Origin: a virus
Strand: one strand, 5' to 3'
Virus record (IMG/VR): IMGVR_UViG_3300013104_000028
Span: 1-56,020 of that record
Length of the DNA stretch: 56,020 nt
Shown: positions 1 through 56,020 of the stretch, piece by piece
Layout of the letters: every line of letters begins with the position of its first letter
How positions within the stretch are numbered: the stretch's first letter is position 1
Position numbers and translations under genes: made by a program
The notes under the pieces: model-generated
What the model was told of the DNA's origin: nothing
Databases searched by the model: none
Seen by the model: the letters and a program-made list of their open reading frames with translations, nothing else

Positions 1-71
1 TCAATGCCACCAAAGCCACCGCCTACAATTACAATTCTGGGTTTGTTGCCTTTAGGAAAACGTTGTTCCAT
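1..71 (-). CDS. NAD(P)/FAD-dependent oxidoreductase, N-terminus only (host gene)
   Basis: The first 23 codons of a minus-strand gene run off the left edge, starting at ATG 69-71. The peptide contains the dinucleotide-binding signature RIVIVGGGFGG (GxGxxG type), preceded by a short basic stretch. This is the N-terminus typical of type II NADH dehydrogenase-like flavoproteins, which oxidise NADH at the inner face of the membrane. Only the Rossmann start is visible, so other FAD-dependent oxidoreductases cannot be excluded. It is chromosomal: it lies outside attL, and its upstream region was interrupted by the prophage only 34 bp before the start codon. Confidence 0.8.
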   Translation of the reverse strand, partial: MEQRFPKGNKPRIVIVGGGFGGI

Positions 72-86
72 AAAAATCAATTTTGG

Positions 87-119
87 TAAATATACATAAC
101 AAACAAAAAGGCACCCAAA
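87..119 (-). promoter_or_regulatory. Possible promoter of the host oxidoreductase, overlapping attL
   Basis: On the minus strand TATATTTA (87-94) resembles the Bacteroidota -7 box TAnnTTTG. A TTTG (116-119) lies 21 nt upstream, as expected for the -33 box. The TTTG belongs to the att core, so integration would keep the promoter but replace everything further upstream with phage DNA. One mismatch in the -7 box keeps this tentative. Confidence 0.4.
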
Positions 120-123
120 AAGG
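105..123. other. attL core (19-bp direct repeat)
   Basis: AAAAAGGCACCCAAAAAGG here is identical to 55898-55916. To its left is host DNA (oxidoreductase start), to its right phage DNA. Only the left arm of the secDF terminator hairpin (AAAGGCACCC) is kept; the right arm is replaced by phage sequence beginning ATTAC. Confidence 0.9.
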
Positions 124-183
124 ATTACTTTTGCTATAATTATGTCACTTTATTTCAGGTCGTTACACGTAGTTTTGAAAATC

Positions 184-202
184 GGTGTACATATGGTGTC
201 AA
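184..202 (+). repeat. Integrase arm-type site, left
   Basis: GGTGTACATATGGTGTCAA carries two GGTGT half-units 11 bp apart. It matches 55773-55791 at 17 of 19 positions and in the same orientation. It lies 60 bp from the attL core. Paired repeats on both arms are what a lambda-type tyrosine integrase binds. Confidence 0.65.
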
Positions 203-229
203 AAAACGGTCGTATTTTACAAAATGTAG

Positions 230-574
230 CTAGGTCAATTTCTTTAATACCTTCTCTAAAATTGATTTTACTTCGCTAAGTTCCATCTCTAAACTAACAA
301 CTTTTGCATGCAAGACGTTGATAGATTTTGAATCAGATTTTTTATTATAATACTTTTCGCCTTTACCAGTTATAATCCATTCACTGTTTGCTTTAAAATT
401 TTGTGAAAGGAAAAGAATAAGTTTTTCGCCTGGTCGAGTGTGTCCATTCTCTACCAATGAAATTGTTTTTTTATTGTAGCCGCTTTGTTCAGCAAGTTCT
501 ATTTGACTTAAATCTTGCTCTTCTCTTATTATTCTAACCCGGACCCCAATTTCATTTAAATCTATTTCTTGCAT
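230..574 (-). CDS. XRE-family HTH regulator with C-terminal coiled coil
   Basis: 114 aa when started at the ATG at 572-574 (MQEIDLNEIG). This start follows the stop codon of the upstream gene by one base (TAA-g-ATG), so translation is probably coupled. Residues 6-62 form a classic Cro/C1-type helix-turn-helix: VRIIREEQDLSQIELAEQSG, then the recognition helix YNKKTISLVENGHTRPG. A short linker leads to a C-terminal leucine-rich segment (VVSLEMELSEVKSILEKVLKKL) likely to form a dimerising coiled coil. It is the last gene of the leftward lysogeny operon. It is probably a second phage regulator beside the S24 repressor; its target is not visible. A longer frame upstream to 625 would overlap the neighbouring gene and lacks family similarity. 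Confidence 0.8.
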   Translation of the reverse strand: MQEIDLNEIGVRVRIIREEQDLSQIELAEQSGYNKKTISLVENGHTRPGEKLILFLSQNFKANSEWIITGKGEKYYNKKSDSKSINVLHAKVVSLEMELSEVKSILEKVLKKLT

Positions 575-575
575 C

Positions 576-1115
576 TTAATTATTATTAATGTACCATTTA
601 CTGCCATCAGAAAAAACAATTTCAATTGGCCAAGCGATTGTTACTTTTTTTGCATTTCTACTTAATATCTCCCAGGTTCCAGAAGAGGATTTTCCAGGGC
701 CTAACAATTCATCAGCAAAACCACCCCCAGTTCCATCTGTATATCCACCCATTTCAGCGGGATCACCAAAAGCATCTATACCCTTCCATCTAAATTTAAT
801 AGCAGCTATGGGCTTTTTTGAAATATTCTTGTAAGAAAGGTGGATGTCATTATAATTGCTATATTCCCTTTTAACAATTTTTGAGGTTGTTATTTTGACA
901 GGAGATTTAGATAAACCAATAGTGTCCTTTAGGACTTTGCCTGATTCAATATCTAAGATTAGTTTAGCTTCAGCTTTATTTTTCTCGGTTGTAATTGAAT
1001 CTTTTATACTCTGTTCCTTTTTCAACGTTGCTAGCCTTGCCTTTTCTTCAGCACTTGGAGAGCATCTTACAAATAAAGCAATAACAATTACGAGTAGCGT
1101 TAAATCCTTTGCCAT
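576..1115 (-). CDS. Putative lysogeny-operon lipoprotein or secreted protein
   Basis: 179 aa. Residues 1-18 are a short positively charged start followed by a hydrophobic run ending FVRC, a poor but possible lipobox (Arg before Cys is unusual). Next is a charged, probably helical stretch (20-60). The C-terminal domain (about 70-179) looks like a beta-sandwich, with conserved-looking DIHLSYKNISKKPI, FRWKGIDAFGDP and GPGKSSSGTWEI segments. I cannot name the family with certainty. It sits between the S24 repressor (2 bp away) and the XRE gene, so it should be made in the lysogen. An envelope protein in that position is a candidate for superinfection exclusion; this is inference from position only. 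Confidence 0.7.
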   Translation of the reverse strand: MAKDLTLLVIVIALFVRCSPSAEEKARLATLKKEQSIKDSITTEKNKAEAKLILDIESGKVLKDTIGLSKSPVKITTSKIVKREYSNYNDIHLSYKNISKKPIAAIKFRWKGIDAFGDPAEMGGYTDGTGGGFADELLGPGKSSSGTWEILSRNAKKVTIAWPIEIVFSDGSKWYINNN

Positions 1116-1117
1116 GG

Positions 1118-1912
1118 TTACCTAACTGGGTGAATAATATTTAATATCTGTAATACTTCTCTAAGGTCAATATCGAAATCAGGGAACATATCCTTATTAG
1201 GATTTAAAGAGTGGCAAGTGATGATTCCATTTTCTACGTCATGCTTAATCATCCTTTTTATCAATATACCATCCTTATGGACAATGATAAAATCTTTAAA
1301 CTTATGCATGTGGAATCTAGTAGTCCAGTGATGCTTTGCTATATTTCTTCCTGTTACAATTTCTCCATCTCTTATGCTTTGTTTGGCAAGCTCTGGATCA
1401 TTCCAGTTCTCCATACTTTCTCCTACTACTTCTACTGCTAAATATTCTCCTTGAGGGCGTTTCGGCACGATAACTATATGTTTTGGTAATTCTTCTAAAT
1501 ATTCTTTGTCTCTCCATCCTGAAATGTAGCCTGCATAACCGTATTCAGGTATTAGTGGTACTTGAAATGAATATCGGCCATTTCCAAGTTCTGTGACCCG
1601 GTCATCAGTTTCCATTGGATAGTCAAATGATCCTACAAGCTGAGCATTGATATTGTTCTTGGGGTCTTGCCTATCGATTATCATCGGCTCAATCCCATCT
1701 TCAAACCACCTTCTAGAAATATTTAAGTAATCTTCCAATTTCTGACCCATTGTTTTTGGAGCCTTTTTGCTCTTCAATATTTCGGAGATATAGGATTTGG
1801 AGGTTTTGATCGCTTTTGCGAACTCAGAATCATTCTTGTACTTGAAAAAAGCAATCACTTCTTGCAGTCTTGCGAACTTTTCCGAATTTTTTTTATCCTG
1901 ATTATCAGTCAT
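1118..1912 (-). CDS. S24-family phage repressor (CI-like)
   Basis: 264 aa. The N-terminal HTH (about 12-66) has the recognition segment IKTSKSYISEILKSKKAPK. The C-terminal half is a LexA/CI-type self-cleaving domain. Ala127-Gly128 (YGYAGYISGW) is the likely cleavage site, Ser166 (GESMEN) the nucleophile and Lys219 (GILIKRM) the general base. In this family, RecA-stimulated autocleavage after DNA damage removes repression and induces the prophage. Two identical palindromes 14 and 42 bp upstream of its start are the expected operators. First gene of the leftward operon with the lipoprotein and XRE genes. ATG at 1910-1912 lies only 1 nt from a possible -7 box, so the mRNA may be leaderless, as for lambda cI. 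Confidence 0.92.
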   Translation of the reverse strand: MTDNQDKKNSEKFARLQEVIAFFKYKNDSEFAKAIKTSKSYISEILKSKKAPKTMGQKLEDYLNISRRWFEDGIEPMIIDRQDPKNNINAQLVGSFDYPMETDDRVTELGNGRYSFQVPLIPEYGYAGYISGWRDKEYLEELPKHIVIVPKRPQGEYLAVEVVGESMENWNDPELAKQSIRDGEIVTGRNIAKHHWTTRFHMHKFKDFIIVHKDGILIKRMIKHDVENGIITCHSLNPNKDMFPDFDIDLREVLQILNIIHPVR

Positions 1913-1913
1913 T

Positions 1914-1943
1914 TAAATATAAATATTCGTAATTACGAACAAA
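1914..1943 (-). promoter_or_regulatory. Leftward lysogeny promoter (repressor operon)
   Basis: Minus-strand TTTG (1940-1943) and TATATTTA (1914-1921, one mismatch to TAnnTTTG) are 18 nt apart. The left operator lies in the spacer between them. Transcription would start at about the repressor start codon. Confidence 0.5.
1926..1939. promoter_or_regulatory. Repressor operator, left copy
   Basis: TTCGTAATTACGAA is a perfect 14-bp palindrome, identical to the core of the right copy, centre to centre 30 bp. It occupies the -33/-7 spacer of the leftward promoter. Confidence 0.8.
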
Positions 1944-1946
1944 TGT

Positions 1947-1978
1947 TTTGTAAAGTTCGTAATTACGAACTACATTTG
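1947..1978 (+). promoter_or_regulatory. Rightward early promoter
   Basis: TTTG (1947-1950), a 20-nt spacer and TACATTTG (1971-1978) match the Bacteroidota promoter consensus exactly. It faces the early operon starting at 2042. The right operator fills most of the spacer, so repressor bound there would shut the promoter. Confidence 0.8.
1954..1971. promoter_or_regulatory. Repressor operator, right copy
   Basis: AGTTCGTAATTACGAACT is a perfect 18-bp palindrome containing the 14-bp core of the left copy. It overlaps the first base of the rightward -7 box. Confidence 0.82.
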
Positions 1979-2041
1979 TATTGTACAACACAACAAAGAT
2001 AATATAAAAGCCCCAAAAGGCATATACTTAAAAACTACTAT

Positions 2042-2632
2042 ATGTTACCAGCAAATTATGAAAATGCACACTATGCCGGAATGACGGATAACGGTGTGGA
2101 GTTTTTTGCTAAGCCTGATGAGATGGATGTGAGATGTATGAATATGGGAAAGGTTTATGAGTCATACAGGGAATTTCCTGAATGGATAAAGCAAAAGCTC
2201 ACTGATGACCTTTATAAGACACCCTTGGCAGTTAAAACTTTAAGAAGACACTGGAAGAAACTACCAGTAGTTGAATATCCGAGGCAGCATGCTTATTGCA
2301 AATATGGAGGGTTAGACCCGAATCCTGATATCGATTCGCAAGGTAATATGGGACACTCCGAATTCTTTGACTGTGGAAGAAGAGGCAAGTGCAAGAGTGA
2401 AGGCAAATTATGCTGTGTTATGCAGGTGAAAGCAGGATTCTTAACCAAAATGGAAATTGAAATTCTAAGGTTGGTAATGCTTCCGGATAAAAGAATAGCA
2501 GATAAACTATGTATTTCATCAGCAACAGTATTAACACACTGGCAAAATATAAGAAGAAAAACAGGTTTCAGAAGTAAAATAGAATTAGCGGTGTTCGCAA
2601 CAAAAAAAGGAATGATAAAATGGATTTGGTAG
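2042..2632 (+). CDS. Early regulator with cysteine cluster and LuxR-type HTH
   Basis: 196 aa, first gene of the rightward early operon. Residues 80-127 contain a group of cysteines (CKYGG, DCGRRGKC, LCCV) that could bind a metal. The C-terminal 60 residues read as a GerE/LuxR helix-turn-helix: LTKMEIEILRLVMLPDKRIA, then LCISSATVLTHWQNIRRKTG, ending in a positively charged helix. LuxR-type domains bind DNA as dimers and usually activate. Being first in the operon under direct repressor control, it is a good candidate for the switch to later phage genes. Its operator is unknown; the recurrent elements listed elsewhere in this window are candidates. Confidence 0.75.
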   Translation: MLPANYENAHYAGMTDNGVEFFAKPDEMDVRCMNMGKVYESYREFPEWIKQKLTDDLYKTPLAVKTLRRHWKKLPVVEYPRQHAYCKYGGLDPNPDIDSQGNMGHSEFFDCGRRGKCKSEGKLCCVMQVKAGFLTKMEIEILRLVMLPDKRIADKLCISSATVLTHWQNIRRKTGFRSKIELAVFATKKGMIKWIW

Positions 2633-2862
2633 GGGTAGGGATTAAGATTATTGAGGCGCCAAAAGAAAAATTTACATGGATCGGCCCTCTTGAAAAGCTT
2701 GAAGAAGTAAATGTTCCGATTTACTTCTGGTATAAGGACCGCGGAAAGGTTGCGCCACTTATCAGTAAGGATATGAGGCTTAAGTATCCAGATCGGGAGT
2801 ACGAGACTGAAAAGACAATTATTAAAAAAAAGGAATTACTAAAAGTTTGGAGGAATAAATAA
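2620..2862 (+). CDS. Small early protein, unknown
   Basis: 80 aa; overlaps the end of the LuxR-type gene by 13 bp, and its own stop overlaps the next start (TAATG), so it is translated within the early operon. The sequence is mixed charged/hydrophobic with no membrane segment, cysteine or recognisable motif (YFWYKDRG in the middle, a lysine-rich C-terminus). No function can be assigned. Confidence 0.65.
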   Translation: MDLVGVGIKIIEAPKEKFTWIGPLEKLEEVNVPIYFWYKDRGKVAPLISKDMRLKYPDREYETEKTIIKKKELLKVWRNK

Positions 2863-3182
2863 TGGACGGATTTACAACAATTGCACCCGGGCTGGTCTTA
2901 GTCGATAAAAGCGTGATCATTGAGCTAATTGATCAGGTGAAGGGTTTAAGGGATACAGTGGTTTCAACGGCTGCAGAACTTAAGGATAGCAAAAAGCCAT
3001 ACTTAACTGCTCAGGAATTGATGGAGTTTACAGGATTTGGTAAAACCTGGGTTAACGACAACAAACAAGATATTGGGTTTTCTATTATAGGGGGCTGCCT
3101 GAGATTTAAAAGGAAAGATGTTGAAGATTTTATGAATTCGAATTACTTCAAGGCTAAAAAGCCAAAGTTTAAAAACTACTAA
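2862..3182 (+). CDS. Excisionase-like HTH protein
   Basis: 106 aa. The N-terminal part (1-42) is a probable helix. Residues 43-98 are a winged HTH of the MerR/excisionase class: YLTAQELMEFTGFGKTWVND, then GGCLRFKRKDVEDFMNS, where the RF.RKDVE.F end is typical of the HTH_17 family. Bacteroidota phages and integrative elements use such proteins as excision directionality factors or small regulators. It is encoded in the early rightward operon while the integrase is at the other end on the minus strand, which suits an Xis made only on induction. Start overlaps the previous stop (TAATG). Confidence 0.7.
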   Translation: MDGFTTIAPGLVLVDKSVIIELIDQVKGLRDTVVSTAAELKDSKKPYLTAQELMEFTGFGKTWVNDNKQDIGFSIIGGCLRFKRKDVEDFMNSNYFKAKKPKFKNY

Positions 3183-3200
3183 TACAATCTTAAAGCAAAA

Positions 3201-3223
3201 ACCCCGGATTCGTGGTCCGGGGT
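3201..3223 (+). terminator. Strong hairpin, possible terminator or attenuator
   Basis: ACCCCGGA (3201-3208) pairs perfectly with TCCGGGGT (3216-3223) around a 7-nt loop. No T run follows, so on the plus strand it may be a pause site or mRNA stabiliser. On the minus strand an A-rich flank becomes TTTTT, so it would terminate leftward transcripts. Confidence 0.55.
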
Positions 3224-3245
3224 AAATATCAAGAGTTAGACCCTT

Positions 3246-3259
3246 AACATTTTAAAGCA
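3246..3259 (+). promoter_or_regulatory. Leader motif AACATTTTAAAGCA, copy 1
   Basis: Lies 10 nt before the ATG at 3270. One of six near-identical copies in this prophage, each just upstream of a start codon. Confidence 0.65.
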
Positions 3260-3269
3260 TCGCAAAGCT

Positions 3270-3455
3270 ATGAAAATATTAGCTATTACTAAAACAGTAA
3301 TCCCGTTGGATTACGACCCTACACAACAAGGTTTTAATAACTGGGCTATCAGTATTAGAAATCAAGTGCACATGAATGAGCGCCCATTCGATGTTCACGC
3401 TGTCGTAAATGAAACTAACAAGATTTTAAAATTTCACAAAACCAGAATCGGTTAA
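3270..3455 (+). CDS. Small early protein, unknown
   Basis: 61 aa, preceded by a copy of the AACATTTTAAAGCA leader. The sequence is neutral to basic (VIPLDYDPTQQGFNNWAISI, NERPFDVHAVVNETN) with no recognisable domain, cysteine or membrane segment. The dedicated leader and tidy spacing argue that it is translated. Confidence 0.6.
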   Translation: MKILAITKTVIPLDYDPTQQGFNNWAISIRNQVHMNERPFDVHAVVNETNKILKFHKTRIG

Positions 3456-3473
3456 GTGATTAAAACCAGGCCT

Positions 3474-3593
3474 ATGTCACAAAAGGATAAAGAAGAGTTG
3501 CGCTCAATGGTTGAGGGTATCCTTCAAAAAGTAAAACGCATGCAAGCCAGTTGCATCGAAATAAAACTAGAAATATCACTATTAAATAAATAG
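3474..3593 (+). CDS. Tiny early protein (39 aa)
   Basis: ATG at 3474, stop TAG at 3591. The product (MSQKDKEELRSMVEGILQKV...) is a single amphipathic helix rich in Lys/Glu/Leu with one Cys, typical of short phage early proteins. It fills the gap between two leader-preceded genes. No function can be assigned. Confidence 0.5.
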   Translation: MSQKDKEELRSMVEGILQKVKRMQASCIEIKLEISLLNK

Positions 3594-3605
3594 CACAAGC
3601 CCCTT

Positions 3606-3618
3606 AACATTTATAGCA
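3606..3618 (+). promoter_or_regulatory. Leader motif, copy 2 (variant AACATTTATAGCA)
   Basis: One base shorter than the other copies, placed 2 nt before the ATG at 3621, and preceded by the same CCCTT as copy 1. Confidence 0.55.
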
Positions 3619-3620
3619 AA

Positions 3621-3905
3621 ATGAATCAATTACTATTTGAACCGGAGCTGAATGTGGACTCAATAGAGTATCAAACATCAAATGGAATGATGCGCGAGCC
3701 TGTTTTAAATCTATTGAATTGGATTGAGAAACTGAAGATGAATTTTGATAGTGTCCTAGTCGATAATTCTTCTCCAAATGGAGATGGGAATCCTGAGTTC
3801 GACATATACAAGGAAATGGAGGTAACTGGCATAGATGAGTTTTTTGAAGAGAATTTTATCGAATTAACTACTGTTTATTTCAAAGAATTTTTATCAAAAA
3901 GATAA
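3621..3905 (+). CDS. Acidic early protein, unknown
   Basis: 94 aa, strongly acidic (for example NGDGNPEFDIYKEMEVTGID and a Glu/Phe-rich end), without cysteines or membrane segments. Starts 2 nt after a leader motif and shares its stop with the next start (TAATG). No family recognised. Acidic small early proteins of phages sometimes mimic DNA or bind host nucleases, but nothing here shows that directly. Confidence 0.65.
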   Translation: MNQLLFEPELNVDSIEYQTSNGMMREPVLNLLNWIEKLKMNFDSVLVDNSSPNGDGNPEFDIYKEMEVTGIDEFFEENFIELTTVYFKEFLSKR

Positions 3906-4132
3906 TGGAATTCATTCAAATAGAAAACCAAATTACCCTAATGAAATGCAAGGAATTAGCTATAAACAATCTCTTGACCGGGGCACGGGTGGTGCAAATG
4001 GAATACTTGAAAGCACAATTTCAGAATGCTGGTGTAAATGCAACTGCTTTGGCTGTAATAACAGTCACTGAAGGTCTAGGATTTAGCGACCTAGCGATAG
4101 AAATGAAATCAAAACTATCACATAAAAAATAA
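3905..4132 (+). CDS. Small early protein, unknown
   Basis: 75 aa, linked to both neighbours by TAATG stop/start overlaps, so it is made with the probable recombination protein that follows. Mostly helical by composition (ENQITLMKCKELAINNLLTG and a C-terminal basic tail). No motif recognised. Confidence 0.6.
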   Translation: MEFIQIENQITLMKCKELAINNLLTGARVVQMEYLKAQFQNAGVNATALAVITVTEGLGFSDLAIEMKSKLSHKK

Positions 4133-4944
4133 TGGAAGAAGATCAAATAACAGCCGTGTCAATACAAGGTAATGAAATGGCGATGCTTAGAGAAAAAGCA
4201 TCAATAGATATTCAAGTGTCAACTGCAAAAGCTTACCCAAGAGACATGCAAAAGGCTTTAAATAACTCAATTTTTACTGTCACAATGGATGTCGAAACGG
4301 CTTCAACTTGTACATACTCTGTTCCAAGAGGAGGAAAGGCTATAACAGGGCCTAGTGTACATCTTGCAAAAATCATAATGCAAAACTGGGGCAATATTCG
4401 TGGTGAGACCAAAGTAATTGAAATTGGTCTAAAAGATATTACCAGCCAGTCTGTTGTATGGGACCTTGAAAATAATGCTGCTCTCAAGGTGGAGGTTAAG
4501 CGATCCATAATGACCAAAACAGGAAGGATGAGCGATGATATGATTACTGTCACAGGTAACGCTGCTAATTCAATTGCCCTTCGTAATGCAATCTTTGGAA
4601 TAATTCCCAGGGCTATTGTCGATAAAGTGTATAATGCCTCACAACAGAAAATTATCGGTGATGATCAAAACTTTGCCAAGCGAATTAAAGATGTTTTAGC
4701 AGGATTTAAAAAAGTATATGATAAAGATGCAGCAGAGGTTTTGCCTTTGGTTGGAAAGACTGATGTGGAGCAACTTGTTAAAGCAGATCTTGTTGTTCTC
4801 ATCGGTGTCGCCCAAGCGCTCAAAGATGGAGATGTTACTGCTGAAATGGTATTCAAACCCGCTGTTAAAACTGGCACCGAAAAGAAAGCTGATCTTAAAG
4901 CAAATCAATCTAGTAATGCAACTCAACCCCCACAAATGCCATAA
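4132..4944 (+). CDS. Probable phage recombination protein (single-strand annealing type)
   Basis: 270 aa. The core has the pattern TCTYSVPRGGKAITGPSVHLA (57-77), QNWGNIRGET, a WDLENN segment and GNAANSIALRNAIFGIIPRA (142-161), ending in a low-complexity Lys/Gln/Pro tail. I recall this pattern from a widespread but poorly named phage family encoded next to exonucleases. Its gene overlaps (TAATG) the start of a RecB-like nuclease, the usual pairing of a phage annealing protein with its partner exonuclease. The annealing role is inferred from that pairing; no catalytic motif is expected. The tail after residue 245 may be a disordered SSB-like extension. Confidence 0.55.
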   Translation: MEEDQITAVSIQGNEMAMLREKASIDIQVSTAKAYPRDMQKALNNSIFTVTMDVETASTCTYSVPRGGKAITGPSVHLAKIIMQNWGNIRGETKVIEIGLKDITSQSVVWDLENNAALKVEVKRSIMTKTGRMSDDMITVTGNAANSIALRNAIFGIIPRAIVDKVYNASQQKIIGDDQNFAKRIKDVLAGFKKVYDKDAAEVLPLVGKTDVEQLVKADLVVLIGVAQALKDGDVTAEMVFKPAVKTGTEKKADLKANQSSNATQPPQMP

Positions 4945-7022
4945 TGAGTATTTATAAGTCATATTCTAAAGACGAGATCGATCATCTTTTCTCCAACTAT
5001 CTAGTTAATAGTTGGAGTTACTCGAAGCTGGGGCAATTTTCCAGAAATGAAAAAGCCTTCGAAATGATCCATATATATGGACACCGCTCCAAACAATCAG
5101 CGACAACAGTAGCAGGGCAGGCATATCACTTTGCACTTGATCGCTACTTTAATGCAAAACAACGCGGCGACCAGTTTGATGTCGCTGACTTGGAAATGTT
5201 AGCATTCGAATACATTGAGGAGGTTCAGCCCTACTTATGGAAAATTCAGAAGACAACTCCTTCAATTGAGGACTGTAAACAAAAAGCATATAAAACAGTT
5301 GTAGCCCTGATCCGTAATTTCTTTTCAGAGCTTCACGTATATGAAGAGGAGATTGCTGAAGTTTTAGAGGTTGAAGTATTTTGCGATGAGTTCCTAACAA
5401 TCAATGGCGTAGATATTCCGCTTCCTTGCAAGGCGAAGATTGATTTAAAAGTAAAACTAAAGGATGGAAGGATTGTCATCATTGACCATAAATCAAAAAA
5501 TGCATTCTCGGACGAAGAAGCGCTAAAGCTATCAATCGGTGTACAGGCAATCACTTATGTGAAATGTTCTGAATCGAATGACGGTGAGATTGTCGATGAG
5601 GTATGGTTTATAGAAAATAAGTACTCTCAGAATAAGGATAAATCATCACAACTTAGGCCATTCAAACTGGCTATGACACCTGATGTTAGGAGGCTATACG
5701 AGGCTCTTATATACGAATCTCTTAAAAGGATGCTCGAAGCCGTTAGTGACCCTGATTACGTCTACCTTATCAATGATTCAGATACACTGCAGGATAAGGC
5801 CGAGATATATGATTTCTGGGCAAAAACGATGATTGCTGAGGTGGAAGACTTCAATGTGCATCCAGACAAAAAGGATCTTGTTGCTAAACGCCTCAGAAAG
5901 ATCAGAGATTCTTCTTTAGCCTCCATAAACCCAAAAGTCATAAAACAATTTAAAGAAAACGCATCATCATTTATTCATTACGATTTAAGCAATAAAAACA
6001 TGACCCCTTCTCAAAAAATAGAACACATCCTGCGATCTTTTGGCTTAATTGTCAGCGTTGAGCACATATTCGATGGCTTTTCGAGCAACACATATTTGCT
6101 GAGGGTTTCAGCTGGAGTTACAGTTAATTCAGTTCAAGGCAGGAGACTAGATATCGCGAATGCACTGGATGTATCAAACGTACGAATCTCAAAAGACTTG
6201 GTGATGCATGAAGGAAAAGCCTATCTGTCCATAGAGTTTTCTAAAGCCCGTGAAAAGGACTTAATATTTTGTCCCGGTGATTTGATAGAAAGGAAAATCC
6301 CAATTGGAAAGGACAATTTTGGAAACACTATTATATGGAACTTGAATAACCATTCAACACCCCATGCACTCGTTTGTGGGGGAACCGGAAGCGGTAAGTC
6401 TGTGTCAATCAGATCAACTATTGAATATGCTCTTCAAGGAGCTGCCAGTGAGGTTATCATATTGGACCCGAAATTTGAATTCATCAAATACAAGAACCAC
6501 GCTAAAGTAAAGGTATATAACGATATTCTTGAAATTGAGGATGCTATGGCTGATGCAGTAAAACGGATGCAGGAGTGCGTCAAAAATGGAATGCATTGGG
6601 ATGTACTGATCATTTTTGATGAATTCGCAGACGCGGTAGATCAAGCTCGAAAAGGAAAGCAGTTAATCCAAAAGGAACTGCAGGAGATAGGGACTTATGT
6701 AAATGGATCAGCCAAAATGGGGCTGGTAACCGTTGGTGAACTAAAATCCTTAGAGGAGAATTTGAAGATGATCCTGCAAAAAGGTAGGTCTGTAGGCATG
6801 AGAGTTATGGCCGCAACACAGCGAGCCTCTGTAAAAGTCATCAGTGGAGACGCTAAGGTCAACCTTCCGGTTCAAATATGTTTCAGAGTTCAAAAAGAAG
6901 CCGATAGCAGGGTGGTGTTAGACGAGGCTGGAGCTGAATCTTTGGGAGGTTGTGGAGATGGACTTATCAAGTCTCCGGAATACCGTGATACGGTAAGATT
7001 TCAAGCCTATTACTGCGCATAG
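4944..7022 (+). CDS. RecB-like nuclease fused to FtsK-type DNA translocase
   Basis: 692 aa. Residues 1-300 are a PD-(D/E)XK nuclease of the RecB/Cas4 group: GQAYHFALD (His62), KIDLKV (Asp167), IIDHKSK (Asp181, Lys183) and the following QAITY motif (Gln201, Tyr205). Residues 355-450 match the small alpha/beta domain that precedes the FtsK motor. Residues 451-692 are the motor: Walker A GGTGSGKS (479-486), Walker B VLIIFDE (554-560), ATQRAS, and SRVVLDEAGAESLGGCGDG (655-673), the FtsK/SpoIIIE C-terminal signature. A nuclease with its own double-strand DNA pump could resect or process replicating phage DNA together with the preceding gene product. There is no membrane segment and no FtsK gamma domain. 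The fusion is unusual (see findings). Confidence 0.85.
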   Translation: MSIYKSYSKDEIDHLFSNYLVNSWSYSKLGQFSRNEKAFEMIHIYGHRSKQSATTVAGQAYHFALDRYFNAKQRGDQFDVADLEMLAFEYIEEVQPYLWKIQKTTPSIEDCKQKAYKTVVALIRNFFSELHVYEEEIAEVLEVEVFCDEFLTINGVDIPLPCKAKIDLKVKLKDGRIVIIDHKSKNAFSDEEALKLSIGVQAITYVKCSESNDGEIVDEVWFIENKYSQNKDKSSQLRPFKLAMTPDVRRLYEALIYESLKRMLEAVSDPDYVYLINDSDTLQDKAEIYDFWAKTMIAEVEDFNVHPDKKDLVAKRLRKIRDSSLASINPKVIKQFKENASSFIHYDLSNKNMTPSQKIEHILRSFGLIVSVEHIFDGFSSNTYLLRVSAGVTVNSVQGRRLDIANALDVSNVRISKDLVMHEGKAYLSIEFSKAREKDLIFCPGDLIERKIPIGKDNFGNTIIWNLNNHSTPHALVCGGTGSGKSVSIRSTIEYALQGAASEVIILDPKFEFIKYKNHAKVKVYNDILEIEDAMADAVKRMQECVKNGMHWDVLIIFDEFADAVDQARKGKQLIQKELQEIGTYVNGSAKMGLVTVGELKSLEENLKMILQKGRSVGMRVMAATQRASVKVISGDAKVNLPVQICFRVQKEADSRVVLDEAGAESLGGCGDGLIKSPEYRDTVRFQAYYCA

Positions 7023-7060
7023 CGTAAAAGGGATATCAGTATTGGTAAATAATCATCATT

Positions 7061-7074
7061 AACATTTTAAAGCA
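7061..7074 (+). promoter_or_regulatory. Leader motif AACATTTTAAAGCA, copy 3
   Basis: Lies 6 nt before the ATG at 7081, after a short intergenic stretch. Confidence 0.65.
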
Positions 7075-7080
7075 AATACT

Positions 7081-7839
7081 ATGAATTTAAAATTCACCCG
7101 TCCAATAGCCTTCTTTGACATAGAAGCTACTGGATTAGATACAACAAAAGATAGAATTGTAGAACTTGCTATCTGCAAGCTTCACCCAGACTACACCAGA
7201 GAATCCTTCTCCTGGTTAATAAATCCAGAAATGCCTATCCCGGCAAAATCTTCAGAAATTCATGGGATTTTGGACGGAGATGTAGCTAATGAACCAACAT
7301 TTAAAGAATTAAGCGCTACAATATGGAGCATTTTAAATAACTGTGATTTCGGTGGTTTTAATAGTAATGCATATGATATCCCGATGCTTTATAATGAGTT
7401 TTTACGGGCGAATCTGATCATTGATTATTCAACCATTAAGTTTATTGATGCAGGAAATATATTTAAACGCAAGGAGCAAAGAACTTTGGCTGCGGCAGTT
7501 TTAAAATATTGTGGTTATCCTCTTGAAAATGCGCATAGCGCAGTTTCTGATATTGAAGCTACTGTTGATGTTTTCCTTAATCAGTTAAATGCATATCCTG
7601 ATCTGCCTAATGATGTAGGTGCGCTGGCTTTGTATTGCAATCATGATAAACCAGTTCTTGATCTATCCGGAAAGTTTACAACTGATCAAGACGGTGATAT
7701 CATCTTCAACTTCGGTCAGCACAAAGGCACGAAGGCAATCTATGACTTAGGTTACGTTTCGTGGATGTACAATAAGGATTTTGCGCCTGACACTAAGAGA
7801 ATTTGTGAAAGCCTTTTAGGTATAAATCAAAGTATTTAA
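7081..7839 (+). CDS. DnaQ-type 3'-5' exonuclease with ExoX-like C-terminal domain
   Basis: 252 aa. Residues 8-165 are a DEDDh exonuclease: Asp13 and Glu15 (FFDIEATG), Asp99 (NAYDIPML), His152 and Asp157 (AHSAVSD). The IHGI segment typical of DnaQ/ExoX is at 60-63. The C-terminal part (about 205-250, FNFGQHKGTKAIYDLGYVSW) is the small domain found at the end of exodeoxyribonuclease X and in DUF3820 proteins. It would trim single-stranded 3' ends during phage replication or recombination. All metal-binding residues are present. It follows the nuclease-translocase gene and has its own leader motif. Confidence 0.88.
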   Translation: MNLKFTRPIAFFDIEATGLDTTKDRIVELAICKLHPDYTRESFSWLINPEMPIPAKSSEIHGILDGDVANEPTFKELSATIWSILNNCDFGGFNSNAYDIPMLYNEFLRANLIIDYSTIKFIDAGNIFKRKEQRTLAAAVLKYCGYPLENAHSAVSDIEATVDVFLNQLNAYPDLPNDVGALALYCNHDKPVLDLSGKFTTDQDGDIIFNFGQHKGTKAIYDLGYVSWMYNKDFAPDTKRICESLLGINQSI

Positions 7840-7858
7840 TAGTTCAATTTTTAACCCT

Positions 7859-7901
7859 GGTGGAGCGTAAAAAGCTTTGGATCGGCGTCAGTCGCTCCAC
7901 C
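7859..7901 (+). promoter_or_regulatory. Structured 5' leader hairpin
   Basis: GGTGGAGCG (7859-7867) pairs perfectly with CGCTCCACC (7893-7901) around a 25-nt loop. It stands 2 nt before the leader motif of the next gene. No T run follows, so it is more likely an mRNA stability or translation-control element than a terminator. Confidence 0.55.
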
Positions 7902-7903
7902 TA

Positions 7904-7917
7904 AACATTTTAAAGCA
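7904..7917 (+). promoter_or_regulatory. Leader motif AACATTTTAAAGCA, copy 4
   Basis: Lies 2 nt before the ATG at 7920, directly after the hairpin at 7859-7901. Confidence 0.65.
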
Positions 7918-7919
7918 AC

Positions 7920-9434
7920 ATGTTTAACAAAGATTTTTATCCAACTCCTGCCAACATTATTGAACTAATGATTAATGGTGATGACTTAACCGGAAGAGTG
8001 GTTTTAGAACCTAGTTCAGGTAAAGGAGATATTATAGATATCCTGAATTCTAGGGGGGGCGAAGTTTTGTGCTGCGAATCTGACGAAAATCTTGCTAAAA
8101 TTTCCGCCAGTAAAGCACGATTCCTTAATTCAGATTTCCTGAAAGTACAATCTGATGAGATAAGTCATATTCATGCTATTTATATGAACCCGCCATTTAG
8201 TGCCGACGAAAAGCATATTTTACATGCTTGGAGTATTGCCCCATCTGGATGTCAAATCGTTGCACTGTGCAATCACAACACACTTTCAAACGATTATTCA
8301 AGGTCAAGAAAAGAACTACTTTCTATAATCAAAGATTATGGCAATAGCCAAAATTTAGGCGATGCATTCTCAGATAGCGAGAGACAAACGGGTGTAGATA
8401 TCGGCCTAATAAGATTATACAAACCCGTTTCCAACAGCTCATTTGGTGATTATTTCACCAGCGAAGATGATGACCCCGAAGCAAATCAAAGCGGCATAAT
8501 GAGTTATAATGCTGTCAGGGAAATCGTTCAACGATATGTGAATGCAGTTATGCTATATGATCAGGTGATAGAAAATGCCATAAAAATGAATTCTTTGATC
8601 GGTGAGGTTGCAGGATATAGTAAAGATTTAGTTTTCACCTGCACTCAGGATAAAAGGGAATTAACAAGAATCGAGTTTTCAAAAGAATTGCAGAAAAAAT
8701 CTTGGAACTGGATTTTCAACAAGTTGAACATGCAGAAGTACGCTACACGCGGATTACGGGAGGATATTAACAAGTTCGTTGAACAACAAGTAAAAGTTCC
8801 ATTCACAATGAAGAACATTTATAAGATGCTCGACCTAATTGTTGGTACACAATCTCAGAGAATGGATAAAGCACTATTAGAAGTTTTTGATAGGCTTACA
8901 ATGAGGTATCATGAAAACAGGTATGACATAGAGGGCTGGAAGACGAATAGCCATTATATGGTAAACCAGAAATTCATATTGGATAGCATTTGCTGGCAGG
9001 ACCAGAGGTGGTACAAAGGAGAATCAAAAATACAAGTTGATTATAGACTGGAAATCTTAGACGATCTAATGAAGGCGCTCTGTTACATTACCGGAGACCA
9101 ATACGAGGACAAAATCACCTTGTCACAAGCCATTAAGTACAATTACAAAGTTTCTCTTGACGGAATGGTTATCAGAGCTTATTTGAGTAGAAACGAAGCA
9201 GAAGCAAAAGTACAATATCTATTATCGAAGGGAAAAGAGGCAGTCATTATTCACGAAACTGATCATGTTTACGGTGAATGGTTCGACTGGACATATTTCG
9301 AATGCAAAGCATTTAAAAAAGGAACAATGCATTTCAAATTCAAACAGGAAAAAGTATGGGCATTGTTCAATCAGCACATAGGTAGAATCAAAGGTTTTCC
9401 TCTCCCAGAGAGTGTTTATAAGAAAGCATCATGA
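7920..9434 (+). CDS. DUF4942-type N6-adenine DNA methyltransferase
   Basis: 504 aa. Residues 1-180 are a class I methyltransferase: SAM-binding motif VVLEPSSGKGDI (28-39), acidic strand end CCESDE, and catalytic NPPF (90-93), so motif I precedes motif IV. The rest contains the WKTNSHYMVNQKFILDS and WYKGESKIQVDYRLEILDDL segments that I associate with the DUF4942 domain fused to phage methyltransferases. NPPF indicates N6-adenine methylation. There is no cognate nuclease next to it, so it is an orphan enzyme, perhaps protecting phage DNA from host restriction. Stop and next start overlap (ATGA). Confidence 0.8.
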   Translation: MFNKDFYPTPANIIELMINGDDLTGRVVLEPSSGKGDIIDILNSRGGEVLCCESDENLAKISASKARFLNSDFLKVQSDEISHIHAIYMNPPFSADEKHILHAWSIAPSGCQIVALCNHNTLSNDYSRSRKELLSIIKDYGNSQNLGDAFSDSERQTGVDIGLIRLYKPVSNSSFGDYFTSEDDDPEANQSGIMSYNAVREIVQRYVNAVMLYDQVIENAIKMNSLIGEVAGYSKDLVFTCTQDKRELTRIEFSKELQKKSWNWIFNKLNMQKYATRGLREDINKFVEQQVKVPFTMKNIYKMLDLIVGTQSQRMDKALLEVFDRLTMRYHENRYDIEGWKTNSHYMVNQKFILDSICWQDQRWYKGESKIQVDYRLEILDDLMKALCYITGDQYEDKITLSQAIKYNYKVSLDGMVIRAYLSRNEAEAKVQYLLSKGKEAVIIHETDHVYGEWFDWTYFECKAFKKGTMHFKFKQEKVWALFNQHIGRIKGFPLPESVYKKAS

Positions 9435-10219
9435 TCACTGCGACAAACGAAGATAACCTTTTAATGATGTCGAGGTATCAAGATAAACATTTTGATTTAG
9501 CAATAGTTGATCCAGAGTACGGAATCGGAGAAGCGGGTAAGAACCATAAATCGAGAAATACTTTAGTTAGGCAATCAGGAGGACAGATGAGAAGATGCCC
9601 TTCGAGCCAATATACTCGTAAAGATTGGGATAATAAACCTGCAGGACGTGAGTATTTTATAGAATTAAAACGAGTTTCAGTAGAGCAGGTGATATTTGGT
9701 GCAAACTATTTTGAATTTATTATGCCTGTTTGCAAACCTCCTCGAAGAAATGAGTTTGCTCAGTTCCTAATAGATCACCCGTTTGGTTTTATAATTTGGG
9801 ATAAAGTTAATGGTAACTCGGATTTTAGTGATTGTGAGGTGATCTATACTTCATTCAATTTTAAATCCTTTGTAATACCATACATGTGGGCGGGCATGAT
9901 GCAGGGAGTTAGTATAGCCAGGGGTACTGTAATGCAGGGCAATAAAAGACTTAACGAAAAACGTATTCATCCCACTCAAAAACCAGTTATGCTATACAAA
10001 TGGCTATTGATCCAATGCATTCAGAAATGGATTATGATTTCTCAAAAAGCCATTAAGGTCCTTGATACTAACAGAGGGTCTGGAAGCTTAGATATTGCTT
10101 GTTATGATTTGGGGATTGATTTAACCACCTGTGAATCCGATGCTGAATATTTTGATTTAGCCAACAAGAGGTTGGAACAAAACACAAGGCAGCAATCACT
10201 GTTTAAAAATGTAATATGA
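9431..10219 (+). CDS. DNA methyltransferase, beta-type order, with DPEY in place of DPPY
   Basis: 262 aa. Motif IV, normally (D/N)PPY, reads DPEY (27-30; AIVDPEYGIGEAG). Motif I is near the C-terminus (VLDTNRGSGS, 210-219), followed by the acidic TTCESDAEYFDLANKR helix. The order IV-I is that of beta-type DNA methyltransferases, which act on adenine or N4 of cytosine. HPTQKPVMLY (about 180-190) is the conserved segment before motif I in these enzymes. Glu replacing the second Pro of DPPY is odd and may alter or lower activity. It overlaps the preceding methyltransferase gene, so the two are co-translated; together they may modify phage DNA. Confidence 0.8.
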   Translation: MITATNEDNLLMMSRYQDKHFDLAIVDPEYGIGEAGKNHKSRNTLVRQSGGQMRRCPSSQYTRKDWDNKPAGREYFIELKRVSVEQVIFGANYFEFIMPVCKPPRRNEFAQFLIDHPFGFIIWDKVNGNSDFSDCEVIYTSFNFKSFVIPYMWAGMMQGVSIARGTVMQGNKRLNEKRIHPTQKPVMLYKWLLIQCIQKWIMISQKAIKVLDTNRGSGSLDIACYDLGIDLTTCESDAEYFDLANKRLEQNTRQQSLFKNVI

Positions 10220-10312
10220 AAACAGTAAATAGTCTATCTGGTGGCAATGTATGAGATTATGAAACTTGGTCAGTCATGTGATTCAGGAGGGTGTACAGAT
10301 TAAATTAATATT

Positions 10313-10531
10313 ATGAAACAAGGAGATGTAGTTAAGCTGATACCAGGTATTAGCACAATGGACAGGGAGTCAAGATCGGCTTCCTATCAAGAAAGATTGA
10401 ATGAGACGGTAAGATCGTTAACAGAAGAAGTGACCATCTTAAACCTACTTAATTCAACCGGAAACGCAAAAGTCAGGGACCAAAAGGGTATAACTTTCTT
10501 TTGCAATCCAAACGATCTACAAATCATTTAA
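10313..10531 (+). CDS. Small protein, unknown
   Basis: 72 aa, MKQGDVVKLIPGISTMDR... A basic N-terminus is followed by a helical middle and a short beta-like end (GITFFCNPNDLQII). The spacing of GDVVKLIPG and the late hydrophobic strand resemble small SH3-like folds, but I cannot name a family. It lies 93 bp after the methyltransferase gene, just before the promoter region of the replication operon. Confidence 0.55.
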   Translation: MKQGDVVKLIPGISTMDRESRSASYQERLNETVRSLTEEVTILNLLNSTGNAKVRDQKGITFFCNPNDLQII

Positions 10532-10553
10532 AAACTATTTGTTGAAAATAAAG

Positions 10554-10579
10554 ATTACAAAATAGTAATCAAAAGTAAT
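10554..10579 (+). promoter_or_regulatory. Element ATTAC-N6-GTAAT-N5-GTAAT, site 1
   Basis: ATTAC 10554-10558, GTAAT 10565-10569, GTAAT 10575-10579. It stands before the replication initiator gene (ATG 10607), and a weak -7 box (TATTTTAG, 10587-10594) follows it. One of five such sites. Confidence 0.6.
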
Positions 10580-10606
10580 CTTTTCTTATTTTAGCCATCC
10601 GTTTCT

Positions 10607-11473
10607 ATGAACTATATTGACCTTTTAAACCACTTCTGGAAGATAAATAAAGAGTTCTCATTCACTCCGAATGAAAAGGCTGTTTATTTTGCCCTGCTTT
10701 ATAAGTGGAACGATCTGCATAGGAAGAATCCGTTTAATTATAGCAATGATCATTTGACAGGAGATTCAGGCATGAGTGTGAATGCTATGAAGAAATGCAG
10801 GGACGTGTTGCGTAGCAATGGTTTAATCGATTATAATTCGGGAGATGGCCGTAAAATCAATACTGTTTACGTGATAAATAACTCTTTAAAAGGTGTCACC
10901 TATAGACACCTTTTAACAGATCATAAGGTGGTCTCTGATGACACCTTTATTAATGAAAAGGTGTCAAATAAGCTATCACCAAATGACACCTTATTAGAAA
11001 AAAAGGTATCACCAGATGACGACTACATAAGTAAACTTATAGAGGAAAGGATTCCGAGTATAGATGATGAGGTGAGAGAGGAGAAAGAAGAGGGAATTCA
11101 CTCACAAAAAAATCCAATTCCACTTGGTACTTCTTCGGTTTATTCTACAATGGATGACGTCGAATTTATTTGCTTAAACCAAAGCCAAATTTGGCATGAA
11201 AGCATGATGAAAAAATTCGGGATAAAAGATCAGGAAATAATAAAAAAATGGATTGGAGATTTCTTTTTCGAACAAAGGGCAGCAGGACAAGATAAGCGGG
11301 AAATGTTCGAAGCCAGAAAACACTGCTATAGCTGGATTAATATTCAGGTAGAAAATCAAAAAGAAAAAAGTTCCGGCCAAAAAGAAAAAGTATTTCAGAA
11401 CCAAACCATACCATCCAAAGGTGTAGATGCAGCAATGGAGTGGGCCGGAGTAGAAAGGAGGAAAAATGTCTAA
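10607..11473 (+). CDS. Replication initiator-like protein (DnaD/helix-turn-helix type)
   Basis: 288 aa. The N-terminal 80 residues form a winged helix as in phage DnaD/RepA-type initiators: FTPNEKAVYFALLYKWNDLH, then SVNAMKKCRDVLRSNGLIDY and the GDGRKINTVYVI wing. Residues 95-160 are a hydrophilic linker with repeated units (DDTFINEKVS, NDTLLEKKVS). The C-terminal part (about 190-250: MMKKFGIKDQEIIKKWIGDF...HCYSWINIQ) resembles the helical domain that loads helicase in DnaD-like proteins. The linker DNA is an iteron array, so this gene probably contains the phage origin, as lambda O does. It overlaps the next gene by 8 bp. Confidence 0.72.
   Translation: MNYIDLLNHFWKINKEFSFTPNEKAVYFALLYKWNDLHRKNPFNYSNDHLTGDSGMSVNAMKKCRDVLRSNGLIDYNSGDGRKINTVYVINNSLKGVTYRHLLTDHKVVSDDTFINEKVSNKLSPNDTLLEKKVSPDDDYISKLIEERIPSIDDEVREEKEEGIHSQKNPIPLGTSSVYSTMDDVEFICLNQSQIWHESMMKKFGIKDQEIIKKWIGDFFFEQRAAGQDKREMFEARKHCYSWINIQVENQKEKSSGQKEKVFQNQTIPSKGVDAAMEWAGVERRKNV
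10888..11010. repeat. Iteron cluster, probable phage replication origin
   Basis: Repeats of AAAGGTGTC alternate in orientation: AAAAGGTGTC 10888-10897, GACACCTTTT 10905-10914, GACACCTTT 10940-10948, AAAGGTGTC 10957-10965, GACACCTT 10985-10992 and AAGGTATC 11003-11010 (one mismatch). They form three successive inverted pairs with 7-, 8- and 10-nt spacers. The array lies inside the initiator gene, where it encodes the hydrophilic linker. This layout matches origins located within the initiator genes of lambdoid phages. Confidence 0.65.
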
Positions 11474-12377
11474 AGAAATTACAGAAATAATTGTCAATTA
11501 TACAGAGAATAATCAATCATTGATGAGAAACGGCCAGGAGTTAGAAATTCCTGAGCTCCCGTCGGTAAACAATCCATTAACAGTTCCATCGATTAAGCAT
11601 AATTCTGATGATGACATCTTTGCAATAATCCTGATGTCGCTGGCAACTTCTTACACTGACTTAAGCTGGAAACAGCCATCAAAAAAAGATAAGGAATATA
11701 TGGCCAATAAACTTGCGGATAGCATTCCATCTAAATTTCCATCAATCAGACTGCATGAAATTCCAGAAGCATTTGCAAACGGTATACGTGGGAAATATGG
11801 TGAATTTATGGGGCTAGGGGTAGTAAGTTTCGAAAATTTTATTGAAGCTCATCTGGCATCAGAAAAACGAGAACAGTTCGCGAAAGAAGTTTTAATGATA
11901 CCAGAAAGGATAGAGCCAGATATCAATACAAAGTTTACAACAGCCAAAAATAACGCCTTAAAAGCATTCCAAAGTAAGAAAATTGGAAGCGATATTTCAT
12001 TGGTTGCCTTGGTAGTTTACACTTTTTTGGACCGCTTAAAATTGATTCAGTATTCCGCTAAAAGAAAATGGGATTTTGTTGATCTGGCGAAGGAAATTTT
12101 AATCAAAGGATTTACTCATCAGCTTTCTGTAACGATTAACAAACAAGATCGATTCAGGATAAGAAGGGATATCGAGAACGTGAAAGACGGATCAGCTGTT
12201 CAGTTGATTCTAAATACATCCAAGAGAGTGGCACTATACCAATACTTCGACGACCTGGCCTTGTCGGGTATCAACCTTGACGAACTGATAGATAGCAAGC
12301 AGTACTTGTTTAACGAAACCGAACCAATTAATAGTAATACTGAAAATACCGAACGATATGGAAGCGAACAAATTTAG
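11466..12377 (+). CDS. Replication-associated protein, unknown (possible helicase loader)
   Basis: 303 aa, soluble, with no Walker motif or cysteine cluster. The N-terminus (1-45) is low in structure. The middle (about 65-150) is helical, with SWKQPSKKDKEYMANKLAD and LHEIPEAFANGIRGKYGEFMGLG. Similar helical patterns occur in phage proteins encoded beside DnaD-like initiators. It starts inside the initiator gene and ends overlapping the RuvC-like gene by 20 bp, so all three form one operon. A role in primosome assembly is inferred from position. Confidence 0.6.
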   Translation: MSKEITEIIVNYTENNQSLMRNGQELEIPELPSVNNPLTVPSIKHNSDDDIFAIILMSLATSYTDLSWKQPSKKDKEYMANKLADSIPSKFPSIRLHEIPEAFANGIRGKYGEFMGLGVVSFENFIEAHLASEKREQFAKEVLMIPERIEPDINTKFTTAKNNALKAFQSKKIGSDISLVALVVYTFLDRLKLIQYSAKRKWDFVDLAKEILIKGFTHQLSVTINKQDRFRIRRDIENVKDGSAVQLILNTSKRVALYQYFDDLALSGINLDELIDSKQYLFNETEPINSNTENTERYGSEQI

Positions 12378-12849
12378 TGAGAGAGAACAAGGGAGAGGGT
12401 TAGTGCATAGAATTTCATTACCCAAGTTAGCGTATGTTATCGGAATCGATCCTGGTACAAAGACCGGGGTGGCTTTCTATTGTAAGCTTTCCAAAAAACT
12501 GATAATTGTGGCCACTATGAAAATCCATGAAGCATTCGATGCAGTCAGGAAAGTTAATCAATCCTCCAAAGAGCATGATGTTAAAATCTTTGTTCGTATA
12601 GAAGATGCTCGTAAGCGTAAACGCTATGGTGCCAATTCGAATGCAAAAGTTCAGGGAGCCGGAGCGATTAAAATCCAGTGTAAGCAATGGGAGGAGTTTT
12701 TGATCAGTGAAGGAATATCTTACCAGCTGGTCGCACCTCAATCAATCAGGACTAAGGTTGATGCAGTCCAGTTTAAAAAAATTACTGGATGGGAAGGAAG
12801 GACTTCAAATCATGGCAGGGATGCAGGCATGCTGGTTTTCGGCCTTTAA
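12358..12849 (+). CDS. RuvC-like Holliday junction resolvase
   Basis: 163 aa. An RNase H-fold nuclease with VIGIDPGTKTGVAFY (Asp31), VRIEDARK (Glu82) and NHGRDAGML (His152, Asp155), the acidic set of RuvC-family resolvases; the loop with GANSNAKVQGAGAI fits the family. The length is close to RuvC (about 170). It would cut branched intermediates of phage recombination and replication before packaging. The first 24 residues before the beta strand are extra, so a GTG start at 12403 is possible. Last gene of the replication operon. Confidence 0.82.
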   Translation: MEANKFSEREQGRGLVHRISLPKLAYVIGIDPGTKTGVAFYCKLSKKLIIVATMKIHEAFDAVRKVNQSSKEHDVKIFVRIEDARKRKRYGANSNAKVQGAGAIKIQCKQWEEFLISEGISYQLVAPQSIRTKVDAVQFKKITGWEGRTSNHGRDAGMLVFGL

Positions 12850-12890
12850 TGATTAACACACTAGGATAAAAAATATATTAATTACACAAT

Positions 12891-12915
12891 AAAGTAGATA
12901 CTTTATTTAGATTTG
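12891..12915 (+). promoter_or_regulatory. Probable promoter and operator of the defence-like module
   Basis: TAGATTTG (12908-12915) matches the -7 box, 11 nt before the ATG at 12927. An inverted repeat AAAGTA-GA-TACTTT (12891-12904) sits where the -33/-7 spacer would be. No clear -33 TTTG is present, so a regulator may be needed. Confidence 0.5.
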
Positions 12916-12926
12916 ACCAAATTAAA

Positions 12927-13862
12927 ATGACGGAACAATACACAACAGACCTCGGTGCTTATTTTTTAGGTAGCATAGACGATATTATTGACAATGATAG
13001 ATTAAGCCATTTGGAAGGTAGGATTAAATTAATTTTTACCTCGCCTCCATTTCCTTTAGCAAGGCCAAAAAAATACGGCAATTTGGAAGGTTTAGAATAT
13101 CTTGAATGGATCGGAAAGATTTCAAAATACTTGAAGAAACTTTTGACACCAGATGGCTCCATAGTACTTGAAATTGGTAATTCTTGGGTTAAAGGAGTTC
13201 CTGAAATGTCAACGCTGCCGTTAAAGTCGCTTATTCACTTTCAAGAGGAAGGTGATTATAAACTTTGTCAACAATTTATCTGGAATAATCCTGCAAAACT
13301 GCCTAGTCCAGCACAATGGGTTAATGTGAAAAGAATTAGAGTAAAGGATTCATTTACTAATATTTGGTGGATGGCTAATTCTCATTATCCTGAGGCTAAT
13401 AATAAAAACATTTTAAAAGAATATAGTGTCTCAATGAAGAAGCTATTAAAAGCCCAAAAATATAATTCTGGACCTCGACCATCTGAACATGTTATAGGTG
13501 AAAAGTCATTTCTAACCGATCACTCTGGAGCAATCCCATCTAATGTTTTGTCAATGTCTAACACATCATCAGAAGATGGATATGTAAAGTATTGCAAATC
13601 TATTGGAGTGAAAGCTCATCCAGCACGGATGCCTGCAGACTTAGTTCAGTTCTTCGTGGAATTTTTAACTAAGGAGGGTGATTTAGTTTTAGACCCTTTT
13701 GGTGGAAGCAATACTACCGGGCTTGTCGCTGAAAAATTAAATCGGAGTTGGATTGCAATTGATAGAGAAGTAGACTATATTCGAGGGTCCGAAGGAAGAT
13801 TCCCAAAGGAAATAAACATGCTCTCTAATAATGGCCAAAATATTAATACAGGAAACGCATAG
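12927..13862 (+). CDS. DNA methyltransferase of a restriction-like module (SPPF type)
   Basis: 311 aa. Motif IV is TSPPF (Ser39-Phe42) and motif I near the C-terminus is LDPFGGSNTTG (from Asp256), followed by the SWIAIDRE strand. The order IV then I with SPP(F/Y) is that of beta-type methyltransferases, many of which make N4-methylcytosine. KAHPARMP (about 230) is the usual pre-motif-I segment. It overlaps the following nuclease gene by 32 bp, which itself ends 4 nt before an ATPase gene. This points to a modification subunit for a restriction system. Confidence 0.85.
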   Translation: MTEQYTTDLGAYFLGSIDDIIDNDRLSHLEGRIKLIFTSPPFPLARPKKYGNLEGLEYLEWIGKISKYLKKLLTPDGSIVLEIGNSWVKGVPEMSTLPLKSLIHFQEEGDYKLCQQFIWNNPAKLPSPAQWVNVKRIRVKDSFTNIWWMANSHYPEANNKNILKEYSVSMKKLLKAQKYNSGPRPSEHVIGEKSFLTDHSGAIPSNVLSMSNTSSEDGYVKYCKSIGVKAHPARMPADLVQFFVEFLTKEGDLVLDPFGGSNTTGLVAEKLNRSWIAIDREVDYIRGSEGRFPKEINMLSNNGQNINTGNA

Positions 13863-14673
13863 CTCCTACTGGTTTGAAAGACTTTCAGCTATTTCCTATT
13901 ATACGGAAACAGAGTTTGAGACGAGATTAATAAATAGCTCTTCATCTCTATTTGCTAATTATTATGTTGTTCCATTCAAAAAGACGATTGCACTTGCTAC
14001 AAATTCTGAGGATACGACCACTCCTGATTTAGTATTCATTAAAAAAGACTATTCGTCTTGGATACTGGTAGAAGTTGAATTGAAAGGCCATCCACTTGAC
14101 CATGTGACCGGCCAAGTAAAGGTGATGTTAAAGCCATCTTATAACAAAACCGATATCATAGAATATATAATTAAACAAAATGGTCATGTACTTGATCCAC
14201 CAAATTTTGTTTTCGATAAACAAAAGCTCACCGACTTGATTTCGAATTTTAAAGCCGAAGTAATGGTAATTGTTGACGAGACCAAGGAAGCTTGGAGTGA
14301 ACCATTTAGGAAGTTGAAAGTACATCTATGTGTTGTACAAATGTACAAGAATGCTGATACTGAAGTCATATTGCGCATAAAGGGGCGATTTCCCCAAATA
14401 CACACTGGCGCGGTTTACTGTCGGTTAGCTAAACGGGATATTCCGAACGGTATTGAAATTATAAATGATCATGAATTATTAAATGATCTGAATACAGACG
14501 ATCAAATTGAAATCTATGTTAATGACCGTTTAACTAGGTGGACTGCAATGCGGACAAAGGCTAAAAAATTATATTTAAAATGTGCAGGTCCCATTTTTCC
14601 TTTAGAGCCAAAAAGAGATTTTGTCATCAAATTTGATGAATCTAAACAAGTATATTTATTTGAAAAAAACTAA
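13831..14673 (+). CDS. PD-(D/E)XK-type nuclease of the restriction-like module
   Basis: 280 aa. The first third has a PD-(D/E)XK core: TEFETRL helix (Glu28), TPDLVFI (Asp66), ILVEVELK (Glu83, Lys85), then HVTGQVKVML with Gln95. The rest (about 135-280) has alternating strands, with MVIVDETKEAWSEPFRKLK and KRDFVIKFDESKQVYLF, and may be a DNA-recognition or scaffold domain. I cannot name it beyond the nuclease fold. The gene starts inside the methyltransferase gene and is followed 4 nt later by the MORC-like ATPase gene, so it is likely the cutting component of a three-gene system. Confidence 0.7.
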   Translation: MAKILIQETHSSYWFERLSAISYYTETEFETRLINSSSSLFANYYVVPFKKTIALATNSEDTTTPDLVFIKKDYSSWILVEVELKGHPLDHVTGQVKVMLKPSYNKTDIIEYIIKQNGHVLDPPNFVFDKQKLTDLISNFKAEVMVIVDETKEAWSEPFRKLKVHLCVVQMYKNADTEVILRIKGRFPQIHTGAVYCRLAKRDIPNGIEIINDHELLNDLNTDDQIEIYVNDRLTRWTAMRTKAKKLYLKCAGPIFPLEPKRDFVIKFDESKQVYLFEKN

Positions 14674-14677
14674 TGTC

Positions 14678-16207
14678 ATGCTAGAAAGTCCACTAAAATT
14701 AGAAGTCGGTTTAGAAGTAATAAATTCGTACAAGCGTCTTTCATATAAGCAATGGTATGCTTTAGCTGAATATATTGATAATTCAACTCAAGCCTACTTT
14801 AATAACAAAGAAGTTCTTGATGCAGCTTATAAAATAGAAGCGGACAAACCTTCGGTTTGGATTGAAATCACTAAAGACGGAAAATCAACGACAATCAAAA
14901 TTTCTGACAATTCAATGGGAATGTCTTTTGATGAGCTAGAACATGCAGTGGTGATTGGCAAGCCCCCAATAAAAAGTGACGGACGATCAAAATATGGTTT
15001 AGGAATGAAGACAGCATCGTTTTGGCTAGGTGATAATTGGAGCGTGACAACAAAAAAGCTGGGCGAAACTGTACAACATTCGGTTGTAATTAACGCACAA
15101 GATTTAATTACTAATAAAGGTTCGTTACAGTACTCTAAGGTAGAAAACCTTGAGGCTACAAAACACTACACAATTGTCGAAATTACAGATGTCCATCAAC
15201 CTTTTACCACTAACATCCTAACTAAAGTTCAAAATTTTATTGCATCAATGTATCGATTTGACATAATGAATGATGAAATAAGAATTTATTTTAATAAAGA
15301 ACTGTTAGAATGGTCGTACGATGATACGTTCAAGAAATTGAAACCTATGTCGGACGGCAGTGACCGACTAAAAATAGAGTTTGATGTCGAATCTAAAAAA
15401 GTTACAGGATGGGCAGGGGTATTAGATGAAGGAGCAAGCAGAAGCAAAGCTGGATTTTCAATCTTCGTAAATAACAGAATTATTAAGGGTTGGCCTGAAT
15501 CTTACAAACCTGCAAGTATTTTTGGAACATCAGGTGGTCGAAATGATTTAATTAATCAACGTTTAGTCGGAGAATTATTTTTGGATGGTTTTGAAGTAAG
15601 CCATACTAAAGACGAAATTGTTTTTCAAGGAGACGAGGAGGAAGTTCTAGAATACCTTCTTCGTCAACACACTGCTGTTCTGAATGTACTGATAAATGAA
15701 CCTAAGAAAAAGGCTAAAATAAGTTCCGAAGATGAGGAAGCAATTAATCAAGCATTGGCTTATTTGGAACTTGAATTTAATTCTAAAGCGATATCTACTG
15801 CATATGAAACTTATGAAGTACCAGACGAAGAACTTTATGAATTGAATAAAGAGGTATTAATTAATACGGTATCAGGTGGAACTTTACCTCCAAAATTCGA
15901 CGTAAAGCTGGGATCGCTTCAAGTTTTGGTTTATCTGGATGGAAATATATCTGGTGCAGAACCTTATTTGAGTATAGGTATTTATCCTGATGCAGAACTA
16001 TTAAAGGTTGTCATCAATACGACACATCCTCACTTCCAACAACTAGCATTAATGGAAGTCGTAATGAACTATGTCCGTCATTGCGTATACGATGGTGTTG
16101 CAGAGTATAAGGCGTATAAGTATTCTCCAGAAGAATTTAAACCAGACACCATAAAGTCAATTAAAGACATGTTGCTTAGAGCTTCCTACACCGTTAAGAT
16201 GGATTAA
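14678..16207 (+). CDS. GHKL ATPase, MORC/Hsp90/MutL type
   Basis: 509 aa from ATG 14678 (MLESPLKLEV), 4 nt after the nuclease stop; an earlier in-frame ATG at 14621 would lie within the nuclease gene. The Bergerat fold is clear: N box AEYIDNSTQAY (Glu31, Asp34, Asn35), G1 box KISDNSMGM (Asp77, Gly81), G2 box YGLGMKTASF (Gly107, Gly109, Lys111). A transducer-like domain follows (about 230-330, with FVNNRIIKGWPESYKP and GELFLDGFEVSHTKDEI). This pattern is that of prokaryotic MORC-like ATPases, which have been described with methylases and nucleases in restriction-type operons. It probably clamps DNA on ATP binding and controls the neighbouring nuclease. Confidence 0.85.
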   Translation: MLESPLKLEVGLEVINSYKRLSYKQWYALAEYIDNSTQAYFNNKEVLDAAYKIEADKPSVWIEITKDGKSTTIKISDNSMGMSFDELEHAVVIGKPPIKSDGRSKYGLGMKTASFWLGDNWSVTTKKLGETVQHSVVINAQDLITNKGSLQYSKVENLEATKHYTIVEITDVHQPFTTNILTKVQNFIASMYRFDIMNDEIRIYFNKELLEWSYDDTFKKLKPMSDGSDRLKIEFDVESKKVTGWAGVLDEGASRSKAGFSIFVNNRIIKGWPESYKPASIFGTSGGRNDLINQRLVGELFLDGFEVSHTKDEIVFQGDEEEVLEYLLRQHTAVLNVLINEPKKKAKISSEDEEAINQALAYLELEFNSKAISTAYETYEVPDEELYELNKEVLINTVSGGTLPPKFDVKLGSLQVLVYLDGNISGAEPYLSIGIYPDAELLKVVINTTHPHFQQLALMEVVMNYVRHCVYDGVAEYKAYKYSPEEFKPDTIKSIKDMLLRASYTVKMD

Positions 16208-16234
16208 GAAAACCATAATCGATTAACACTCTCA

Positions 16235-16897
16235 ATGAAAAAAAAGATAAACTCATTACCGATGATACTCGGTCTGTTAACTGTAGTTTCATTCAGCTGC
16301 CTAACACTAGTTGTGCTACCAGCTTTTTCAGAACAATTCAACTTTTCTAGCGACAAAACCTCGAACATCGGCAGTACAATTGGAGGTATAGTAGGCCCCA
16401 TTGTGGGTATGTTTTCCGCTTACCTTCTTTACGAAGCGCTAACAGCGCAACAAGAAGGCAATAAGGCCCAAAGAATTAAAAATGATAGTGACATAATATT
16501 TATGTTGATCAATCAGTTGGATAAAGAATACGATACCTTTTCAACTTTTGATAGAATTAGTGGCGCACCAACCACCTTGAAAGGATTCGAGGCATTGCAG
16601 CATTTTTCAGGAAAATTTCAAAAAGACAAAAAAAACCAACTTCTATTATTGATATCAAACGAGATGTCAAAATTGTGGTACCTATTGGAATCATTCGAGA
16701 TAATTAGAAATCAAGTAAATGAATTAAATTTAAACTCTGGGAGCGAGACAGTATTTAACAAACAATTGAGCTTGTATTATCAAACAAAATTCCAGGAACC
16801 AGTTGAGTTAATAACCAGGGAAACCAAAGCACTTAACATTTCAACATTTGTTAGGATGAGAGCTATTCATTCCAAAAATTTTGTTAAATCAGGATAA
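16235..16897 (+). CDS. Two-TM protein resembling AbiR-type abortive infection proteins
   Basis: 220 aa. TM1 spans about 9-30 (MILGLLTVVSFSCLTLVVLP) and TM2 about 45-65 (GSTIGGIVGPIVGMFSAYLL), followed by a cytoplasmic helical domain (70-220) with QQEGNKAQRIKNDSDIIFML. This layout, with a Gly-rich second TM running into a helix, is typical of proteins annotated as putative phage abortive infection protein. It lies 27 bp behind the MORC-like ATPase gene with no promoter visible, so it belongs to the same operon. It may be an effector that harms the membrane after infection is sensed, or a separate anti-phage gene. Confidence 0.6.
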   Translation: MKKKINSLPMILGLLTVVSFSCLTLVVLPAFSEQFNFSSDKTSNIGSTIGGIVGPIVGMFSAYLLYEALTAQQEGNKAQRIKNDSDIIFMLINQLDKEYDTFSTFDRISGAPTTLKGFEALQHFSGKFQKDKKNQLLLLISNEMSKLWYLLESFEIIRNQVNELNLNSGSETVFNKQLSLYYQTKFQEPVELITRETKALNISTFVRMRAIHSKNFVKSG

Positions 16898-16900
16898 AAC

Positions 16901-17041
16901 TTGAGGAATAAACGGTGCGATAAACTTTGTAACCATCATAACACAGAAAAGCAATATTATCTAGGATTGGTTACAGCAGATAGGGAATGTATCACCCGTG
17001 GAAGAGTAGTTGATACAGATGACAAAAAAGAAAGCAAATAG
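16901..17041 (+). CDS. Possible 46-aa protein with TTG start
   Basis: An open frame from TTG 16901 to TAG 17039-17041, directly behind the AbiR-like gene. The product starts RNKRCDKLCNHHNTEK and ends in a charged DTDDKKESK tail. A CxxxC and HH pair near the N-terminus could bind a metal. Codon choice looks coding, but there is no ATG and no clear ribosome site, so it may be a remnant. Confidence 0.3.
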   Translation: MRNKRCDKLCNHHNTEKQYYLGLVTADRECITRGRVVDTDDKKESK

Positions 17042-17059
17042 GACATTCTTAAACGTTAG

Positions 17060-17260
17060 GCAAGAAGAATAGAAAGAGTAAAAGAAAGAAGAAGAGTAAT
17101 AGCAAGAAGAAGAAGAGTAATAGCAAGAATAATATTAAGAATATTATGTACAAGATATAATCTAGTTTCGTATGTTTGTGTCATACAAATAACAACAAGA
17201 CCAATAGCAATATCAGCATCTACAGGTGTAGCTTCAATAGGTTCTTCAATTGTTATATAA
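17060..17260 (+). other. Arg-rich open stretch with exact 21-bp tandem duplication
   Basis: Purine-rich DNA containing the unit AGAAGAAGAGTAATAGCAAG(A) twice in tandem (17087-17107, 17108-17128). One frame (17060-17260) stays open for 66 codons and would encode an Arg-rich helix (VKERRRVIARRRRVIARIIL) and a hydrophobic tail. It begins right after a stop and has no ATG, GTG or TTG near its front. It is probably a decayed gene end rather than a working gene. Confidence 0.4.
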
Positions 17261-17264
17261 GCAA

Positions 17265-17291
17265 AAACCCCAGGTTGCGAGCCTGAGGTTT
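17265..17291 (-). terminator. Hairpin terminator, works best leftward
   Basis: AAACCCCAGG (17265-17274) and CCTGAGGTTT (17282-17291) pair at 9 of 10 positions around a 7-nt loop. On the minus strand the stem is followed by TTTTTGC. On the plus strand only three T remain, inside the stem. It resembles the hairpin at 3201-3223 (both preceded by GCAAAAACCCC). Confidence 0.55.
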
Positions 17292-17300
17292 AAGTTCTAC

Positions 17301-17322
17301 CATTAAACATGCATGTTTAATG
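17301..17322. repeat. Perfect 22-bp palindrome
   Basis: The half-site CATTAAACATG is followed at once by its reverse complement, with no spacer. A symmetrical site this long with no loop is more likely bound by a dimeric protein than folded as RNA. It lies between two hairpins, about 370 bp before the packaging genes. Confidence 0.55.
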
Positions 17323-17335
17323 TTTCGACTGTTAC

Positions 17336-17410
17336 CTGTATCATTGCCACGATACAGTTTACCACTTTAGATTCAAGATATTGGGGAACACTTGCAGGTG
17401 TTCCTTTTTT
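17336..17410 (+). terminator. Two hairpins ending in a Rho-independent terminator
   Basis: CTGTATC (17336-17342) pairs with GATACAG (17351-17357). Then GGAACAC (17385-17391) pairs perfectly with GTGTTCC (17398-17404) around a 6-nt loop and is followed by six T (17405-17410). The second hairpin closes rightward transcription from the accessory module before the late genes. Confidence 0.75.
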
Positions 17411-17626
17411 ACTTTCGTAAAGATAGATATTTTGTTTTCCACTAAAAAAAATATTTCTCTAGGCTTGCCAAATATATTAGCAAAAACTAAAATTACTATC
17501 ATTTTTTTGTGGGTAAAGTTTTTTATATTTAGCTAATGTGCTAACTGTTAGTCTGTTGGTTATTTTCTGAAATTGTGGGAATGTTTATAATTATTTGGTA
17601 TGTGAGAACTTACAAAACTCATTTAA

Positions 17627-17665
17627 ATTACCTTTTGGTAATATTAAGTAATCTTTATAGCTTTG
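17627..17665 (+). promoter_or_regulatory. Promoter of the packaging/head operon with element site 2
   Basis: TTTG (17634-17637), 20 nt, TAGCTTTG (17658-17665) is a perfect Bacteroidota promoter, 25 bp before the ATG at 17691. The element ATTAC (17627-17631) - N6 - GTAAT (17638-17642) - N5 - GTAAT (17648-17652) overlaps the -33 box and the spacer. It matches the tRNA promoter at 29562-29600 closely. Confidence 0.75.
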
Positions 17666-17690
17666 TAGAAAGCCTAAAGGTTGCAGAAAG

Positions 17691-18083
17691 ATGGATGAAG
17701 GAAGGATTCTAAAGGTATTATCAGTTACACACCCTGAGATTATTGATTCAATAAGGAAGGACATTACGCCCGTAATGACTGATCTCATCATGATACGTGA
17801 TGTGTACGAACAGTTCTGTTCATCTCATAAACCACACGAAGACTACATCCATAAGCTTTTATTCATTGCTGCTATTCTTAGGCTTTTTAACCCTGATGCT
17901 TTAATAATTGAATATAAACTCCGTAGTGGTTTAAGGAGTTCAATAGCAGATTGTCTTGGGCTTTCCGGACAAAATACTTCGTATTACATCAGCCAAGCAA
18001 GAGCATACATGAAGATTAAATCTTTTAAAGCTTCAGTTGAAACAACCATTCACAGCTACCTAAATCCAGTTCCAGCAGCATGA
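17691..18083 (+). CDS. Late-operon protein with possible HTH, unknown
   Basis: 130 aa, first gene of the late operon. Mainly helical; the middle to C-terminal part (LRSGLRSSIADCLGLSGQNT, then SYYISQARAYMKIKSF) reads like a helix-turn-helix in which GLSGQNTSYYIS would be the recognition helix. Similar small proteins precede terminase genes in Bacteroidota phages. It could be a late regulator or a packaging accessory factor. Stop overlaps the next start (ATGA). Confidence 0.6.
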   Translation: MDEGRILKVLSVTHPEIIDSIRKDITPVMTDLIMIRDVYEQFCSSHKPHEDYIHKLLFIAAILRLFNPDALIIEYKLRSGLRSSIADCLGLSGQNTSYYISQARAYMKIKSFKASVETTIHSYLNPVPAA

Positions 18084-18730
18084 AAGTACTAACTAAACTT
18101 ATCCCAACAGTTAAGATATGGCCTAATGATGGCCAGATTTCCGGTCTTCCCAAGAATCCAAGATTCATCAGAGACGAGAGATTTGATGCTCTGGTTAAGT
18201 CTATCATTGATGATCCGGAAATGATGCAGTTAAGAGAACTGGTTGTCACTCCATATGCTGATGAATACGTTGTGTTGATGGGTAATATGCGGTTAAAAGC
18301 CAATGTTCATATTGCAGGTTTACCTGATGATGAATTCATGGCAATTGTTGAAACCAAACAGGAAAATGAGAATTTCAATCACTGGTTGAAGGCTATAACA
18401 GAACTAAGGGAATCTAAATCCGTTCTCTGCAAAATATTGCCAGTAGATACGCCAATAGAGAAGCTTAAAGCTTACATCATAAAGGACAATGTTGGGTTTG
18501 GCTCAGATGATTGGGACTTGCTGGCAAATGAATGGGAACAACAGGATTTGCAGGACTGGGGCATGGTTCTAATAGATTTTAATGAGCCAGATGAAGAGGA
18601 GGAGCCAGAACCTAAAGTATCAGCTGTTAAGTTCTCAATTGAATTTGATGATCTGCAAGTCTACGATACCGTAAAACTTGAAGTGGAGGAGCTTTTAAGA
18701 TCATACCCAGGTGCAAAAATAAAGAGCTAA
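18080..18730 (+). CDS. ParB/sulfiredoxin-domain phage protein
   Basis: 216 aa. The N-terminal 90 residues show the ParB-like nuclease fold: IPTVKIWPNDGQISGLPKNP, then FDALVKSIIDDPEMM, ELVVTPYADEYVVLMGNMRL (G-x-x-R at the end of the usual GNxR motif) and an IKDNVGFGSDDWD segment near residue 137. The C-terminus is very acidic (NEPDEEEEPEP). Such proteins commonly stand next to phage terminase genes, often with methyltransferase partners, but their role in packaging is not settled. Linked to the small terminase-like gene by 1 nt. Confidence 0.78.
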   Translation: MKVLTKLIPTVKIWPNDGQISGLPKNPRFIRDERFDALVKSIIDDPEMMQLRELVVTPYADEYVVLMGNMRLKANVHIAGLPDDEFMAIVETKQENENFNHWLKAITELRESKSVLCKILPVDTPIEKLKAYIIKDNVGFGSDDWDLLANEWEQQDLQDWGMVLIDFNEPDEEEEPEPKVSAVKFSIEFDDLQVYDTVKLEVEELLRSYPGAKIKS

Positions 18731-18731
18731 T

Positions 18732-19346
18732 ATGCCAGAACCTCACAAAGCCGCTAAGCAGGGTAAAGAAGCCAGACTGGTTATTGTTGGAGAACTATAT
18801 AAAAAGGGTTACTCCTTTCGTGACATAAGGGAAGAGGTAATGAAGCGTGAGGGTAAAACAACATATTCATTATCAACTGTAAAGAAAGATGTTGATGCGA
18901 TACTTAAAGATTGGCGTAAAACTCGAATCGATGATGTAGATATGGCTATTCAGTTGGAATTGGCGGCTATTGATGATCAGATTCGAGAATTATGGATTGC
19001 TTGGGATCGTTCAAAGACGGATCAGAAGCTCAAATCAAAGAAACAATCAGGCTTAGCAGTTAAGGAAGCCGCTAGTAAAGTCGTTGATACAGATGGAAAG
19101 CTAAAAGATAAAGTGGAGACTTCTGGTATTAAGACTACCTCGATCGAGCAAACTGAAAAGGATGAGATCAATTTCGGTGATCCGCGTTATCAGGACTTGA
19201 TTAATAAGCTTAGAATGGAGCGTAGAAAGTTAATGGGCTTATATGCTCCTGAGAAAAAGGAATTGACTGGTAAAGATGGAAAAGATCTAATCCCATCGCT
19301 TACTGATGACGAGCTAACCAATTTAATAAATGATCTTTCCAAATGA
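18732..19346 (+). CDS. Probable terminase small subunit
   Basis: 204 aa. The N-terminal HTH (14-60) reads VIVGELYKKGYSFRDIREEV, then TYSLSTVKKDVDAILKDWRK. A long helical middle is followed by a lysine-rich region (KSKKQSGLAVKEAASKVVDT) and a C-terminal segment (GLYAPEKKELTGKDGKDLIP) that may contact the large subunit. It is encoded directly upstream of terL with a 4-bp overlap. In this position TerS recognises phage DNA and loads the large subunit. Sequence similarity among small terminases is low, so the call rests on HTH plus position. Confidence 0.7.
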   Translation: MPEPHKAAKQGKEARLVIVGELYKKGYSFRDIREEVMKREGKTTYSLSTVKKDVDAILKDWRKTRIDDVDMAIQLELAAIDDQIRELWIAWDRSKTDQKLKSKKQSGLAVKEAASKVVDTDGKLKDKVETSGIKTTSIEQTEKDEINFGDPRYQDLINKLRMERRKLMGLYAPEKKELTGKDGKDLIPSLTDDELTNLINDLSK

Positions 19347-20788
19347 TAGTTACAAGCACAATATCCAAAAGTGATTCTAAACTGCAGTTGTTAATTCAGG
19401 AAAGGAACATACGTGCTTGCCGATGTCATTTGCTTCCGTTCACAAAGGCTACGTTCACTAGGTTCAATCCAACTTGGTTTCATAAATCCTACTATAGCAA
19501 ATTAAATGACTTTGTTGAAGGTAAGATTAAAAAACTAATGGTGTTTGTTCCACCTCAACACGGTAAGAGTGAAGGATCAACTAGGCGCGCGCCCGCTTAT
19601 ATTCTAGGAAGAAATCCTGACTTAAAAATTGCCATTGTATGCTATAACTCGACAAAAGCCCGTAAGTTCAATAGGGAGGTTCAAAGGATTATTGATGATC
19701 CAGTTTACAAAGAACTGTTTCCTGATACCCGCCTTTCAAATGGATCTGATGGATACACCAGAACCAATGATGAGTTTGAGATTGTTGGGCATAATGGCGG
19801 CTTAAGGTCTGTAGGTGTTGGCGGGCCGCTGACGGGTGAAACCGTAGACATCCTGATCATGGATGATTTGTACAAGGACGCAATGGCAGCCTGGTCTCCA
19901 ACTATCAGGGGGAACGTTCAGGAGTGGTATGATACTGTAGGTGAATCAAGGCTCCATAATGACAGTCAGCAGCTGCTAGTTTTTACTAGGTGGCACCCAG
20001 AGGATCTTGCTGGCAGATTGATTAAAACCGAAGGTCAAGATTGGGAGATAGTTGTTTATCCTGCGATTAAACTCGGTGAACCAAATGATTATGATCCGAG
20101 GCAAGAAGGCGAAGCTCTTTATCCGGAAAAACATAATCTGGAAAAGTTGCAAAAGGTAAGGGATCGCAATCCACATGTATTTGGAAGCCTTTATCAACAA
20201 GACCCACAACCAAAAGAAGGATTGCTTTATTCAACCTTCAAAACTTACACGGAGATTCCGTATTCAGTTAAAAAGATGCGTAAATCTTATACAGATACAG
20301 CTGATCAAGGTAAGGATTACTTGTGCTCGATTGCCTATCACGAAACTGAACTTTACATCTACGTTTTAGATGTGATTTACACGCAGGCTGGAATGGAGAC
20401 TACAGAGCCATTAACTGCACGCCAATTACTTGATCATGATATAGAGTTGGCCAGAGTTGAATCGAATAACGGAGGGCGTGGTTTCGCTCGTAATGTTGAA
20501 GATCAAACGCGGCTGGCGGGAAATTATAAAACAGAAGTTGGTTGGTTTCATCAAGGGGAGAACAAGATTGCAAGGATTACCACTAATTCTAACACTGTAA
20601 CCAATCTGATTATTATGCCTGAAGGTTGGGACACCAGGTGGCCAATATTTTATAACCACGTGACGAGTTACTCATCTAAAGGTGGCAATGAACATGATGA
20701 CGCTCAAGATACTCTCACAGGCATGGTTGAATTCTTTGGTTTAGATAATTTAGAAAGTGAAATAGGCGCGTTAAGCGTATTTGGATAA
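19343..20788 (+). CDS. terL: Terminase large subunit
   Basis: 481 aa. ATPase domain with Walker A-like VPPQHGKSEGST (69-80, Lys75), a RRAPAYILGRNPDLKIAIVC strand and Walker B ILIMDD (170-175) followed by WSPTIRG. The coupling motif TRWHPEDLAG lies at about 214-223. The C-terminal RNase H-type nuclease starts at SYTDTADQGKDYL (Asp) and carries VESNNGGRGFARN plus the closing HDDAQDTLTGMVEFF with catalytic acids. It is a full-length motor that pumps DNA into the prohead and cuts it. Start overlaps the small subunit stop (ATGA). Confidence 0.95.
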   Translation: MIVTSTISKSDSKLQLLIQERNIRACRCHLLPFTKATFTRFNPTWFHKSYYSKLNDFVEGKIKKLMVFVPPQHGKSEGSTRRAPAYILGRNPDLKIAIVCYNSTKARKFNREVQRIIDDPVYKELFPDTRLSNGSDGYTRTNDEFEIVGHNGGLRSVGVGGPLTGETVDILIMDDLYKDAMAAWSPTIRGNVQEWYDTVGESRLHNDSQQLLVFTRWHPEDLAGRLIKTEGQDWEIVVYPAIKLGEPNDYDPRQEGEALYPEKHNLEKLQKVRDRNPHVFGSLYQQDPQPKEGLLYSTFKTYTEIPYSVKKMRKSYTDTADQGKDYLCSIAYHETELYIYVLDVIYTQAGMETTEPLTARQLLDHDIELARVESNNGGRGFARNVEDQTRLAGNYKTEVGWFHQGENKIARITTNSNTVTNLIIMPEGWDTRWPIFYNHVTSYSSKGGNEHDDAQDTLTGMVEFFGLDNLESEIGALSVFG

Positions 20789-20799
20789 TTAAAAAGAAC

Positions 20800-22275
20800 A
20801 TGGGCAAAGAGCAAGAGATTGTAGAGAAGAAGGATGAAACGCCACTGGTTAAGTTGGTGTTGGCTATTGGTCAAAAGGTAGAAGGAACGGATGAGGCATT
20901 GGCACAATACGATCCTTTGCAGCATGATGTTTTTAACATAGGTAAGCGACCAAAAAAGGACGTTCAGAAGCCAACAGGCAGAAAGGATGAACAGGGTAAG
21001 GATATCATAACCTTAACCAAAGAGGAGGTAAACAGAATAGGTTTGCCGTTGCAAAAACTGATCGTTAATCGTAGGGCGGCATTCATGAATGTGAGCAATA
21101 TGCAGATTGATGCAAAACCTAAAAATACAGATGAAGAGACACTATTAAAAATGATTGAGAAATGTCGGGAGGATAACAAGCTTAAATATAAAGCAAAAGA
21201 GATTGCTAAAAGAATGATGTCTGAACTGCAAGTGGCTTCTCTGTGGTACAGCGAAGATGTCGAAAAAGGATATTGGGGGGAATTAGCACCAAATTCAATA
21301 AAAAGAATGAGGATGCGTGTTTTAAGTCCATTGTTGGGCGATACGTTGCTGCCTGTTTTTAACGGTTTGGGTGATTTGGTATATTTCGGCAGGAAGTATA
21401 CTACAACGAAGGATATAACCGGGTTGGAGATTTCTGAAGAATTGGTTAGAACTGCAAACGAAAAAGTTGTTCACTTCGATATATACACCGATACCTACAT
21501 ATACAAGTTTGAAGAGATCAGCGGGGGGTGGATTATGAAAGATAAAATACCCCATTCCTACGGCAAAATCCCAGTAATATATTACCATCAAGAGCGTCCG
21601 GAGTGGGCTGATGTACAATCTCAAATTACCAGATTGGAAACCGTTCTATCCAACTTCGCTGATACCAACGACTATAACGGATCGCCTATTTTGGTTTCCA
21701 AGGGTGTTATTAAAGGTTTTTCAGCTAAAGGAGAAAGAGGAAAAGTTATCGAACTTGCAGGACCTGATTCAGATATCAAATATGTAACCTGGGAACAAGC
21801 TCCGGTTTCTATCAAACTTGAAATCGATTCTTTAGTTGATTTTATTTACACATGTACCCAAACGCCAAATATAAGTTTCAAAGAGATGTCAGGGTTAGGT
21901 GCAGCTCCCTCAGGTGTTGCTTTTGATAGAATTCTCATGGACCCTCATTTAGCAGCGCAGAATAAATTGGATGAAAGCTACGGTGAAGGCGCTCAACGCG
22001 AATTAAGCTTTCTTAAGTCAGCATGTTTGTCGATAAATACATCAATAAAAAGTGCCTCAAATTTAATTTTAAGCCCGATTTTTACTTTGTTCCGCATAAA
22101 TGATACTAGAGAAGATATAGATAATGCTGCTGCTGCTTTTAATGGTGGTATAGCGTCCTTGGAGACTGCTGTTAAAATGGCGGGACTTACCGATGATGAT
22201 AATGTAGAGGTTAGAGCTATAAAAGCAGCTTCCGATACCTTAGGGAATGATGTAGATGATGTAATTCAGCAGTGA
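20800..22275 (+). CDS. Portal protein (SPP1 gp6-like)
   Basis: 491 aa, directly after terL. The N-terminus is charged. LPLQKLIVNRRAAFMNVSNM (about 78-97) starts the portal body. HSYGKIPVIYYHQERPEWAD and LETVLSNFADTNDYNGSPIL are characteristic of SPP1/T4-type portals of Bacteroidota siphophages, and MSGLGAAPSGVAFDRILMDP matches the tunnel/stem helix region. The length fits (about 450-500). A dodecameric ring of this protein forms the DNA gate of the head. Confidence 0.88.
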   Translation: MGKEQEIVEKKDETPLVKLVLAIGQKVEGTDEALAQYDPLQHDVFNIGKRPKKDVQKPTGRKDEQGKDIITLTKEEVNRIGLPLQKLIVNRRAAFMNVSNMQIDAKPKNTDEETLLKMIEKCREDNKLKYKAKEIAKRMMSELQVASLWYSEDVEKGYWGELAPNSIKRMRMRVLSPLLGDTLLPVFNGLGDLVYFGRKYTTTKDITGLEISEELVRTANEKVVHFDIYTDTYIYKFEEISGGWIMKDKIPHSYGKIPVIYYHQERPEWADVQSQITRLETVLSNFADTNDYNGSPILVSKGVIKGFSAKGERGKVIELAGPDSDIKYVTWEQAPVSIKLEIDSLVDFIYTCTQTPNISFKEMSGLGAAPSGVAFDRILMDPHLAAQNKLDESYGEGAQRELSFLKSACLSINTSIKSASNLILSPIFTLFRINDTREDIDNAAAAFNGGIASLETAVKMAGLTDDDNVEVRAIKAASDTLGNDVDDVIQQ

Positions 22276-23330
22276 TGACAAATCCTATAAACAAGAAGTA
22301 CGAGAAGCTTCATTTTAACGAACAAGATCGTGTTGTGAATTATATTAATAAGCAATATGATTCTATAATAGCTCAGATAACCCCTTTAATTGAATCTGGG
22401 GCCGCAAGATCACTCGTTCAACGAAAGTTGAATATCCTTCTTAAACAATTCAGAGCAAATGTAACGCTGAAAATAGAGTCCGGTGTTAAATACTCATGGA
22501 ATCTATCTAACCAGAAGAACATTGCATATCTTGAGCAGAGGCTTGCTGGTTTTAATATTCCGGATAGGATAAAGAAAGCTTTATTTAGCCCAAATCACAA
22601 TCGATTAGAAGCATTTATTCAGCGAAAAGAAGGTGGATTAAATTTGTCTGATCGGGTATGGAAAACAGCTGAACAGTTTAAGAACAATGTTGATCTGAAT
22701 TTAGATATAGGTATCGCTGAGGGTAAGGCTGCAAAACAAATTGGCCGTGAACTACGACAGAATCTTAATGAGCCTGAACGACTGTTTAGACGAGTGAGGG
22801 ACCTCAAAGGAAATTTGAGACTTTCTAAACCAGCTAAGGCGTACAATCCTGGTCAAGGAGTTTACAGGTCTGCAGCGAGAAATACCGAACGTTTAGGTAG
22901 AACCGAAATAAATATGGGTTATAGAGCTGCTGACGATGCTGCTTGGGAAAACAATCCGTTAGTTTTAGGCTACGAAATAAGGTTATCTGCGACCGCTAAA
23001 CCAAAAACAAGATGTGAACTTTGCCGAACCCTTGAAGGTAAATACCCCTCCTGGTTTAAATTCCGAGGTTGGCACCCTAACTGCCTATGTTTCAAAATCC
23101 CAATTCTCATGGCTGATGAAATGATGGCTAAATATCAGAAGCTAGTGGCAAAAGGGGAAGATACTGATGATGCTATTTTTGAATTGCAAAAAGGAACCCG
23201 AATAGCCTTTCCTCCTGAGGCGTTTAATTTATGGGTTAACAATAATAGGGATAGAGTAATGGAGTGGAAGGATAAACCTTATTGGTGGAAAGACAACTCG
23301 CATTTTATTTCCAATATGCTCTTGATTTGA
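22275..23330 (+). CDS. Head morphogenesis protein, Mu gpF-like
   Basis: 351 aa from ATG 22275, which overlaps the portal stop (TGATG). The N-terminal 190 residues are helical. The C-terminal module RLGRTEINMGYRAADDAAWE, a KTRCELCRTLEGKY cysteine pair and FRGWHPNCLCFKIPI (His, Cys, Cys) form the Mu F/SPP1 gp7 minor head domain with its zinc-like Cys/His set. These proteins are injected or help assemble the prohead. Order portal, then Mu F-like, is typical. Confidence 0.87.
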   Translation: MTNPINKKYEKLHFNEQDRVVNYINKQYDSIIAQITPLIESGAARSLVQRKLNILLKQFRANVTLKIESGVKYSWNLSNQKNIAYLEQRLAGFNIPDRIKKALFSPNHNRLEAFIQRKEGGLNLSDRVWKTAEQFKNNVDLNLDIGIAEGKAAKQIGRELRQNLNEPERLFRRVRDLKGNLRLSKPAKAYNPGQGVYRSAARNTERLGRTEINMGYRAADDAAWENNPLVLGYEIRLSATAKPKTRCELCRTLEGKYPSWFKFRGWHPNCLCFKIPILMADEMMAKYQKLVAKGEDTDDAIFELQKGTRIAFPPEAFNLWVNNNRDRVMEWKDKPYWWKDNSHFISNMLLI

Positions 23331-23432
23331 TTGTGTAAGTCCTTAAGATTACGATATAGCCATAAAATATTCCCGAACGATAATCCTTGGCTCCAAAGTG
23401 CCTTTTGCAAAAATTTGATGGTAAAAAGTTTT

Positions 23433-24119
23433 CTATATTTTTTCAATATCGGTGTTATTATTCAAATCCAAATCATGCATCAGACGATATCTCTGTATCA
23501 TAGCATAAAATTTATAGCCAGTTTCGGTAGTGATTAAGCTTTTGATGTTCTCTTCGTTATCGCTAGATGGTTGTGTTTCATTAATTTTAATTAATCCGTA
23601 TGACATCAACTCTGGACCAATAGTTTTATTACAAAAATCTATGAATGTAGTCCTTTCCAAAGTACTTCCCCTATTGTAATCTCTTAATGAAAAACAAAAA
23701 AGGGATAACAGATTTATTTTAAGTTCTAGTGAGCCGTCTTTTATTGTGTTTTTTGGGATCGTTATGGATTTAATAGCTAATATGTTATATAGTTCCCTGA
23801 ATGTGAATTCTCCGATTCTTTGATTAGTATCAAACGTAATTTGAAACTTATTACTTTTCTTCTTATTTGCCCAGAATTTATAAAAATAATACCCTAAGGC
23901 TAAAATAATTAAAATTAAAATCACCTTCGACAATTCGACCTGGTATGTAAACGCATCAGATAGGGATTCCAATACTGATTTGTCTTTGAAGATGTTAACA
24001 AGTATTTGCCAAAATATCACTAGCAGTGCCCCCAACGCCGTTGAGATAAGTTTACTTAAAACGGGGTCACTCCAGGTCCTTTTAAATAGACTTTTTTTTT
24101 CGATTTTTATTTGTTCCAT
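23433..24119 (-). CDS. Two-TM moron protein inserted in the head operon
   Basis: 228 aa from the ATG at 24119 (MEQIKIEKK); ATG 24125 is also possible. The track-like extension to 24137 would start at a TTG lying inside a promoter box. TM1 (LISTALGALLVIFWQILVNI) and TM2 (SKVILILIILALGYYFYKFW) are joined by about 25 residues. A soluble C-terminal domain (about 85-228) follows, with FTFRELYNILAIKSI, RTTFIDFCNKTIGPELMSYG and LITTETGYKFYAMI, possibly winged-helix-like. It stands alone on the minus strand between head genes with its own -7 box (TATATTTG, 24135-24142), the layout of a lysogenic conversion gene. Function unknown; membrane location suggests immunity or exclusion. Confidence 0.7.
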   Translation of the reverse strand: MEQIKIEKKSLFKRTWSDPVLSKLISTALGALLVIFWQILVNIFKDKSVLESLSDAFTYQVELSKVILILIILALGYYFYKFWANKKKSNKFQITFDTNQRIGEFTFRELYNILAIKSITIPKNTIKDGSLELKINLLSLFCFSLRDYNRGSTLERTTFIDFCNKTIGPELMSYGLIKINETQPSSDNEENIKSLITTETGYKFYAMIQRYRLMHDLDLNNNTDIEKI

Positions 24120-24204
24120 GAGCATTAATATTTTCAAATATAATAATAGTTAATTAGTGCCTGTATTTTTTGTTGGTTTTGTATATGATGATATGAACCA
24201 TTCT

Positions 24205-24267
24205 TTGACAATAACCTTCGTTGTCAAAACCTCTTCTTTTCATGTACCATTACCAAATGTAATTTTG
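24205..24267 (+). promoter_or_regulatory. Late promoter with TTGACAA-N9-TTGTCAA element, copy A
   Basis: TTGACAA (24205-24211) and TTGTCAA (24221-24227) form an inverted repeat. 32 nt further is a perfect -7 box TAATTTTG (24260-24267) with only TTTT (24237-24240) at the -33 place. The scaffold gene starts at 24338. It restarts rightward transcription after the minus-strand moron. Confidence 0.65.
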
Positions 24268-24337
24268 GTTTCAAGCAAGGTGTAAACGAGTAATTAACGG
24301 CTACAACTTAGCATTAAAGAACCCAAAAACATATTGT

Positions 24338-25036
24338 ATGTCACTTAAAATTAAGACAGCAGCACGACTGAAGGTATTGTTCCCAGGCGTAGCACTATCG
24401 AAAAAAACCATTGAACTAATTGGTGATCAAATGTCCAAAGCAGGACTAACTGACGAGTCTACGGATGAAGAAGTTGATGGAAAGTTAAATGACCGTAATG
24501 CCATTTACCCTTTCGAAGACCAAAAGAAGTTTGACGACTATCAGGCTGGTAAAGCAGCAAAGGAGGCTTCTGATAAAGAAGCTTTGAGGCTTAAAGCAAT
24601 TGAGGACGGTAAAACCCCGCCCATTGCGGATGACCCGAATGAAACTCCCACTGAAAAGCTATTGAAACAGGCTCTTGCAGGGATTCAAACACTTACTCAG
24701 GAAGTAGCATCAATCAAAGGTGAAAAAGTGGCAACAACCCGAAAACAAACCGCTGCGGAAAAATTAAAGGATGCACCAGAGGCTTTTCGTAATGGAGTGC
24801 TGGCAGATATGGATGACATTACATTTAGAGATGATGACCATTTAAACTCATTCCTGGAACGAAAAATTGGAGAAGCTGCTTTGGTTATCCAAGATAAAGC
24901 AAACTCCGGTTTAGGCGGAGATGCACCATCTCGCGGAATCGCAACGGGTGGGAAAACAGCTGAGAAAGAGGTATCAGCTGAAATGAAACAATATTTAGCT
25001 GATAGAGCGGCTGAAAAGCCTAAAACTACGGCATAA
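24338..25036 (+). CDS. Probable capsid scaffolding protein
   Basis: 232 aa, highly charged and mostly helical. A Lys/Ala-rich N-terminus (LKIKTAARLKVLFPGVALSK), a long Ala/Lys/Asp/Glu coiled region (KFDDYQAGKAAKEASDKEAL), TLTQEVASIKG, and a disordered Gly/Lys-rich C-terminus. It lies between the Mu F-like gene and the decoration and capsid genes, the usual place of the scaffold. No protease domain is visible. The call rests on composition and position. Confidence 0.7.
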   Translation: MSLKIKTAARLKVLFPGVALSKKTIELIGDQMSKAGLTDESTDEEVDGKLNDRNAIYPFEDQKKFDDYQAGKAAKEASDKEALRLKAIEDGKTPPIADDPNETPTEKLLKQALAGIQTLTQEVASIKGEKVATTRKQTAAEKLKDAPEAFRNGVLADMDDITFRDDDHLNSFLERKIGEAALVIQDKANSGLGGDAPSRGIATGGKTAEKEVSAEMKQYLADRAAEKPKTTA

Positions 25037-25055
25037 CAATTTTAGACACTCAAAA

Positions 25056-25412
25056 ATGTTTGGAGTAAAAAGAGAAGGCGGAGGATTTGAGAAAATAGTC
25101 TGGGAAAACGTGGTAGACACCTTGCCTGGTGGATTAATTGTTGACATCACTGGATTTACAATTCCTAGTGATGGCAATATTCCTGCTGGGACAATGCTCG
25201 GTAAAGACCCTGCTACCGGACTGGGAAAGATACTAATAGAAACTGATGGTGCTATTAAGCCGTTAGGATATTCTATCCGCACAGCAAAGGCTGAAGTTAA
25301 TGGTTTACTTGAAGTAGGAATCTCCGGTACAATCAGAGAGAAAGCTCTTCCAGTTGGTCAGGGCACCATCGAAGAAAGAAGCTTGGCTTTACCAAGGATC
25401 ACTCATGTTTAA
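25056..25412 (+). CDS. Head decoration/stabilisation protein
   Basis: 118 aa, beta-rich, with PSDGNIPAGTMLGKDPATGL and LEVGISGTIREKALPVGQGT. A Gly/Pro-rich protein of this size in front of the major capsid gene, with a G.I.AGT.L..D..T motif, resembles lambda gpD-like head decoration proteins that trimerise on the capsid surface. The family has low conservation, so identification is by pattern and position. Confidence 0.7.
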   Translation: MFGVKREGGGFEKIVWENVVDTLPGGLIVDITGFTIPSDGNIPAGTMLGKDPATGLGKILIETDGAIKPLGYSIRTAKAEVNGLLEVGISGTIREKALPVGQGTIEERSLALPRITHV

Positions 25413-25453
25413 TCATAATTAACAAAAATTTTTACAATTTTAAATAGAACGTA

Positions 25454-26551
25454 ATGGTTAATGTAACCGAAATAGTTGCGGAATTCAGAGAGGCTGATGC
25501 TCAGGCACATTTAGATGCTTACCCGTTTGGTGAGCTGCGATACCAATCTGTATTCCCTGAAAAATATCAATCTGGTTTAACTTGGAAACAGATTGAAGCA
25601 CAAACAGGTGCGAAAGTTATGGCTGATGTTGTAGCTTTTAATTCAAGAGCGCCACGTAAAGGGAGACCGTTACCAGGCAAAGCTTCTGGTGATATGCCAA
25701 AGATTGAAGTTGCAAGGGATAAGGTTGAAACAGACTTTAACACCTATAGACAACTGATGAACGACTTTGGTGGCGTGAACAACGCTGGTGCAAGATCGAA
25801 TATCCTTAAGCAAATTATTGATTGGCGTTATGATGATCAGGTTTTCGTAGTAGATGGTGTTAGAGCCCGTCATGAGTGGTTGTCTAAGCAAATCACTTCC
25901 AATGGTAAATATAGCCTAACGCTTACCAATAATGAAGCTGGTGTTCAGACAAAAACAGATGTTGACTTTGGTATACCATCTGCAAACCGAGTAAATGCGG
26001 TAAAAGATTGGTCTGATCCAACTGCTGATATTGTTGCTGACATTGAAGCTAGAAGAGATGCTGCTAGGAAAAAAGGCAAAATTCTTCGCTACATGTGGAT
26101 GGAGCTTGACAATTTCAATTTGATGGCAAAAAACCCAGGAATTCAAAAGTTCACTGCAACCTATGCCGCAGTCGCATTAGGTCTAGAACAACGTCCTGAT
26201 GTTGCAACTGTTAACGCAGCTTTGTCACGTCAAGGATTGCCAATAGTAGTTCTTTGGGACAGTTTTGTAACTGTTGAGAATAAAGCTGGTGAGCAGGAAA
26301 CGGTTTCTGGTTGGGTAACTGGAAATGTAACCTTCTCTGAGTCCTTGGTGTTAGGAGATTCGCCTTACACATTGACAGCTGATGAGTATGTTACTGTTGG
26401 TCATGCGACGAAAACCAAATCTGGGATCGTTTTAGTAAAAACCTTCGGCGAGGAAGACCCTATCACAGTCGTGACGAAAGGTGTGGCGTATACAACACCC
26501 GTGCTAAACGGTGCATTAAGTACTCATATCCTTAAAACTAAATTATCATAA
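25454..26551 (+). CDS. Major capsid protein
   Basis: 365 aa. The pattern FREADAQAHLDAYPFGELRY, SRAPRKGRPLPGKASGDMPK, then QLMNDFGGVNNAGARSNILK and IIDWRYDDQVFVVDGVRARH fits the phage capsid E-type HK97-fold proteins of Bacteroidota siphophages. The C-terminal half holds WMELDNFNLMAKNPGIQKFT and strands ending in a THILKTKLS tail. Length, position after scaffold and decoration genes, and lack of other candidates support the call. No cleavable N-terminal delta domain is seen. Confidence 0.87.
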   Translation: MVNVTEIVAEFREADAQAHLDAYPFGELRYQSVFPEKYQSGLTWKQIEAQTGAKVMADVVAFNSRAPRKGRPLPGKASGDMPKIEVARDKVETDFNTYRQLMNDFGGVNNAGARSNILKQIIDWRYDDQVFVVDGVRARHEWLSKQITSNGKYSLTLTNNEAGVQTKTDVDFGIPSANRVNAVKDWSDPTADIVADIEARRDAARKKGKILRYMWMELDNFNLMAKNPGIQKFTATYAAVALGLEQRPDVATVNAALSRQGLPIVVLWDSFVTVENKAGEQETVSGWVTGNVTFSESLVLGDSPYTLTADEYVTVGHATKTKSGIVLVKTFGEEDPITVVTKGVAYTTPVLNGALSTHILKTKLS

Positions 26552-26564
26552 TCTATATCTAGAT

Positions 26565-26888
26565 ATGACAAACCTACAAGCCCTGCAAGCGGAACTAAAC
26601 AGAAAACTACCAGCAATGACACTTGAATTAGCGTTAATGAAGGTAGGATTGGATTCAGAAGCGACGTATGTCGCTCCTGATAACATACAGCGTGTAGAAA
26701 CTGCGCTTGCAGGGTTGATATTCACAATAGCTGTTGCTCCTAAGAGTGTGAAAGAGCTGGATTACCAAGTGACTGAACACGATATGGATGACCTGTTGAA
26801 GCTGCGGTTAATCATTATCAAGCGTTATGGCTTGCCTGATGAGTTGGCCCCAGAAGAAAACACCGTAACTGGCAAATCACCATGGTAG
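26565..26888 (+). CDS. Head-tail connector, adaptor-like
   Basis: 107 aa, helical, first of four small genes between capsid and tail tube. KLPAMTLELALMKVGLDSEA, then a DLLKLRLIIIKRYGLPDELA helix. Proteins of this size just after the capsid gene are gp6/gp15-type adaptors that ring the portal. No sharp motif; assigned from synteny. Confidence 0.62.
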   Translation: MTNLQALQAELNRKLPAMTLELALMKVGLDSEATYVAPDNIQRVETALAGLIFTIAVAPKSVKELDYQVTEHDMDDLLKLRLIIIKRYGLPDELAPEENTVTGKSPW

Positions 26889-26891
26889 ATA

Positions 26892-27224
26892 ATGATTAAT
26901 CGGTACCCACATAAATTGCTTTATATAACATTGGCATCTGCTGATGTTTATGATGAAAGTACAGGCAATTGGATACCTGGACTACCGGGTGAGGAAAAGG
27001 AATATTCTTGTCGAGCAAGACCAGCAGGGGCAGGCAAAAAGAAAGCTGGTAAGGACGGGCAATTAACTGAATATGCCTATGATCTGGGCTTCGAATATGA
27101 CGAAAACTTTGATATCCCTCAGAATGCGCGGGTAAGAATTATTGGAGTTAATGATCAGCTGATTTTTGACGGCACACTTGGAGGTTATCAGGTTGGAAAC
27201 GAAAGTATACTGGGTTGGATATGA
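26892..27224 (+). CDS. Head-tail joining (stopper-like) protein
   Basis: 110 aa, beta-rich. NRYPHKLLYITLASADVYDE, a RARPAGAGKKKAGKDG loop, and IPQNARVRIIGVNDQLIFDG near the end resemble the small beta-barrel stoppers (SPP1 gp16/HK97 gp7 class) that close the portal after packaging. Assigned from fold pattern and position. Stop overlaps the next start (ATGA). Confidence 0.62.
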   Translation: MINRYPHKLLYITLASADVYDESTGNWIPGLPGEEKEYSCRARPAGAGKKKAGKDGQLTEYAYDLGFEYDENFDIPQNARVRIIGVNDQLIFDGTLGGYQVGNESILGWI

Positions 27225-27769
27225 GAATCAAACTAGAAGCAAATTTTACAGATAAGGACATTGAAAAAATAACTGAGGACTATTTAAAAAGAGTCGTTAA
27301 GGTAACTCAAAATGAACTTATGCAAGTAGGATTTCAGTTTGTTCGAGATGCAAGGTCTAAAATTCCAACTAAAGAATATCATTTGGTTGCAAGCGATGCG
27401 AGAATGGCAGCAAGGTTGGTTGGAGGGTCAGTTAATCTTTCTTCAGCGGACGGGTTTAATGATGATACTGGTAATCTTAGGAGCTCTATAGGCTTTATTC
27501 TGACCTATGACGGTCAAATAGTTTATAAAGATTTCCAGCTATCACCAAAGGGTACCGATAAGGAATATGGGTTACGGAAAGGTGTTGAGTACGCTGAAAA
27601 GCTATGCAAGGAATACACCTCCGGTTGGGCAATTATAACCGTTGCTGGTATGGAGTATGCGAGCTGGGTGGAGGCGTTAGGTTATGATGTAATAACTGGC
27701 AGCACATTAGGAGCTGAGAAGAAATTAGAAATAGCATTTAAGAATGTAATAACAGCATTTGCTGCGTAG
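27221..27769 (+). CDS. HK97 gp10-like tail completion protein
   Basis: 182 aa from ATG 27221 (MRIKLEANF), overlapping the previous stop; the longer frame starts with TTG. FTDKDIEKITEDYLKRVVKV, then RDARSKIPTKEYH and DTGNLRSSIGFILTYDGQIV. The TGNLR.SI segment is characteristic of HK97 gp10/SPP1 gp16.1-type proteins, and EYASWVEALGYDVITGSTL is the usual YA..VE..GYDV end. It acts at the head-tail interface. Confidence 0.75.
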   Translation: MRIKLEANFTDKDIEKITEDYLKRVVKVTQNELMQVGFQFVRDARSKIPTKEYHLVASDARMAARLVGGSVNLSSADGFNDDTGNLRSSIGFILTYDGQIVYKDFQLSPKGTDKEYGLRKGVEYAEKLCKEYTSGWAIITVAGMEYASWVEALGYDVITGSTLGAEKKLEIAFKNVITAFAA

Positions 27770-27770
27770 G

Positions 27771-28178
27771 ATGGGAACTAAGACAGGTTTAGCGGCACAA
27801 GAGGCAATATTTAATAGACTAATTAACCAGGGTGTCAAAGCTCTATCTGCCTTATCAGGCGCGATCTATAAACAAAACAGACCAAAGGATAGTAAGCTTG
27901 AAGATATTGTGGTCAGAACCTTAACAATGAATGCTGACCAAGTTCAGGAAGGTATAATTAATGTTAATATCCATGTTCCTAATCAAAACTTAGTAAATGA
28001 TGATACTCAACCCAATTTAGTAAGGTTCGATATAATTACTTCCATAGTTGTATCAACGCTATCGGATTATTCCGGTTATGATTACTGGTTTGATATTGAT
28101 TCACCAGGCGTCCCTGAGAGGGATGGAATAAATTGGTTTGTTAATGTTCGCATCAAGTTCTTTTCCCTGAGAAACTAA
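27771..28178 (+). CDS. Probable tail terminator protein
   Basis: 135 aa from ATG 27771, one base after the previous stop. GLAAQEAIFNRLINQGVKAL is a helix, and beta strands with VPNQNLVNDDTQPNLVRFDI and FVNVRIKFFSLRN follow. The N.H.PN...DDTQPN pattern is known from Bacteroidota phage genes before the tail tube. Tail terminators cap the tail tube and set its end; called from order. Confidence 0.65.
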   Translation: MGTKTGLAAQEAIFNRLINQGVKALSALSGAIYKQNRPKDSKLEDIVVRTLTMNADQVQEGIINVNIHVPNQNLVNDDTQPNLVRFDIITSIVVSTLSDYSGYDYWFDIDSPGVPERDGINWFVNVRIKFFSLRN

Positions 28179-28209
28179 TTACGAATTATTAAACCTAAAA
28201 ATTAAAACT

Positions 28210-28740
28210 ATGTCACAGGCAGTTACAGGGGTTGAAAGTATAGAACTTGCTCCTATTGGATTGAATGGCGCGATGCCAACGACTGGATGGGTTAAAATTG
28301 TGGATATCGAGGACGACTCGGTTTCTTTCAATGTGCCTCCATTAGAAAAAATAAAATTTAGAGTTGAGGATAAGGGAGGTGTAAGATTCGTATTGCCAGG
28401 TGATACCGATGGAGCTACCTTTGCTTTTAAATCAATTGATATCGATGGTGCGAAAGCTGCATTGCTTTTAGGTGGTACATGGGACCCAGCCACTTTTGAA
28501 TATGACTATCCTGCAAATCCGGATATAATCCATTTAGCACTTAGATTTACTTCTAAGGCTTTTCAAGGAAAGAAATTTCAATTAAGTATTCCAGTAGCGG
28601 CAGGTGCAGCAGGTATTGCAAATAACTTTTCAAGAAAAGGGTTTGTGGCATTGAGCTATTCAGGTGAAGCAACAACTCCGGCAGATGCCACTGGAGCCGC
28701 AGTATCTCCATGGGGATACAAGTTCATCCCAGCGACTTAG
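28210..28740 (+). CDS. Major tail tube protein
   Basis: 176 aa. SQAVTGVESIELAPIGLNGA, VKIVDIEDDSVSFNVPPLEK, FRVEDKGGVRFVLPGDTDGA, LLLGGTWDP and FQLSIPVAAGAAGIANNFSR: a beta-sandwich tail-tube pattern with the G...GA...T...D phrase of siphophage tube proteins. Followed at once by a strong terminator, in keeping with the need for high expression of this structural gene. Hexamers stack to form the tail tube around the tape measure. Confidence 0.82.
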   Translation: MSQAVTGVESIELAPIGLNGAMPTTGWVKIVDIEDDSVSFNVPPLEKIKFRVEDKGGVRFVLPGDTDGATFAFKSIDIDGAKAALLLGGTWDPATFEYDYPANPDIIHLALRFTSKAFQGKKFQLSIPVAAGAAGIANNFSRKGFVALSYSGEATTPADATGAAVSPWGYKFIPAT

Positions 28741-28764
28741 TCACCAATCGAAATGTATTTTCTT

Positions 28765-28790
28765 AAGCCTGGTTAATCCAGGCTTTTTTA
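28765..28790 (+). terminator. Rho-independent terminator after the tail tube gene
   Basis: AAGCCTGG (28765-28772) and CCAGGCTT (28778-28785) pair perfectly around a 5-nt loop and run into T (28784-28789). It reduces read-through from the highly expressed structural genes into the tail chaperone gene. Confidence 0.88.
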
Positions 28791-28806
28791 CTCACAAATA
28801 AATCAA

Positions 28807-29301
28807 ATGAATAAAGAAGATCAAAAGGCAGTACTTGAAGCTGTTCTTGAATTATCCACTCCACTAAAAAAAGTTTCTGTTGGTCCAAGGAATGTACTTG
28901 AAAAAATTCTTTCCTTCATTGGCTTATATAAGGCTAAGACCATTATGCTGATTCTTGATGCTATAAGCATGAGAACAAATTATAAGTTAACCTATCTTAT
29001 GCTTGATCTGGTGCCAGGCGATAATTCTGGTGGTGACATTGAACAGATTCTTAATGTGATTAATGCCAATTCGTTAAACATGGCAACCATTGTAGCAACC
29101 GCTATTCATAATCAAAATAGTAAAACCCCAACATATTTAATTAATGCAATCTTAGATGGCTTTTCCAATGCTGAACTTAAAATTGCAATAAAGGAGATCT
29201 ACCGGAGGTTAGATGTCCAATCTTTTTTCGACTCTATGGCATTGCTCCGAACGCTAAGCCTGCTCGAAAGTACCCCGGATCAGAGTCCCCTTGGGCAGTA
29301 A
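28807..29301 (+). CDS. Tail assembly chaperone, short form
   Basis: 164 aa, helical. KAVLEAVLELSTPLKKVSVG, GLYKAKTIMLILDAISMRTN, then IKEIYRRLDVQSFFDSMALL. Located between tail tube and (after a cargo insertion) tape measure. At codons 139-141 (TCT TTT TTC) there is a canonical -1 slippery sequence, and the -1 frame beyond it stays open for 86 more codons. Siphophages make two chaperone forms this way (lambda G and GT). The short form ends at TAA 29299-29301. Confidence 0.82.
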   Translation: MNKEDQKAVLEAVLELSTPLKKVSVGPRNVLEKILSFIGLYKAKTIMLILDAISMRTNYKLTYLMLDLVPGDNSGGDIEQILNVINANSLNMATIVATAIHNQNSKTPTYLINAILDGFSNAELKIAIKEIYRRLDVQSFFDSMALLRTLSLLESTPDQSPLGQ

Positions 29302-29489
29302 TTGGTTCAATAGTTAAGTATTGGCGTTTAACCCCGACGGAAGCGATGGATAGCACCAGTTGGCAGAATTTAATAATGTTCAATGCTACTATTCCAACGT
29401 ATGAGGAGGATAAAGGAGATGGTAAGAAGGATGTCCCAAGCAGAATAAGCTTCTTCGATTTAGGGAAGCAAATTTCAGGAATGGAGTAG
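28807..29489 (+). CDS. Tail assembly chaperone, long form by -1 frameshift
   Basis: Codons 1-141 of the short form (28807-29229) are joined to 29229-29489 in the -1 frame, predicted 227 aa. The heptamer T-TTT-TTC (29223-29229) is in the correct frame. The extension reads RLYGIAPNAKPARKYPGSES, then WAVIGSIVKYWRLTPTEAMD, WQNLIMFNATIPTYEEDKG and ends at TAG 29487-29489. The YGIAPN and PSY/PTYE phrases are ones I recognise from C-terminal parts of Bacteroidota phage tail chaperones. No start codon lies at the front of the extension, so frameshifting is the simplest route. The usual G/GT ratio in other phages is a few percent; here it is unknown. Confidence 0.78.
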
Positions 29490-29504
29490 GATTAGTGACT
29501 TTGG

Positions 29505-29530
29505 ATTACTTAAATGTAATTTTTTGTAAT
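29505..29530 (+). promoter_or_regulatory. Element ATTAC-N6-GTAAT-N5-GTAAT, site 3
   Basis: ATTAC 29505-29509, GTAAT 29516-29520, GTAAT 29526-29530. Exactly 57 bp upstream of site 4. No promoter boxes overlap it. Confidence 0.6.
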
Positions 29531-29561
29531 TCATTTTCAGGCAGTTGCAATAATTGTAAAG

Positions 29562-29600
29562 ATTACTTTTTGGTAATTTAAAGTAATCTTTTTATGTTTG
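29562..29600 (+). promoter_or_regulatory. Promoter of tRNA/cargo transcript with element site 4
   Basis: TTTG (29569-29572), 20 nt, TATGTTTG (29593-29600): perfect match. The element ATTAC 29562-29566, GTAAT 29573-29577, GTAAT 29583-29587 overlaps it. A 12-bp inverted repeat AAAGATTACTTT / AAAGTAATCTTT with a 10-nt spacer encloses the same region. Confidence 0.75.
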
Positions 29601-29673
29601 AATCAGTGAAGGGGAAAAGTGGTGTTTAAAACAAAGTCATGGAAGTGACTTTGTTTCTTTTACTAAGAAATAT

Positions 29674-29746
29674 TGCGGGGTGGAGAAGTTGGTATCTCGC
29701 TGGGCTCATATCCCGGAGGTCACGGGTTCGAGTCCCGTCCACGCTA
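29674..29746 (+). tRNA. tRNA-Met, initiator type (anticodon CAT)
   Basis: A full cloverleaf with anticodon CAT at 29707-29709, T-arm ACGGG-TTCGAGT-CCCGT and discriminator A at 29746; CCA is not encoded (CGA follows). It carries the initiator marks: no pair at 1-72 (T-T), A11:T24 in the D-stem, and three stacked G-C pairs in the anticodon stem. There is one further mismatch, G5-A68, in the acceptor stem. It resembles a host fMet tRNA that has drifted. A terminator follows at 29766-29797. Function in the phage is unknown. Confidence 0.88.
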
Positions 29747-29765
29747 CGAGAGCGTTAATTTAGAT

Positions 29766-29797
29766 AAGTGTGTTACCGGATGGTGCACACTTTTTTT
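29766..29797 (+). terminator. Rho-independent terminator after the tRNA
   Basis: AAGTGTG (29766-29772) pairs with CACACTT (29786-29792), then seven T (29791-29797). Confidence 0.8.
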
Positions 29798-29973
29798 AAA
29801 AATTGGAAAGACGATAAAGTCCTGAGATTGGGAATCCGAGAAGTTCAGGCACAGCAATTAACTAAAGATGGATTCTGGGCTTAGGTTCAGATAGCAGGTA
29901 GAGCGAATTCTACGCATGGGGGCGAGTGAGCCGAGTGAGAGCGAATGAGAACCGGGGTGAGCACATCCCGGTT
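29798..29973 (+). ncRNA. Probable structured RNA ending in a terminator
   Basis: No open frame fits here. Nested hairpins are visible: CCTGA (29821-29825) with TCAGG (29845-29849), inner GATT/AATC (29826-29829, 29833-29836), and GTAGA (29898-29902) with TCTAC (29909-29913). Three near-identical 10-mers (GGCGAGTGAG, CCGAGTGAGA, GCGAATGAGA) lie at 29921-29950. It ends in AACCGGG/CCCGGTT (29950-29956, 29967-29973) followed by ATTTTAT, a terminator-like hairpin. It may be a phage small RNA or a processed leader of the next gene. It does not fold as a second tRNA. Confidence 0.45.
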
Positions 29974-29985
29974 ATTTTATACATA

Positions 29986-29999
29986 AACATTTTAAAGCA
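29986..29999 (+). promoter_or_regulatory. Leader motif AACATTTTAAAGCA, copy 5
   Basis: Lies 2 nt before the ATG at 30002, after the terminator-like hairpin. Confidence 0.65.
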
Positions 30000-30001
30000 T
30001 A

Positions 30002-30247
30002 ATGAATAGACTACAAACAGCATTAAAGAATGCAACTGTGAATGGAGTAATCCAACTGCCCACTGCACTAAGGATTGCAAAGCAATTTGACGAGGACGAA
30101 GAGCAAAGCTTAAACTTAATCTCTCAATGTAAAAATCAGGTTGGAATGACCCTAGGAGAGGAAATCAGGTTGCATGAAGCAAAATTAAAAGGAATGTATT
30201 TTAACGCTAAGGAGTTCCATTACGAACGCCCTGTGGGTGAACAATAA
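30002..30247 (+). CDS. Small cargo protein, unknown
   Basis: 81 aa. MNRLQTALKNATVNGVIQLP, a DEDEEQSLN acidic helix and GEEIRLHEAKLKGMYFN. Soluble, no cysteine motif (one Cys), no domain recognised. It has a leader motif and heads a plus-strand set of small overlapping genes up to 31931. Confidence 0.6.
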   Translation: MNRLQTALKNATVNGVIQLPTALRIAKQFDEDEEQSLNLISQCKNQVGMTLGEEIRLHEAKLKGMYFNAKEFHYERPVGEQ

Positions 30248-30259
30248 CCTAATACTGTT

Positions 30260-30273
30260 AACATTTTAAAGCA
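30260..30273 (+). promoter_or_regulatory. Leader motif AACATTTTAAAGCA, copy 6
   Basis: Lies 5 nt before the ATG at 30279. Confidence 0.65.
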
Positions 30274-30278
30274 AAATA

Positions 30279-30683
30279 ATGAACAATTCCCCTAAACTAA
30301 ATGTAGATCAGCAGCTCGTAACTGTCAAGACTACAACAGAAAAAATCAGGCTATCCCTGTTTGGTAAAGAACTCTATCTTCGAGTTGAGCGCGATTGTAG
30401 AGATCGTATTGAAGGAAGAATATTTCTTCAAGTCGTTTATGAATCACCTTGTGTTGAAACTGGCAAGGCTGAAGAGTGGCATGGCAGGAAATGGTACCTG
30501 TCTCAATTTATGATACGTGATGAAGTAATTAAAACGGCTTATGCTGCTTTTGAGGCCGCGGTTAAACATGAAGTTATGGAGGGGTTTAAATATGATAACG
30601 TTGTATTATTCAATCCACATATTAGCTATTTGTCATTAATGGGAGTTGCTGATGAACAAGTAAGGAGGGGACACCATGAGTAA
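30279..30683 (+). CDS. Cargo protein, unknown
   Basis: 134 aa. RLSLFGKELYLRVERDCRDR, then LQVVYESPCVETGKAEEWHG and KWYLSQFMIRDEVIKTAYAA, ending in charged GVADEQVRRGHHE. Beta strands first, helices later. I recall similar YESPC...GK.E.W.GRKW proteins among Bacteroidota phages but with no known function. It overlaps the start of the next small membrane protein by 8 bp. Confidence 0.65.
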   Translation: MNNSPKLNVDQQLVTVKTTTEKIRLSLFGKELYLRVERDCRDRIEGRIFLQVVYESPCVETGKAEEWHGRKWYLSQFMIRDEVIKTAYAAFEAAVKHEVMEGFKYDNVVLFNPHISYLSLMGVADEQVRRGHHE

Positions 30684-30819
30684 CACGCAATTAAGCCATA
30701 GAATGTGCCTGGTAATAATACTTGTATGCCTCGTGGTTGCTCTGTTCCTGGTGTATAAATCATGGGAAAGAAGCCAGCCAACATTTTTTATTGATCACTC
30801 CGCAATCCCAGAATCATGA
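30676..30819 (+). CDS. Small single-TM protein (47 aa)
   Basis: ATG 30676 to TGA 30817-30819. After 10 residues comes one TM helix (LVIILVCLVVALFLVYK), then KSWERSQPTFFID. It overlaps the preceding stop and the next start (ATGA). A full AGGAGG Shine-Dalgarno (30663-30668) sits 7 nt upstream, rare in Bacteroidota. Small holin-like or membrane-disturbing proteins have this shape; nothing confirms it. Confidence 0.6.
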   Translation: MSNTQLSHRMCLVIILVCLVVALFLVYKSWERSQPTFFIDHSAIPES

Positions 30820-31001
30820 CAGATATTTTAAAGTTAGCCGAATCCGTAAAGAAAATGCGAGAGGCGCAGAAAGAGTACAGCAGGACCTTTTCAGGTATTT
30901 CTAATAAAAACAAGACAAAACTCGAAAAGGAGGTTGATGAACTGTTAGATCAAATTGGCATTCCATCTATGTCTAGTCAAAGAACAATTTTTAATAGCTA
31001 A
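30816..31001 (+). CDS. Small helical protein, unknown
   Basis: 61 aa, mainly charged helix (KLAESVKKMREAQKEYSRTF, KTKLEKEVDELLDQIG). Start overlaps the TGA of the membrane protein; ends 2 nt before the next gene. Translation coupling suggests a small complex with its neighbours. No family recognised. Confidence 0.58.
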   Translation: MTDILKLAESVKKMREAQKEYSRTFSGISNKNKTKLEKEVDELLDQIGIPSMSSQRTIFNS

Positions 31002-31003
31002 TC

Positions 31004-31300
31004 ATGGTGGAGTTGAAGATAAATCTTGAAAGCCCAGAAGCTGCGGCAAACTTGGTTATGGTATTAATTGAATTGGGGACAGCGGTAGATAAATATCCAA
31101 CTTGGCCAGAATGTAATATTAAACGTTCTGCAATAGTTTTAGAGGAGGCAGGTGAGCTGATCCGAGAAGCTAACCTATTGGATGAAGGAAGAGGGTCAAT
31201 TTCGGCACTTAAAACCGAGTGCATTCAAACGGCTGCGATGTCTTTACGAATGTTGAACGCTTTGTCAAAGGATGATCATGCCAGAGGAAATAACCGATAA
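31004..31300 (+). CDS. MazG-like helical protein (tentative)
   Basis: 98 aa. IKRSAIVLEEAGELIREANL and SALKTECIQTAAMSLRMLNA show the spacing of acidic helices (EExxE ... E...A/D) of all-alpha NTP pyrophosphatases of the MazG/dUTPase group, which clean up non-standard nucleotides or lower alarmones. The second metal motif (usually ExxD) is not fully kept here, so activity is uncertain. Sits in the plus-strand small-gene set and overlaps the next gene by 29 bp. Confidence 0.5.
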   Translation: MVELKINLESPEAAANLVMVLIELGTAVDKYPTWPECNIKRSAIVLEEAGELIREANLLDEGRGSISALKTECIQTAAMSLRMLNALSKDDHARGNNR

Positions 31301-31472
31301 ATCAAAGATGCCATTCGGAAAATACAAAGATTATCCAATGGTAAATGTTCCTGCCGTTTACTTACTCTTCCTGCATGATAATAATCGCGCAGGGAGAGTA
31401 TCCAATTACATCAAGGCAAACCTAAATGTGTTAATTAAAGAAGCTAAAACTGGTAAAAATAAACGTTTATGA
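31272..31472 (+). CDS. DUF3820-type small protein
   Basis: 66 aa (a second ATG at 31278 gives 64). MPFGKYKDYPMVNVPAVYLL is the DUF3820 signature (MPFGKYKG..L.D.P..YL.W). This small domain also ends the DnaQ-type exonuclease at 7081-7839 and exonuclease X. As a stand-alone it may bind nucleic acid. Overlaps the next start (ATGA). Confidence 0.75.
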   Translation: MIMPEEITDKSKMPFGKYKDYPMVNVPAVYLLFLHDNNRAGRVSNYIKANLNVLIKEAKTGKNKRL

Positions 31473-31786
31473 CAATTTCAAAAGCCAAAAAACACGTTGC
31501 ATCCAATTACGGATATGCTAATTGGACAGAAGCAATATCAGATCAGGAAACCGAGGTTTGTGAGATGATGAATTATGAAGCTGAGATATTAGTTCAGTTG
31601 AACCACATCAATACTGGTCGATTAGATTACTTATACTCAATTAGTATTGGGCGAGCTTTCATTATTGGATTAACGATCGCACTGTTACTCTTAACCTTAA
31701 GCATAAAGGCCGTTCAAGTTTGTAAGGAGCCATCTAAGCAGGAAAAGGAGACTTATCAAATGAATAGAAAAACTTTAGGCCAATAA
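31469..31786 (+). CDS. Single-TM cargo protein, unknown
   Basis: 105 aa. A soluble N-terminal part (ASNYGYANWTEAISDQETEV) is followed by one TM helix at about 66-86 (IGRAFIIGLTIALLLLTLSI) and a basic tail. Start overlaps the previous stop. No family known. Confidence 0.6.
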   Translation: MTISKAKKHVASNYGYANWTEAISDQETEVCEMMNYEAEILVQLNHINTGRLDYLYSISIGRAFIIGLTIALLLLTLSIKAVQVCKEPSKQEKETYQMNRKTLGQ

Positions 31787-31796
31787 GGGGGTGTTT

Positions 31797-31931
31797 ATGA
31801 TATTCAAAGCCGTTTTCGCAATAGTAATGACCACCATAGCATGTTTGTTAATATGCTTGTTTCTTGGTAACCCTAAAAAGGAGAAGTGTAATCAGCATAA
31901 AACACAGCGGCAACCAGCATTAAAAGCATAA
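31797..31931 (+). CDS. Small single-TM protein (44 aa)
   Basis: ATG 31797 to TAA 31929-31931: MIFKAVFAIVMTTIACLLIC followed by LFLGNPKKEKCNQHKT. An N-terminal TM with a basic tail. Starts 10 bp after the previous gene behind GGGGGTGTTT. Third membrane micro-protein in this set. Confidence 0.5.
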   Translation: MIFKAVFAIVMTTIACLLICLFLGNPKKEKCNQHKTQRQPALKA

Positions 31932-32089
31932 TTACAACAGCAATAATAGTGTACTTCAGTGTCTTTTTTATTGTGAATGACATTGCTAAAAGTAACTATT
32001 TAAAACCAACAAAATAAGGAAAGGGATAAACCTCGATTTACTCCCTAAAAATTAACGCTCTCACGGGCAAATATAACCGATGATAAGTC

Positions 32090-32647
32090 ATGACACAAGA
32101 AATAAAAACAGAAAAGTTTGAAGGGTTGCTGGTTAAGGTGCCGGAAGCCACGATTAGATCAACCGTTTATATGGGTTATCTCATTCATAAATGCCATAAT
32201 ATTGAAAATGGTGTCACTGATGAGCAATTAAACGATTACAGTAAGTTAACCAAATACCTAAAAACCCATAAACCTGAGAAGGATTATAAGGAATCGGCGA
32301 TCAAACTTCCATCTGGCCAATGGAAGCTAATAGGCAATCCGTTTGAATGGAGTGACTACCAGTGGAAAGACATTGTTGACATAGCTAAATCAGGCGGTTT
32401 TATTGACTGCTTTAAAGATTATGAGAAGGAAGGATATATGTTTGGTTTACCACTTCAATCCGGCTTATCCCTTCTAAAGTCTTTACAGGTGCATAAAGAA
32501 AACCCTTACGGTAGTATGCCTGAGTTCGTATTCAAAAACTATGGAAAATCACCCATTGAATTTTCAAGGTTCGAATTAGATATGTGCGAATGGCAAGCAG
32601 CAGAAGAGAGAACCGGTAACTGGGTATTAATTCAAAAAATAGGATAA
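32090..32647 (+). CDS. Cargo protein, unknown
   Basis: 185 aa, soluble. LVKVPEATIRSTVYMGYLIH, SGQWKLIGNPFEWSDYQWKD, LPLQSGLSLLKSLQVHKENP. Aromatic-rich (W, Y, F), acidic C-terminal part with CEWQAAEERTGNWVLI. No domain recognised. Separated by 158 bp from the previous gene; a TATAACCG near 32072 is only a weak -7 box. Confidence 0.6.
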   Translation: MTQEIKTEKFEGLLVKVPEATIRSTVYMGYLIHKCHNIENGVTDEQLNDYSKLTKYLKTHKPEKDYKESAIKLPSGQWKLIGNPFEWSDYQWKDIVDIAKSGGFIDCFKDYEKEGYMFGLPLQSGLSLLKSLQVHKENPYGSMPEFVFKNYGKSPIEFSRFELDMCEWQAAEERTGNWVLIQKIG

Positions 32648-32689
32648 TGAACGCAGAATTAAGCATTAAAATTATTATGCAAGGATGTT

Positions 32690-33334
32690 TTATCTGTCGA
32701 TATTCTGCACAAATATTATAGTGTATAGATAATTGTTTGGTTCTTCAACATATTTCATGATTTTATACCGATCATATCCCATTTCGATATTTTTATTATG
32801 AGGCAAAGTATAAATTGTGCCTCCCTTGTGTAATTTATACATAAATAAACTTAACTCCTTTGCCAATTCAAATGTTTTTGGATCATTATCCATCAAATAA
32901 ATGTTTACTAAAGGGTCATCACTTAGCCTCTGCTTAAGGTCTTCTTTATCTTGGTCTAATAACTTCATTGGATCGGGTTGAGTTACAGGTTCAGATGTTT
33001 CGATTTCCGGTTTTGTTACATTTTCAATTTTTGGTTGCCTTTTTTCAGGGTTGATTGGGTTTTTAACTTCAGGCTTAATTATTGGTTGTATTGCTGGGTT
33101 GTCTACTCGTTGGATAACTGTTGTCCCGGTATCAATTGAGGGTAGAATTTGTTTATCGATCTTTATTGTATCTTGCTTTCCAATACTGAACCAGCCTGTT
33201 TTTAAATTGAAGCCTTTCGCAGCTAACATGTAAATGAAGCCTAATATGATTATAAAAACTACTAAGGATAATGCAGGATGCTCGTGCAAAAAGTCATAAA
33301 ATGTCCTGCCATTTTTGGTTTCCGTCGAAGGCAT
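32690..33334 (-). CDS. Membrane-anchored cargo protein with Pro-rich linker
   Basis: 214 aa. TM at about 19-40 (ALSLVVFIIILGFIYMLAAK) after a cytoplasmic N-terminus. A Pro/Lys/Glu-rich linker (about 75-125, e.g. PEVKNPINPEKRQPKIENVT) leads to a globular C-terminal domain (130-214; DDPLVNIYLMDNDPKTFELA, KGGTIYTLPHN). The build resembles TonB- or moron-like proteins that span the periplasm. Function unknown; being on the minus strand against late genes, it is likely expressed in the lysogen. Confidence 0.6.
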   Translation of the reverse strand: MPSTETKNGRTFYDFLHEHPALSLVVFIIILGFIYMLAAKGFNLKTGWFSIGKQDTIKIDKQILPSIDTGTTVIQRVDNPAIQPIIKPEVKNPINPEKRQPKIENVTKPEIETSEPVTQPDPMKLLDQDKEDLKQRLSDDPLVNIYLMDNDPKTFELAKELSLFMYKLHKGGTIYTLPHNKNIEMGYDRYKIMKYVEEPNNYLYTIIFVQNIDR

Positions 33335-33398
33335 GAGAAATTAGTTTAGAACTACAATATAAGAGATATAATAATATTTATCAATAGGCGCCAACTGG

Positions 33399-33512
33399 AT
33401 GCAGGAACAAACGGAAACCTCGTTCCTCAACTTCATTCAACATACTGAGTTAAGTCAAAAGGATAAAGACCTGGTTAAGGGTGTATTCTTTGATTGGTTA
33501 ACTAAGATTTGA
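33399..33512 (+). CDS. Possible 37-aa protein
   Basis: ATG 33399 to TGA 33510-33512: MQEQTETSFLNFIQHTELSQ, ending GVFFDWLTKI. Amphipathic helix, divergent from the membrane-anchored gene at 33334. Plausible but short; no motif. Confidence 0.35.
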   Translation: MQEQTETSFLNFIQHTELSQKDKDLVKGVFFDWLTKI

Positions 33513-33617
33513 GTTAGCTGTTAAATTCTCTTTCTCCTTTTAGGTTTGAAGAACAGTTTTTTAACTACCCATTGGATACTTGATCCAATAATATCGGTCA
33601 ATATAAAATGGAAAAAA

Positions 33618-33890
33618 TCAAGCATCATCAGGTTCATCTGGAAATATGCCCTCAGAATAGTAATCGCCACATTTTAAGTCGTCACCTTCCCACCAGATAT
33701 TGCAATGTACTTCTCCATCAATATAAACCTGGTAGGGGTTATCCTTCGTAAATGTATTAGGCAGCATTTCTTTTAATCTGGCAACTACATACTCAGGTGT
33801 AGAATTAGGTTTTCCTTGCCGTTCTTTATCTGCACGATCAAAAAATATCAATGCGAGATTCCAAAACTCTTCTGTCTCTACAAATTTCAT
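33618..33890 (-). CDS. Small acidic cargo protein, unknown
   Basis: 90 aa from ATG at 33890 (MKFVETEEFW); an earlier TTG start would lie inside the -7 box TATATTTG (33894-33901). Aromatic and acidic: FWNLALIFFDRADKERQGKP and CNIWWEGDDLKCGDYYSEG, ending FPDEPDDA. Mid-size acidic proteins of this sort act as immunity proteins in polymorphic toxin systems, but no toxin is next to it. Stops and starts leave 17 bp to the next gene. Confidence 0.55.
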   Translation of the reverse strand: MKFVETEEFWNLALIFFDRADKERQGKPNSTPEYVVARLKEMLPNTFTKDNPYQVYIDGEVHCNIWWEGDDLKCGDYYSEGIFPDEPDDA

Positions 33891-33907
33891 AATCAAATAT
33901 ACAAGTC

Positions 33908-34204
33908 TTACCTCTTATCAGGAATTTCACCTTCGTAATCATCAGGATATAGAAAAATGCCGGCCAACCATTTATCATTTTGAAAATAGTCGAATCTTGT
34001 AACCTCCAAAAGATCAATTTTGCCTATAGTAAGAATATCATTAGTCCAATTGTAAAAAGTTTCGTGATCAGTTGCAAATAATTCCAGGTCATCAGGCAAA
34101 TAAAAGATCAATCCTTCCTCACTAGTTTTGACAATCCAGTCTTGTTCTTTTAACAACTCAGCAAGGACGATTTGCAAGTGAACTTTTATCATTTTAGAAT
34201 TCAT
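33908..34204 (-). CDS. Small cargo protein, unknown
   Basis: 98 aa. MIKVHLQIVLAELLKEQDWI, a beta-rich middle (GLIFYLPDDLELFATDHE) and FLYPDDYEGEIPDKR at the end. Acidic, similar in style to its downstream neighbour. Its own -7 box TATATTTG (34208-34215, minus) lies 3 nt before the start. No family recognised. Confidence 0.55.
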   Translation of the reverse strand: MNSKMIKVHLQIVLAELLKEQDWIVKTSEEGLIFYLPDDLELFATDHETFYNWTNDILTIGKIDLLEVTRFDYFQNDKWLAGIFLYPDDYEGEIPDKR

Positions 34205-34268
34205 AAGTCAAATATAATATCCAAATACTCACTTTTAATATTAAATTTAATTGTGGAAATTAGCATTT

Positions 34269-34724
34269 ATGAATGCTTTAAATGAGTTACACCTAAAAAT
34301 TATAGATCAGATTAAAGCCTTTCATATTTATGATATTCCAGAGGGGCGTCATGATGAACTTATTGATGAGTTTAATAAAAATCATAATTCTGAGGGAACG
34401 TCCTTGACGGAAAAGTTGCAATTTATTTGGTCGAACTTACATTCATTTAATGCTTTTCTAAGTACAAAAGAAAGCTACAAACCGTCCAGATTAAATACAG
34501 AACGACAAGCAAAGTTAGAACCAGAGCGAACTGAGGTAGCAACAAAAGCATTAAAAGAACTAGGTTTTGATGTTGTAGTGGTTAATAATACCGAGATAAA
34601 TTTTAGCTATAAAGGGGCTGTAATTAAATATTTTCCCTATTCTCAATGGGCGTCAGGCAAGACTATCAATGATGGCAGAGGATTAAATAATCTTCTCAGA
34701 CAATTAGAGATCACTTCTTCCTAG
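34269..34724 (+). CDS. Cargo protein, unknown
   Basis: 151 aa from ATG 34269 (MNALNELHLK); a TTG at 34251 is less likely. The N-terminal helical half (1-85) is followed by a C-terminal small domain: ATKALKELGFDVVVVNNTEI, SYKGAVIKYFPYSQWASGKT, INDGRGLNNLLRQLE. The end looks like a small alpha/beta module often fused to, or adjacent to, phage accessory proteins; I cannot name it. Converges with the next gene, 14-bp overlap at their 3' ends. Confidence 0.6.
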   Translation: MNALNELHLKIIDQIKAFHIYDIPEGRHDELIDEFNKNHNSEGTSLTEKLQFIWSNLHSFNAFLSTKESYKPSRLNTERQAKLEPERTEVATKALKELGFDVVVVNNTEINFSYKGAVIKYFPYSQWASGKTINDGRGLNNLLRQLEITSS

Positions 34725-35088
34725 GTTTAAACTGATCATAAAACCTTTGTACCTCCTTGGCAGTATCATCATCATAATCTTTCGAGCTCTTATAATCTGC
34801 TTCTTCATTGGCCTGATCAGATGCATTGTTACGTAGTATTTCGTTGACATACTGAACAACTTCATCGTTTTTCCCGGCTGTTGACAAATGTTCTTTTAGT
34901 TGATCATCCCAATTCTTCACCGCCTCTTCTGGGGTGTTTCCACAACCAAACACGCCAGCTTTTGGATCCGATCCCAGTATGCAACAATAGGAATCCCCAT
35001 CTTTAAATACCGTAGGGAGTAAGCAAGATGCTACACCTGAAAATTCCATAGTTACAATTTGTTCCGGATTTATCTTCATTTGGTTCAT
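34711..35088 (-). CDS. HicB-like small protein (tentative)
   Basis: 125 aa. Residues 10-60 (VFKDGDSYCCILGSDPKAGV, then GNTPEEAVKNWDDQLKEHL) follow the HicB/partial RNase H pattern: a strand with DG.Y...L, a G-x-T-x-EEA turn and a helix. The rest is a charged helical tail. HicB proteins are antitoxins, but no HicA-like toxin lies beside it. -7 box TATATTTG at 35100-35107 (minus) 12 nt upstream. Confidence 0.45.
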   Translation of the reverse strand: MNQMKINPEQIVTMEFSGVASCLLPTVFKDGDSYCCILGSDPKAGVFGCGNTPEEAVKNWDDQLKEHLSTAGKNDEVVQYVNEILRNNASDQANEEADYKSSKDYDDDTAKEVQRFYDQFKPRKK

Positions 35089-35142
35089 GGTTCAATAAAC
35101 AAATATACAATTATAGAGTTTTTGTTTTCCTAACTTCGCGGC

Positions 35143-35367
35143 ATGAGCAAGGGATACATTACAGCAGAAGATTACGAAGCAGCATTTCATGGTATAGAAT
35201 TACCACATGGACCGATTGAATTGGTGCCAGGAACAATAGTTCCGGATGTTGCTTTATTCCTGGAAAAGCAAATAACAATTCTTCGCACTGGAAAACACGA
35301 GCGAGTTAAAGAGCCAATAAGGTGGAGGTTGGACAGGTTATTGGTGATTATAAACGAAAATCAGTAA
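35143..35367 (+). CDS. Small cargo protein, unknown
   Basis: 74 aa. SKGYITAEDYEAAFHGIELP, VALFLEKQITILRTGKHERV. Soluble; no recognisable domain. Its stop abuts the stop of the convergent minus gene (35367/35368), so no bases are spare. Confidence 0.55.
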   Translation: MSKGYITAEDYEAAFHGIELPHGPIELVPGTIVPDVALFLEKQITILRTGKHERVKEPIRWRLDRLLVIINENQ

Positions 35368-35589
35368 TTATAATTCAAGTTTCTCAATTTTATCTGCAAT
35401 TTTTTTTAGTAAAGATCGACTAAGGATGTTTTCGGCAATCCAATTGACACCATCTTTTGTCTGTTCTGCCCAAATTGTAGTTGTAAAATTAGGGCCGTAA
35501 ACATCAAACTTATCAGAATCTTCGTGAGGTGCGACAGTAATCTTAACACTTTTACCGTCATCTATTATTTCAATTTCAAATGGTTTCAT
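35368..35589 (-). CDS. Small beta-rich cargo protein, unknown
   Basis: 73 aa. MKPFEIEIIDDGKSVKITVA, FDVYGPNFTTTIWAEQTKDG. Beta strands then a C-terminal helix. A similar small protein style is common in Bacteroidota genomes, with no known function. 11 bp downstream of the HMCES-like gene on the same strand, so probably co-transcribed. Confidence 0.55.
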   Translation of the reverse strand: MKPFEIEIIDDGKSVKITVAPHEDSDKFDVYGPNFTTTIWAEQTKDGVNWIAENILSRSLLKKIADKIEKLEL

Positions 35590-35600
35590 GATACGGTTGT

Positions 35601-36302
35601 TTAATAATCCACGGGATTTGTTATTTCTGGTATATCACTATTAACTTTAGGATTGCTTAAATCCTTACTGACAGTGTAAGCTGCCATATTTCTATCATCA
35701 CATGGCTGCATAAGCTCTTTAATGCCTTCTTTGGGTAATTCGCCTATCCAGGCATCAATATTCCTTTTATCGATCATTAAAGGCATCCGTTTAGCGCTAT
35801 TGTGAATGTCAGCCATCAAAGTGTTTGCTGCTCCTGTAAGGATTGAAAAGCTTGGATGTGTATCTCTAGTCGCTGGATCAGTCCAAAATGAGTATATGCC
35901 CTGTAAATAGAAGAATGGTTCTTCTTTAGGGTGAATAAAATAAGGAATCTTATCCTTGCCAACATGTTTCCATTCATAAAAACCGCTTACTGGTATTATA
36001 CATCTTCTTGACTTTATTGCGTCCCGAAAAGATGGTTTCTCAAAAACTTCCTCACTTTTCGCATTTAGCGTTTGGTTCCTAAGTTTCTTTGCGCTTTCCC
36101 AATCCTTAACCCAAAAAGGAATAAGTCCCCAGTTATACAAATTTAAAGACCGCCCATTGTCAATAGATAGGACTGGCAAATCAGGATGGGCAAACCCATT
36201 TGCGTGGTAATAAATTTTTAGTTGGTCTTCGCTAGGGAAGGGTGCTTGAAACGCCTCTTTTAGATCGTTTGCTGTTCCTTTAAAACTTGTATGGTAACAC
36301 AT
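35601..36302 (-). CDS. HMCES/YedK-type SOS response-associated peptidase
   Basis: 233 aa from ATG 36302 (MCYHTSFKG); a TTG 9 bp earlier would add three residues and bury the catalytic Cys. After Met removal Cys2 becomes the nucleophile. Other family marks: RNQTLNAKSEEVF with the Asn, RRCIIPVSGFYEWK with the Glu, and ADIHNSAKRMPLMI with the His before RMP. Such proteins form a DNA-protein crosslink with abasic sites in single-stranded DNA and shield them. A phage copy may protect replicating DNA from abasic-site breaks, or be lysogen cargo. A -7 box TATATTTG lies at 36372-36379 on this strand. Confidence 0.9.
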   Translation of the reverse strand: MCYHTSFKGTANDLKEAFQAPFPSEDQLKIYYHANGFAHPDLPVLSIDNGRSLNLYNWGLIPFWVKDWESAKKLRNQTLNAKSEEVFEKPSFRDAIKSRRCIIPVSGFYEWKHVGKDKIPYFIHPKEEPFFYLQGIYSFWTDPATRDTHPSFSILTGAANTLMADIHNSAKRMPLMIDKRNIDAWIGELPKEGIKELMQPCDDRNMAAYTVSKDLSNPKVNSDIPEITNPVDY

Positions 36303-36389
36303 ATCGCACAAATTGATAATTAAACATACGAAATATCGCGTTCGTTTTCTATCAATACTTTATGCATCAACCAAATATATTTTTTCAGA

Positions 36390-37601
36390 CTACCACTTAA
36401 TCTTACGCTTCGCTATATTGATTAGTTTAGTGTCCTTGTTATAGGTTAAAGAAAAGTCTGTATTATTAACACTTACAGATGTTACAGCCTTATCAGAATT
36501 AACTAATAATGATAGATCATACCAAGATATATTCTTATTAGTAATGGTTGAATAATCTAGCGTTATCGTTAAAGTGTTACCTTCAATCAATTGAGTTTTT
36601 GTGACGTGATCTTTGATGTGTGTATACTCCAAAAACTCTCTTAAGCTGCAGAAAATTAAATCATCCTTAGCTTTTAATGCAATGTCATCTATCCACTCAT
36701 TAAAGTTTTTGATAGCATCATCATCCTTAAGCCCGTGTGTGCCAATCTCGAAGAAATCAAAAGAATTATCAGCGAATAGAGCGTTTGACAATTCCCATTG
36801 AGAACCTTCATTTGACCATTCATCGCTGAAACCTCTTCTAATAGCCAAATATTCAAAAGGTTTAATATCACTTAATTTAAGCTTAGGTGTAAACTTTCCT
36901 ATTTGTTCAAATTTATCAAATGTTCCTTGTGAAGCACCACCTAAATAACCAAATTCAGAAGAGGCGGTATGGAATCCTACAAGGTTAGTTGGAACAACAA
37001 GGGTATTCATTTTATATCCCTGGTTCAATAGGATCATTGCATCTAAATCCTTTATATTCTTCTCACGATCTTTACCGTTGTTAAAGTTTCCTTTCTCTTC
37101 ATGGTAAAAAGAGTGGTTCATAATGTCCATGCCTTTAATTATCAAAGGAAGCCTTTGTGCATAGGTAGCAGCGTAATTGGTATAGAAACCTATCTCTTTA
37201 TCACTGTACTGGTTTTTGCCATTAACAGCTAAGCCTACGTTGTATGGTTTTTTGTTACCCGCTCCATCCGTATAGAAGGTATTAGATAGCTTTTCATAAG
37301 CCTTAACAACTGTTAAAGCAGCATCATCAAACTCCATAAGAATTGCTTTTCCCTTGTTGTATTTCAATCTTGGAAAGCTGGTAGTGGCTGATGTAGGGTT
37401 ATCATTAAATACAACCTTTATTTCAATTTTTCCGGTAAAGTCTGGTATTACAGGACCGTCTGGCAATGAAGGTTTATTTTGTTCTTCTTTAGGGATTTCT
37501 TCCTTAGGGTCGTCTTTTTTAGGGCTCAGCGGAGCTTTTGTACAACTAAAAATAAAAACAGAACACAGGGCAACAAGGTTGAGAGCTATTAATTTTTTCA
37601 T
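36390..37601 (-). CDS. Lipoprotein with NodB-deacetylase-like domain, paralogue of tail gene
   Basis: 403 aa. Signal peptide 1-19 with lipobox FIFSC (Cys20), then a Lys/Pro/Glu-rich linker (21-55). Domain 60-403 is homologous along its length to the tail protein at 47367-48485: AILMEFDDA, GMDIMNHSFYH, LVVPTN, and a nearly shared C-terminus with TLDYST and NISWYDLSLL. FDD (91-93) and HSFYH (163-167) match the metal-binding Asp and His-x-x-x-His of NodB polysaccharide deacetylases. Lipid anchoring in the outer membrane or periplasm is expected. It may pre-modify the phage receptor glycan so that related phages cannot bind. Role is inference; the homology is seen. Confidence 0.8.
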   Translation of the reverse strand: MKKLIALNLVALCSVFIFSCTKAPLSPKKDDPKEEIPKEEQNKPSLPDGPVIPDFTGKIEIKVVFNDNPTSATTSFPRLKYNKGKAILMEFDDAALTVVKAYEKLSNTFYTDGAGNKKPYNVGLAVNGKNQYSDKEIGFYTNYAATYAQRLPLIIKGMDIMNHSFYHEEKGNFNNGKDREKNIKDLDAMILLNQGYKMNTLVVPTNLVGFHTASSEFGYLGGASQGTFDKFEQIGKFTPKLKLSDIKPFEYLAIRRGFSDEWSNEGSQWELSNALFADNSFDFFEIGTHGLKDDDAIKNFNEWIDDIALKAKDDLIFCSLREFLEYTHIKDHVTKTQLIEGNTLTITLDYSTITNKNISWYDLSLLVNSDKAVTSVSVNNTDFSLTYNKDTKLINIAKRKIKW

Positions 37602-37706
37602 TAAAATTGATTTTTTTGCGAAAATAGGGCTTTTTTATTTAGTTCTCCGCTCATTTCCATCATTAAACCTAAATGTTACATAACGATTTGATAAATTGGC
37701 ATGTGT

Positions 37707-37976
37707 TCAATCAATCCAGTTTGCATCTCGTAATCGATCCAATATTGCATCTGTATCATCCATTACATAAAGTTCTGGGTTAACAGTTCTTTCGGTCGGA
37801 ACAACCCAATTCACCCTCCATTTGCCCATTGCATAATTAATGGTACCCAACGCCCAATAAATGTTAGGAGATGGTGTGAAGTAAATATGAATCTGGTTAA
37901 GACTACCGCTTACCTGGCTAATCTCTATTTCCCGTTTCTCATCCCCATAGGCCGATTTAAATCTTATTGATTTCAC
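37707..37976 (-). CDS. Small cargo protein, unknown
   Basis: 89 aa with GTG start at 37976, overlapping the upstream gene by 20 bp. SIRFKSAYGDEKREIEISQV, IYFTPSPNIYWALGTINYAM, then an acidic DDTDAILDRLRDANWID end. Beta-rich then helical. No family recognised. Confidence 0.55.
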   Translation of the reverse strand: MKSIRFKSAYGDEKREIEISQVSGSLNQIHIYFTPSPNIYWALGTINYAMGKWRVNWVVPTERTVNPELYVMDDTDAILDRLRDANWID

Positions 37977-38412
37977 ATTTCAAAACGGAATTCCTAGTAA
38001 ATGGGTGTTTAAATTTATGCCTTGGCGCCAATGTTCCAGAATCATTCCTGTGGTAGTTAGAAATGCCCCAAGCTAGATATTGAGTTATCATTTCTTGGAA
38101 GATCCCAGTTTGCTGATAGGAGTGCCATTCATCTATGTAAAATACAAAATGGAACAGTTGATAGTCTTTATAAGCTACCATTGATAGGAAACTATCTAGT
38201 ATACTTGCATCTGAATAATCAACTCGATCGTAAAAGGTCAGAAGATGCTTAATTATACCATTCCTTAAATTTCGATATTCACCAACCTTGATCAGATACC
38301 TATCCTCAGGAATAGCACTGGTATTAATAGTATAATCAAAATCCTCCGGCAACTCATTGACCACTGGTAAAGGTTTGAAAAGATACTTTTCATCTAATTT
38401 TGGAATTTCCAT
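37957..38412 (-). CDS. Cargo protein, unknown
   Basis: 151 aa, soluble, aromatic-rich: FKPLPVVNELPEDFDYTINT, YDRVDYSDASILDSFLSMVA, then FVFYIDEWHSYQQTG. No catalytic motif obvious. Overlaps the following gene by 20 bp, so the two are translated together and may interact (one could be a small two-gene toxin/immunity pair; not shown). Confidence 0.55.
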   Translation of the reverse strand: MEIPKLDEKYLFKPLPVVNELPEDFDYTINTSAIPEDRYLIKVGEYRNLRNGIIKHLLTFYDRVDYSDASILDSFLSMVAYKDYQLFHFVFYIDEWHSYQQTGIFQEMITQYLAWGISNYHRNDSGTLAPRHKFKHPFTRNSVLKCEINKI

Positions 38413-38494
38413 AGCTGTAAAAATTGGACAGTAAAATTACTAAAAAAATTAGTAAAAAAGCTAAAAAAATTGCCAATTGACTTGCTAAGAAAGA

Positions 38495-38905
38495 CTATTT
38501 ATACTTGAATTTTGAATCCAAATAGGATTGAGATTGATTAAAACTGTGTATTTGCCGATGCAGAGAACTTTTCATTTCAGTGATTAATTCTTTTGTGAGC
38601 TGTCCTTTCATTAGGGTCTCTCTAAGATTTTCATTAAGATCGCGATCTCTTAAATCTATAAGATAATTCCGATAACCTTTAATACTGAAATTTGCATTAT
38701 ACATTGTTTTCTCAGCATCACAGTTCAAGGAATATTGATCGAGGTCACTTATTAGGCCATCTATTAAGTTCCTGGACGTATCAAATAAAGCGATTAGAAC
38801 CTTTTTATTGTCACTTATTTCATTAATTGGTAATAATGCATATTGGTAAATCAAAAAAAAGACTCCAATTATTGCACAGATACCTCCAATTATTTCCCAA
38901 TTCAT
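38495..38905 (-). CDS. Single-TM cargo protein, unknown
   Basis: 136 aa. N-terminal TM (about 5-27, IGGICAIIGVFFLIYQYALL) and a long helical cytoplasmic region (SRNLIDGLISDLDQYSLNCD, HRQIHSFNQSQSYLDSKFKYK). No recognised domain. 25 bp downstream of the HTH gene on the same strand. AT-rich, repeated CTAAAAAAATT units follow its end and may form a weak terminator. Confidence 0.55.
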   Translation of the reverse strand: MNWEIIGGICAIIGVFFLIYQYALLPINEISDNKKVLIALFDTSRNLIDGLISDLDQYSLNCDAEKTMYNANFSIKGYRNYLIDLRDRDLNENLRETLMKGQLTKELITEMKSSLHRQIHSFNQSQSYLDSKFKYK

Positions 38906-38929
38906 TTTAGTTGAATATATGCTTACTAA

Positions 38930-39625
38930 TTATCCTATAATTGTAATTACGTTTTCGTCCACTAGTTTGAGCAAATCGATTACTGTAAAGCCCTTTTTAG
39001 CTGAACTGAATTTTGAAATATAGAAACCATAATCATTTCTTAATTGTTCTCGTATCATTTTTTTTAATCGTTCATCATTTTGAATTTCCAAATCGGAAAT
39101 TATGTACCTAATGTTATTAAACTCACCTTCAGTAAAGGTAGTTCTTCCTTTTTGTTGTTCAAAGGCGAAATAATAGTAAAACATTGCCTTTACAATCTGA
39201 CTCATAGGCTTTTTTCCATTAATCCAAGGAGAAATATTTGTTTTCTCAATACCAGTATTAGCCTCAATATCCTTAATTCTGGTTCCTGTAAGTAGCATTT
39301 TATCTGAAAGCCATTTAGGTGTTACTACATCGACAACTGGTGGTATATATGGCACAGGATGAACATGAACAGTTAAACCCTTTAATATAGAGAACAGGTC
39401 TTTTGTTATTTTAATTAACCTCTCCTTGTCTGCATAGTTTTCAGATAAATGTTTTCCTTGTTCAACTCGAATACTAAGAGTTGAACCATCAGGAGCATCA
39501 TTCCTAAGTATTTTGAAGCTAATGTTTGAGTGTCTTAAGTGCAAGGCCGCCCCAGCTTCCAATTTAGCAATATCAGCCTCGCTGTATACTAAATCTAAAA
39601 TTCCGATATTTTTAATTGTGCCCAT
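38930..39625 (-). CDS. Putative HTH DNA-binding cargo protein
   Basis: 231 aa. The N-terminal half (1-105) is alpha/beta (ISFKILRNDAPDGSTLSIRV). Residues 112-150 read as a Cro/C1-like HTH (LTGTRIKDIEANTGIEKTNI, SPWINGKKPMSQIV). A C-terminal helical region contains EIQNDERLKKMIREQLRN. I have seen similar proteins in Bacteroidota prophages and conjugative elements with no function given. It may regulate this minus-strand cargo block. Confidence 0.58.
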   Translation of the reverse strand: MGTIKNIGILDLVYSEADIAKLEAGAALHLRHSNISFKILRNDAPDGSTLSIRVEQGKHLSENYADKERLIKITKDLFSILKGLTVHVHPVPYIPPVVDVVTPKWLSDKMLLTGTRIKDIEANTGIEKTNISPWINGKKPMSQIVKAMFYYYFAFEQQKGRTTFTEGEFNNIRYIISDLEIQNDERLKKMIREQLRNDYGFYISKFSSAKKGFTVIDLLKLVDENVITIIG

Positions 39626-39667
39626 AATAATGTTTTTTCAAAGGGAGGTTTTACCCTCCCTAAATTG

Positions 39668-40006
39668 TTAAAGAAACTTTAAATAGTTAGTTTCGATGTG
39701 GTAGATCGCAATTTGTTCATTTTCAATCCCAGCTTTTGTTGCCTCATCTTCGTCGAAGAATATCATTACTGAATCCCAGTAAAACAACTCTTTTTCTTTC
39801 CAACCTCCTATTGTTTTTGAGGAATTTAACGCCACCCCTAAGGCCTTTATTAAACCCTGATCACCGAAGCAATTTTGGGTTTCTTTGTTTGCTACTACCC
39901 AACCACTTTTAACAGGTTCAAGATTCGCAGTGTACACCGTAAACCCGTTTGGGTTCTCATCGGCAAGTTGTTTTAATCTTTCGATTATATTCATGTTGCT
40001 TGGCAT
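39668..40006 (-). CDS. Small cargo protein, unknown
   Basis: 112 aa. MNIIERLKQLADENPNGFTV, then GWVVANKETQNCFGDQGLIK and WDSVMIFFDEDEATKAGIEN. The phrase GFTVY...GW.VA...TQ..FG..GL..... is familiar from Bacteroidota genomes as a short uncharacterised protein. -7 box TATATTTG at 40066-40073 (minus), about 60 bp upstream. First gene of the minus-strand block that reads down to 36390 or beyond. Confidence 0.58.
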   Translation of the reverse strand: MPSNMNIIERLKQLADENPNGFTVYTANLEPVKSGWVVANKETQNCFGDQGLIKALGVALNSSKTIGGWKEKELFYWDSVMIFFDEDEATKAGIENEQIAIYHIETNYLKFL

Positions 40007-40156
40007 TTATATTCCGGAGCCTACCGGGTTTTAAAGTTTCAAATAACGATCTCGCTTTCGCTAAACAAATATAGTAAAAAGTTATCAAATGCATAACTTT
40101 TTTGAAATTATTTTAATCTTTTTTTCAGTAATAGTTTTTGGAACATTTTTAAATCA

Positions 40157-40220
40157 TTGACAATAGATTTCATTGTCAAAACACAGGCTATTAGCCATTA
40201 AAACGCTAAGGTAATTTAGC
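40157..40220 (+). promoter_or_regulatory. Late promoter with TTGACAA-N9-TTGTCAA element, copy B
   Basis: TTGACAA (40157-40163), 9 nt, TTGTCAA (40173-40179), then 33 nt to TAATTTAG (40213-40220; one mismatch to TAnnTTTG). The tape measure gene starts at 40224, so the mRNA would have almost no leader. The element restarts late transcription after the minus-strand cargo. Confidence 0.6.
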
Positions 40221-40223
40221 GGA

Positions 40224-43200
40224 ATGCCGGAATTAAACTTCAAAATCACCGCCGACGATAGTGGACTCAAGAAAACTCTTCAGAATGTAGCCAGGATTTC
40301 TAAGGAAACTAATGCGACGATATCGAAAGATATAGCGACTGGGATTGATATAGAAGCTAAGGAAAGGGCAAAAGCAGTAAAATCAACCAAAGAGCAGCAA
40401 AAAGCTTCTGAATCATTAGTTAAGATAGTTAATGAAGAGGCTAAAGCACATGATCGTGCAAGGCAAGCTATCGATAAAAAGAAATTTTCAATTGATGCTG
40501 CGGGGAAGATTAGCCAATTAAGACCCGTCCAAATGTCGAGTTCTTGGGATGAGGTCAATAGATACAAAAATTCATCGCCAATAGCTAGCGGTACTGTTGT
40601 CGGCCCAGCCGCAACTATAAATGCTGCACAATTTGAAGGAGCCGCTAAAGCCGCAAGTTATTATGAAACGGTGGTGAAATCTGCAAATAAATCTGCCGTT
40701 GAGGGAGTGGATAAAACAACCGAGGCTGTAAAACGATTAATTATTTGTGAAGATCACTTGAAGTTGAAACTTGAGTCCTATAAATCTTTTAGAGGTTCGA
40801 CTACTGATCCAGCTTTATATTCAGAATATACAAGGAAAATTGCTGAAACGAAAGCGGAAATTCAAAAGCTTAATAACGTTGGTAAAAGAGGGTATGATGA
40901 GCTTGGTAACAGGATCAAAGGGACTATAGGTCAACAAGAAATTCTAACAAATAAATTGAAGTATTTCCAAGATCAACTTCAATATGCAAAAGCCCCACAA
41001 TCATTTGTGGCGTTGAATAAGAAGATTGAAGAAACAAAGGAGCAATTGGATAGACTTGCAAATGCAGGCAAAAAAGGCTTTGATGACCTTGGGAATAAGA
41101 TTAACGTCGCAGATAGTTCGGCAACTAAATTTTTAAATACGTTAAAATCTATAGGTGCAGCAATCCTTGCCGCCTTTAGTATCCAAATGATTCTTTCATG
41201 GGGGAAAGAGGCTAGAGAGCTTGCAGCTCGCGGTGAGGGTATACGTGAGGCATTTAGTAGGCTCGGTAATACCAAAACCTTACAGTTATTAAGAGATGCG
41301 ACTCGTGGTGCTACAACTGATATAGATTTAATGGCTGCTGCATTGAGAGCTAAGAATTTTCAGATTGCTCCAGAACTACTTGCAAAAGGCCTAGCGTTGG
41401 CAGGGAGAGTATCAAGGCAAACAGGACAAGATGTTACTTATTTGGCTGATAGTTTTGTAAACGGTTTAGGCCGTAAATCCTTGCTCATACTTGATAATTT
41501 ACAGATTTCCCAAGTACAGTTACGGGCTGAAATAAAAAAAACGGGCGATTTTCAAACAGCTGTTGCTAATGTGGTTGACGCAAAGTTAAAGGCTATGGGT
41601 GAAGTTGCTGAGACTTCTGCCGACCGTATGGCTCAATGGACCACCAAAATTGCAAATATGAAAGAAAGGGTTGGTCAAGTGATCAATTTAGCTATTAATT
41701 ACGATGGACTGAGGGAAGCATATAAGGAATTTTACGAGACTGGCTTAGCAGTTCAGTCATTACAAAACAACATTGCTCCGCTATTAATAAAATTTGACCA
41801 GCTTTCTGCTAAAGCCGAAAAGAACGGGGGTGTAACCAAGCTGAATAAAGTTGAGCAAGCCTTAATGAAAGATATCATCAAACAGGTAGGCGATGAAATA
41901 CCAGGGGCAATCACTCAGTTTGATAAATACGGAAATGCCATTGCTATAAGCACAAAAAGAGCAAAGGAGTTCATTGAACAGCAGGTATTAGTTTTACAGG
42001 CTTTAAATGAAGACCGTATTAAGAAAACGGTCGATCGAATAGATGAGCTGAGGTTAAGACTAATTCCCCTGAAAAGGCAATTAGATGAGTTGTCTAAGAC
42101 AGGCCAGATCACGATAACTGCAAGCAGTTCAAGTGGTGCTGGAATAAGTTCTTCTGTAAGAGCTGCGACCAAAGCCGAGCAAGCTGCGATAATCAAAAGG
42201 TATAGTGAGATATCCAGAACAATAGCCCAACAAGAAGCACTTAGAGACGCTGACAGTGGTAAACTCCTTAAAAAACGCCAAGAGGAGAATGATAGGTTTG
42301 CAAAGATCAATAAGACTGATGATGGGTCAGCTGATGAAAAGGCGCGAAAAGCTCAAGAACGTCAAGACGCTGCGGATGCCGCTGCTTTAGCTGCCCAGGA
42401 GAGCTTACAACAGAGAATTCAGGAACTTAAGGATAAATATGAACGTAAAGGATTTTCTAAAGAGCAAGAAGCACGGCAAGCTATTGTTGATGAGTTTAAA
42501 AAGCTGGCATTTGATATCGAACAGCAATCAAAGAAATATGATGCTTATGCAAAAAAATACGGAGATGCAAGAGCATTAAGAGTACTTGGCCCTAAACAAA
42601 CTACAGATCAATTAGAGCCTTTACGAAAGGCTGCTATAGACGATTTGCAATACAGACAAGAGACAGCCCGGTTTGAAATAGCGCTTGATAAACAAAAAAC
42701 TGCTTACGAAAATTACGAAAACTGGAAAAGGACATTTGGCACTGAAAGCGCTAAACGAAGATTTGGAGATGAGCTTGACTTAAACACATCCTATTTAAAG
42801 GTAGTTCAAGATAAATATGCAAAACTTGTTGCTAAGCAGGCACTAGGCCTATTGTCTGGTAAAGCTCTTACGGGCCCGGAACAAGAGGAGTTGGATGTAA
42901 CAAGTAAAAGGCTCTACGCTGGCAATGAAGCCCAAAAAGCAAAGGAGACACAGGATTACACAGAGGCGTATCAAGCTGCACTAACTTATAATCAGAAGGT
43001 TGAAAAACTAAATGAGGATTATAGGAAAAAAGCTAAAGATTTAGGTTCTACAATTACAGATGAGCAAAAGGTTGAATTAAACTACCAAAGAGATCAGGCA
43101 ATTAATTCAGCAAAAGACGAAGCTTTAGCAAAGACTGCCATATACAGGAAATTAGCGGAAGACACGATTTTGCTATCTAGGAATCAAGTTAAAGAGCAAA

Positions 43201-44882
43201 TTAAAGCTTTAGAGACTGTATTGTCCAAAGGGGGACTTCCTAATGAAATTCAGCAAAAGATTGAAAAAGAAGTTTCGACTCTCAAATTATCTCTAAAAAT
43301 AGGAGTTGATGAAGCCAACCTTCAAAATTTACAAAGCCGCCTCGAATTATTAAATAAGCAACTTACAGATAGTACAGATAAAGACGGAAATTCCTTAATA
43401 TCTAAAGAGGAATTCAAGAGGATTTTAACCGACTTAGGTAAAACACAATCTGAGGTTGATAAGTTGCTGAATAAGACATCCGGTGGGGTTAAATCAAAAT
43501 TCGGACAAGGTTTGACCGAAAGCTTCAAATACCTTAATGGAGATGCAAAAGAGGTGTCAGAAGGGCTCTTTAATGATCTGAGTAGCCTATCAGGCGGTTT
43601 TAATGAACTATCAAATTCCTTAGGTGGAACCGACACCCAGGCGGGTTATTTATTAGGAACAATTGGTGAACTTGTTAAAGTAGGTTCGGATGCAGCCGGG
43701 GCATTTACATCTTTTGCAAGTGGAGACATTGTTGGCGGTATCACTAAAACTATAAGTGCAGTTTCCGGACTTTTCTCAATTAGCAGTAAAGTAAAGGAGA
43801 TGAACCTTAAAGCTCGCAAAGAGCAATCTGACTTTTATGCTGCGGTTATAAAAGGGGAAATGGATTACCAAGCCCTTTTAAGGAAAAGGGATGTTGATTC
43901 AGCCGCAAGAGGTAAAAACTCGTACAAAGCCATAATTGATCAACTAGAAACTTTAAAAAGGCAATCTCCTGAAATCGAGAAAGCTTATAACAGGATATTC
44001 TCTGCACTTCAAGGTCAAGAGTTTACTAGTGACGTTGGCTATAAACATGGTACATGGTTACGTAAAGCTAAGACTTGGGATATCATGTCAAGCCTTGCTG
44101 GAAGTGACTATAACAAGCTTGAAGAGCTATATAGCCAAGGTAAGCTAAAGGATCAAGCCAAGACAGATTTTGAAGCTCTTAGGCAATTAAGAGATGAATT
44201 AGAAGCTGCGGGCATTTCTGTAGAAAATTTACAGGAAGATTTGAAGCAGCTGCTAACAGGAACTTCAAATTCCGGATTAGCCGATGGATTAAAATCTTTA
44301 TTCGAGAATGGGAAGAGATCCGCTCAGGATTTTGGAGATTCTTTCGAGGAAATAATGCGTAACGCATTGTTGAGCACATTTGAAGCCAAGTATCTACAAG
44401 ATGCACTAAAGCCATTTTACGAAGAATTAGCCACAATGATGGAGGGGGGAACTCCTACCGAAGATGAGATTGCTGCCTTAAAAAATAAATACGTTGAAAT
44501 TGGGAAGAATGCCGATGAATATCTAAAAAATATTGAAAAAATAACTGGCACACCAATCGGTAATGATGATTCTTCCGCGCTAAAACCAAATACATTAACA
44601 GCTTCGTTAAACCAGCCTACAGGTGAAAGATTAGAGGGATTGTGGAGGGGTAATTTTGACTTAACTAAAACTCTAGTGAATCTAGCAACTCAACATTTAG
44701 ATATATTAAAACCTTTAGGGCAAAACGCGATTGAACAATTAAATGTGTCTAGAAACATACTCGACTATGCTATTAAGACGGCAGAAAATACAGGGAGAAC
44801 AGCAAATAACACTGATGGTATTTCTAGCAAACTCGACCAGATAATTACTAATACCAAACAGCCTAAAAACACAAGAGATTAA
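40224..44882 (+). CDS. Tail tape measure protein
   Basis: 1552 aa, the second longest type of gene expected in a siphophage. Long coiled-coil stretches (1-280 and 560-960, rich in Lys/Glu/Gln/Ala), a hydrophobic stretch at about 310-335 (FLNTLKSIGAAILAAFSIQMI) and another Gly/Ser/Ala-rich one near 1170-1210 (GSDAAGAFTSFASGDIVGGI), as in other tape measures that help the DNA cross the membrane. Length sets tail length: at the usual 0.15 nm per residue about 230 nm. GTDTQAGYLLGTIGELVKVG and TAENTGRTANNTDGISSKLD at the end contact the tail tip. Directly followed (2 nt) by tail tip genes. Confidence 0.92.
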   Translation: MPELNFKITADDSGLKKTLQNVARISKETNATISKDIATGIDIEAKERAKAVKSTKEQQKASESLVKIVNEEAKAHDRARQAIDKKKFSIDAAGKISQLRPVQMSSSWDEVNRYKNSSPIASGTVVGPAATINAAQFEGAAKAASYYETVVKSANKSAVEGVDKTTEAVKRLIICEDHLKLKLESYKSFRGSTTDPALYSEYTRKIAETKAEIQKLNNVGKRGYDELGNRIKGTIGQQEILTNKLKYFQDQLQYAKAPQSFVALNKKIEETKEQLDRLANAGKKGFDDLGNKINVADSSATKFLNTLKSIGAAILAAFSIQMILSWGKEARELAARGEGIREAFSRLGNTKTLQLLRDATRGATTDIDLMAAALRAKNFQIAPELLAKGLALAGRVSRQTGQDVTYLADSFVNGLGRKSLLILDNLQISQVQLRAEIKKTGDFQTAVANVVDAKLKAMGEVAETSADRMAQWTTKIANMKERVGQVINLAINYDGLREAYKEFYETGLAVQSLQNNIAPLLIKFDQLSAKAEKNGGVTKLNKVEQALMKDIIKQVGDEIPGAITQFDKYGNAIAISTKRAKEFIEQQVLVLQALNEDRIKKTVDRIDELRLRLIPLKRQLDELSKTGQITITASSSSGAGISSSVRAATKAEQAAIIKRYSEISRTIAQQEALRDADSGKLLKKRQEENDRFAKINKTDDGSADEKARKAQERQDAADAAALAAQESLQQRIQELKDKYERKGFSKEQEARQAIVDEFKKLAFDIEQQSKKYDAYAKKYGDARALRVLGPKQTTDQLEPLRKAAIDDLQYRQETARFEIALDKQKTAYENYENWKRTFGTESAKRRFGDELDLNTSYLKVVQDKYAKLVAKQALGLLSGKALTGPEQEELDVTSKRLYAGNEAQKAKETQDYTEAYQAALTYNQKVEKLNEDYRKKAKDLGSTITDEQKVELNYQRDQAINSAKDEALAKTAIYRKLAEDTILLSRNQVKEQIKALETVLSKGGLPNEIQQKIEKEVSTLKLSLKIGVDEANLQNLQSRLELLNKQLTDSTDKDGNSLISKEEFKRILTDLGKTQSEVDKLLNKTSGGVKSKFGQGLTESFKYLNGDAKEVSEGLFNDLSSLSGGFNELSNSLGGTDTQAGYLLGTIGELVKVGSDAAGAFTSFASGDIVGGITKTISAVSGLFSISSKVKEMNLKARKEQSDFYAAVIKGEMDYQALLRKRDVDSAARGKNSYKAIIDQLETLKRQSPEIEKAYNRIFSALQGQEFTSDVGYKHGTWLRKAKTWDIMSSLAGSDYNKLEELYSQGKLKDQAKTDFEALRQLRDELEAAGISVENLQEDLKQLLTGTSNSGLADGLKSLFENGKRSAQDFGDSFEEIMRNALLSTFEAKYLQDALKPFYEELATMMEGGTPTEDEIAALKNKYVEIGKNADEYLKNIEKITGTPIGNDDSSALKPNTLTASLNQPTGERLEGLWRGNFDLTKTLVNLATQHLDILKPLGQNAIEQLNVSRNILDYAIKTAENTGRTANNTDGISSKLDQIITNTKQPKNTRD

Positions 44883-44884
44883 AG

Positions 44885-45679
44885 ATGAATGCAAGAGGGG
44901 TTTACAAGTTTGATGGGCTGGACGCATGGGATGCATACAAATGGTCAATTGAATCAGGAAGTGATGACCTTTTACAATTGTACAAGTCCAAGGAGGTTTA
45001 CTCTAAAGATTGGAAGGGTCAAAATGGAAGACAATATGATTTAACCAAAAGGTTTTTCGAAGATAAAGTTGCAACCCTTTCCGGCCCCATTATAGCCGAC
45101 TCAAAGGAGGAATTTTGGGAGAAATATCTAGCGTTTTGGAATTACCTTAAAAGTCCAGGGGCAAAGCTATTATACTCTCACGAGTTGGAGCAAACATTTT
45201 CTGTGTTTTACTTGGATTCACCAAATACCAAAAGGTTAACAAGGTTGCAGGGAGACCCCAATAAAATAGCAATGAAACTTGAAATTCAGTTCCAGGTTAT
45301 GTTTATGGAGTTTGAGCCACCTTCCAGTGTACCACAACCCCCTGTAGTAAATGCAGGAGGAAACAAGTCAATAACACTGCCAACTAATCAATTAACGATT
45401 ACGGGAGCATCGGCCACTCCAAAAGGCGGTGCTACTATTATTCAATATTCTTGGGAATACAATTACAGCACCCCAAATGGTTTGACAGCCACATTGACGC
45501 TTGCAAATTCTATTTCTCCTAAAGTTGCAGATTTAAATACACCAGGGGTTTATCATTTCCTATTTACAGCAGTAGACAGTAATGGTAAACAATCCAGCGA
45601 CAACATGACCATTACAGTTCTTCCTGAACCAGTTTCAAATAATTCACTTCCATATACTTTACCATTTAATCTAGCTTAA
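44885..45679 (+). CDS. Distal tail-type protein with PKD-like domain
   Basis: 264 aa. The N-terminal part (1-150: YKFDGLDAWDAYKWSIESGS, RFFEDKVATLSGPIIADSKE, RLTRLQGDPNKIAMKLEIQF) looks like a Dit-like hub adaptor. The C-terminal 155-250 is a PKD/Ig-like beta-sandwich (PPVVNAGGNKSITLPTNQLT, WEYNYSTPNGLTATL, DLNTPGVYHFLFTAVDSNGK) of the kind that binds sugars or proteins on cell surfaces. Follows the tape measure, as Dit genes do. A PKD tail on a hub protein is a host-recognition trait. Confidence 0.72.
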   Translation: MNARGVYKFDGLDAWDAYKWSIESGSDDLLQLYKSKEVYSKDWKGQNGRQYDLTKRFFEDKVATLSGPIIADSKEEFWEKYLAFWNYLKSPGAKLLYSHELEQTFSVFYLDSPNTKRLTRLQGDPNKIAMKLEIQFQVMFMEFEPPSSVPQPPVVNAGGNKSITLPTNQLTITGASATPKGGATIIQYSWEYNYSTPNGLTATLTLANSISPKVADLNTPGVYHFLFTAVDSNGKQSSDNMTITVLPEPVSNNSLPYTLPFNLA

Positions 45680-45681
45680 AA

Positions 45682-47367
45682 ATGGCAACACAAAAAATTA
45701 CATTTTCTGATAAATCAACAGGACAACAACTATCGGCTGCTGAAGTAACCAGTATAAAAACAGTGGTCAATAATAACGCTGACGAATTAAATTTGAGGCC
45801 AGCTGCGTTAAATGGAATCTATCTGGCTGAAAATTTACCACCCGTTTATTTTGCCGATGTAACAGGCACCGGAACCCAATCTGATCCTTTCAGGGTTTCT
45901 GGAGGAGGTTTTTCGGAAGCTCAACTTATTTCATGGTTACAGTCAAGACCGAACTTTGCACCAGATAGGATTTTTAGAGGTGATTTAACTTGGGTTGATA
46001 TGATCGATAACTCATTAGAGAAACTTGCAACCCCTGTCCTTTCCTTTGGAACTGCCACAGGTGATTCCATCCCAGTAAACTGGACTTCTGTTACAAATGG
46101 AACCACTTACACTTTAGAGCGTGCCTCGACCAACACATTTGCAGATGCAGTTGTGATATACAGCGGTTCATTGTTAACATTCACAGATATAGGACTAACC
46201 CCGGTTACTCAATACTTCTACAGAGTTAGAGCCACCGCAAATGGTTTTAACGGTAGTAATTATGCGACTGGTAGTAAGACTACGGATGTAGCTGGTAACG
46301 TTACACCAATTGCTCCTACAATGACTGCTGATGATGCCCTAGATACTTTGATGATAGCTCATGCAAGAGGCGAAGCAGAAATTGTTGTAAGTATAAATAA
46401 TGCTGCTGATGTTGCCTTAACAGCTGTTGCAGGATGGAATAGTAGCACACACAAAATTGATGTAGGCAATATTGCTAGAGCAGCAGGTTATTATAGGGCC
46501 AGGACTAAGGCTGCTACCGGATTTAACCCATCACCGTATGCAAGTAGCCCAGCCTTTACCGTATCTCTGCCAACACCTGCAGCACCTATCACACCCGTAA
46601 CAGATAATAGTGGCCGTACGTTCGGGTGGACTAATACAGGTGGCTTAACTAACGCTGATACGGAAAGTACTTTAAATGGAGGAACAACAATTGTTGCCAA
46701 TTCAGTTAATCCATTCCCAGTAGGCGATTCAGCTATAGCAGCAGGCCAAGTTGGAAAAAGATATAAAGCTGTTGCAGGTGTGCGTAATGCTTCGGCTTGG
46801 TTATTTAACACGGTTGCATTTACGGCAGCACCTCAATCGACTATACCGCTAACATCTTGGAGAACTCCAGTAAACAATGGCGTGTTAACAGGTAACTCAT
46901 TCTTGTTTACTACTACTTCAGCATTTGGAGGAGCTAAAAGTAATTACATGATTCCTGCAGGTGGATCAGGATGGGTTGAGTTTACAGCAGATGCTGCATT
47001 AAATGGAGGAATTACATTGCATGAGGATTTAGAATCATATGGCGATAGAAACACAACTAGCCCAGCCGGAACTGCTTCACCTTTGGCAATGGACTATGCA
47101 AATAGCCGCTTTCAGACATGGGTTGCTGCAAATGATAATTTCGCAAATCCAAGACCTGCTTTCGGTCCAAATACAAAAGGACGTATTAGATTGGACGGTA
47201 CTACCGCACATTTTGAATGCAGTACAGATGCTGGTGTAACTTGGCAGTCGATGCGTACAACACCTCAACCACAGGTTGATCTGTACATTAAAGCATGGTC
47301 AAATATTAATCAGACAAATACTCCAATAAACAACATTCGTGGATTTAATTTAACTCTTGTATCGTAA
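45682..47367 (+). CDS. Tail fibre-like protein with FN3 domain
   Basis: 561 aa. A short N-terminal module (1-110) is followed by a fibronectin type III domain (about 118-205, SIPVNWTSVTNGTTYTLERA and FYRVRATANG), a second Ig/FN3-like part (about 210-390), and a C-terminal beta-sandwich (about 400-561, with GGSGWVEFTADAALNGGITL and GVTWQSMRTTPQPQVDLYIK). The make-up is that of a receptor-binding adhesin. Ends TAATG with the next start. Domain edges are approximate. Confidence 0.72.
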   Translation: MATQKITFSDKSTGQQLSAAEVTSIKTVVNNNADELNLRPAALNGIYLAENLPPVYFADVTGTGTQSDPFRVSGGGFSEAQLISWLQSRPNFAPDRIFRGDLTWVDMIDNSLEKLATPVLSFGTATGDSIPVNWTSVTNGTTYTLERASTNTFADAVVIYSGSLLTFTDIGLTPVTQYFYRVRATANGFNGSNYATGSKTTDVAGNVTPIAPTMTADDALDTLMIAHARGEAEIVVSINNAADVALTAVAGWNSSTHKIDVGNIARAAGYYRARTKAATGFNPSPYASSPAFTVSLPTPAAPITPVTDNSGRTFGWTNTGGLTNADTESTLNGGTTIVANSVNPFPVGDSAIAAGQVGKRYKAVAGVRNASAWLFNTVAFTAAPQSTIPLTSWRTPVNNGVLTGNSFLFTTTSAFGGAKSNYMIPAGGSGWVEFTADAALNGGITLHEDLESYGDRNTTSPAGTASPLAMDYANSRFQTWVAANDNFANPRPAFGPNTKGRIRLDGTTAHFECSTDAGVTWQSMRTTPQPQVDLYIKAWSNINQTNTPINNIRGFNLTLVS

Positions 47368-48485
47368 TGGCAATAATTAAAGGTAGACGATTCTTTGTGG
47401 TTAATGGGCCAGTTGATCCAGGGGAAGGTGACGCGATAGAGATAACTGTAACTTTTGCATCAGCTCCGTCTTCAGTTTCTTCCGCGTTTCCTAAAATGAA
47501 ATTCAACAAGTCAAAGGCTATTCTTATGGAGTTTGATGATGACAGTCCTAGTGTTTTAACAGCATATGACAGACTGAAAACCACTTACTATACTGATGGT
47601 TGTGGAAATAACAAAAATTATAGTTTGGGATTAGCATTAAATGCCAAAAACAACTTTAATAATGCTGAATGGGGTGCCGATTATCCAGGTAAAACCACTT
47701 TTGCACAAGCAATAGCTTTAATACCATTCGGTCTGGATATCATGAACCATAGTTATTATCATGAGCCCACAGGTAATTATCCGCAACCAGCCGATAACTG
47801 GACATTCCCACAAAAGAATTTTATTGAAATGGACAATTTCATAAAATTGAGGTATAATAATTATAAAGCGAATGCTTTAGTTGTGCCAACAAATTACACA
47901 GGTTATCAACTTGAAGCCCAATCTAACGGTTATCTGTTTGGATCTTCAGAGGGTACATTTGATGGTCTAACTCCTTACCCTGCACAATTCAATGCTGTTG
48001 GTGCAATTGACAATATGCCTAAACTACCGTTTAAAGCAATCAAAAGGACTTTTAGCGATAACTGGACAAGTGGTGGCCCACACTTTACAGCCCTAACGGC
48101 TTTATTTGCGAGTAGTAGTGTAGATTATTTTGAAATTGGGAGCCATGGTATAGGTGACGGGGTTAATTTCAATACTTGGATAGATTCGATTGTTTCACAA
48201 GGTGGGGATAATATATTGTTCCAAAGTATGCGTGAGTTTATGGAATACAAGCACTTGAAGGAGTATGTAACCAAAAATCAGGTGGTAAATGGAAATACAG
48301 TTAAGATAACACTCGACTATTCGACAGTACCCAATCAAAATATTTCATGGTATGACTTATCGTTGCTTTTAACATCCGACAAGGCAATAACGAATGTTAG
48401 CATCAATAGATCAGATTTCACACTCTCATATAATGCAACAACCAAATTAATTAATGTTAAAAAGCGAAAAACTGAGTGGGTGTAA
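47367..48485 (+). CDS. Tail protein with NodB-deacetylase-like domain
   Basis: 372 aa without signal peptide. Motifs AILMEFDDDSP (FDDD 56-59), GLDIMNHSYYHEP (His128, His132), NALVVPTNYTG, FEIGSHGIGDG and FMEYKHLKEYV match the NodB-type polysaccharide deacetylase layout: FDD.., then H-S-x-x-H. It probably removes acetyl groups from, or otherwise edits, a surface polysaccharide to reach the cell. Its homologue is the lipoprotein at 36390-37601. Overlaps both neighbours by TAATG, so it is part of the tail tip transcript. Metal-ligand Asp and His are present, and I expect activity. Confidence 0.78.
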   Translation: MAIIKGRRFFVVNGPVDPGEGDAIEITVTFASAPSSVSSAFPKMKFNKSKAILMEFDDDSPSVLTAYDRLKTTYYTDGCGNNKNYSLGLALNAKNNFNNAEWGADYPGKTTFAQAIALIPFGLDIMNHSYYHEPTGNYPQPADNWTFPQKNFIEMDNFIKLRYNNYKANALVVPTNYTGYQLEAQSNGYLFGSSEGTFDGLTPYPAQFNAVGAIDNMPKLPFKAIKRTFSDNWTSGGPHFTALTALFASSSVDYFEIGSHGIGDGVNFNTWIDSIVSQGGDNILFQSMREFMEYKHLKEYVTKNQVVNGNTVKITLDYSTVPNQNISWYDLSLLLTSDKAITNVSINRSDFTLSYNATTKLINVKKRKTEWV

Positions 48486-51400
48486 TGGGGTTAGAGATTT
48501 TAAGAGGGGAAGATGTAGTTGCTCAAATACCGATTGGCAATAATATTAGATTTAGCCATGGGTTGATGAATCAGCATAAGATTGTGGCTAGTGACCTCAA
48601 TGGATATGAGCCATTGTTGGTTCAATTGGGCGATTTTATTGTTTTTAAAGGAGTTAAATTCAAGATAAATACAGTTCCTGAACTTAATGCAGATGATCAA
48701 CTAACCTATGATATAACATTCGAGGGGCCAAAATATACTTGGCATGATAAATTATTTATGCATGAAGGCGAGGCTGAGTTTACCTTTTATGGTGACTGCC
48801 TTATGTTTATGCAGCTTTTTATCTCAAATATAAATGAGATTGATCCTATTTGGTCATTAGGGAATATTACCGATACTGAAAAAAAATACATCACATTTTC
48901 AAATGTTACCTGCCATGAAGCTATCATCATAATTGCCGAAGCGTTTATCCTTGAATTCGAAGATATTAATAAGGTTATTAACATGGTGTCTAAAATTGGA
49001 AGAGATTCCGGATTATCGTTTGAATATGGAATGGGTAAAGGTTTGTACAACTTTACTAGGACATATGTCAGTGATAAGAATGTTGTAACCAAAGTTTATG
49101 GCTTTGGTGGAATAAGGAATTTACCAGTTGGCTATCGTGGATCAAAACGTAAGTTGACTTTTGATCCAGGGTACCATACAAACAATATTGATCTTTATGG
49201 CATTAAAGAGGGACAATTTACGGATGAGACCATTATTCCAGAGCGAGAAGCTTCTATAACTGGTGTTAGCCATGGCAATCCCCAAAGTACTATAACGGAT
49301 TCAACTCTCGACTTTAATATAAAAGATTGCATAATTCAAGGACTTGAGCCTAAAATAGGCTTTACAACAGGTGAGCTTTCCGGTGAAGAATTTGTAATTA
49401 CTGATTATAACCCTACAACGAAGGTCATCACCTTTAAAAGTTTTATCAACAATAATAACATTGTTTTACCTAATGAAACAACAAAAGCAGCAATAGGTGA
49501 CAAATACACATTATTCGATATTGAATTGCCCGCGCAATTGATATCTTCTTCAGAACAAAAAGTAAGCGATAAGACGCTTCAATATGTTTTAGACAACTCT
49601 GTACCTCGTGTTGAATACGGAGGTACTTTAGATCCCATTCATTTAAGAGCCAATAACATCGAGCCACAACCTGGTGACCGTGTAAACTTTAAAGATGCTA
49701 GGATTGGACTAAATGACACAATCAGAATCACTGAGATTAGCTATCCTTTAGATTTCCCTGAAGTAATTACCAGTGAAACCAATATTGAAATTGTTATCTC
49801 AAACTTTGTAACCTATACTCAGCAGCAGAGATTGAGGGATGATAAGTTAATTGAAAGGCATGAAGTTAAAACAATTGACCTTAGGTCTGCAGAGTTAGCA
49901 AGGAGAAATAGCGCTAATTTGCTAAATCTACGTGACTTAGTAATTGATCCAGAAGGAAATTATTTTACTGAGAAAATAAAGCCAGGTAGTATTGAAACGC
50001 TTTATTTGGCTGTTGGAGCAAAGTACACCAACTTCTCTTTAAAGAATATTGCATTTAATACCAACGCAGGAGGCAATCCAAATTCGTTTTTAGTATCAGC
50101 TGGGCAGCTCGTTCATTTTAGTATGAAAATTGAAGGCGTTGGTTTCGTTTGGGAAATGCAGCCACTTTCTTCCACTACCTTGGTGTCTAGCAACACATAT
50201 TATATATATGCAAAAGTTTCAAGAACTACGTTAGTAGGGTCTTGGATTTTATCAACTGACATTAAAACAGTTGAAAGTGAACCTGGATTTTTTATACTTC
50301 AAACAGGTGTTTTGTTTCCTGTGACAGATGGGTACCGTAATTATGAACTTACAAAAGGCATGGCCTTTATTGTCGGTGATCAGATTACTGCTGGAGTACT
50401 TAAATCTATTGATGGATTGAACTTCTTTGATATGACACAAGGTCGTTTCAAACTTGGTGATGATCAGAATGGTTTAGACTGGAATGTTACGACTCCAAAT
50501 CGTTTAACAATACGAGGTGGTATAACTCAAAATGCAGGCGGCGTTACAGCTCCTATAACTTTATTTAGAGGACCATATATAAATACCACAACGTACTACA
50601 AGGGTGACACAGTTACTTATAACGGCTCAACATGGGTTTATATTTACCCTACGCCAATTTTCAATGTAGCCCCTGTAGAAGGACTTTATTGGACAATTTC
50701 TGCTCAAAAAGGCAGTGACGGATTAGATGGTGATAGTGTCCAATTTCAATATTCTGTTAATGGCACATCATTATGGCATGATACTTTTACTTCAGGTGAT
50801 CTATTTGCTCGTTCACGTACTGGAGCTGGAGCGTGGTCGTCAGCGTTTAGAATTGTTGGCGAAGAGGGTAATCCAGGTGCAGATGGCAAGTACACAAGCT
50901 ATCAGTTCTCAATTAATACCTCGTTGACAACGGCCCCAACTAATGGCTGGCAGGATTCTCCACCAGCAGTGGGTACTGGCCAATACTTATGGATGAGAAA
51001 AGCTGAATTTTTAGCAAATGGCACTATAATAGGATCATGGTCAGCTGGTGTAAGGATTTCCGGAACAAACGGAACTGATGGTGAAAACGGAACTGATGGG
51101 AATTTTACAGAATTTAGATTTGCAAAAAATGGAAGTACAACAGTCCCACCAAGCTTAGTTAGTAGTTCTCCAAATCCTTCAGGTTGGACAACAAGCCAAC
51201 CTACAATTGGTATTGCAGAATATATGTGGATAACAAGTACCATCAAAACTTCTACAGGTGCATTAATAAGCAATTGGAGCACGCCAGGTAGATTTAATGG
51301 TAGCGATGGAACCAACGGTGAAGATGGTATACAAGGGCCATTTTTAACAAACTCAGGAGACTACAATAATACCAGAACTTATGTCGGTACTGATAAAAGA

Positions 51401-52171
51401 ATTGAAGGAGTAAAATACGGTGGCTTATGGTATACTACTCGTTTGGATGCTGGTTCATTCAGTGGAATTCTGCCAACAAACACATCTAAATGGAATGCAT
51501 TTGGAGCTCAATTTGATAGTATTGCCACGGGGTTGCTGCTTGCGGAAGCTGCAACAATTACCAACTTGATTAGCCCGAACTTAAAAACCGCTCCGAGTGG
51601 CAAAAGAATGGAAATACTTGCTTCGGAAAACAATCAAATATTTTATGATGCAACGGGTCAGGTTTTAGAGATAGACGATGATAGCGCTGTTGTTGGTTAT
51701 TATGACACTACAACACCACCTGTTGGCCCCGCCTATCCTAAAAACTATATAAGATCATATGTTAGTGGTGGCACAACATATTATACCTATGCTAACTTAG
51801 CAGCAGGAATATTATTTGGAAGTAAAAATGATGGAAACGGCTTCATGACGTTAAGTAAAAAAGGGGTCGCTATCAGTACTGGTGGTAAAATAAGTTTTGG
51901 TGAGGATGATAGTTTCAGTAATCAAACAGTAATAGACAATAACGGTTTAAAAGCTGTGAAAGTGAACATCCCTAATTGGGGTTCTTTAAACATCGGAGAG
52001 CCAACATCTATTACAGGTTATGATACTATTGTTAATGTAGCCAAACCAGGAACGCTTGAGCCAATGCGCCCGGGATGGACAGGGGTTGCACAATTTAGGG
52101 ATGCTGATTTAAGAATGATAACTTTTACAGTTTGGCAGGGCTTTATTGTTGACTATTCAAGAACATTATAG
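48485..52171 (+). CDS. Central tail hub/tail tip protein with collagen-like repeats
   Basis: 1229 aa from ATG 48485 (MGLEILRGE), overlapping the previous stop (TAATG); a GTG 9 bp earlier is possible. The N-terminal 450 residues resemble siphophage central hub (tail-associated) proteins with VYGFGGIRNLPVGYRGSKRK and PQPGDRVNFKDARIGLNDTI. Collagen-like Gly-x-y runs (KGSDGLDGDS, GEEGNPGADG, GTNGTDGENGTDG, GSDGTNGEDGIQGP; about 745-965) alternate with beta-repeats (SYQFSINTSLTTAPTNGWQD and W-rich turns). A C-terminal beta domain (about 975-1229) may be the receptor-binding head or trimerising end. Confidence 0.8.
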   Translation: MGLEILRGEDVVAQIPIGNNIRFSHGLMNQHKIVASDLNGYEPLLVQLGDFIVFKGVKFKINTVPELNADDQLTYDITFEGPKYTWHDKLFMHEGEAEFTFYGDCLMFMQLFISNINEIDPIWSLGNITDTEKKYITFSNVTCHEAIIIIAEAFILEFEDINKVINMVSKIGRDSGLSFEYGMGKGLYNFTRTYVSDKNVVTKVYGFGGIRNLPVGYRGSKRKLTFDPGYHTNNIDLYGIKEGQFTDETIIPEREASITGVSHGNPQSTITDSTLDFNIKDCIIQGLEPKIGFTTGELSGEEFVITDYNPTTKVITFKSFINNNNIVLPNETTKAAIGDKYTLFDIELPAQLISSSEQKVSDKTLQYVLDNSVPRVEYGGTLDPIHLRANNIEPQPGDRVNFKDARIGLNDTIRITEISYPLDFPEVITSETNIEIVISNFVTYTQQQRLRDDKLIERHEVKTIDLRSAELARRNSANLLNLRDLVIDPEGNYFTEKIKPGSIETLYLAVGAKYTNFSLKNIAFNTNAGGNPNSFLVSAGQLVHFSMKIEGVGFVWEMQPLSSTTLVSSNTYYIYAKVSRTTLVGSWILSTDIKTVESEPGFFILQTGVLFPVTDGYRNYELTKGMAFIVGDQITAGVLKSIDGLNFFDMTQGRFKLGDDQNGLDWNVTTPNRLTIRGGITQNAGGVTAPITLFRGPYINTTTYYKGDTVTYNGSTWVYIYPTPIFNVAPVEGLYWTISAQKGSDGLDGDSVQFQYSVNGTSLWHDTFTSGDLFARSRTGAGAWSSAFRIVGEEGNPGADGKYTSYQFSINTSLTTAPTNGWQDSPPAVGTGQYLWMRKAEFLANGTIIGSWSAGVRISGTNGTDGENGTDGNFTEFRFAKNGSTTVPPSLVSSSPNPSGWTTSQPTIGIAEYMWITSTIKTSTGALISNWSTPGRFNGSDGTNGEDGIQGPFLTNSGDYNNTRTYVGTDKRIEGVKYGGLWYTTRLDAGSFSGILPTNTSKWNAFGAQFDSIATGLLLAEAATITNLISPNLKTAPSGKRMEILASENNQIFYDATGQVLEIDDDSAVVGYYDTTTPPVGPAYPKNYIRSYVSGGTTYYTYANLAAGILFGSKNDGNGFMTLSKKGVAISTGGKISFGEDDSFSNQTVIDNNGLKAVKVNIPNWGSLNIGEPTSITGYDTIVNVAKPGTLEPMRPGWTGVAQFRDADLRMITFTVWQGFIVDYSRTL

Positions 52172-52178
52172 TTAAAAC

Positions 52179-52210
52179 CCTATAAGTTGCCTATTAAGGC
52201 ATCTTATAGG
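52179..52210. terminator. Bidirectional hairpin terminator between tail and lipoprotein genes
   Basis: CCTATAAGTTGCC (52179-52191) and GGCATCTTATAGG (52198-52210) pair at 12 of 13 positions around TATTAA. The right arm lies within the last codons of the minus-strand lipoprotein gene (stop at 52194-52196). It separates rightward tail and leftward lipoprotein transcripts. Confidence 0.65.
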
Positions 52211-52544
52211 AAATTACTTTTGTTTCGTTGTAACTGATCATTTCATCTATTTCTTTAACCACGCGGCCGTTTATTAATATAGCGGCCTTTACTTCTTGAG
52301 GTGATCCCAAATCTGATAATTTAACCTCTAAATATGCAGTTGTACCCGAATAAATAGGAACGCTGTAGTTCCAGCTTTTAGGTACCAGGGTGTAATATCT
52401 AGGCATTAGGGGAGCCACAGTAACTTCTAAATTCTCACCGAGTACATTATAAGTGACAATTTGTGGCTCTGGCTTACTGTTCTCTTTTTTACAGCTTGTG
52501 AAGCCTAGCATTGCAAATGCTGATAAAATTAATATTCTTTTCAT
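52194..52544 (-). CDS. Small lipoprotein (moron candidate)
   Basis: 116 aa. Signal peptide 1-17 and lipobox FTSC (Cys18), followed by KKENSKPEP, the kind of charged stretch that directs Bacteroidota lipoproteins to the cell surface. The mature part is a small beta-sandwich (YNVLGENLEVTVAPLM, SVPIYSGTTAYLEVKLSDLG, AAILINGRVVKEIDEM). Alone on the minus strand between tail and lysis genes; an exposed lipoprotein here may block superinfection by masking a receptor. Function not shown. Confidence 0.75.
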   Translation of the reverse strand: MKRILILSAFAMLGFTSCKKENSKPEPQIVTYNVLGENLEVTVAPLMPRYYTLVPKSWNYSVPIYSGTTAYLEVKLSDLGSPQEVKAAILINGRVVKEIDEMISYNETKVISYKMP

Positions 52545-52549
52545 ATTAG

Positions 52550-52575
52550 ATTACTTTTTGGTAAATGTATCTAAT
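52550..52575. promoter_or_regulatory. Element ATTAC-N6-GTAAT-N5-GTAAT, site 5 (degenerate)
   Basis: ATTAC 52550-52554, GTAAA 52561-52565, CTAAT 52571-52575, with the same spacing as the other four sites but one mismatch in each right half. It overlaps the promoter region of the minus lipoprotein gene: TACATTTA (52563-52570, minus) is a possible -7 box. No rightward promoter is seen. Confidence 0.5.
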
Positions 52576-52625
52576 CTTTTTTGTCCACTATATACTAATA
52601 ATCAAGTATATTTTTTATCTATTCC

Positions 52626-52688
52626 TTGACAATGAATCTTGTTGTCAAAACACATCTTTTAATAGTCTACCAATAGAAAGTAGGTTTG
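52626..52688 (+). promoter_or_regulatory. Late promoter with TTGACAA-N9-TTGTCAA element, copy C (lysis genes)
   Basis: TTGACAA (52626-52632), 9 nt, TTGTCAA (52642-52648), 32 nt, then TAGGTTTG (52681-52688), a perfect -7 box. The -33 place has TTTT (52657-52660) with a 20-nt spacer. Endolysin ATG at 52713. Confidence 0.7.
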
Positions 52689-52712
52689 TGAGAGTCTTAA
52701 TGTGGAATAGAT

Positions 52713-53372
52713 ATGAAAGAAATAACACAAACAAGCAATCAAGGAATTCAATTTCTGATAAATGAAGAGGGACTGGTTAAACGTCCTTATCTTGATCAAG
52801 TTGGAATTCCTACTATTGGAATTGGTTGTACGTATTACGAGAATGGTGTGAAAGTTAAACTAACCGATCCACCAATTACAACTGAAAGAGCAATTGCATT
52901 ATTTAGAAATCTTCTTAAAAACTATGAATTGGCGGTTTATTCATCAACAAGAGATGATATTAATCATAATCAGTTTGATGCTTTAACCAGTTTTACATTT
53001 AATGTGGGTGTGGCCGGATTCAAATCTTCTGAATTAGTTAGAAAGGTAAATTCTGATAAAAATGATCCAAATATTCAAGGAGGTTTTGAAGCATGGAAAA
53101 ATGCAGGAGGCAAGCCAATTTTATTGGAAAGGCGAAAAAGAGAAGCTAAACTTTATTTTACACCTGAAAATACCCAGCAAGCAACTGATGTGCAGTTGTA
53201 CATTAACCAGGTTAAATTCATTCAAACAAAACTCGGATTTAATGTATCTGAAATTGACGGCATTTTCGGTAAAAAAACAGTTGCTGCGATAAAAGAATTC
53301 CAGAAGAAAAAAGGGTTAATAGTTGATGGGATTGTGGGACGCCAGACGTTAGCCGAACTCAATAAAATTTGA
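52713..53372 (+). CDS. GH24 endolysin with C-terminal peptidoglycan-binding domain
   Basis: 219 aa. The catalytic triad of T4-type lysozyme has the right spacing: Glu19 (NEEG), Asp28 (YLDQVG), Thr34 (PTIGIGCT). HNQFDALTSFTFNVGVAGF (about 89-107) and GGFEAWKNAGGKPILLERRK close the domain. A PG-binding domain 1 follows (about 160-219: YINQVKFIQTKLGF, GIFGKKTVAAIKEFQKKKGL, VDGIVGRQTL). It cleaves the glycan backbone at lysis. No signal peptide, so export needs a holin or host route. Under its own late promoter. Confidence 0.93.
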   Translation: MKEITQTSNQGIQFLINEEGLVKRPYLDQVGIPTIGIGCTYYENGVKVKLTDPPITTERAIALFRNLLKNYELAVYSSTRDDINHNQFDALTSFTFNVGVAGFKSSELVRKVNSDKNDPNIQGGFEAWKNAGGKPILLERRKREAKLYFTPENTQQATDVQLYINQVKFIQTKLGFNVSEIDGIFGKKTVAAIKEFQKKKGLIVDGIVGRQTLAELNKI

Positions 53373-53383
53373 TAAAAAATAGC

Positions 53384-53692
53384 ATGCAGGATTTACCAAA
53401 GGCTCCATTTTCCTTCCAGCAATTCGTAAAATATCCTGTGTATGGTATATGTTTTCTATTAATCATGTATTTCATATACAAGGAGTTTGTTGAAACAAAC
53501 GCTTATAAAACTGAGAATGCAAGATTGAGGTTGGAAGTACAACAATACAAAGCCAATCAAGATGCACTAACTAATGCTTTGCTCGTCAGTAGAGGAATAA
53601 ATATCCAACAGGCAATTGAGAAAAAAGTACTGGATAGTACAATCAGACAAAAATTAGGTGATAAAGCCAAACAAATCATTGGAGGTAAATAA
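53384..53692 (+). CDS. Single-TM lysis-cassette protein (holin or spanin-like candidate)
   Basis: 102 aa from ATG 53384; a TTG at 53369 would overlap the endolysin stop. TM at about 20-38 (YPVYGICFLLIMYFIYKEFV), then a coiled-coil-like helical part (ENARLRLEVQQYKANQDALT). Placed between endolysin and another TM protein. The single TM and long cytoplasmic or periplasmic helix do not decide between holin and inner-membrane spanin. Confidence 0.5.
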   Translation: MQDLPKAPFSFQQFVKYPVYGICFLLIMYFIYKEFVETNAYKTENARLRLEVQQYKANQDALTNALLVSRGINIQQAIEKKVLDSTIRQKLGDKAKQIIGGK

Positions 53693-53694
53693 AA

Positions 53695-54489
53695 ATGAAA
53701 AACTTAAAATTCTATTTAATTACGATAGTATTAGCCATTGGATTGATTTGGCTTGGTATCGAACTATTTAACGCGAGAAAGGAAATAAGTTCATTCAAAA
53801 AGAAAGCTGAAATTCAACAAAAACAGGTTATTACGGAAGCTAAGGAAATAGACAGAAGAGTAAATGAAAATGGTAAGGAGTCTGTACTTTTTGATGTAAC
53901 TGATAATCAAGTTCCAGCAAAGAATGGTGGCCGGGACACTGATATCAAAGGAGTCATTGACACTGCAGCAATGGCTTTAGAAATCCGAGATCAGCAGTTG
54001 AAAGAGGTTCTGGTGGTGAATGCGAGTTTAACTGCCAAAAATCTACAACTTAAGGAGGAACTTGATTCTGCAAAGAGAAAATTCTATACCTGGACAGGAG
54101 AGGGATTAAATCTAAAATTTACTCCTCCGTATGATACAAGTCCTGCTAGAGCTGATATAAATGGAACCATAGGATTGACTGCAGCACTAGGATATAAAAA
54201 GAAATGGTTCTTTGGAAAGGAACAAACCTTACTTTCTATAACCTCGGATAACCCGTTTATAAAAATTGGTAAGGTTAATTATGTCGGTTTTGATCACGAG
54301 CAGAATAAATTTGGTATTCGTTTACAGGGAGCAGCGATTTATAGCTTTGAGACTGGTTCAGTTAGTTTCGGCCCAGCGGCACGTGTTGATTTTGGTATGT
54401 TTAGTGTTCAAGCTAACTATACTTGGTATCCGGAAAATGACCGCTGGAGGCCGAGCATTAATGCAAATTTTGACTTGATCAGGTTTTGA
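53695..54489 (+). CDS. TM/coiled-coil/beta-rich protein, possible one-piece spanin
   Basis: 264 aa. N-terminal TM (about 5-24, FYLITIVLAIGLIWLGIELF), then helices with heptad pattern (about 28-140, EISSFKKKAEIQQKQVITEA, LKEVLVVNASLTAKNLQLKE), then a beta-rich C-terminal part (about 150-264) with alternating strands (GTIGLTAALGYKKKWFFGKE, GVSFGPAARVDFGMFSVQAN) ending in Phe264 (NANFDLIRF), as in outer-membrane barrels. In phages spanins join inner and outer membranes at the last lysis step; a TM-coil-barrel chain would do this in one protein. The barrel claim is inference. It follows the preceding gene by 2 nt and is the last late gene. Confidence 0.5.
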   Translation: MKNLKFYLITIVLAIGLIWLGIELFNARKEISSFKKKAEIQQKQVITEAKEIDRRVNENGKESVLFDVTDNQVPAKNGGRDTDIKGVIDTAAMALEIRDQQLKEVLVVNASLTAKNLQLKEELDSAKRKFYTWTGEGLNLKFTPPYDTSPARADINGTIGLTAALGYKKKWFFGKEQTLLSITSDNPFIKIGKVNYVGFDHEQNKFGIRLQGAAIYSFETGSVSFGPAARVDFGMFSVQANYTWYPENDRWRPSINANFDLIRF

Positions 54490-54534
54490 TAATTTAAAAT
54501 GATGGAATCCTGTTGTTTGAATGGCAAGTTGATG

Positions 54535-55755
54535 TTAAACTCCAAATATTTCGTCTGTTAATTGATCTAATTCGTCATCTTTTCTAAGGTCATTGAGATA
54601 AATTTGATGTACAGCCAATGAACTATGACCTACGAGGTCCATCGATTGCATCGGATTTTTAACAACGTCAATCGCAAGTCTCGAAAATGTATGTCTTGCA
54701 ATGTGGGAAGTGGCTTTTTTTGTTATACCTGCCATAAATGCAAGTTTTTTTAAATTTCGATTCACAACAGCAGTAGCCACATTCTTTCTCCTGTATTCTT
54801 CCCTGTCATTTTCAAAATCAGTCAATTTTGGATTTGATAGGAATGAATAAAACGGAAATAATCTCTCAAAACGTTTATAATATCTATTGACAATTGTCTG
54901 AGCTTTGGGTATTAACTTACAACTCACATTATTTTTCCCAGTGCCGTTTGCAGCGGTGTACCTACTTTCTTCAAATTGTTCTGGATATGCCTTTAATAAT
55001 GCGCCGACGCGGGAACCTCTTATATATATCTGCAATAGAAAAAAATCTCGGACCATATATAGTAGAGAGCCTTCTTCAAGTTGAAGGTTTTCAAAATTGG
55101 CAACATCCGCTGCGGACCATTTTTGAATAGGACGTTTCTTTTGCGAAACCGAAAATTTTTGAACATCAGGAGGGGTTGGTTTCCCTCCATATCGTTCAAC
55201 TACTCGTTTTATAGTATTAATTTTTTTATGAGCAGTTGCACCCACGTTAATTTGTTTGATTACTTTATCTCCTAATTTGATTTCACTCGCAAGAAAGGAA
55301 GCATAGTCCTCATACCAGTTTAAGTTTATTGAATTAAGGTCGGTCGTTTCGCTATTGAAAAACTTTTGTAATTGTCCTTTGTATTCAAAAACGTTTTTAT
55401 AAGTACCTGTTTTTTTAGCTTTCTTTAAACGTGAAAGTTCCATCTCTAAAGCTTTATCTAAAGTGAAAGTTATTTTTTCCTCAAAGAAATCGGAAGAGGG
55501 CTTTTCACCGTTGAGGACTTTAATCAGCTCTCTTTCATATTCTGCGAATTTCTCTGAGATTAGATTATTAATGTATGCAGCATTTTGAACTTTACTTTTC
55601 ACCCTGGAAGTTTTTGAATCCCAATCTTTGGGCATGCAAGAATATATGCTTTTTCTCTTTGGTTTCCCGTGTAAATAAAATTGTAGCTGGATCGGATGGG
55701 ACCCATCAGAATGTGTTTTACCTTTGAATAATTTAACTTTTAAATTGATAGACAT
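54535..55755 (-). CDS. int: Tyrosine integrase
   Basis: 406 aa. The N-terminal 95 residues are an arm-type DNA-binding domain (VKLFKGKTHSDGSHPIQLQF). The SAM-like core-binding domain (95-200) includes TGTYKNVFEYKGQLQKFFNS. The catalytic domain has Arg249 (RGSRVGALL), His351-x-x-Arg354 (SHIARHTF), His377 (LVGHSSL) and Tyr386 (QIYLND). Length and layout match Bacteroidota phage/element integrases. It recombines attP with attB. Arm repeats in its own upstream region (55772-55791) suggest that bound integrase reduces its own transcription. Confidence 0.94.
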   Translation of the reverse strand: MSINLKVKLFKGKTHSDGSHPIQLQFYLHGKPKRKSIYSCMPKDWDSKTSRVKSKVQNAAYINNLISEKFAEYERELIKVLNGEKPSSDFFEEKITFTLDKALEMELSRLKKAKKTGTYKNVFEYKGQLQKFFNSETTDLNSINLNWYEDYASFLASEIKLGDKVIKQINVGATAHKKINTIKRVVERYGGKPTPPDVQKFSVSQKKRPIQKWSAADVANFENLQLEEGSLLYMVRDFFLLQIYIRGSRVGALLKAYPEQFEESRYTAANGTGKNNVSCKLIPKAQTIVNRYYKRFERLFPFYSFLSNPKLTDFENDREEYRRKNVATAVVNRNLKKLAFMAGITKKATSHIARHTFSRLAIDVVKNPMQSMDLVGHSSLAVHQIYLNDLRKDDELDQLTDEIFGV

Positions 55756-55771
55756 AAACTGATAAAATTAG

Positions 55772-55791
55772 CGGTGTCGATATGGTGTCAA
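55772..55791 (+). repeat. Integrase arm-type site, right
   Basis: CGGTGTCGATATGGTGTCAA, two GGTGTC units 11 bp apart, matching the left arm site at 183-202 at 18 of 20 positions. 107 bp from the attR core and 17 bp upstream of the integrase start. Confidence 0.65.
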
Positions 55792-55897
55792 TATACCCCG
55801 GTTTAAAGGGGCTTTAAATATACTAAAAATATTAGCAAAAGCCGCGTTTTATCAAAATTGGATAGATAGTTTTATCACTCTATACCACTTTAAACTA

Positions 55898-55916
55898 AAA
55901 AAGGCACCCAAAAAGG
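55898..55916. other. attR core (19-bp direct repeat)
   Basis: AAAAAGGCACCCAAAAAGG, identical to 105-123. Right of it host DNA continues with GTGCC and SecDF. Together with that host DNA it completes a terminator hairpin. Confidence 0.9.
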
Positions 55917-55924
55917 GTGCCTTT
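55900..55924 (-). terminator. Terminator of secDF, rebuilt across attR
   Basis: AAAGGCACCC (55900-55909) and GGGTGCCTTT (55915-55924) form a perfect 10-bp stem around five A. Its left arm comes from the phage side and its right arm from the host, so the phage att site carries the missing half. Transcribed leftward after the secDF stop (55948) it ends in T. Confidence 0.85.
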
Positions 55925-55947
55925 AATTATCATTTGTAAGTAATTAC

Positions 55948-56020
55948 TTATTTGTTTTTACCAAGATCGATAACGATAGGAGTAGAGATACATAATGATG
56001 AATATGTACCAATGATACGA
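55948..56020 (-). CDS. secDF: Protein translocase SecDF, C-terminus only (host gene)
   Basis: The last 23 residues, RIIGTYSSLCISTPIVIDLGKNK, before TAA at 55948-55950. The GTYSSxxIxTPIVxDL pattern is the end of the SecF half of fused SecDF proteins in Bacteroidota, the membrane motor that helps pull proteins out of the Sec channel. Runs off the right edge. Confidence 0.85.
   Translation of the reverse strand, partial: RIIGTYSSLCISTPIVIDLGKNK

What the first reader, a model, noticed from the sequence alone, without database searches (positions are those of the whole stretch)
4944..7022. RecB-like nuclease fused to a complete FtsK-type DNA translocase
One 692-aa protein has a PD-(D/E)XK nuclease (Asp167, Asp181, Lys183) and, after the FtsK alpha/beta module, a motor with Walker A, Walker B and the SRVVLDEAGAESLGG signature. 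FtsK motors are normally membrane-tethered and without nuclease; resection enzymes normally use helicases. Coupled to a probable annealing protein gene, it may be a pump-driven resection machine for phage recombination, functionally like HerA-NurA.
Basis: partly seen in the sequence, partly recalled or inferred. Interest (0 to 1): 0.62.

Follow-up and report, generated by a model that had tools for sequence, protein, structure and literature searches.

The report
Motor-driven nuclease with swappable annealing partners
Phages of Bacteroidota carry one protein that joins a DNA-cutting enzyme to a DNA-pumping motor, and different DNA-annealing proteins encoded next to it share the same short tail, which suggests a common plug for recombining DNA.

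Summary
Window 4944-7022 encodes a 692-aa RecB-type PD-(D/E)XK nuclease fused to an FtsK alpha/beta motor without membrane part. It is no artefact: in 164 loci 87 ORFs match both domain profiles, 0 the nuclease alone, 3 the motor alone (two copies of a frameshifted contig, one contig end). Catalytic residues are kept in 76-77 of 77 distinct fusions. Hosts are almost all Bacteroidota. The phage has its own terminase, so this is not the packaging motor.

[quoted passage not shown] Across loci that slot holds swapped SSAP families (RecT, Bet-like, Erf, Rad52, Sak4, phrog_3657). Relatives of these SSAPs without the fusion carry a stand-alone exonuclease there. So the fusion fills the exonuclease slot of a phage SynExo pair: most likely an ATP-driven end-resection enzyme.

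New here: fusion-linked SSAPs of different families share a C-terminal tip [Leu/Met]-Pro-COOH (64 of 84 distinct upstream proteins). Within five families the tip follows the fusion: 36 of 43 with it, 8 of 308 without. I propose a portable docking tag. Activity, polarity and docking are inferred, not shown.

The parts
4132..4944 (+). Partner SSAP (270 aa), phrog_3657 family, Rad52-superfamily fold predicted
   Evidence: phrog_3657 E 8e-52; VIA rows 1-14 all RAD52-superfamily annealers, best Z 8.4, though Foldseek alone gave nothing at E <= 1e-3; some mycobacteriophage homologues annotated RecT-like
4879..4908 (+). SSAP tail helix EKKADLKANQ, a motif shared with several other SSAP clusters
4936..4941 (+). 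SSAP C-terminal tip Met-Pro, the proposed docking tag
4944..7022 (+). RecB-type nuclease / FtsK motor fusion, 692 aa
4944..5918 (+). Nuclease domain, residues 1-325 (GxxxH 58-62, D167, D181xK183, QxxxY 201-205)
5961..5993 (+). Low-confidence interdomain linker, residues 340-350
5997..6236 (+). FtsK alpha domain, residues 352-431
6294..7019 (+). FtsK beta (RecA-like) motor, residues 451-692
6378..6401 (+). Walker A GGTGSGKS, residues 479-486
6618..6623 (+). Walker B Asp559-Glu560
7081..7839 (+). DnaQ-like 3'-5' exonuclease, next gene (of the 40 virus loci seen next to the fusion only in close relatives L002 and L013)
   Evidence: PF00929 7.3e-20, phrog_192, neighbours
12358..12849 (+). Holliday junction resolvase-like protein, probably the same recombination module
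   Evidence: phrog_1770 1.7e-22
19343..20788 (+). Terminase large subunit: shows that the fusion is not the packaging ATPase
   Evidence: phrog_38 2.4e-92

Best explanation
The fusion is the exonuclease half of a two-component phage recombination (SynExo) system. A ring of FtsK-type motors (hexamer by homology) pumps duplex DNA in from a broken or replicated end, and the N-terminal RecB-type nuclease of the same chain cuts as the DNA passes, leaving single-stranded DNA. The neighbouring SSAP is brought to the machine by a short C-terminal tail ending in [Leu/Met]-Pro, loads on the emerging strand and anneals it to a complementary strand. Because the tail and not the SSAP fold makes the contact, phages have exchanged the SSAP core among RecT, Bet-like, Erf, Rad52, Sak4 and other families while keeping the same nuclease-motor. 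Shown by computation: domain fusion, preserved active sites, conserved slot, SSAP swapping, tip associated with the fusion. Inferred: ATPase and nuclease activity, hexamer, resection and its polarity, binding of the tail to the fusion.
For: Fusion real and conserved. Motor and nuclease folds. SSAP in the adjacent slot, families by HMM: RecT, ERF, Rad52, Sak4-like, Bet-like, RecT-like phrog_561, phrog_3657. Relatives of the same SSAPs without the fusion are followed, in the representatives scanned, by a stand-alone protein: phrog_5715 exonuclease in 4 of 4 RecT cases, and phrog_4763 in 3 of 3 Sak4 cases (unknown function, with weaker exonuclease hits in 2 of the 3). Tip [LM]P: 64 of 84 distinct upstream proteins; in the first 41 loci 29 of 39 SSAPs against 2 of 682 other genes. 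Within families, with vs without fusion: phrog_3657 14/17 vs 0/54, Sak4 13/14 vs 0/60, RecT 4/5 vs 8/67, L002-like 4/6 vs 0/66, phrog_561-like 1/1 vs 0/61. L142 and L025 share a 77-aa C-terminal module, 70% identical, on unrelated cores. L002 and L013 have 80% identical fusions, homologous flanking DNA and unrelated SSAPs. Two loci keep the tip with a gene between SSAP and fusion: L020, L033. Own terminase present.
Against: No biochemistry. HerA-NurA, the nearest studied mechanical analogue, cuts both strands in one recent study (PMC12977600 abstract). 20 of 84 upstream proteins lack an exact [LM]P end; 2 of these are inserted non-SSAP genes, and L021 and L151 look like broken or miscalled ends, but others end LL, LM, LA, LK or LY and one ends LPS. 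A RecT clade of 8 distinct proteins ends VEVLP without the fusion. The EKK..LK motif is absent from Sak4 and most Erf (Sak4 with vs without fusion, P 0.24). The tip codon CCA is over-used (51 of 64), partly forced by ATGA overlaps. Fusion-linked Sak4s are mostly one clade: the label needs 3 changes, at least 2 forced. Tail and fusion similarity correlate only weakly across families (rho 0.15, 38 of 1000 shuffles as high). Some of the SSAP families (RecT, Bet, Rad52, perhaps Erf) may be remote homologues (recalled), so 'unrelated' is safe only for Sak4, which is RecA-like, against the rest.
Confidence: 0.7

Rival explanations
1. Double-strand DNA shredder: the fusion degrades both strands of host, competing or unprotected DNA, as reported for one HerA-NurA, and the SSAP neighbour is a separate recombination gene in the same operon.
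For: T. kodakarensis HerA-NurA cuts both strands (abstract); RecB-type nucleases can cut both strands (recalled).
Against: The adjacent gene is an SSAP in nearly all loci although SSAP families change; the same slot holds exonucleases in relatives; the SSAP tip follows the fusion.
Confidence: 0.15
2. The tail binds a third protein (host or phage SSB, or a replication protein) and only co-travels with the fusion; the fusion still resects.
For: SSB tails end in acidic residues plus Pro-Phe (recalled), and many Sak4s without the fusion end in acidic residues plus Phe. The Redbeta C-terminal domain may also touch a host factor (PMC5052646, passages).
Against: Within five families the tip depends on the fusion gene next door, not on the family.
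Confidence: 0.25
3. The SSAP tip is a nucleotide signal for translational coupling with the fusion gene, not a docking peptide.
For: 48 of 82 SSAPs end with an ATGA/GTGA overlap; the Pro codon at the tip is CCA in 51 of 64, against 269 of 941 Pro codons in SSAP bodies.
Against: Of 95 other genes with an ATGA overlap 6 end in Pro and none in [LM]P. Without such an overlap 22 of 34 SSAPs still end in [LM]P, using Met, five Leu codons and all four Pro codons. The tip stays when another gene lies in between (L020, L033). SSAPs whose ends overlap a stand-alone exonuclease gene mostly lack it.
Confidence: 0.1
4. DNA packaging or segregation motor (FtsK/terminase-like) with an accessory nuclease.
For: A PHROG labelled terminase large subunit (phrog_2666) matches part of the motor, E 1.6e-11.
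Against: The phage has a true terminase and portal; the protein ends at residue 692 with the motor, without a gamma domain; no hydrophobic segment (highest 19-residue mean 1.05); recombination-gene context.
Confidence: 0.03

Closest known systems
SynExo pairs (lambda Red alpha/beta, RecE/RecT)
   Same: Nuclease gene next to an SSAP gene; the same slot in relatives is a stand-alone exonuclease; SSAP C terminus proposed as the contact, as described for Redbeta (PMC5052646, passages).
   Different: Nuclease is fused to an FtsK motor; one nuclease family pairs with many SSAP families, whereas RecE/Redbeta and Redalpha/RecT do not work as mixed pairs (same passages).
HerA-NurA
   Same: Ring ATPase of the FtsK-HerA superfamily coupled to a nuclease; HerA structures align to the motor (Z about 16-20).
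   Different: Motor is closest to FtsK proper (Z 32), nuclease is RecB-type and not NurA, both in one chain, phage-borne beside an SSAP.
AddAB / AdnAB / RecBCD
   Same: RecB-type nuclease on a DNA motor; the AdnA nuclease domain aligns (Z 16).
   Different: Those motors are SF1 helicases and load RecA (recalled); here a dsDNA translocase paired with an SSAP.
FtsK / SpoIIIE / TcpA
   Same: Alpha and beta motor domains, Walker motifs.
   Different: No membrane segment, no gamma domain, nuclease in front.
Phage FtsK/SpoIIIE-like proteins (phrog_1358; mycobacteriophages, Bacillus phages)
   Same: Motor, about 30% identity over 356-692.
   Different: 0 of 216 phage records with a match cover 80% of the fusion; the nuclease domain alone has no match in that collection.

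Membership tests
FtsK/SpoIIIE translocase | Alpha + beta motor domains with Walker A and B | tested here: met
FtsK/SpoIIIE translocase | N-terminal transmembrane segments | tested here: not met
   highest 19-residue hydropathy mean 1.05; N terminus is the nuclease
FtsK/SpoIIIE translocase | C-terminal gamma winged-helix domain | tested here: not met
   protein ends at the end of the motor
RecB-type PD-(D/E)XK nuclease | GxxxH, D, DxK and QxxxY motifs | tested here: met
   G58/H62, D167, D181/K183 and Q201 in 77 of 77, Y205 in 76 of 77; exception outside that set: L157, Asp for His62
RecB-type PD-(D/E)XK nuclease | Nuclease activity | not testable with these tools
   needs purified protein
SynExo two-component recombination system | Exonuclease gene adjacent to an SSAP gene | tested here: met
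   (exonuclease by domain, not by activity)
SynExo two-component recombination system | Physical exonuclease-SSAP interaction and strand-specific resection | not testable with these tools
   inferred from the tip
HerA-NurA | NurA-family nuclease with a separate HerA ATPase | tested here: not met
   nuclease matches PF12705, not a NurA family; motor best match FtsK; one chain
Large terminase | The phage's packaging ATPase with C-terminal nuclease | tested here: not met
   separate terminase at 19343-20788; nuclease is N-terminal and RecB-type
Rad52-superfamily SSAP (window 4132-4944) | Rad52/Redbeta fold | tested here: inconclusive
   VIA rows 1-14 RAD52, Mgm101 and Sak, best Z 8.4, Redbeta 5.5, but Foldseek gave nothing significant

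The most novel reading that the evidence does not exclude
A single motor-nuclease accepts annealing proteins of ten sequence clusters (no detectable sequence relation at the threshold used) through one portable C-terminal tag: an EKKxxLK helix where present, then Leu/Met-Pro-COOH. Phages thus swap SSAP folds while the resection engine stays the same: plug-and-play recombination, the opposite of the strict pairing of RecE/RecT and Redalpha/Redbeta.
Probability: 0.5. Interest if true: 0.82.

Novelty: new variant of a known kind. Interest (0 to 1): 0.7.

Why it matters
It would show that DNA end resection for annealing-type recombination can be driven by an FtsK-type pump rather than a helicase or a passive exonuclease. 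It would also give a simple, testable rule for which annealing protein works with which nuclease. Nuclease-SSAP matching limits genome engineering outside E. coli; a two-residue tip that lets different SSAPs share one nuclease could be transplanted, and Bacteroidota are a group for which such tools would be useful.

Tried and rejected
Assembly or gene-calling artefact: rejected (many independent contigs, among them titled isolate genomes). Packaging motor: rejected.

Translational coupling as the only cause of the tip: tested and largely rejected, with a real codon skew left over.

EKK..LK helix as a universal part of the tail: rejected for Sak4 and most Erf. Tail inherited with the fusion as a fixed unit: only weakly supported in general, though clear in one case.

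Foldseek on the window SSAP found nothing significant; the VIA second look was suggestive. Profile comparison of phrog_3657 with two other SSAP clusters gave only the tail, at about 1% probability, so it proves nothing alone. L024 and L139 upstream proteins match no PHROG; L010 and L012 match only an uncharacterised one. L030 has no SSAP-sized ORF within 300 bases.

The Erf control scan returned only 3 loci, all with the fusion, so Erf has no within-family contrast; Rad52, Bet-like, L010-like and L024 were not scanned for one. The phrog_561-like contrast rests on one fusion-linked virus locus; its other members with the tip are genome loci without a matched control. The plasmid search gave only FtsK-side matches among the ten rows shown, none covering 80%.

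Literature: (open-licence PMC only) listed nothing that I recognised as describing this fusion or this tip; I read listings and abstracts' beginnings, passages of PMC7824862 and PMC5052646 and the abstract of PMC12977600. One search used an awkward term. Iyer et al. 2004 on the FtsK-HerA superfamily is not held, so a mention there cannot be excluded.
Full report
WHAT IS THERE. The ORF at 4944-7022 (+) codes for 692 aa. It has a RecB-type PD-(D/E)XK nuclease at the N terminus, an FtsK alpha domain and an FtsK motor, each above the Pfam cut-off. The window is itself a 56,020-base virus record. It looks like a temperate tailed phage: repressor, integrase, terminase, portal, major head protein, tape measure and endolysin were identified. 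The separate terminase shows that the fusion is not the packaging ATPase.

IT IS REAL AND CONSERVED. A scan of IMG/VR gave 40 loci at 50-70% identity, nearly all over the full length; 38 of 41 proteins including the window's exceed 660 aa. The exceptions are one frameshifted contig (L029) and two cut by contig ends (L036, L037). A scan of genomes gave 36 loci. By record title these are Bacteroidota, except L157 (Puniceicoccaceae, 41% identity) and two short MAG contigs titled Sedimentibacter (L131) and Ruminococcus (L148), which may be misbinned. Of all ORFs in 164 loci, 87 match both domain profiles, 0 the nuclease alone and 3 the motor alone: two copies of the frameshifted contig and one contig end. 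Those loci had been found through the fusion or its SSAPs. In 395 Bacteroidota genomes the nuclease profile found the seed genome and two weak matches in 916-aa frames. In 77 distinct fusions Gly58, His62, Asp167, Asp181, Lys183, Gln201, Lys485 and Glu560 never vary, and Tyr205 and Asp559 vary once each. L157 was not in that set; it reads Asp at the place of His62 (by eye).

FOLD. The model has pLDDT 88 and pTM 0.52, with a weak linker at 340-350, so the two halves are each well predicted but their relative placement is not. The motor superposes on FtsK bound to DNA (Z 32.3, 303 residues), less well on TcpA (27) and HerA (about 16-20). The nuclease superposes on a putative exonuclease (3l0a, Z 16.5) and AdnA (Z 16.2). 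There is no gamma domain, and no hydrophobic stretch that could be a membrane segment.

THE PARTNER SLOT. The gene just upstream changes family from phage to phage. Ten representatives other than the window's own were scanned: RecT (PF03837, 3.6e-42), ERF (PF04404, 2e-18), Rad52 (PF04098, 2.6e-8), two Bet/RecT-like, one RecT-like phrog_561, one Sak4-like (phrog_124, 5.6e-8), and three without a useful Pfam match. The window's own partner is phrog_3657; its model's best superpositions are annealing proteins of the RAD52 superfamily (RAD52 Z 8.4, Mgm101 7.0, phage Sak 6.8, Redbeta 5.5), though Foldseek alone gave nothing significant. Of 103 fusion loci (with duplicates of the same contigs), 98 had an upstream ORF in the search range; L030 had none within 300 bases and four had no upstream DNA. 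These are 84 distinct proteins in 12 sequence clusters: 10 SSAP-slot clusters and two single inserted genes (L020, L033). RecT, Bet and Rad52 cores may be remote homologues (recalled); Sak4 is RecA-like and not.

WHAT STANDS THERE WITHOUT THE FUSION. In many RecT and Sak4 relatives without the fusion the next gene is a stand-alone protein of about 220-270 aa. All four RecT-linked ones scanned against PHROGs are phrog_5715 exonuclease (E 1.4e-41 to 6.6e-84). The three Sak4-linked ones are phrog_4763, which has no function in PHROGs but with weaker exonuclease hits in two of the three (phrog_149; YqaJ PF09588 below cut-off in L182). In one Sak4 case (L211) the next gene is an SSB. So the fusion fills the exonuclease slot of a SynExo pair.

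THE TIP. SSAPs upstream of the fusion end in Leu or Met followed by Pro. In the first set 29 of 39 do, against 2 of 682 other genes of at least 80 aa in the same loci; in the larger set 64 of 84. By cluster: phrog_3657 15/24, Sak4 14/17, phrog_561-like 10/11, RecT 5/8, Erf 7/7, L002-like 5/6, Bet-like 3/3, Rad52 3/3, L010-like 1/2, L024 1/1, inserted genes 0/2. Most misses are LL, LM, LA, LK or LY; L021 and L151 seem broken or miscalled ends, and L040 ends LPS.

CONTROL WITHIN FAMILIES. I fetched relatives of five SSAP families and split them by whether the fusion starts within 400 bases downstream (distinct, complete proteins; proteins with too little downstream DNA were dropped: 2 and 6). 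With vs without fusion: phrog_3657 14/17 vs 0/54; Sak4 13/14 vs 0/60; RecT 4/5 vs 8/67; L002-like 4/6 vs 0/66; phrog_561-like 1/1 vs 0/61; together 36/43 vs 8/308. The 8 exceptions are one RecT clade ending VEVLP, whose member L091 has a phrog_5715 exonuclease next door. The fusion-linked loci overlap with the 84 above and are not independent of them. A Sak4 tree needs 3 changes of the fusion label, at least 2 forced; L198 with tip KLP lies inside a fusion-free clade, so the label probably changed more than once even in one family.

NOT ONLY A TRANSLATION SIGNAL. Many SSAP stops overlap the fusion start (48 of 82), and the Pro codon is CCA in 51 of 64, a skew that such overlaps partly force. 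But 22 of 34 SSAPs without that overlap keep the tip, with Met, five of the six Leu codons and all four Pro codons. None of 95 other genes with an ATGA overlap ends in [LM]P. L020 and L033 keep the tip although another gene separates SSAP and fusion.

SWAPS CAUGHT IN THE ACT. L142 (L002-like core) and L025 (phrog_3657 core) share their last 77 residues at 70% identity while the cores are unrelated in sequence; L161 and L035 show the same, with homologous DNA also upstream of the core. L002 and L013 have 80% identical fusions and homologous flanking DNA on both sides of unrelated SSAP genes. A second tail motif, EKKxxLKxK, occurs in phrog_3657, L002-like, Bet-like, RecT, phrog_561-like and L010-like SSAPs but not in Sak4 and most Erf.

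HOW IT MAY WORK. Inference from homology: a motor ring pumps duplex DNA and the attached nuclease cuts it at entry or exit; the SSAP, held by its tip, coats the strand that emerges. Polarity cannot be told from sequence. The Redalpha-Redbeta contact through the SSAP C-terminal region, and the failure of mixed RecE/Redbeta or Redalpha/RecT pairs, are described in PMC5052646 (passages). One nuclease family with many SSAP families, and a shared tip, is the opposite situation and the main surprise here. A caution is that a related ring-nuclease, HerA-NurA, was found to cut both strands (PMC12977600, abstract).

VERDICT. I rate it a new variant of a known kind (SynExo) with a motor-fused nuclease, plus a strong and, as far as my searches reach, unreported statistical link between SSAPs of different families and one C-terminal tip. 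'Unreported' rests on the searches in open-licence PMC papers only.

Noticed in passing
L203, L204, L210-L220, L226, L229: Sak4-like SSAPs without the fusion often end in acidic residues plus Phe (EEF, ENF, EGF, NNF), resembling an SSB tail; in L211 the next gene is an SSB. Perhaps another partner-specific tip.
   Followed up: partly
L142:4813-5742 and L025:6986-7975: A 77-aa C-terminal module 70% identical on SSAP cores unrelated in sequence: a core swap.
   Followed up: yes
L020:7477-8004: A gene inserted between SSAP and fusion, HNH/homing-endonuclease-like by eye; the SSAP still ends in Met-Pro.
   Followed up: no
L091, L093-L095, L097, L100, L102, L116, L117: RecT clade ending VEVLP without the fusion; L091 is followed by a stand-alone exonuclease. 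Counter-example or chance.
   Followed up: partly
window 7920-9434, 9431-10219, 12927-13862: Three methyltransferase-like genes near the recombination genes, the first with DUF4942 (the other two by eye).
   Followed up: no
L157:1985-4896: Puniceicoccaceae contig with a phrog_3657-like SSAP ending KLP and a fusion with GTG start, 41% identical; Asp replaces the metal-site His62.
   Followed up: partly
L131, L148: Fusion on 4.9 and 6.6 kb contigs of MAGs titled Sedimentibacter and Ruminococcus; probably misbinned Bacteroidota phage DNA.
   Followed up: no

Follow-up and report, generated by a model that had tools for sequence, protein, structure and literature searches.

Prokaryotic MORC ATPases were tied to restriction-modification through their gene neighbourhoods in 2008, when they were found in restriction-modification operons, a minority of them with methylases or restriction enzymes and without a helicase, and were proposed to loop DNA (Iyer et al. 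2008, PMC2292703). The SFII helicase is non-obligatory in that description (PMC2292703), and in 2021 the biochemistry of prokaryotic MORC proteins was still reported to be poorly understood (PMC8011034). In the Shedu class, formerly paraMORC3, VcSduA, in which a GHKL ATPase and a nuclease are fused, is phage-protective (PMC12137116). A class of operons joining a MORC ATPase, a methylase and a nuclease, occasionally without a helicase, has thus been known since 2008, and we read the cassette analyzed here as a reduced variant of that class.

The window, meaning the whole stretch of DNA that we analyzed (56,020 nucleotides), is a 56-kb IMG/VR virus record with integrase (54535-55755), terminase, portal and tape-measure genes. 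Because the terminases nearest to its own are those of Porphyromonas phages (56% identity), the host is probably Bacteroidales-like and the window, judged by its sequence, probably a temperate phage. Three plus-strand genes occupy positions 12927-16207, as first annotated, flanked by the gene of a Holliday-junction resolvase (12358-12849) on one side and by the packaging genes on the other: a methyltransferase gene (M, 12927-13862), a gene for a PD-(D/E)XK-fold protein (N, 13831-14673) and a MORC-type ATPase gene (A, 14678-16207). M and N overlap by 32 bp, and a 4-bp gap separates N from A. The GC content of the three genes is 0.345-0.362, compared to 0.40-0.42 in the neighbouring resolvase, terminase and portal genes, which fits the expectation for cargo. 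Comparison with Porphyromonas phage005b, to which the resolvase and the terminase small subunit matched weakly and ParB did not match, is suggestive of an insertion of M-N-A relative to that phage.

Other genes of the window were also recorded. The gene at 16235-16897 (plus strand), which starts 27 bp past A, encodes a 220-aa protein that weakly matches AbiP (E 0.004) and phrog_8999 (8e-5) and has two hydrophobic segments near its N-terminus; from its position and sequence it is possibly another defence gene of this cargo slot. The phage has another pair of modification genes at 7920-10219 (plus strand), where the gene for a DUF4942 protein (504 aa, with a methyltransferase-like N-terminus and an NPPF motif) overlaps that for a 262-aa N6_N4-type methyltransferase. 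At 22272-23330 (plus strand) the C-terminal half of a head-morphogenesis protein resembles PHROG 16625, 'Bxa ADP-ribosyl transferase' (4e-54).

The initial annotation gave the three genes their own promoter with an inverted repeat. The repeat is present just 5' of M: AATAAAGTA-GA-TACTTTATT (12888-12907) is perfect, with 9-bp arms, and arms of such length occurred in 0.6% of random 77-bp windows in the phage genome and in 1.7% of shuffles. Immediately 3' of it lies TAGATTTG (12908-12915), which fits what we take to be the Bacteroidota -7 consensus, TAnnTTTG. The repeat is a possible operator; a conserved operator was rejected, as the palindrome is local to the window and has no counterpart upstream of M in the relatives. 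Since, in addition, a search for a sigma-70-type promoter upstream of M gave no match, the claim of a separate promoter is unproven.

M encodes a 311-aa N6_N4-type DNA methyltransferase (Pfam PF01555, 2.3e-36; PADLOC MTase_II PDLC03323, 2e-87) with the motifs TSPPF and FGGSNTTG, in agreement with its first description as an SPPF-type enzyme. With the methyltransferase of the PvuII plasmid pPvu1 it shares 44% identity, and from this similarity its probable target is C-N4 in CAGCTG or a site like it. The window shows no depletion of CAGCTG (19 occurrences against 15 expected), which neither supports nor refutes such methylation. Unlike the PvuII system, the cassette has no R.PvuII or C protein, and restriction would fall to N and A. 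The plasmid methyltransferase nearest to M (51%), on an Aurantiacibacter plasmid (L004, 5941-11628), has a DEAD/DEAH helicase, a 'DNA modification system-associated small protein' and an AAA ATPase as neighbours; no N match was found in that locus. This neighbourhood shows that M.PvuII-like enzymes serve several different defence operons.

A, 509 aa counted from the ATG, matches Pfam HATPase_c_3 (PF13589, 1.2e-18). Its GHKL/Bergerat ATP-binding domain (14711-15277) carries all the motifs that had been noted at the outset, and the corresponding residues, E31xxD34N35, D77xxxG81, G107xGxK111 and T165, are invariant in 32 homologues. The same holds for G259 and R267 of the MORC signature G259-F-x-h-h-x-x-x-R267 in the following S5-type domain (15278-15697). 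Against the published signature GhXhhpXXRhl (PMC2292703), GFSIFVNNRII of the window departs at one position (V for a polar residue), and GFALLRRGRVV/I of the related proteins of L002 and L003 fits. The best three Foldseek matches were all MORC3 (5ix2, 5ix1 and 6o1e). With the four GHKL motifs, the S5 signature and MORC ATPases as its nearest structures, A has the features by which Iyer et al. defined the family, and on sequence and model it is a MORC-family ATPase, beyond merely MORC-like, and so a bacterial relation of the animal MORC proteins. A C-terminal alpha+beta domain (15890-16204), with conserved N447, HP450-451, E476 and L500, is a candidate interface with N.

N encodes 280 aa, and its structure model (pLDDT 90) bears out the proposed fold. 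A predicted nuclease core (residues 1-173; 13831-14349) has the alpha-beta-beta-beta-alpha-beta arrangement of the PD-(D/E)XK superfamily over residues 26-173, with alpha26-35, beta67-71, beta77-83 and alpha89-100 among its elements, and is followed by an all-beta barrel (residues 179-280; 14365-14670). Foldseek ranked E. coli SduA, a defence nuclease, first (probability 1.00), followed by the dsDNA endonuclease EndoMS (0.99 and 0.97). Weaker matches were the N-terminal domain of LlaJI.R1 (0.96) and VRN1 (0.63), which we take to be B3-type DNA-binding domains; for this reason the model suggests that the barrel is a candidate site-recognition domain, reading the target site. The barrel is less conserved than the core (mean pairwise identity 22% versus 32%).

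In the family alignment E26, D66, W77, E81, E83, H91 and Q95 are invariant (30/30 sequences), giving the signature E26-D66-E81-x-E83-H91-Q95. Of the nuclease residues first proposed, Asp66, Glu83 and Lys85, the two acidic ones are kept throughout the homologues, together with E81, whereas lysine at position 85 occurs in one of the 30 sequences, that of the window, and was rejected as the catalytic lysine. The family thus has the conserved Asp and Glu of PD-(D/E)XK enzymes, does not have the Lys of (D/E)XK and carries a Glu at the alternative ExE position, so that the D66/E83/K85 triad must give way to a D-ExE site. Within the superfamily an acidic residue can stand where the lysine usually is (PMC1189080). 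The invariance of D66, E81, E83, H91 and Q95, with the similar pattern in cousin proteins, indicates at the sequence level that an active site has been maintained.

These cousins, weaker matches to N in Bacteroidota genomes (L101-L110), are nucleases of 290-342 aa, several of them fused to RAMA or DUF5655. They keep essentially the signature of N, with variation to A or E near the first Glu in some of them, and no MORC gene was found within the short loci fetched. N itself matched no model in Pfam, PADLOC, NCBIfam or PHROGs, and a search against PDB sequences gave no convincing match and no PvuII chain.

Relatives were retrieved with an alignment of A and plasmid relatives, which yielded 80 genome loci and 5 viral loci; single-sequence scans with N (viral and genome collections) and with A (viral contigs) gave no match, nor did the viral scan with the N alignment. 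We defined the family as the loci that match A over its whole length (L008-L037, L044 and L088; n=32; L038 ends inside A). In the tree of A these group in a single supported clade that is distinct from the Z1-helicase type; L092 falls with the latter. An N gene is present in the operon of A in all 32 informative relatives, from many phyla. When the N profile alone was run against about 1,490 genomes of three phyla, A lay beside every strong match, so the obligate pairing is no artefact of retrieval by A. The co-occurrence of the three families on which the first reading depended is therefore repeated across the relatives, N-only searches included. Bacterial genomes gave most of the relatives, and the idea that the set is peculiar to phages had to be dropped. 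A second prophage (L088) carries the same set between integrase and head genes. The family is widespread and largely uncatalogued.

M is less tightly coupled. Identities of N and A are correlated across the relatives with a rho of 0.84, compared to 0.30-0.41 for M with either. An adjacent M.PvuII-like gene is found in 26 of 32 relatives; L008 and L021 have another N6_N4 enzyme instead, L013 a D12-type enzyme and genome G164 a different methyltransferase, and L025 and L030 have none adjacent. A methyltransferase nevertheless directly adjoins N, A or a helicase in nearly all loci. By these sequence comparisons N and A are the core and M is exchangeable. In L008, L021 and G164 the different methyltransferase is preceded by a 750-aa protein with a weak GHKL match and no name in NCBIfam, encoded 5' of the alternative methyltransferase-N-A operon (L008, 3502-5772; L021, 3702-5954; L123, 6332-8587). 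Iyer et al. described a paraMORC1 arrangement, to which these loci may correspond.

The operons fall into three layouts (L018, which is cut, stands outside the counts). M-helicase-N-A was found at 9 loci and M-A-helicase-N at 14, the latter forming a separate clade (100/100); M-N-A without a helicase was found in the window, L008, L009, L013, L016, L020, L021, L037 and L088, and the strictly minimal set in the same loci except L008 and L021. The helicase, present in 23 relatives (about 70%), is ~385-415 aa long, ResIII/XPB-like, and resembles PbeA and the Dnd restriction helicase. The helicase-less loci form one clade (96/95) beside helicase-bearing clades, whose members come from Bacteroidota, Electryoneota, Cloacimonadota and two viruses, with Bacteroidota and related phyla in the majority; their A proteins are 38-44% identical to that of the window. 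No helicase of the relatives' type was found in the window record, in line with the initial annotation. Supply of the helicase in trans was rejected for four helicase-less hosts (G001, G002, G003 and G164), as no homologue at E <= 1e-10 was found anywhere in these genomes; in the same search two positive-control genomes matched near 1e-180. The window holds the smallest form of the family, since it is without the helicase that most relatives have.

As in the MORC and paraMORC operons of 2008, a MORC-family GHKL+S5 ATPase, a methylase and a restriction-fold nuclease share one operon here; the SFII helicase, seen in about 70% of cases, is missing. In the Rad25-type operons of that study the helicase is usually fused to the nuclease, whereas in this family it is separate or absent. 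The RE-fold protein described there has the pattern E-D-ExK, whereas N is a separate nuclease-fold protein with E-D-ExE-H-Q and a C-terminal barrel. With Shedu proteins such as VcSduA the cassette shares a GHKL ATPase and a PD-(D/E)XK nuclease fold, but these are encoded by two genes, the ATPase is MORC-family and not paraMORC3, a methyltransferase is linked, and N has ExE in place of ExK; neither N nor its family matched Pfam DUF4263. Operons with MORC, a Z1 helicase and PD-(D/E)XK, with or without AIPR (for example L002, L003 and L006), have a related ATPase (about 26-30% identity over the N-terminal ~330 residues) but differ in the Z1 helicase, a cytosine-C5 methylase and the nuclease; BLASTP showed no similarity between N and their PD-(D/E)XK proteins and gives no support for homology. 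Finally, A resembles MzaB of MZA through a weak GHKL-domain match (E 2e-7), at 29.7 bits against a curated cut-off of 850, and no other MZA model was among the matches listed for M, N or the gene downstream of A.

No model for N or for the M-N-A system exists in PADLOC, NCBIfam, Pfam or PHROGs, and no published system with exactly these genes was found in the open literature. The locus had been put forward as an undescribed system: this is so inasmuch as no tested library or open paper defines a system of these exact families, but in kind it was described in 2008 (Iyer et al. 2008, PMC2292703). Relative to the libraries tested and to open papers, what is new is the nuclease family with its ExE signature, the division into three layouts and a helicase-less clade that has members carried by prophages.

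On balance, we consider it probable, with moderate confidence, that the prophage carries in this cassette a restriction-modification system powered by a MORC ATPase and reduced to its minimal form, without a helicase. This reading is supported by the 32/32 pairing of N with A and their co-divergence, by the invariant active sites, by the likeness of N to SduA and EndoMS and of A to MORC3, by the operons and looping of Iyer et al., and by the second prophage with the same set. Against it stand the missing catalytic lysine, for which acidic replacement has precedent, the two relatives with no adjacent methyltransferase, and the weak structural matches behind the role of the barrel. We infer an antiphage activity in which site-specific cleavage would depend on methylation and be gated by ATP. 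M would mark resident DNA as self by methylating a short palindrome, probably CAGCTG or a near variant; N, carrying an ExE-type PD-(D/E)XK active site, would find the unmethylated site through its C-terminal barrel; A would dimerize upon ATP binding, clamp and loop the DNA and couple site recognition to cutting, licensing or pairing N subunits; and unmethylated foreign DNA, such as that of a competing phage, would be cut by N. That the MORC ATP clamp is the only motor, licensing attack on unmethylated DNA by an ExE-type nuclease equipped with a recognition barrel and working without any helicase or translocase, we put forward more tentatively, as somewhat doubtful.

It is less likely, though still worth weighing, that N and A are a Shedu-like effector split into two genes, which would respond to some structure of the phage, for example its replication intermediates or DNA ends, with M mainly protecting the host or having joined later. 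N comes nearest in fold to E. coli SduA, the fused VcSduA is phage-protective (PMC12137116), and M is both the less coupled partner and absent beside two relatives. A modification-independent effector does not account well for a methyltransferase that keeps its place across all three layouts and, where the PvuII-like enzyme is missing, is usually replaced by another type, nor for the lack of a DUF4263 match in N.

We regard as improbable a role in counter-defence or regulation, in which M would shield phage DNA from CAGCTG-type restriction by the host, and N and A would be a DNA-binding or compaction pair with no nuclease activity. Orphan methyltransferases are common in phages, N has no canonical lysine, and MORC proteins, for example MORC2, can compact DNA (PMC12216690). 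A pair of that kind is hard to reconcile with five residues (D66, E81, E83, H91 and Q95) kept invariant in 30 divergent sequences, with cousins, fused to other domains, that show a similar pattern, and with relatives that are mainly bacterial and in their majority paired with an SFII helicase, as restriction systems are. That the cassette is a decayed remnant of a larger MORC/helicase restriction system, its helicase lost and restriction gone, is very improbable: most relatives do have the helicase and the helicase-less clade lies beside them, but that clade is old, diverse and spread over several phyla, with intact active sites and open frames, so that the loss is not recent, and two independent prophages retain the helicase-less form.

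The nuclease family with the E-D-ExE-H-Q pattern, which the RAMA- and DUF5655-fused cousins share, and the system itself are candidates for defence-gene libraries. With one ATPase, one nuclease and one methyltransferase, the helicase-free set is small enough to reconstitute and would permit a direct test of whether MORC clamping or looping reads the methylation state of DNA and gates a nuclease, with implications for what the silencing ATPases of eukaryotes did ancestrally. If the restriction-modification reading with an ATP clamp alone is true, this machine would link MORC mechanistically to the methylation and cutting of DNA in the simplest setting that nature offers.
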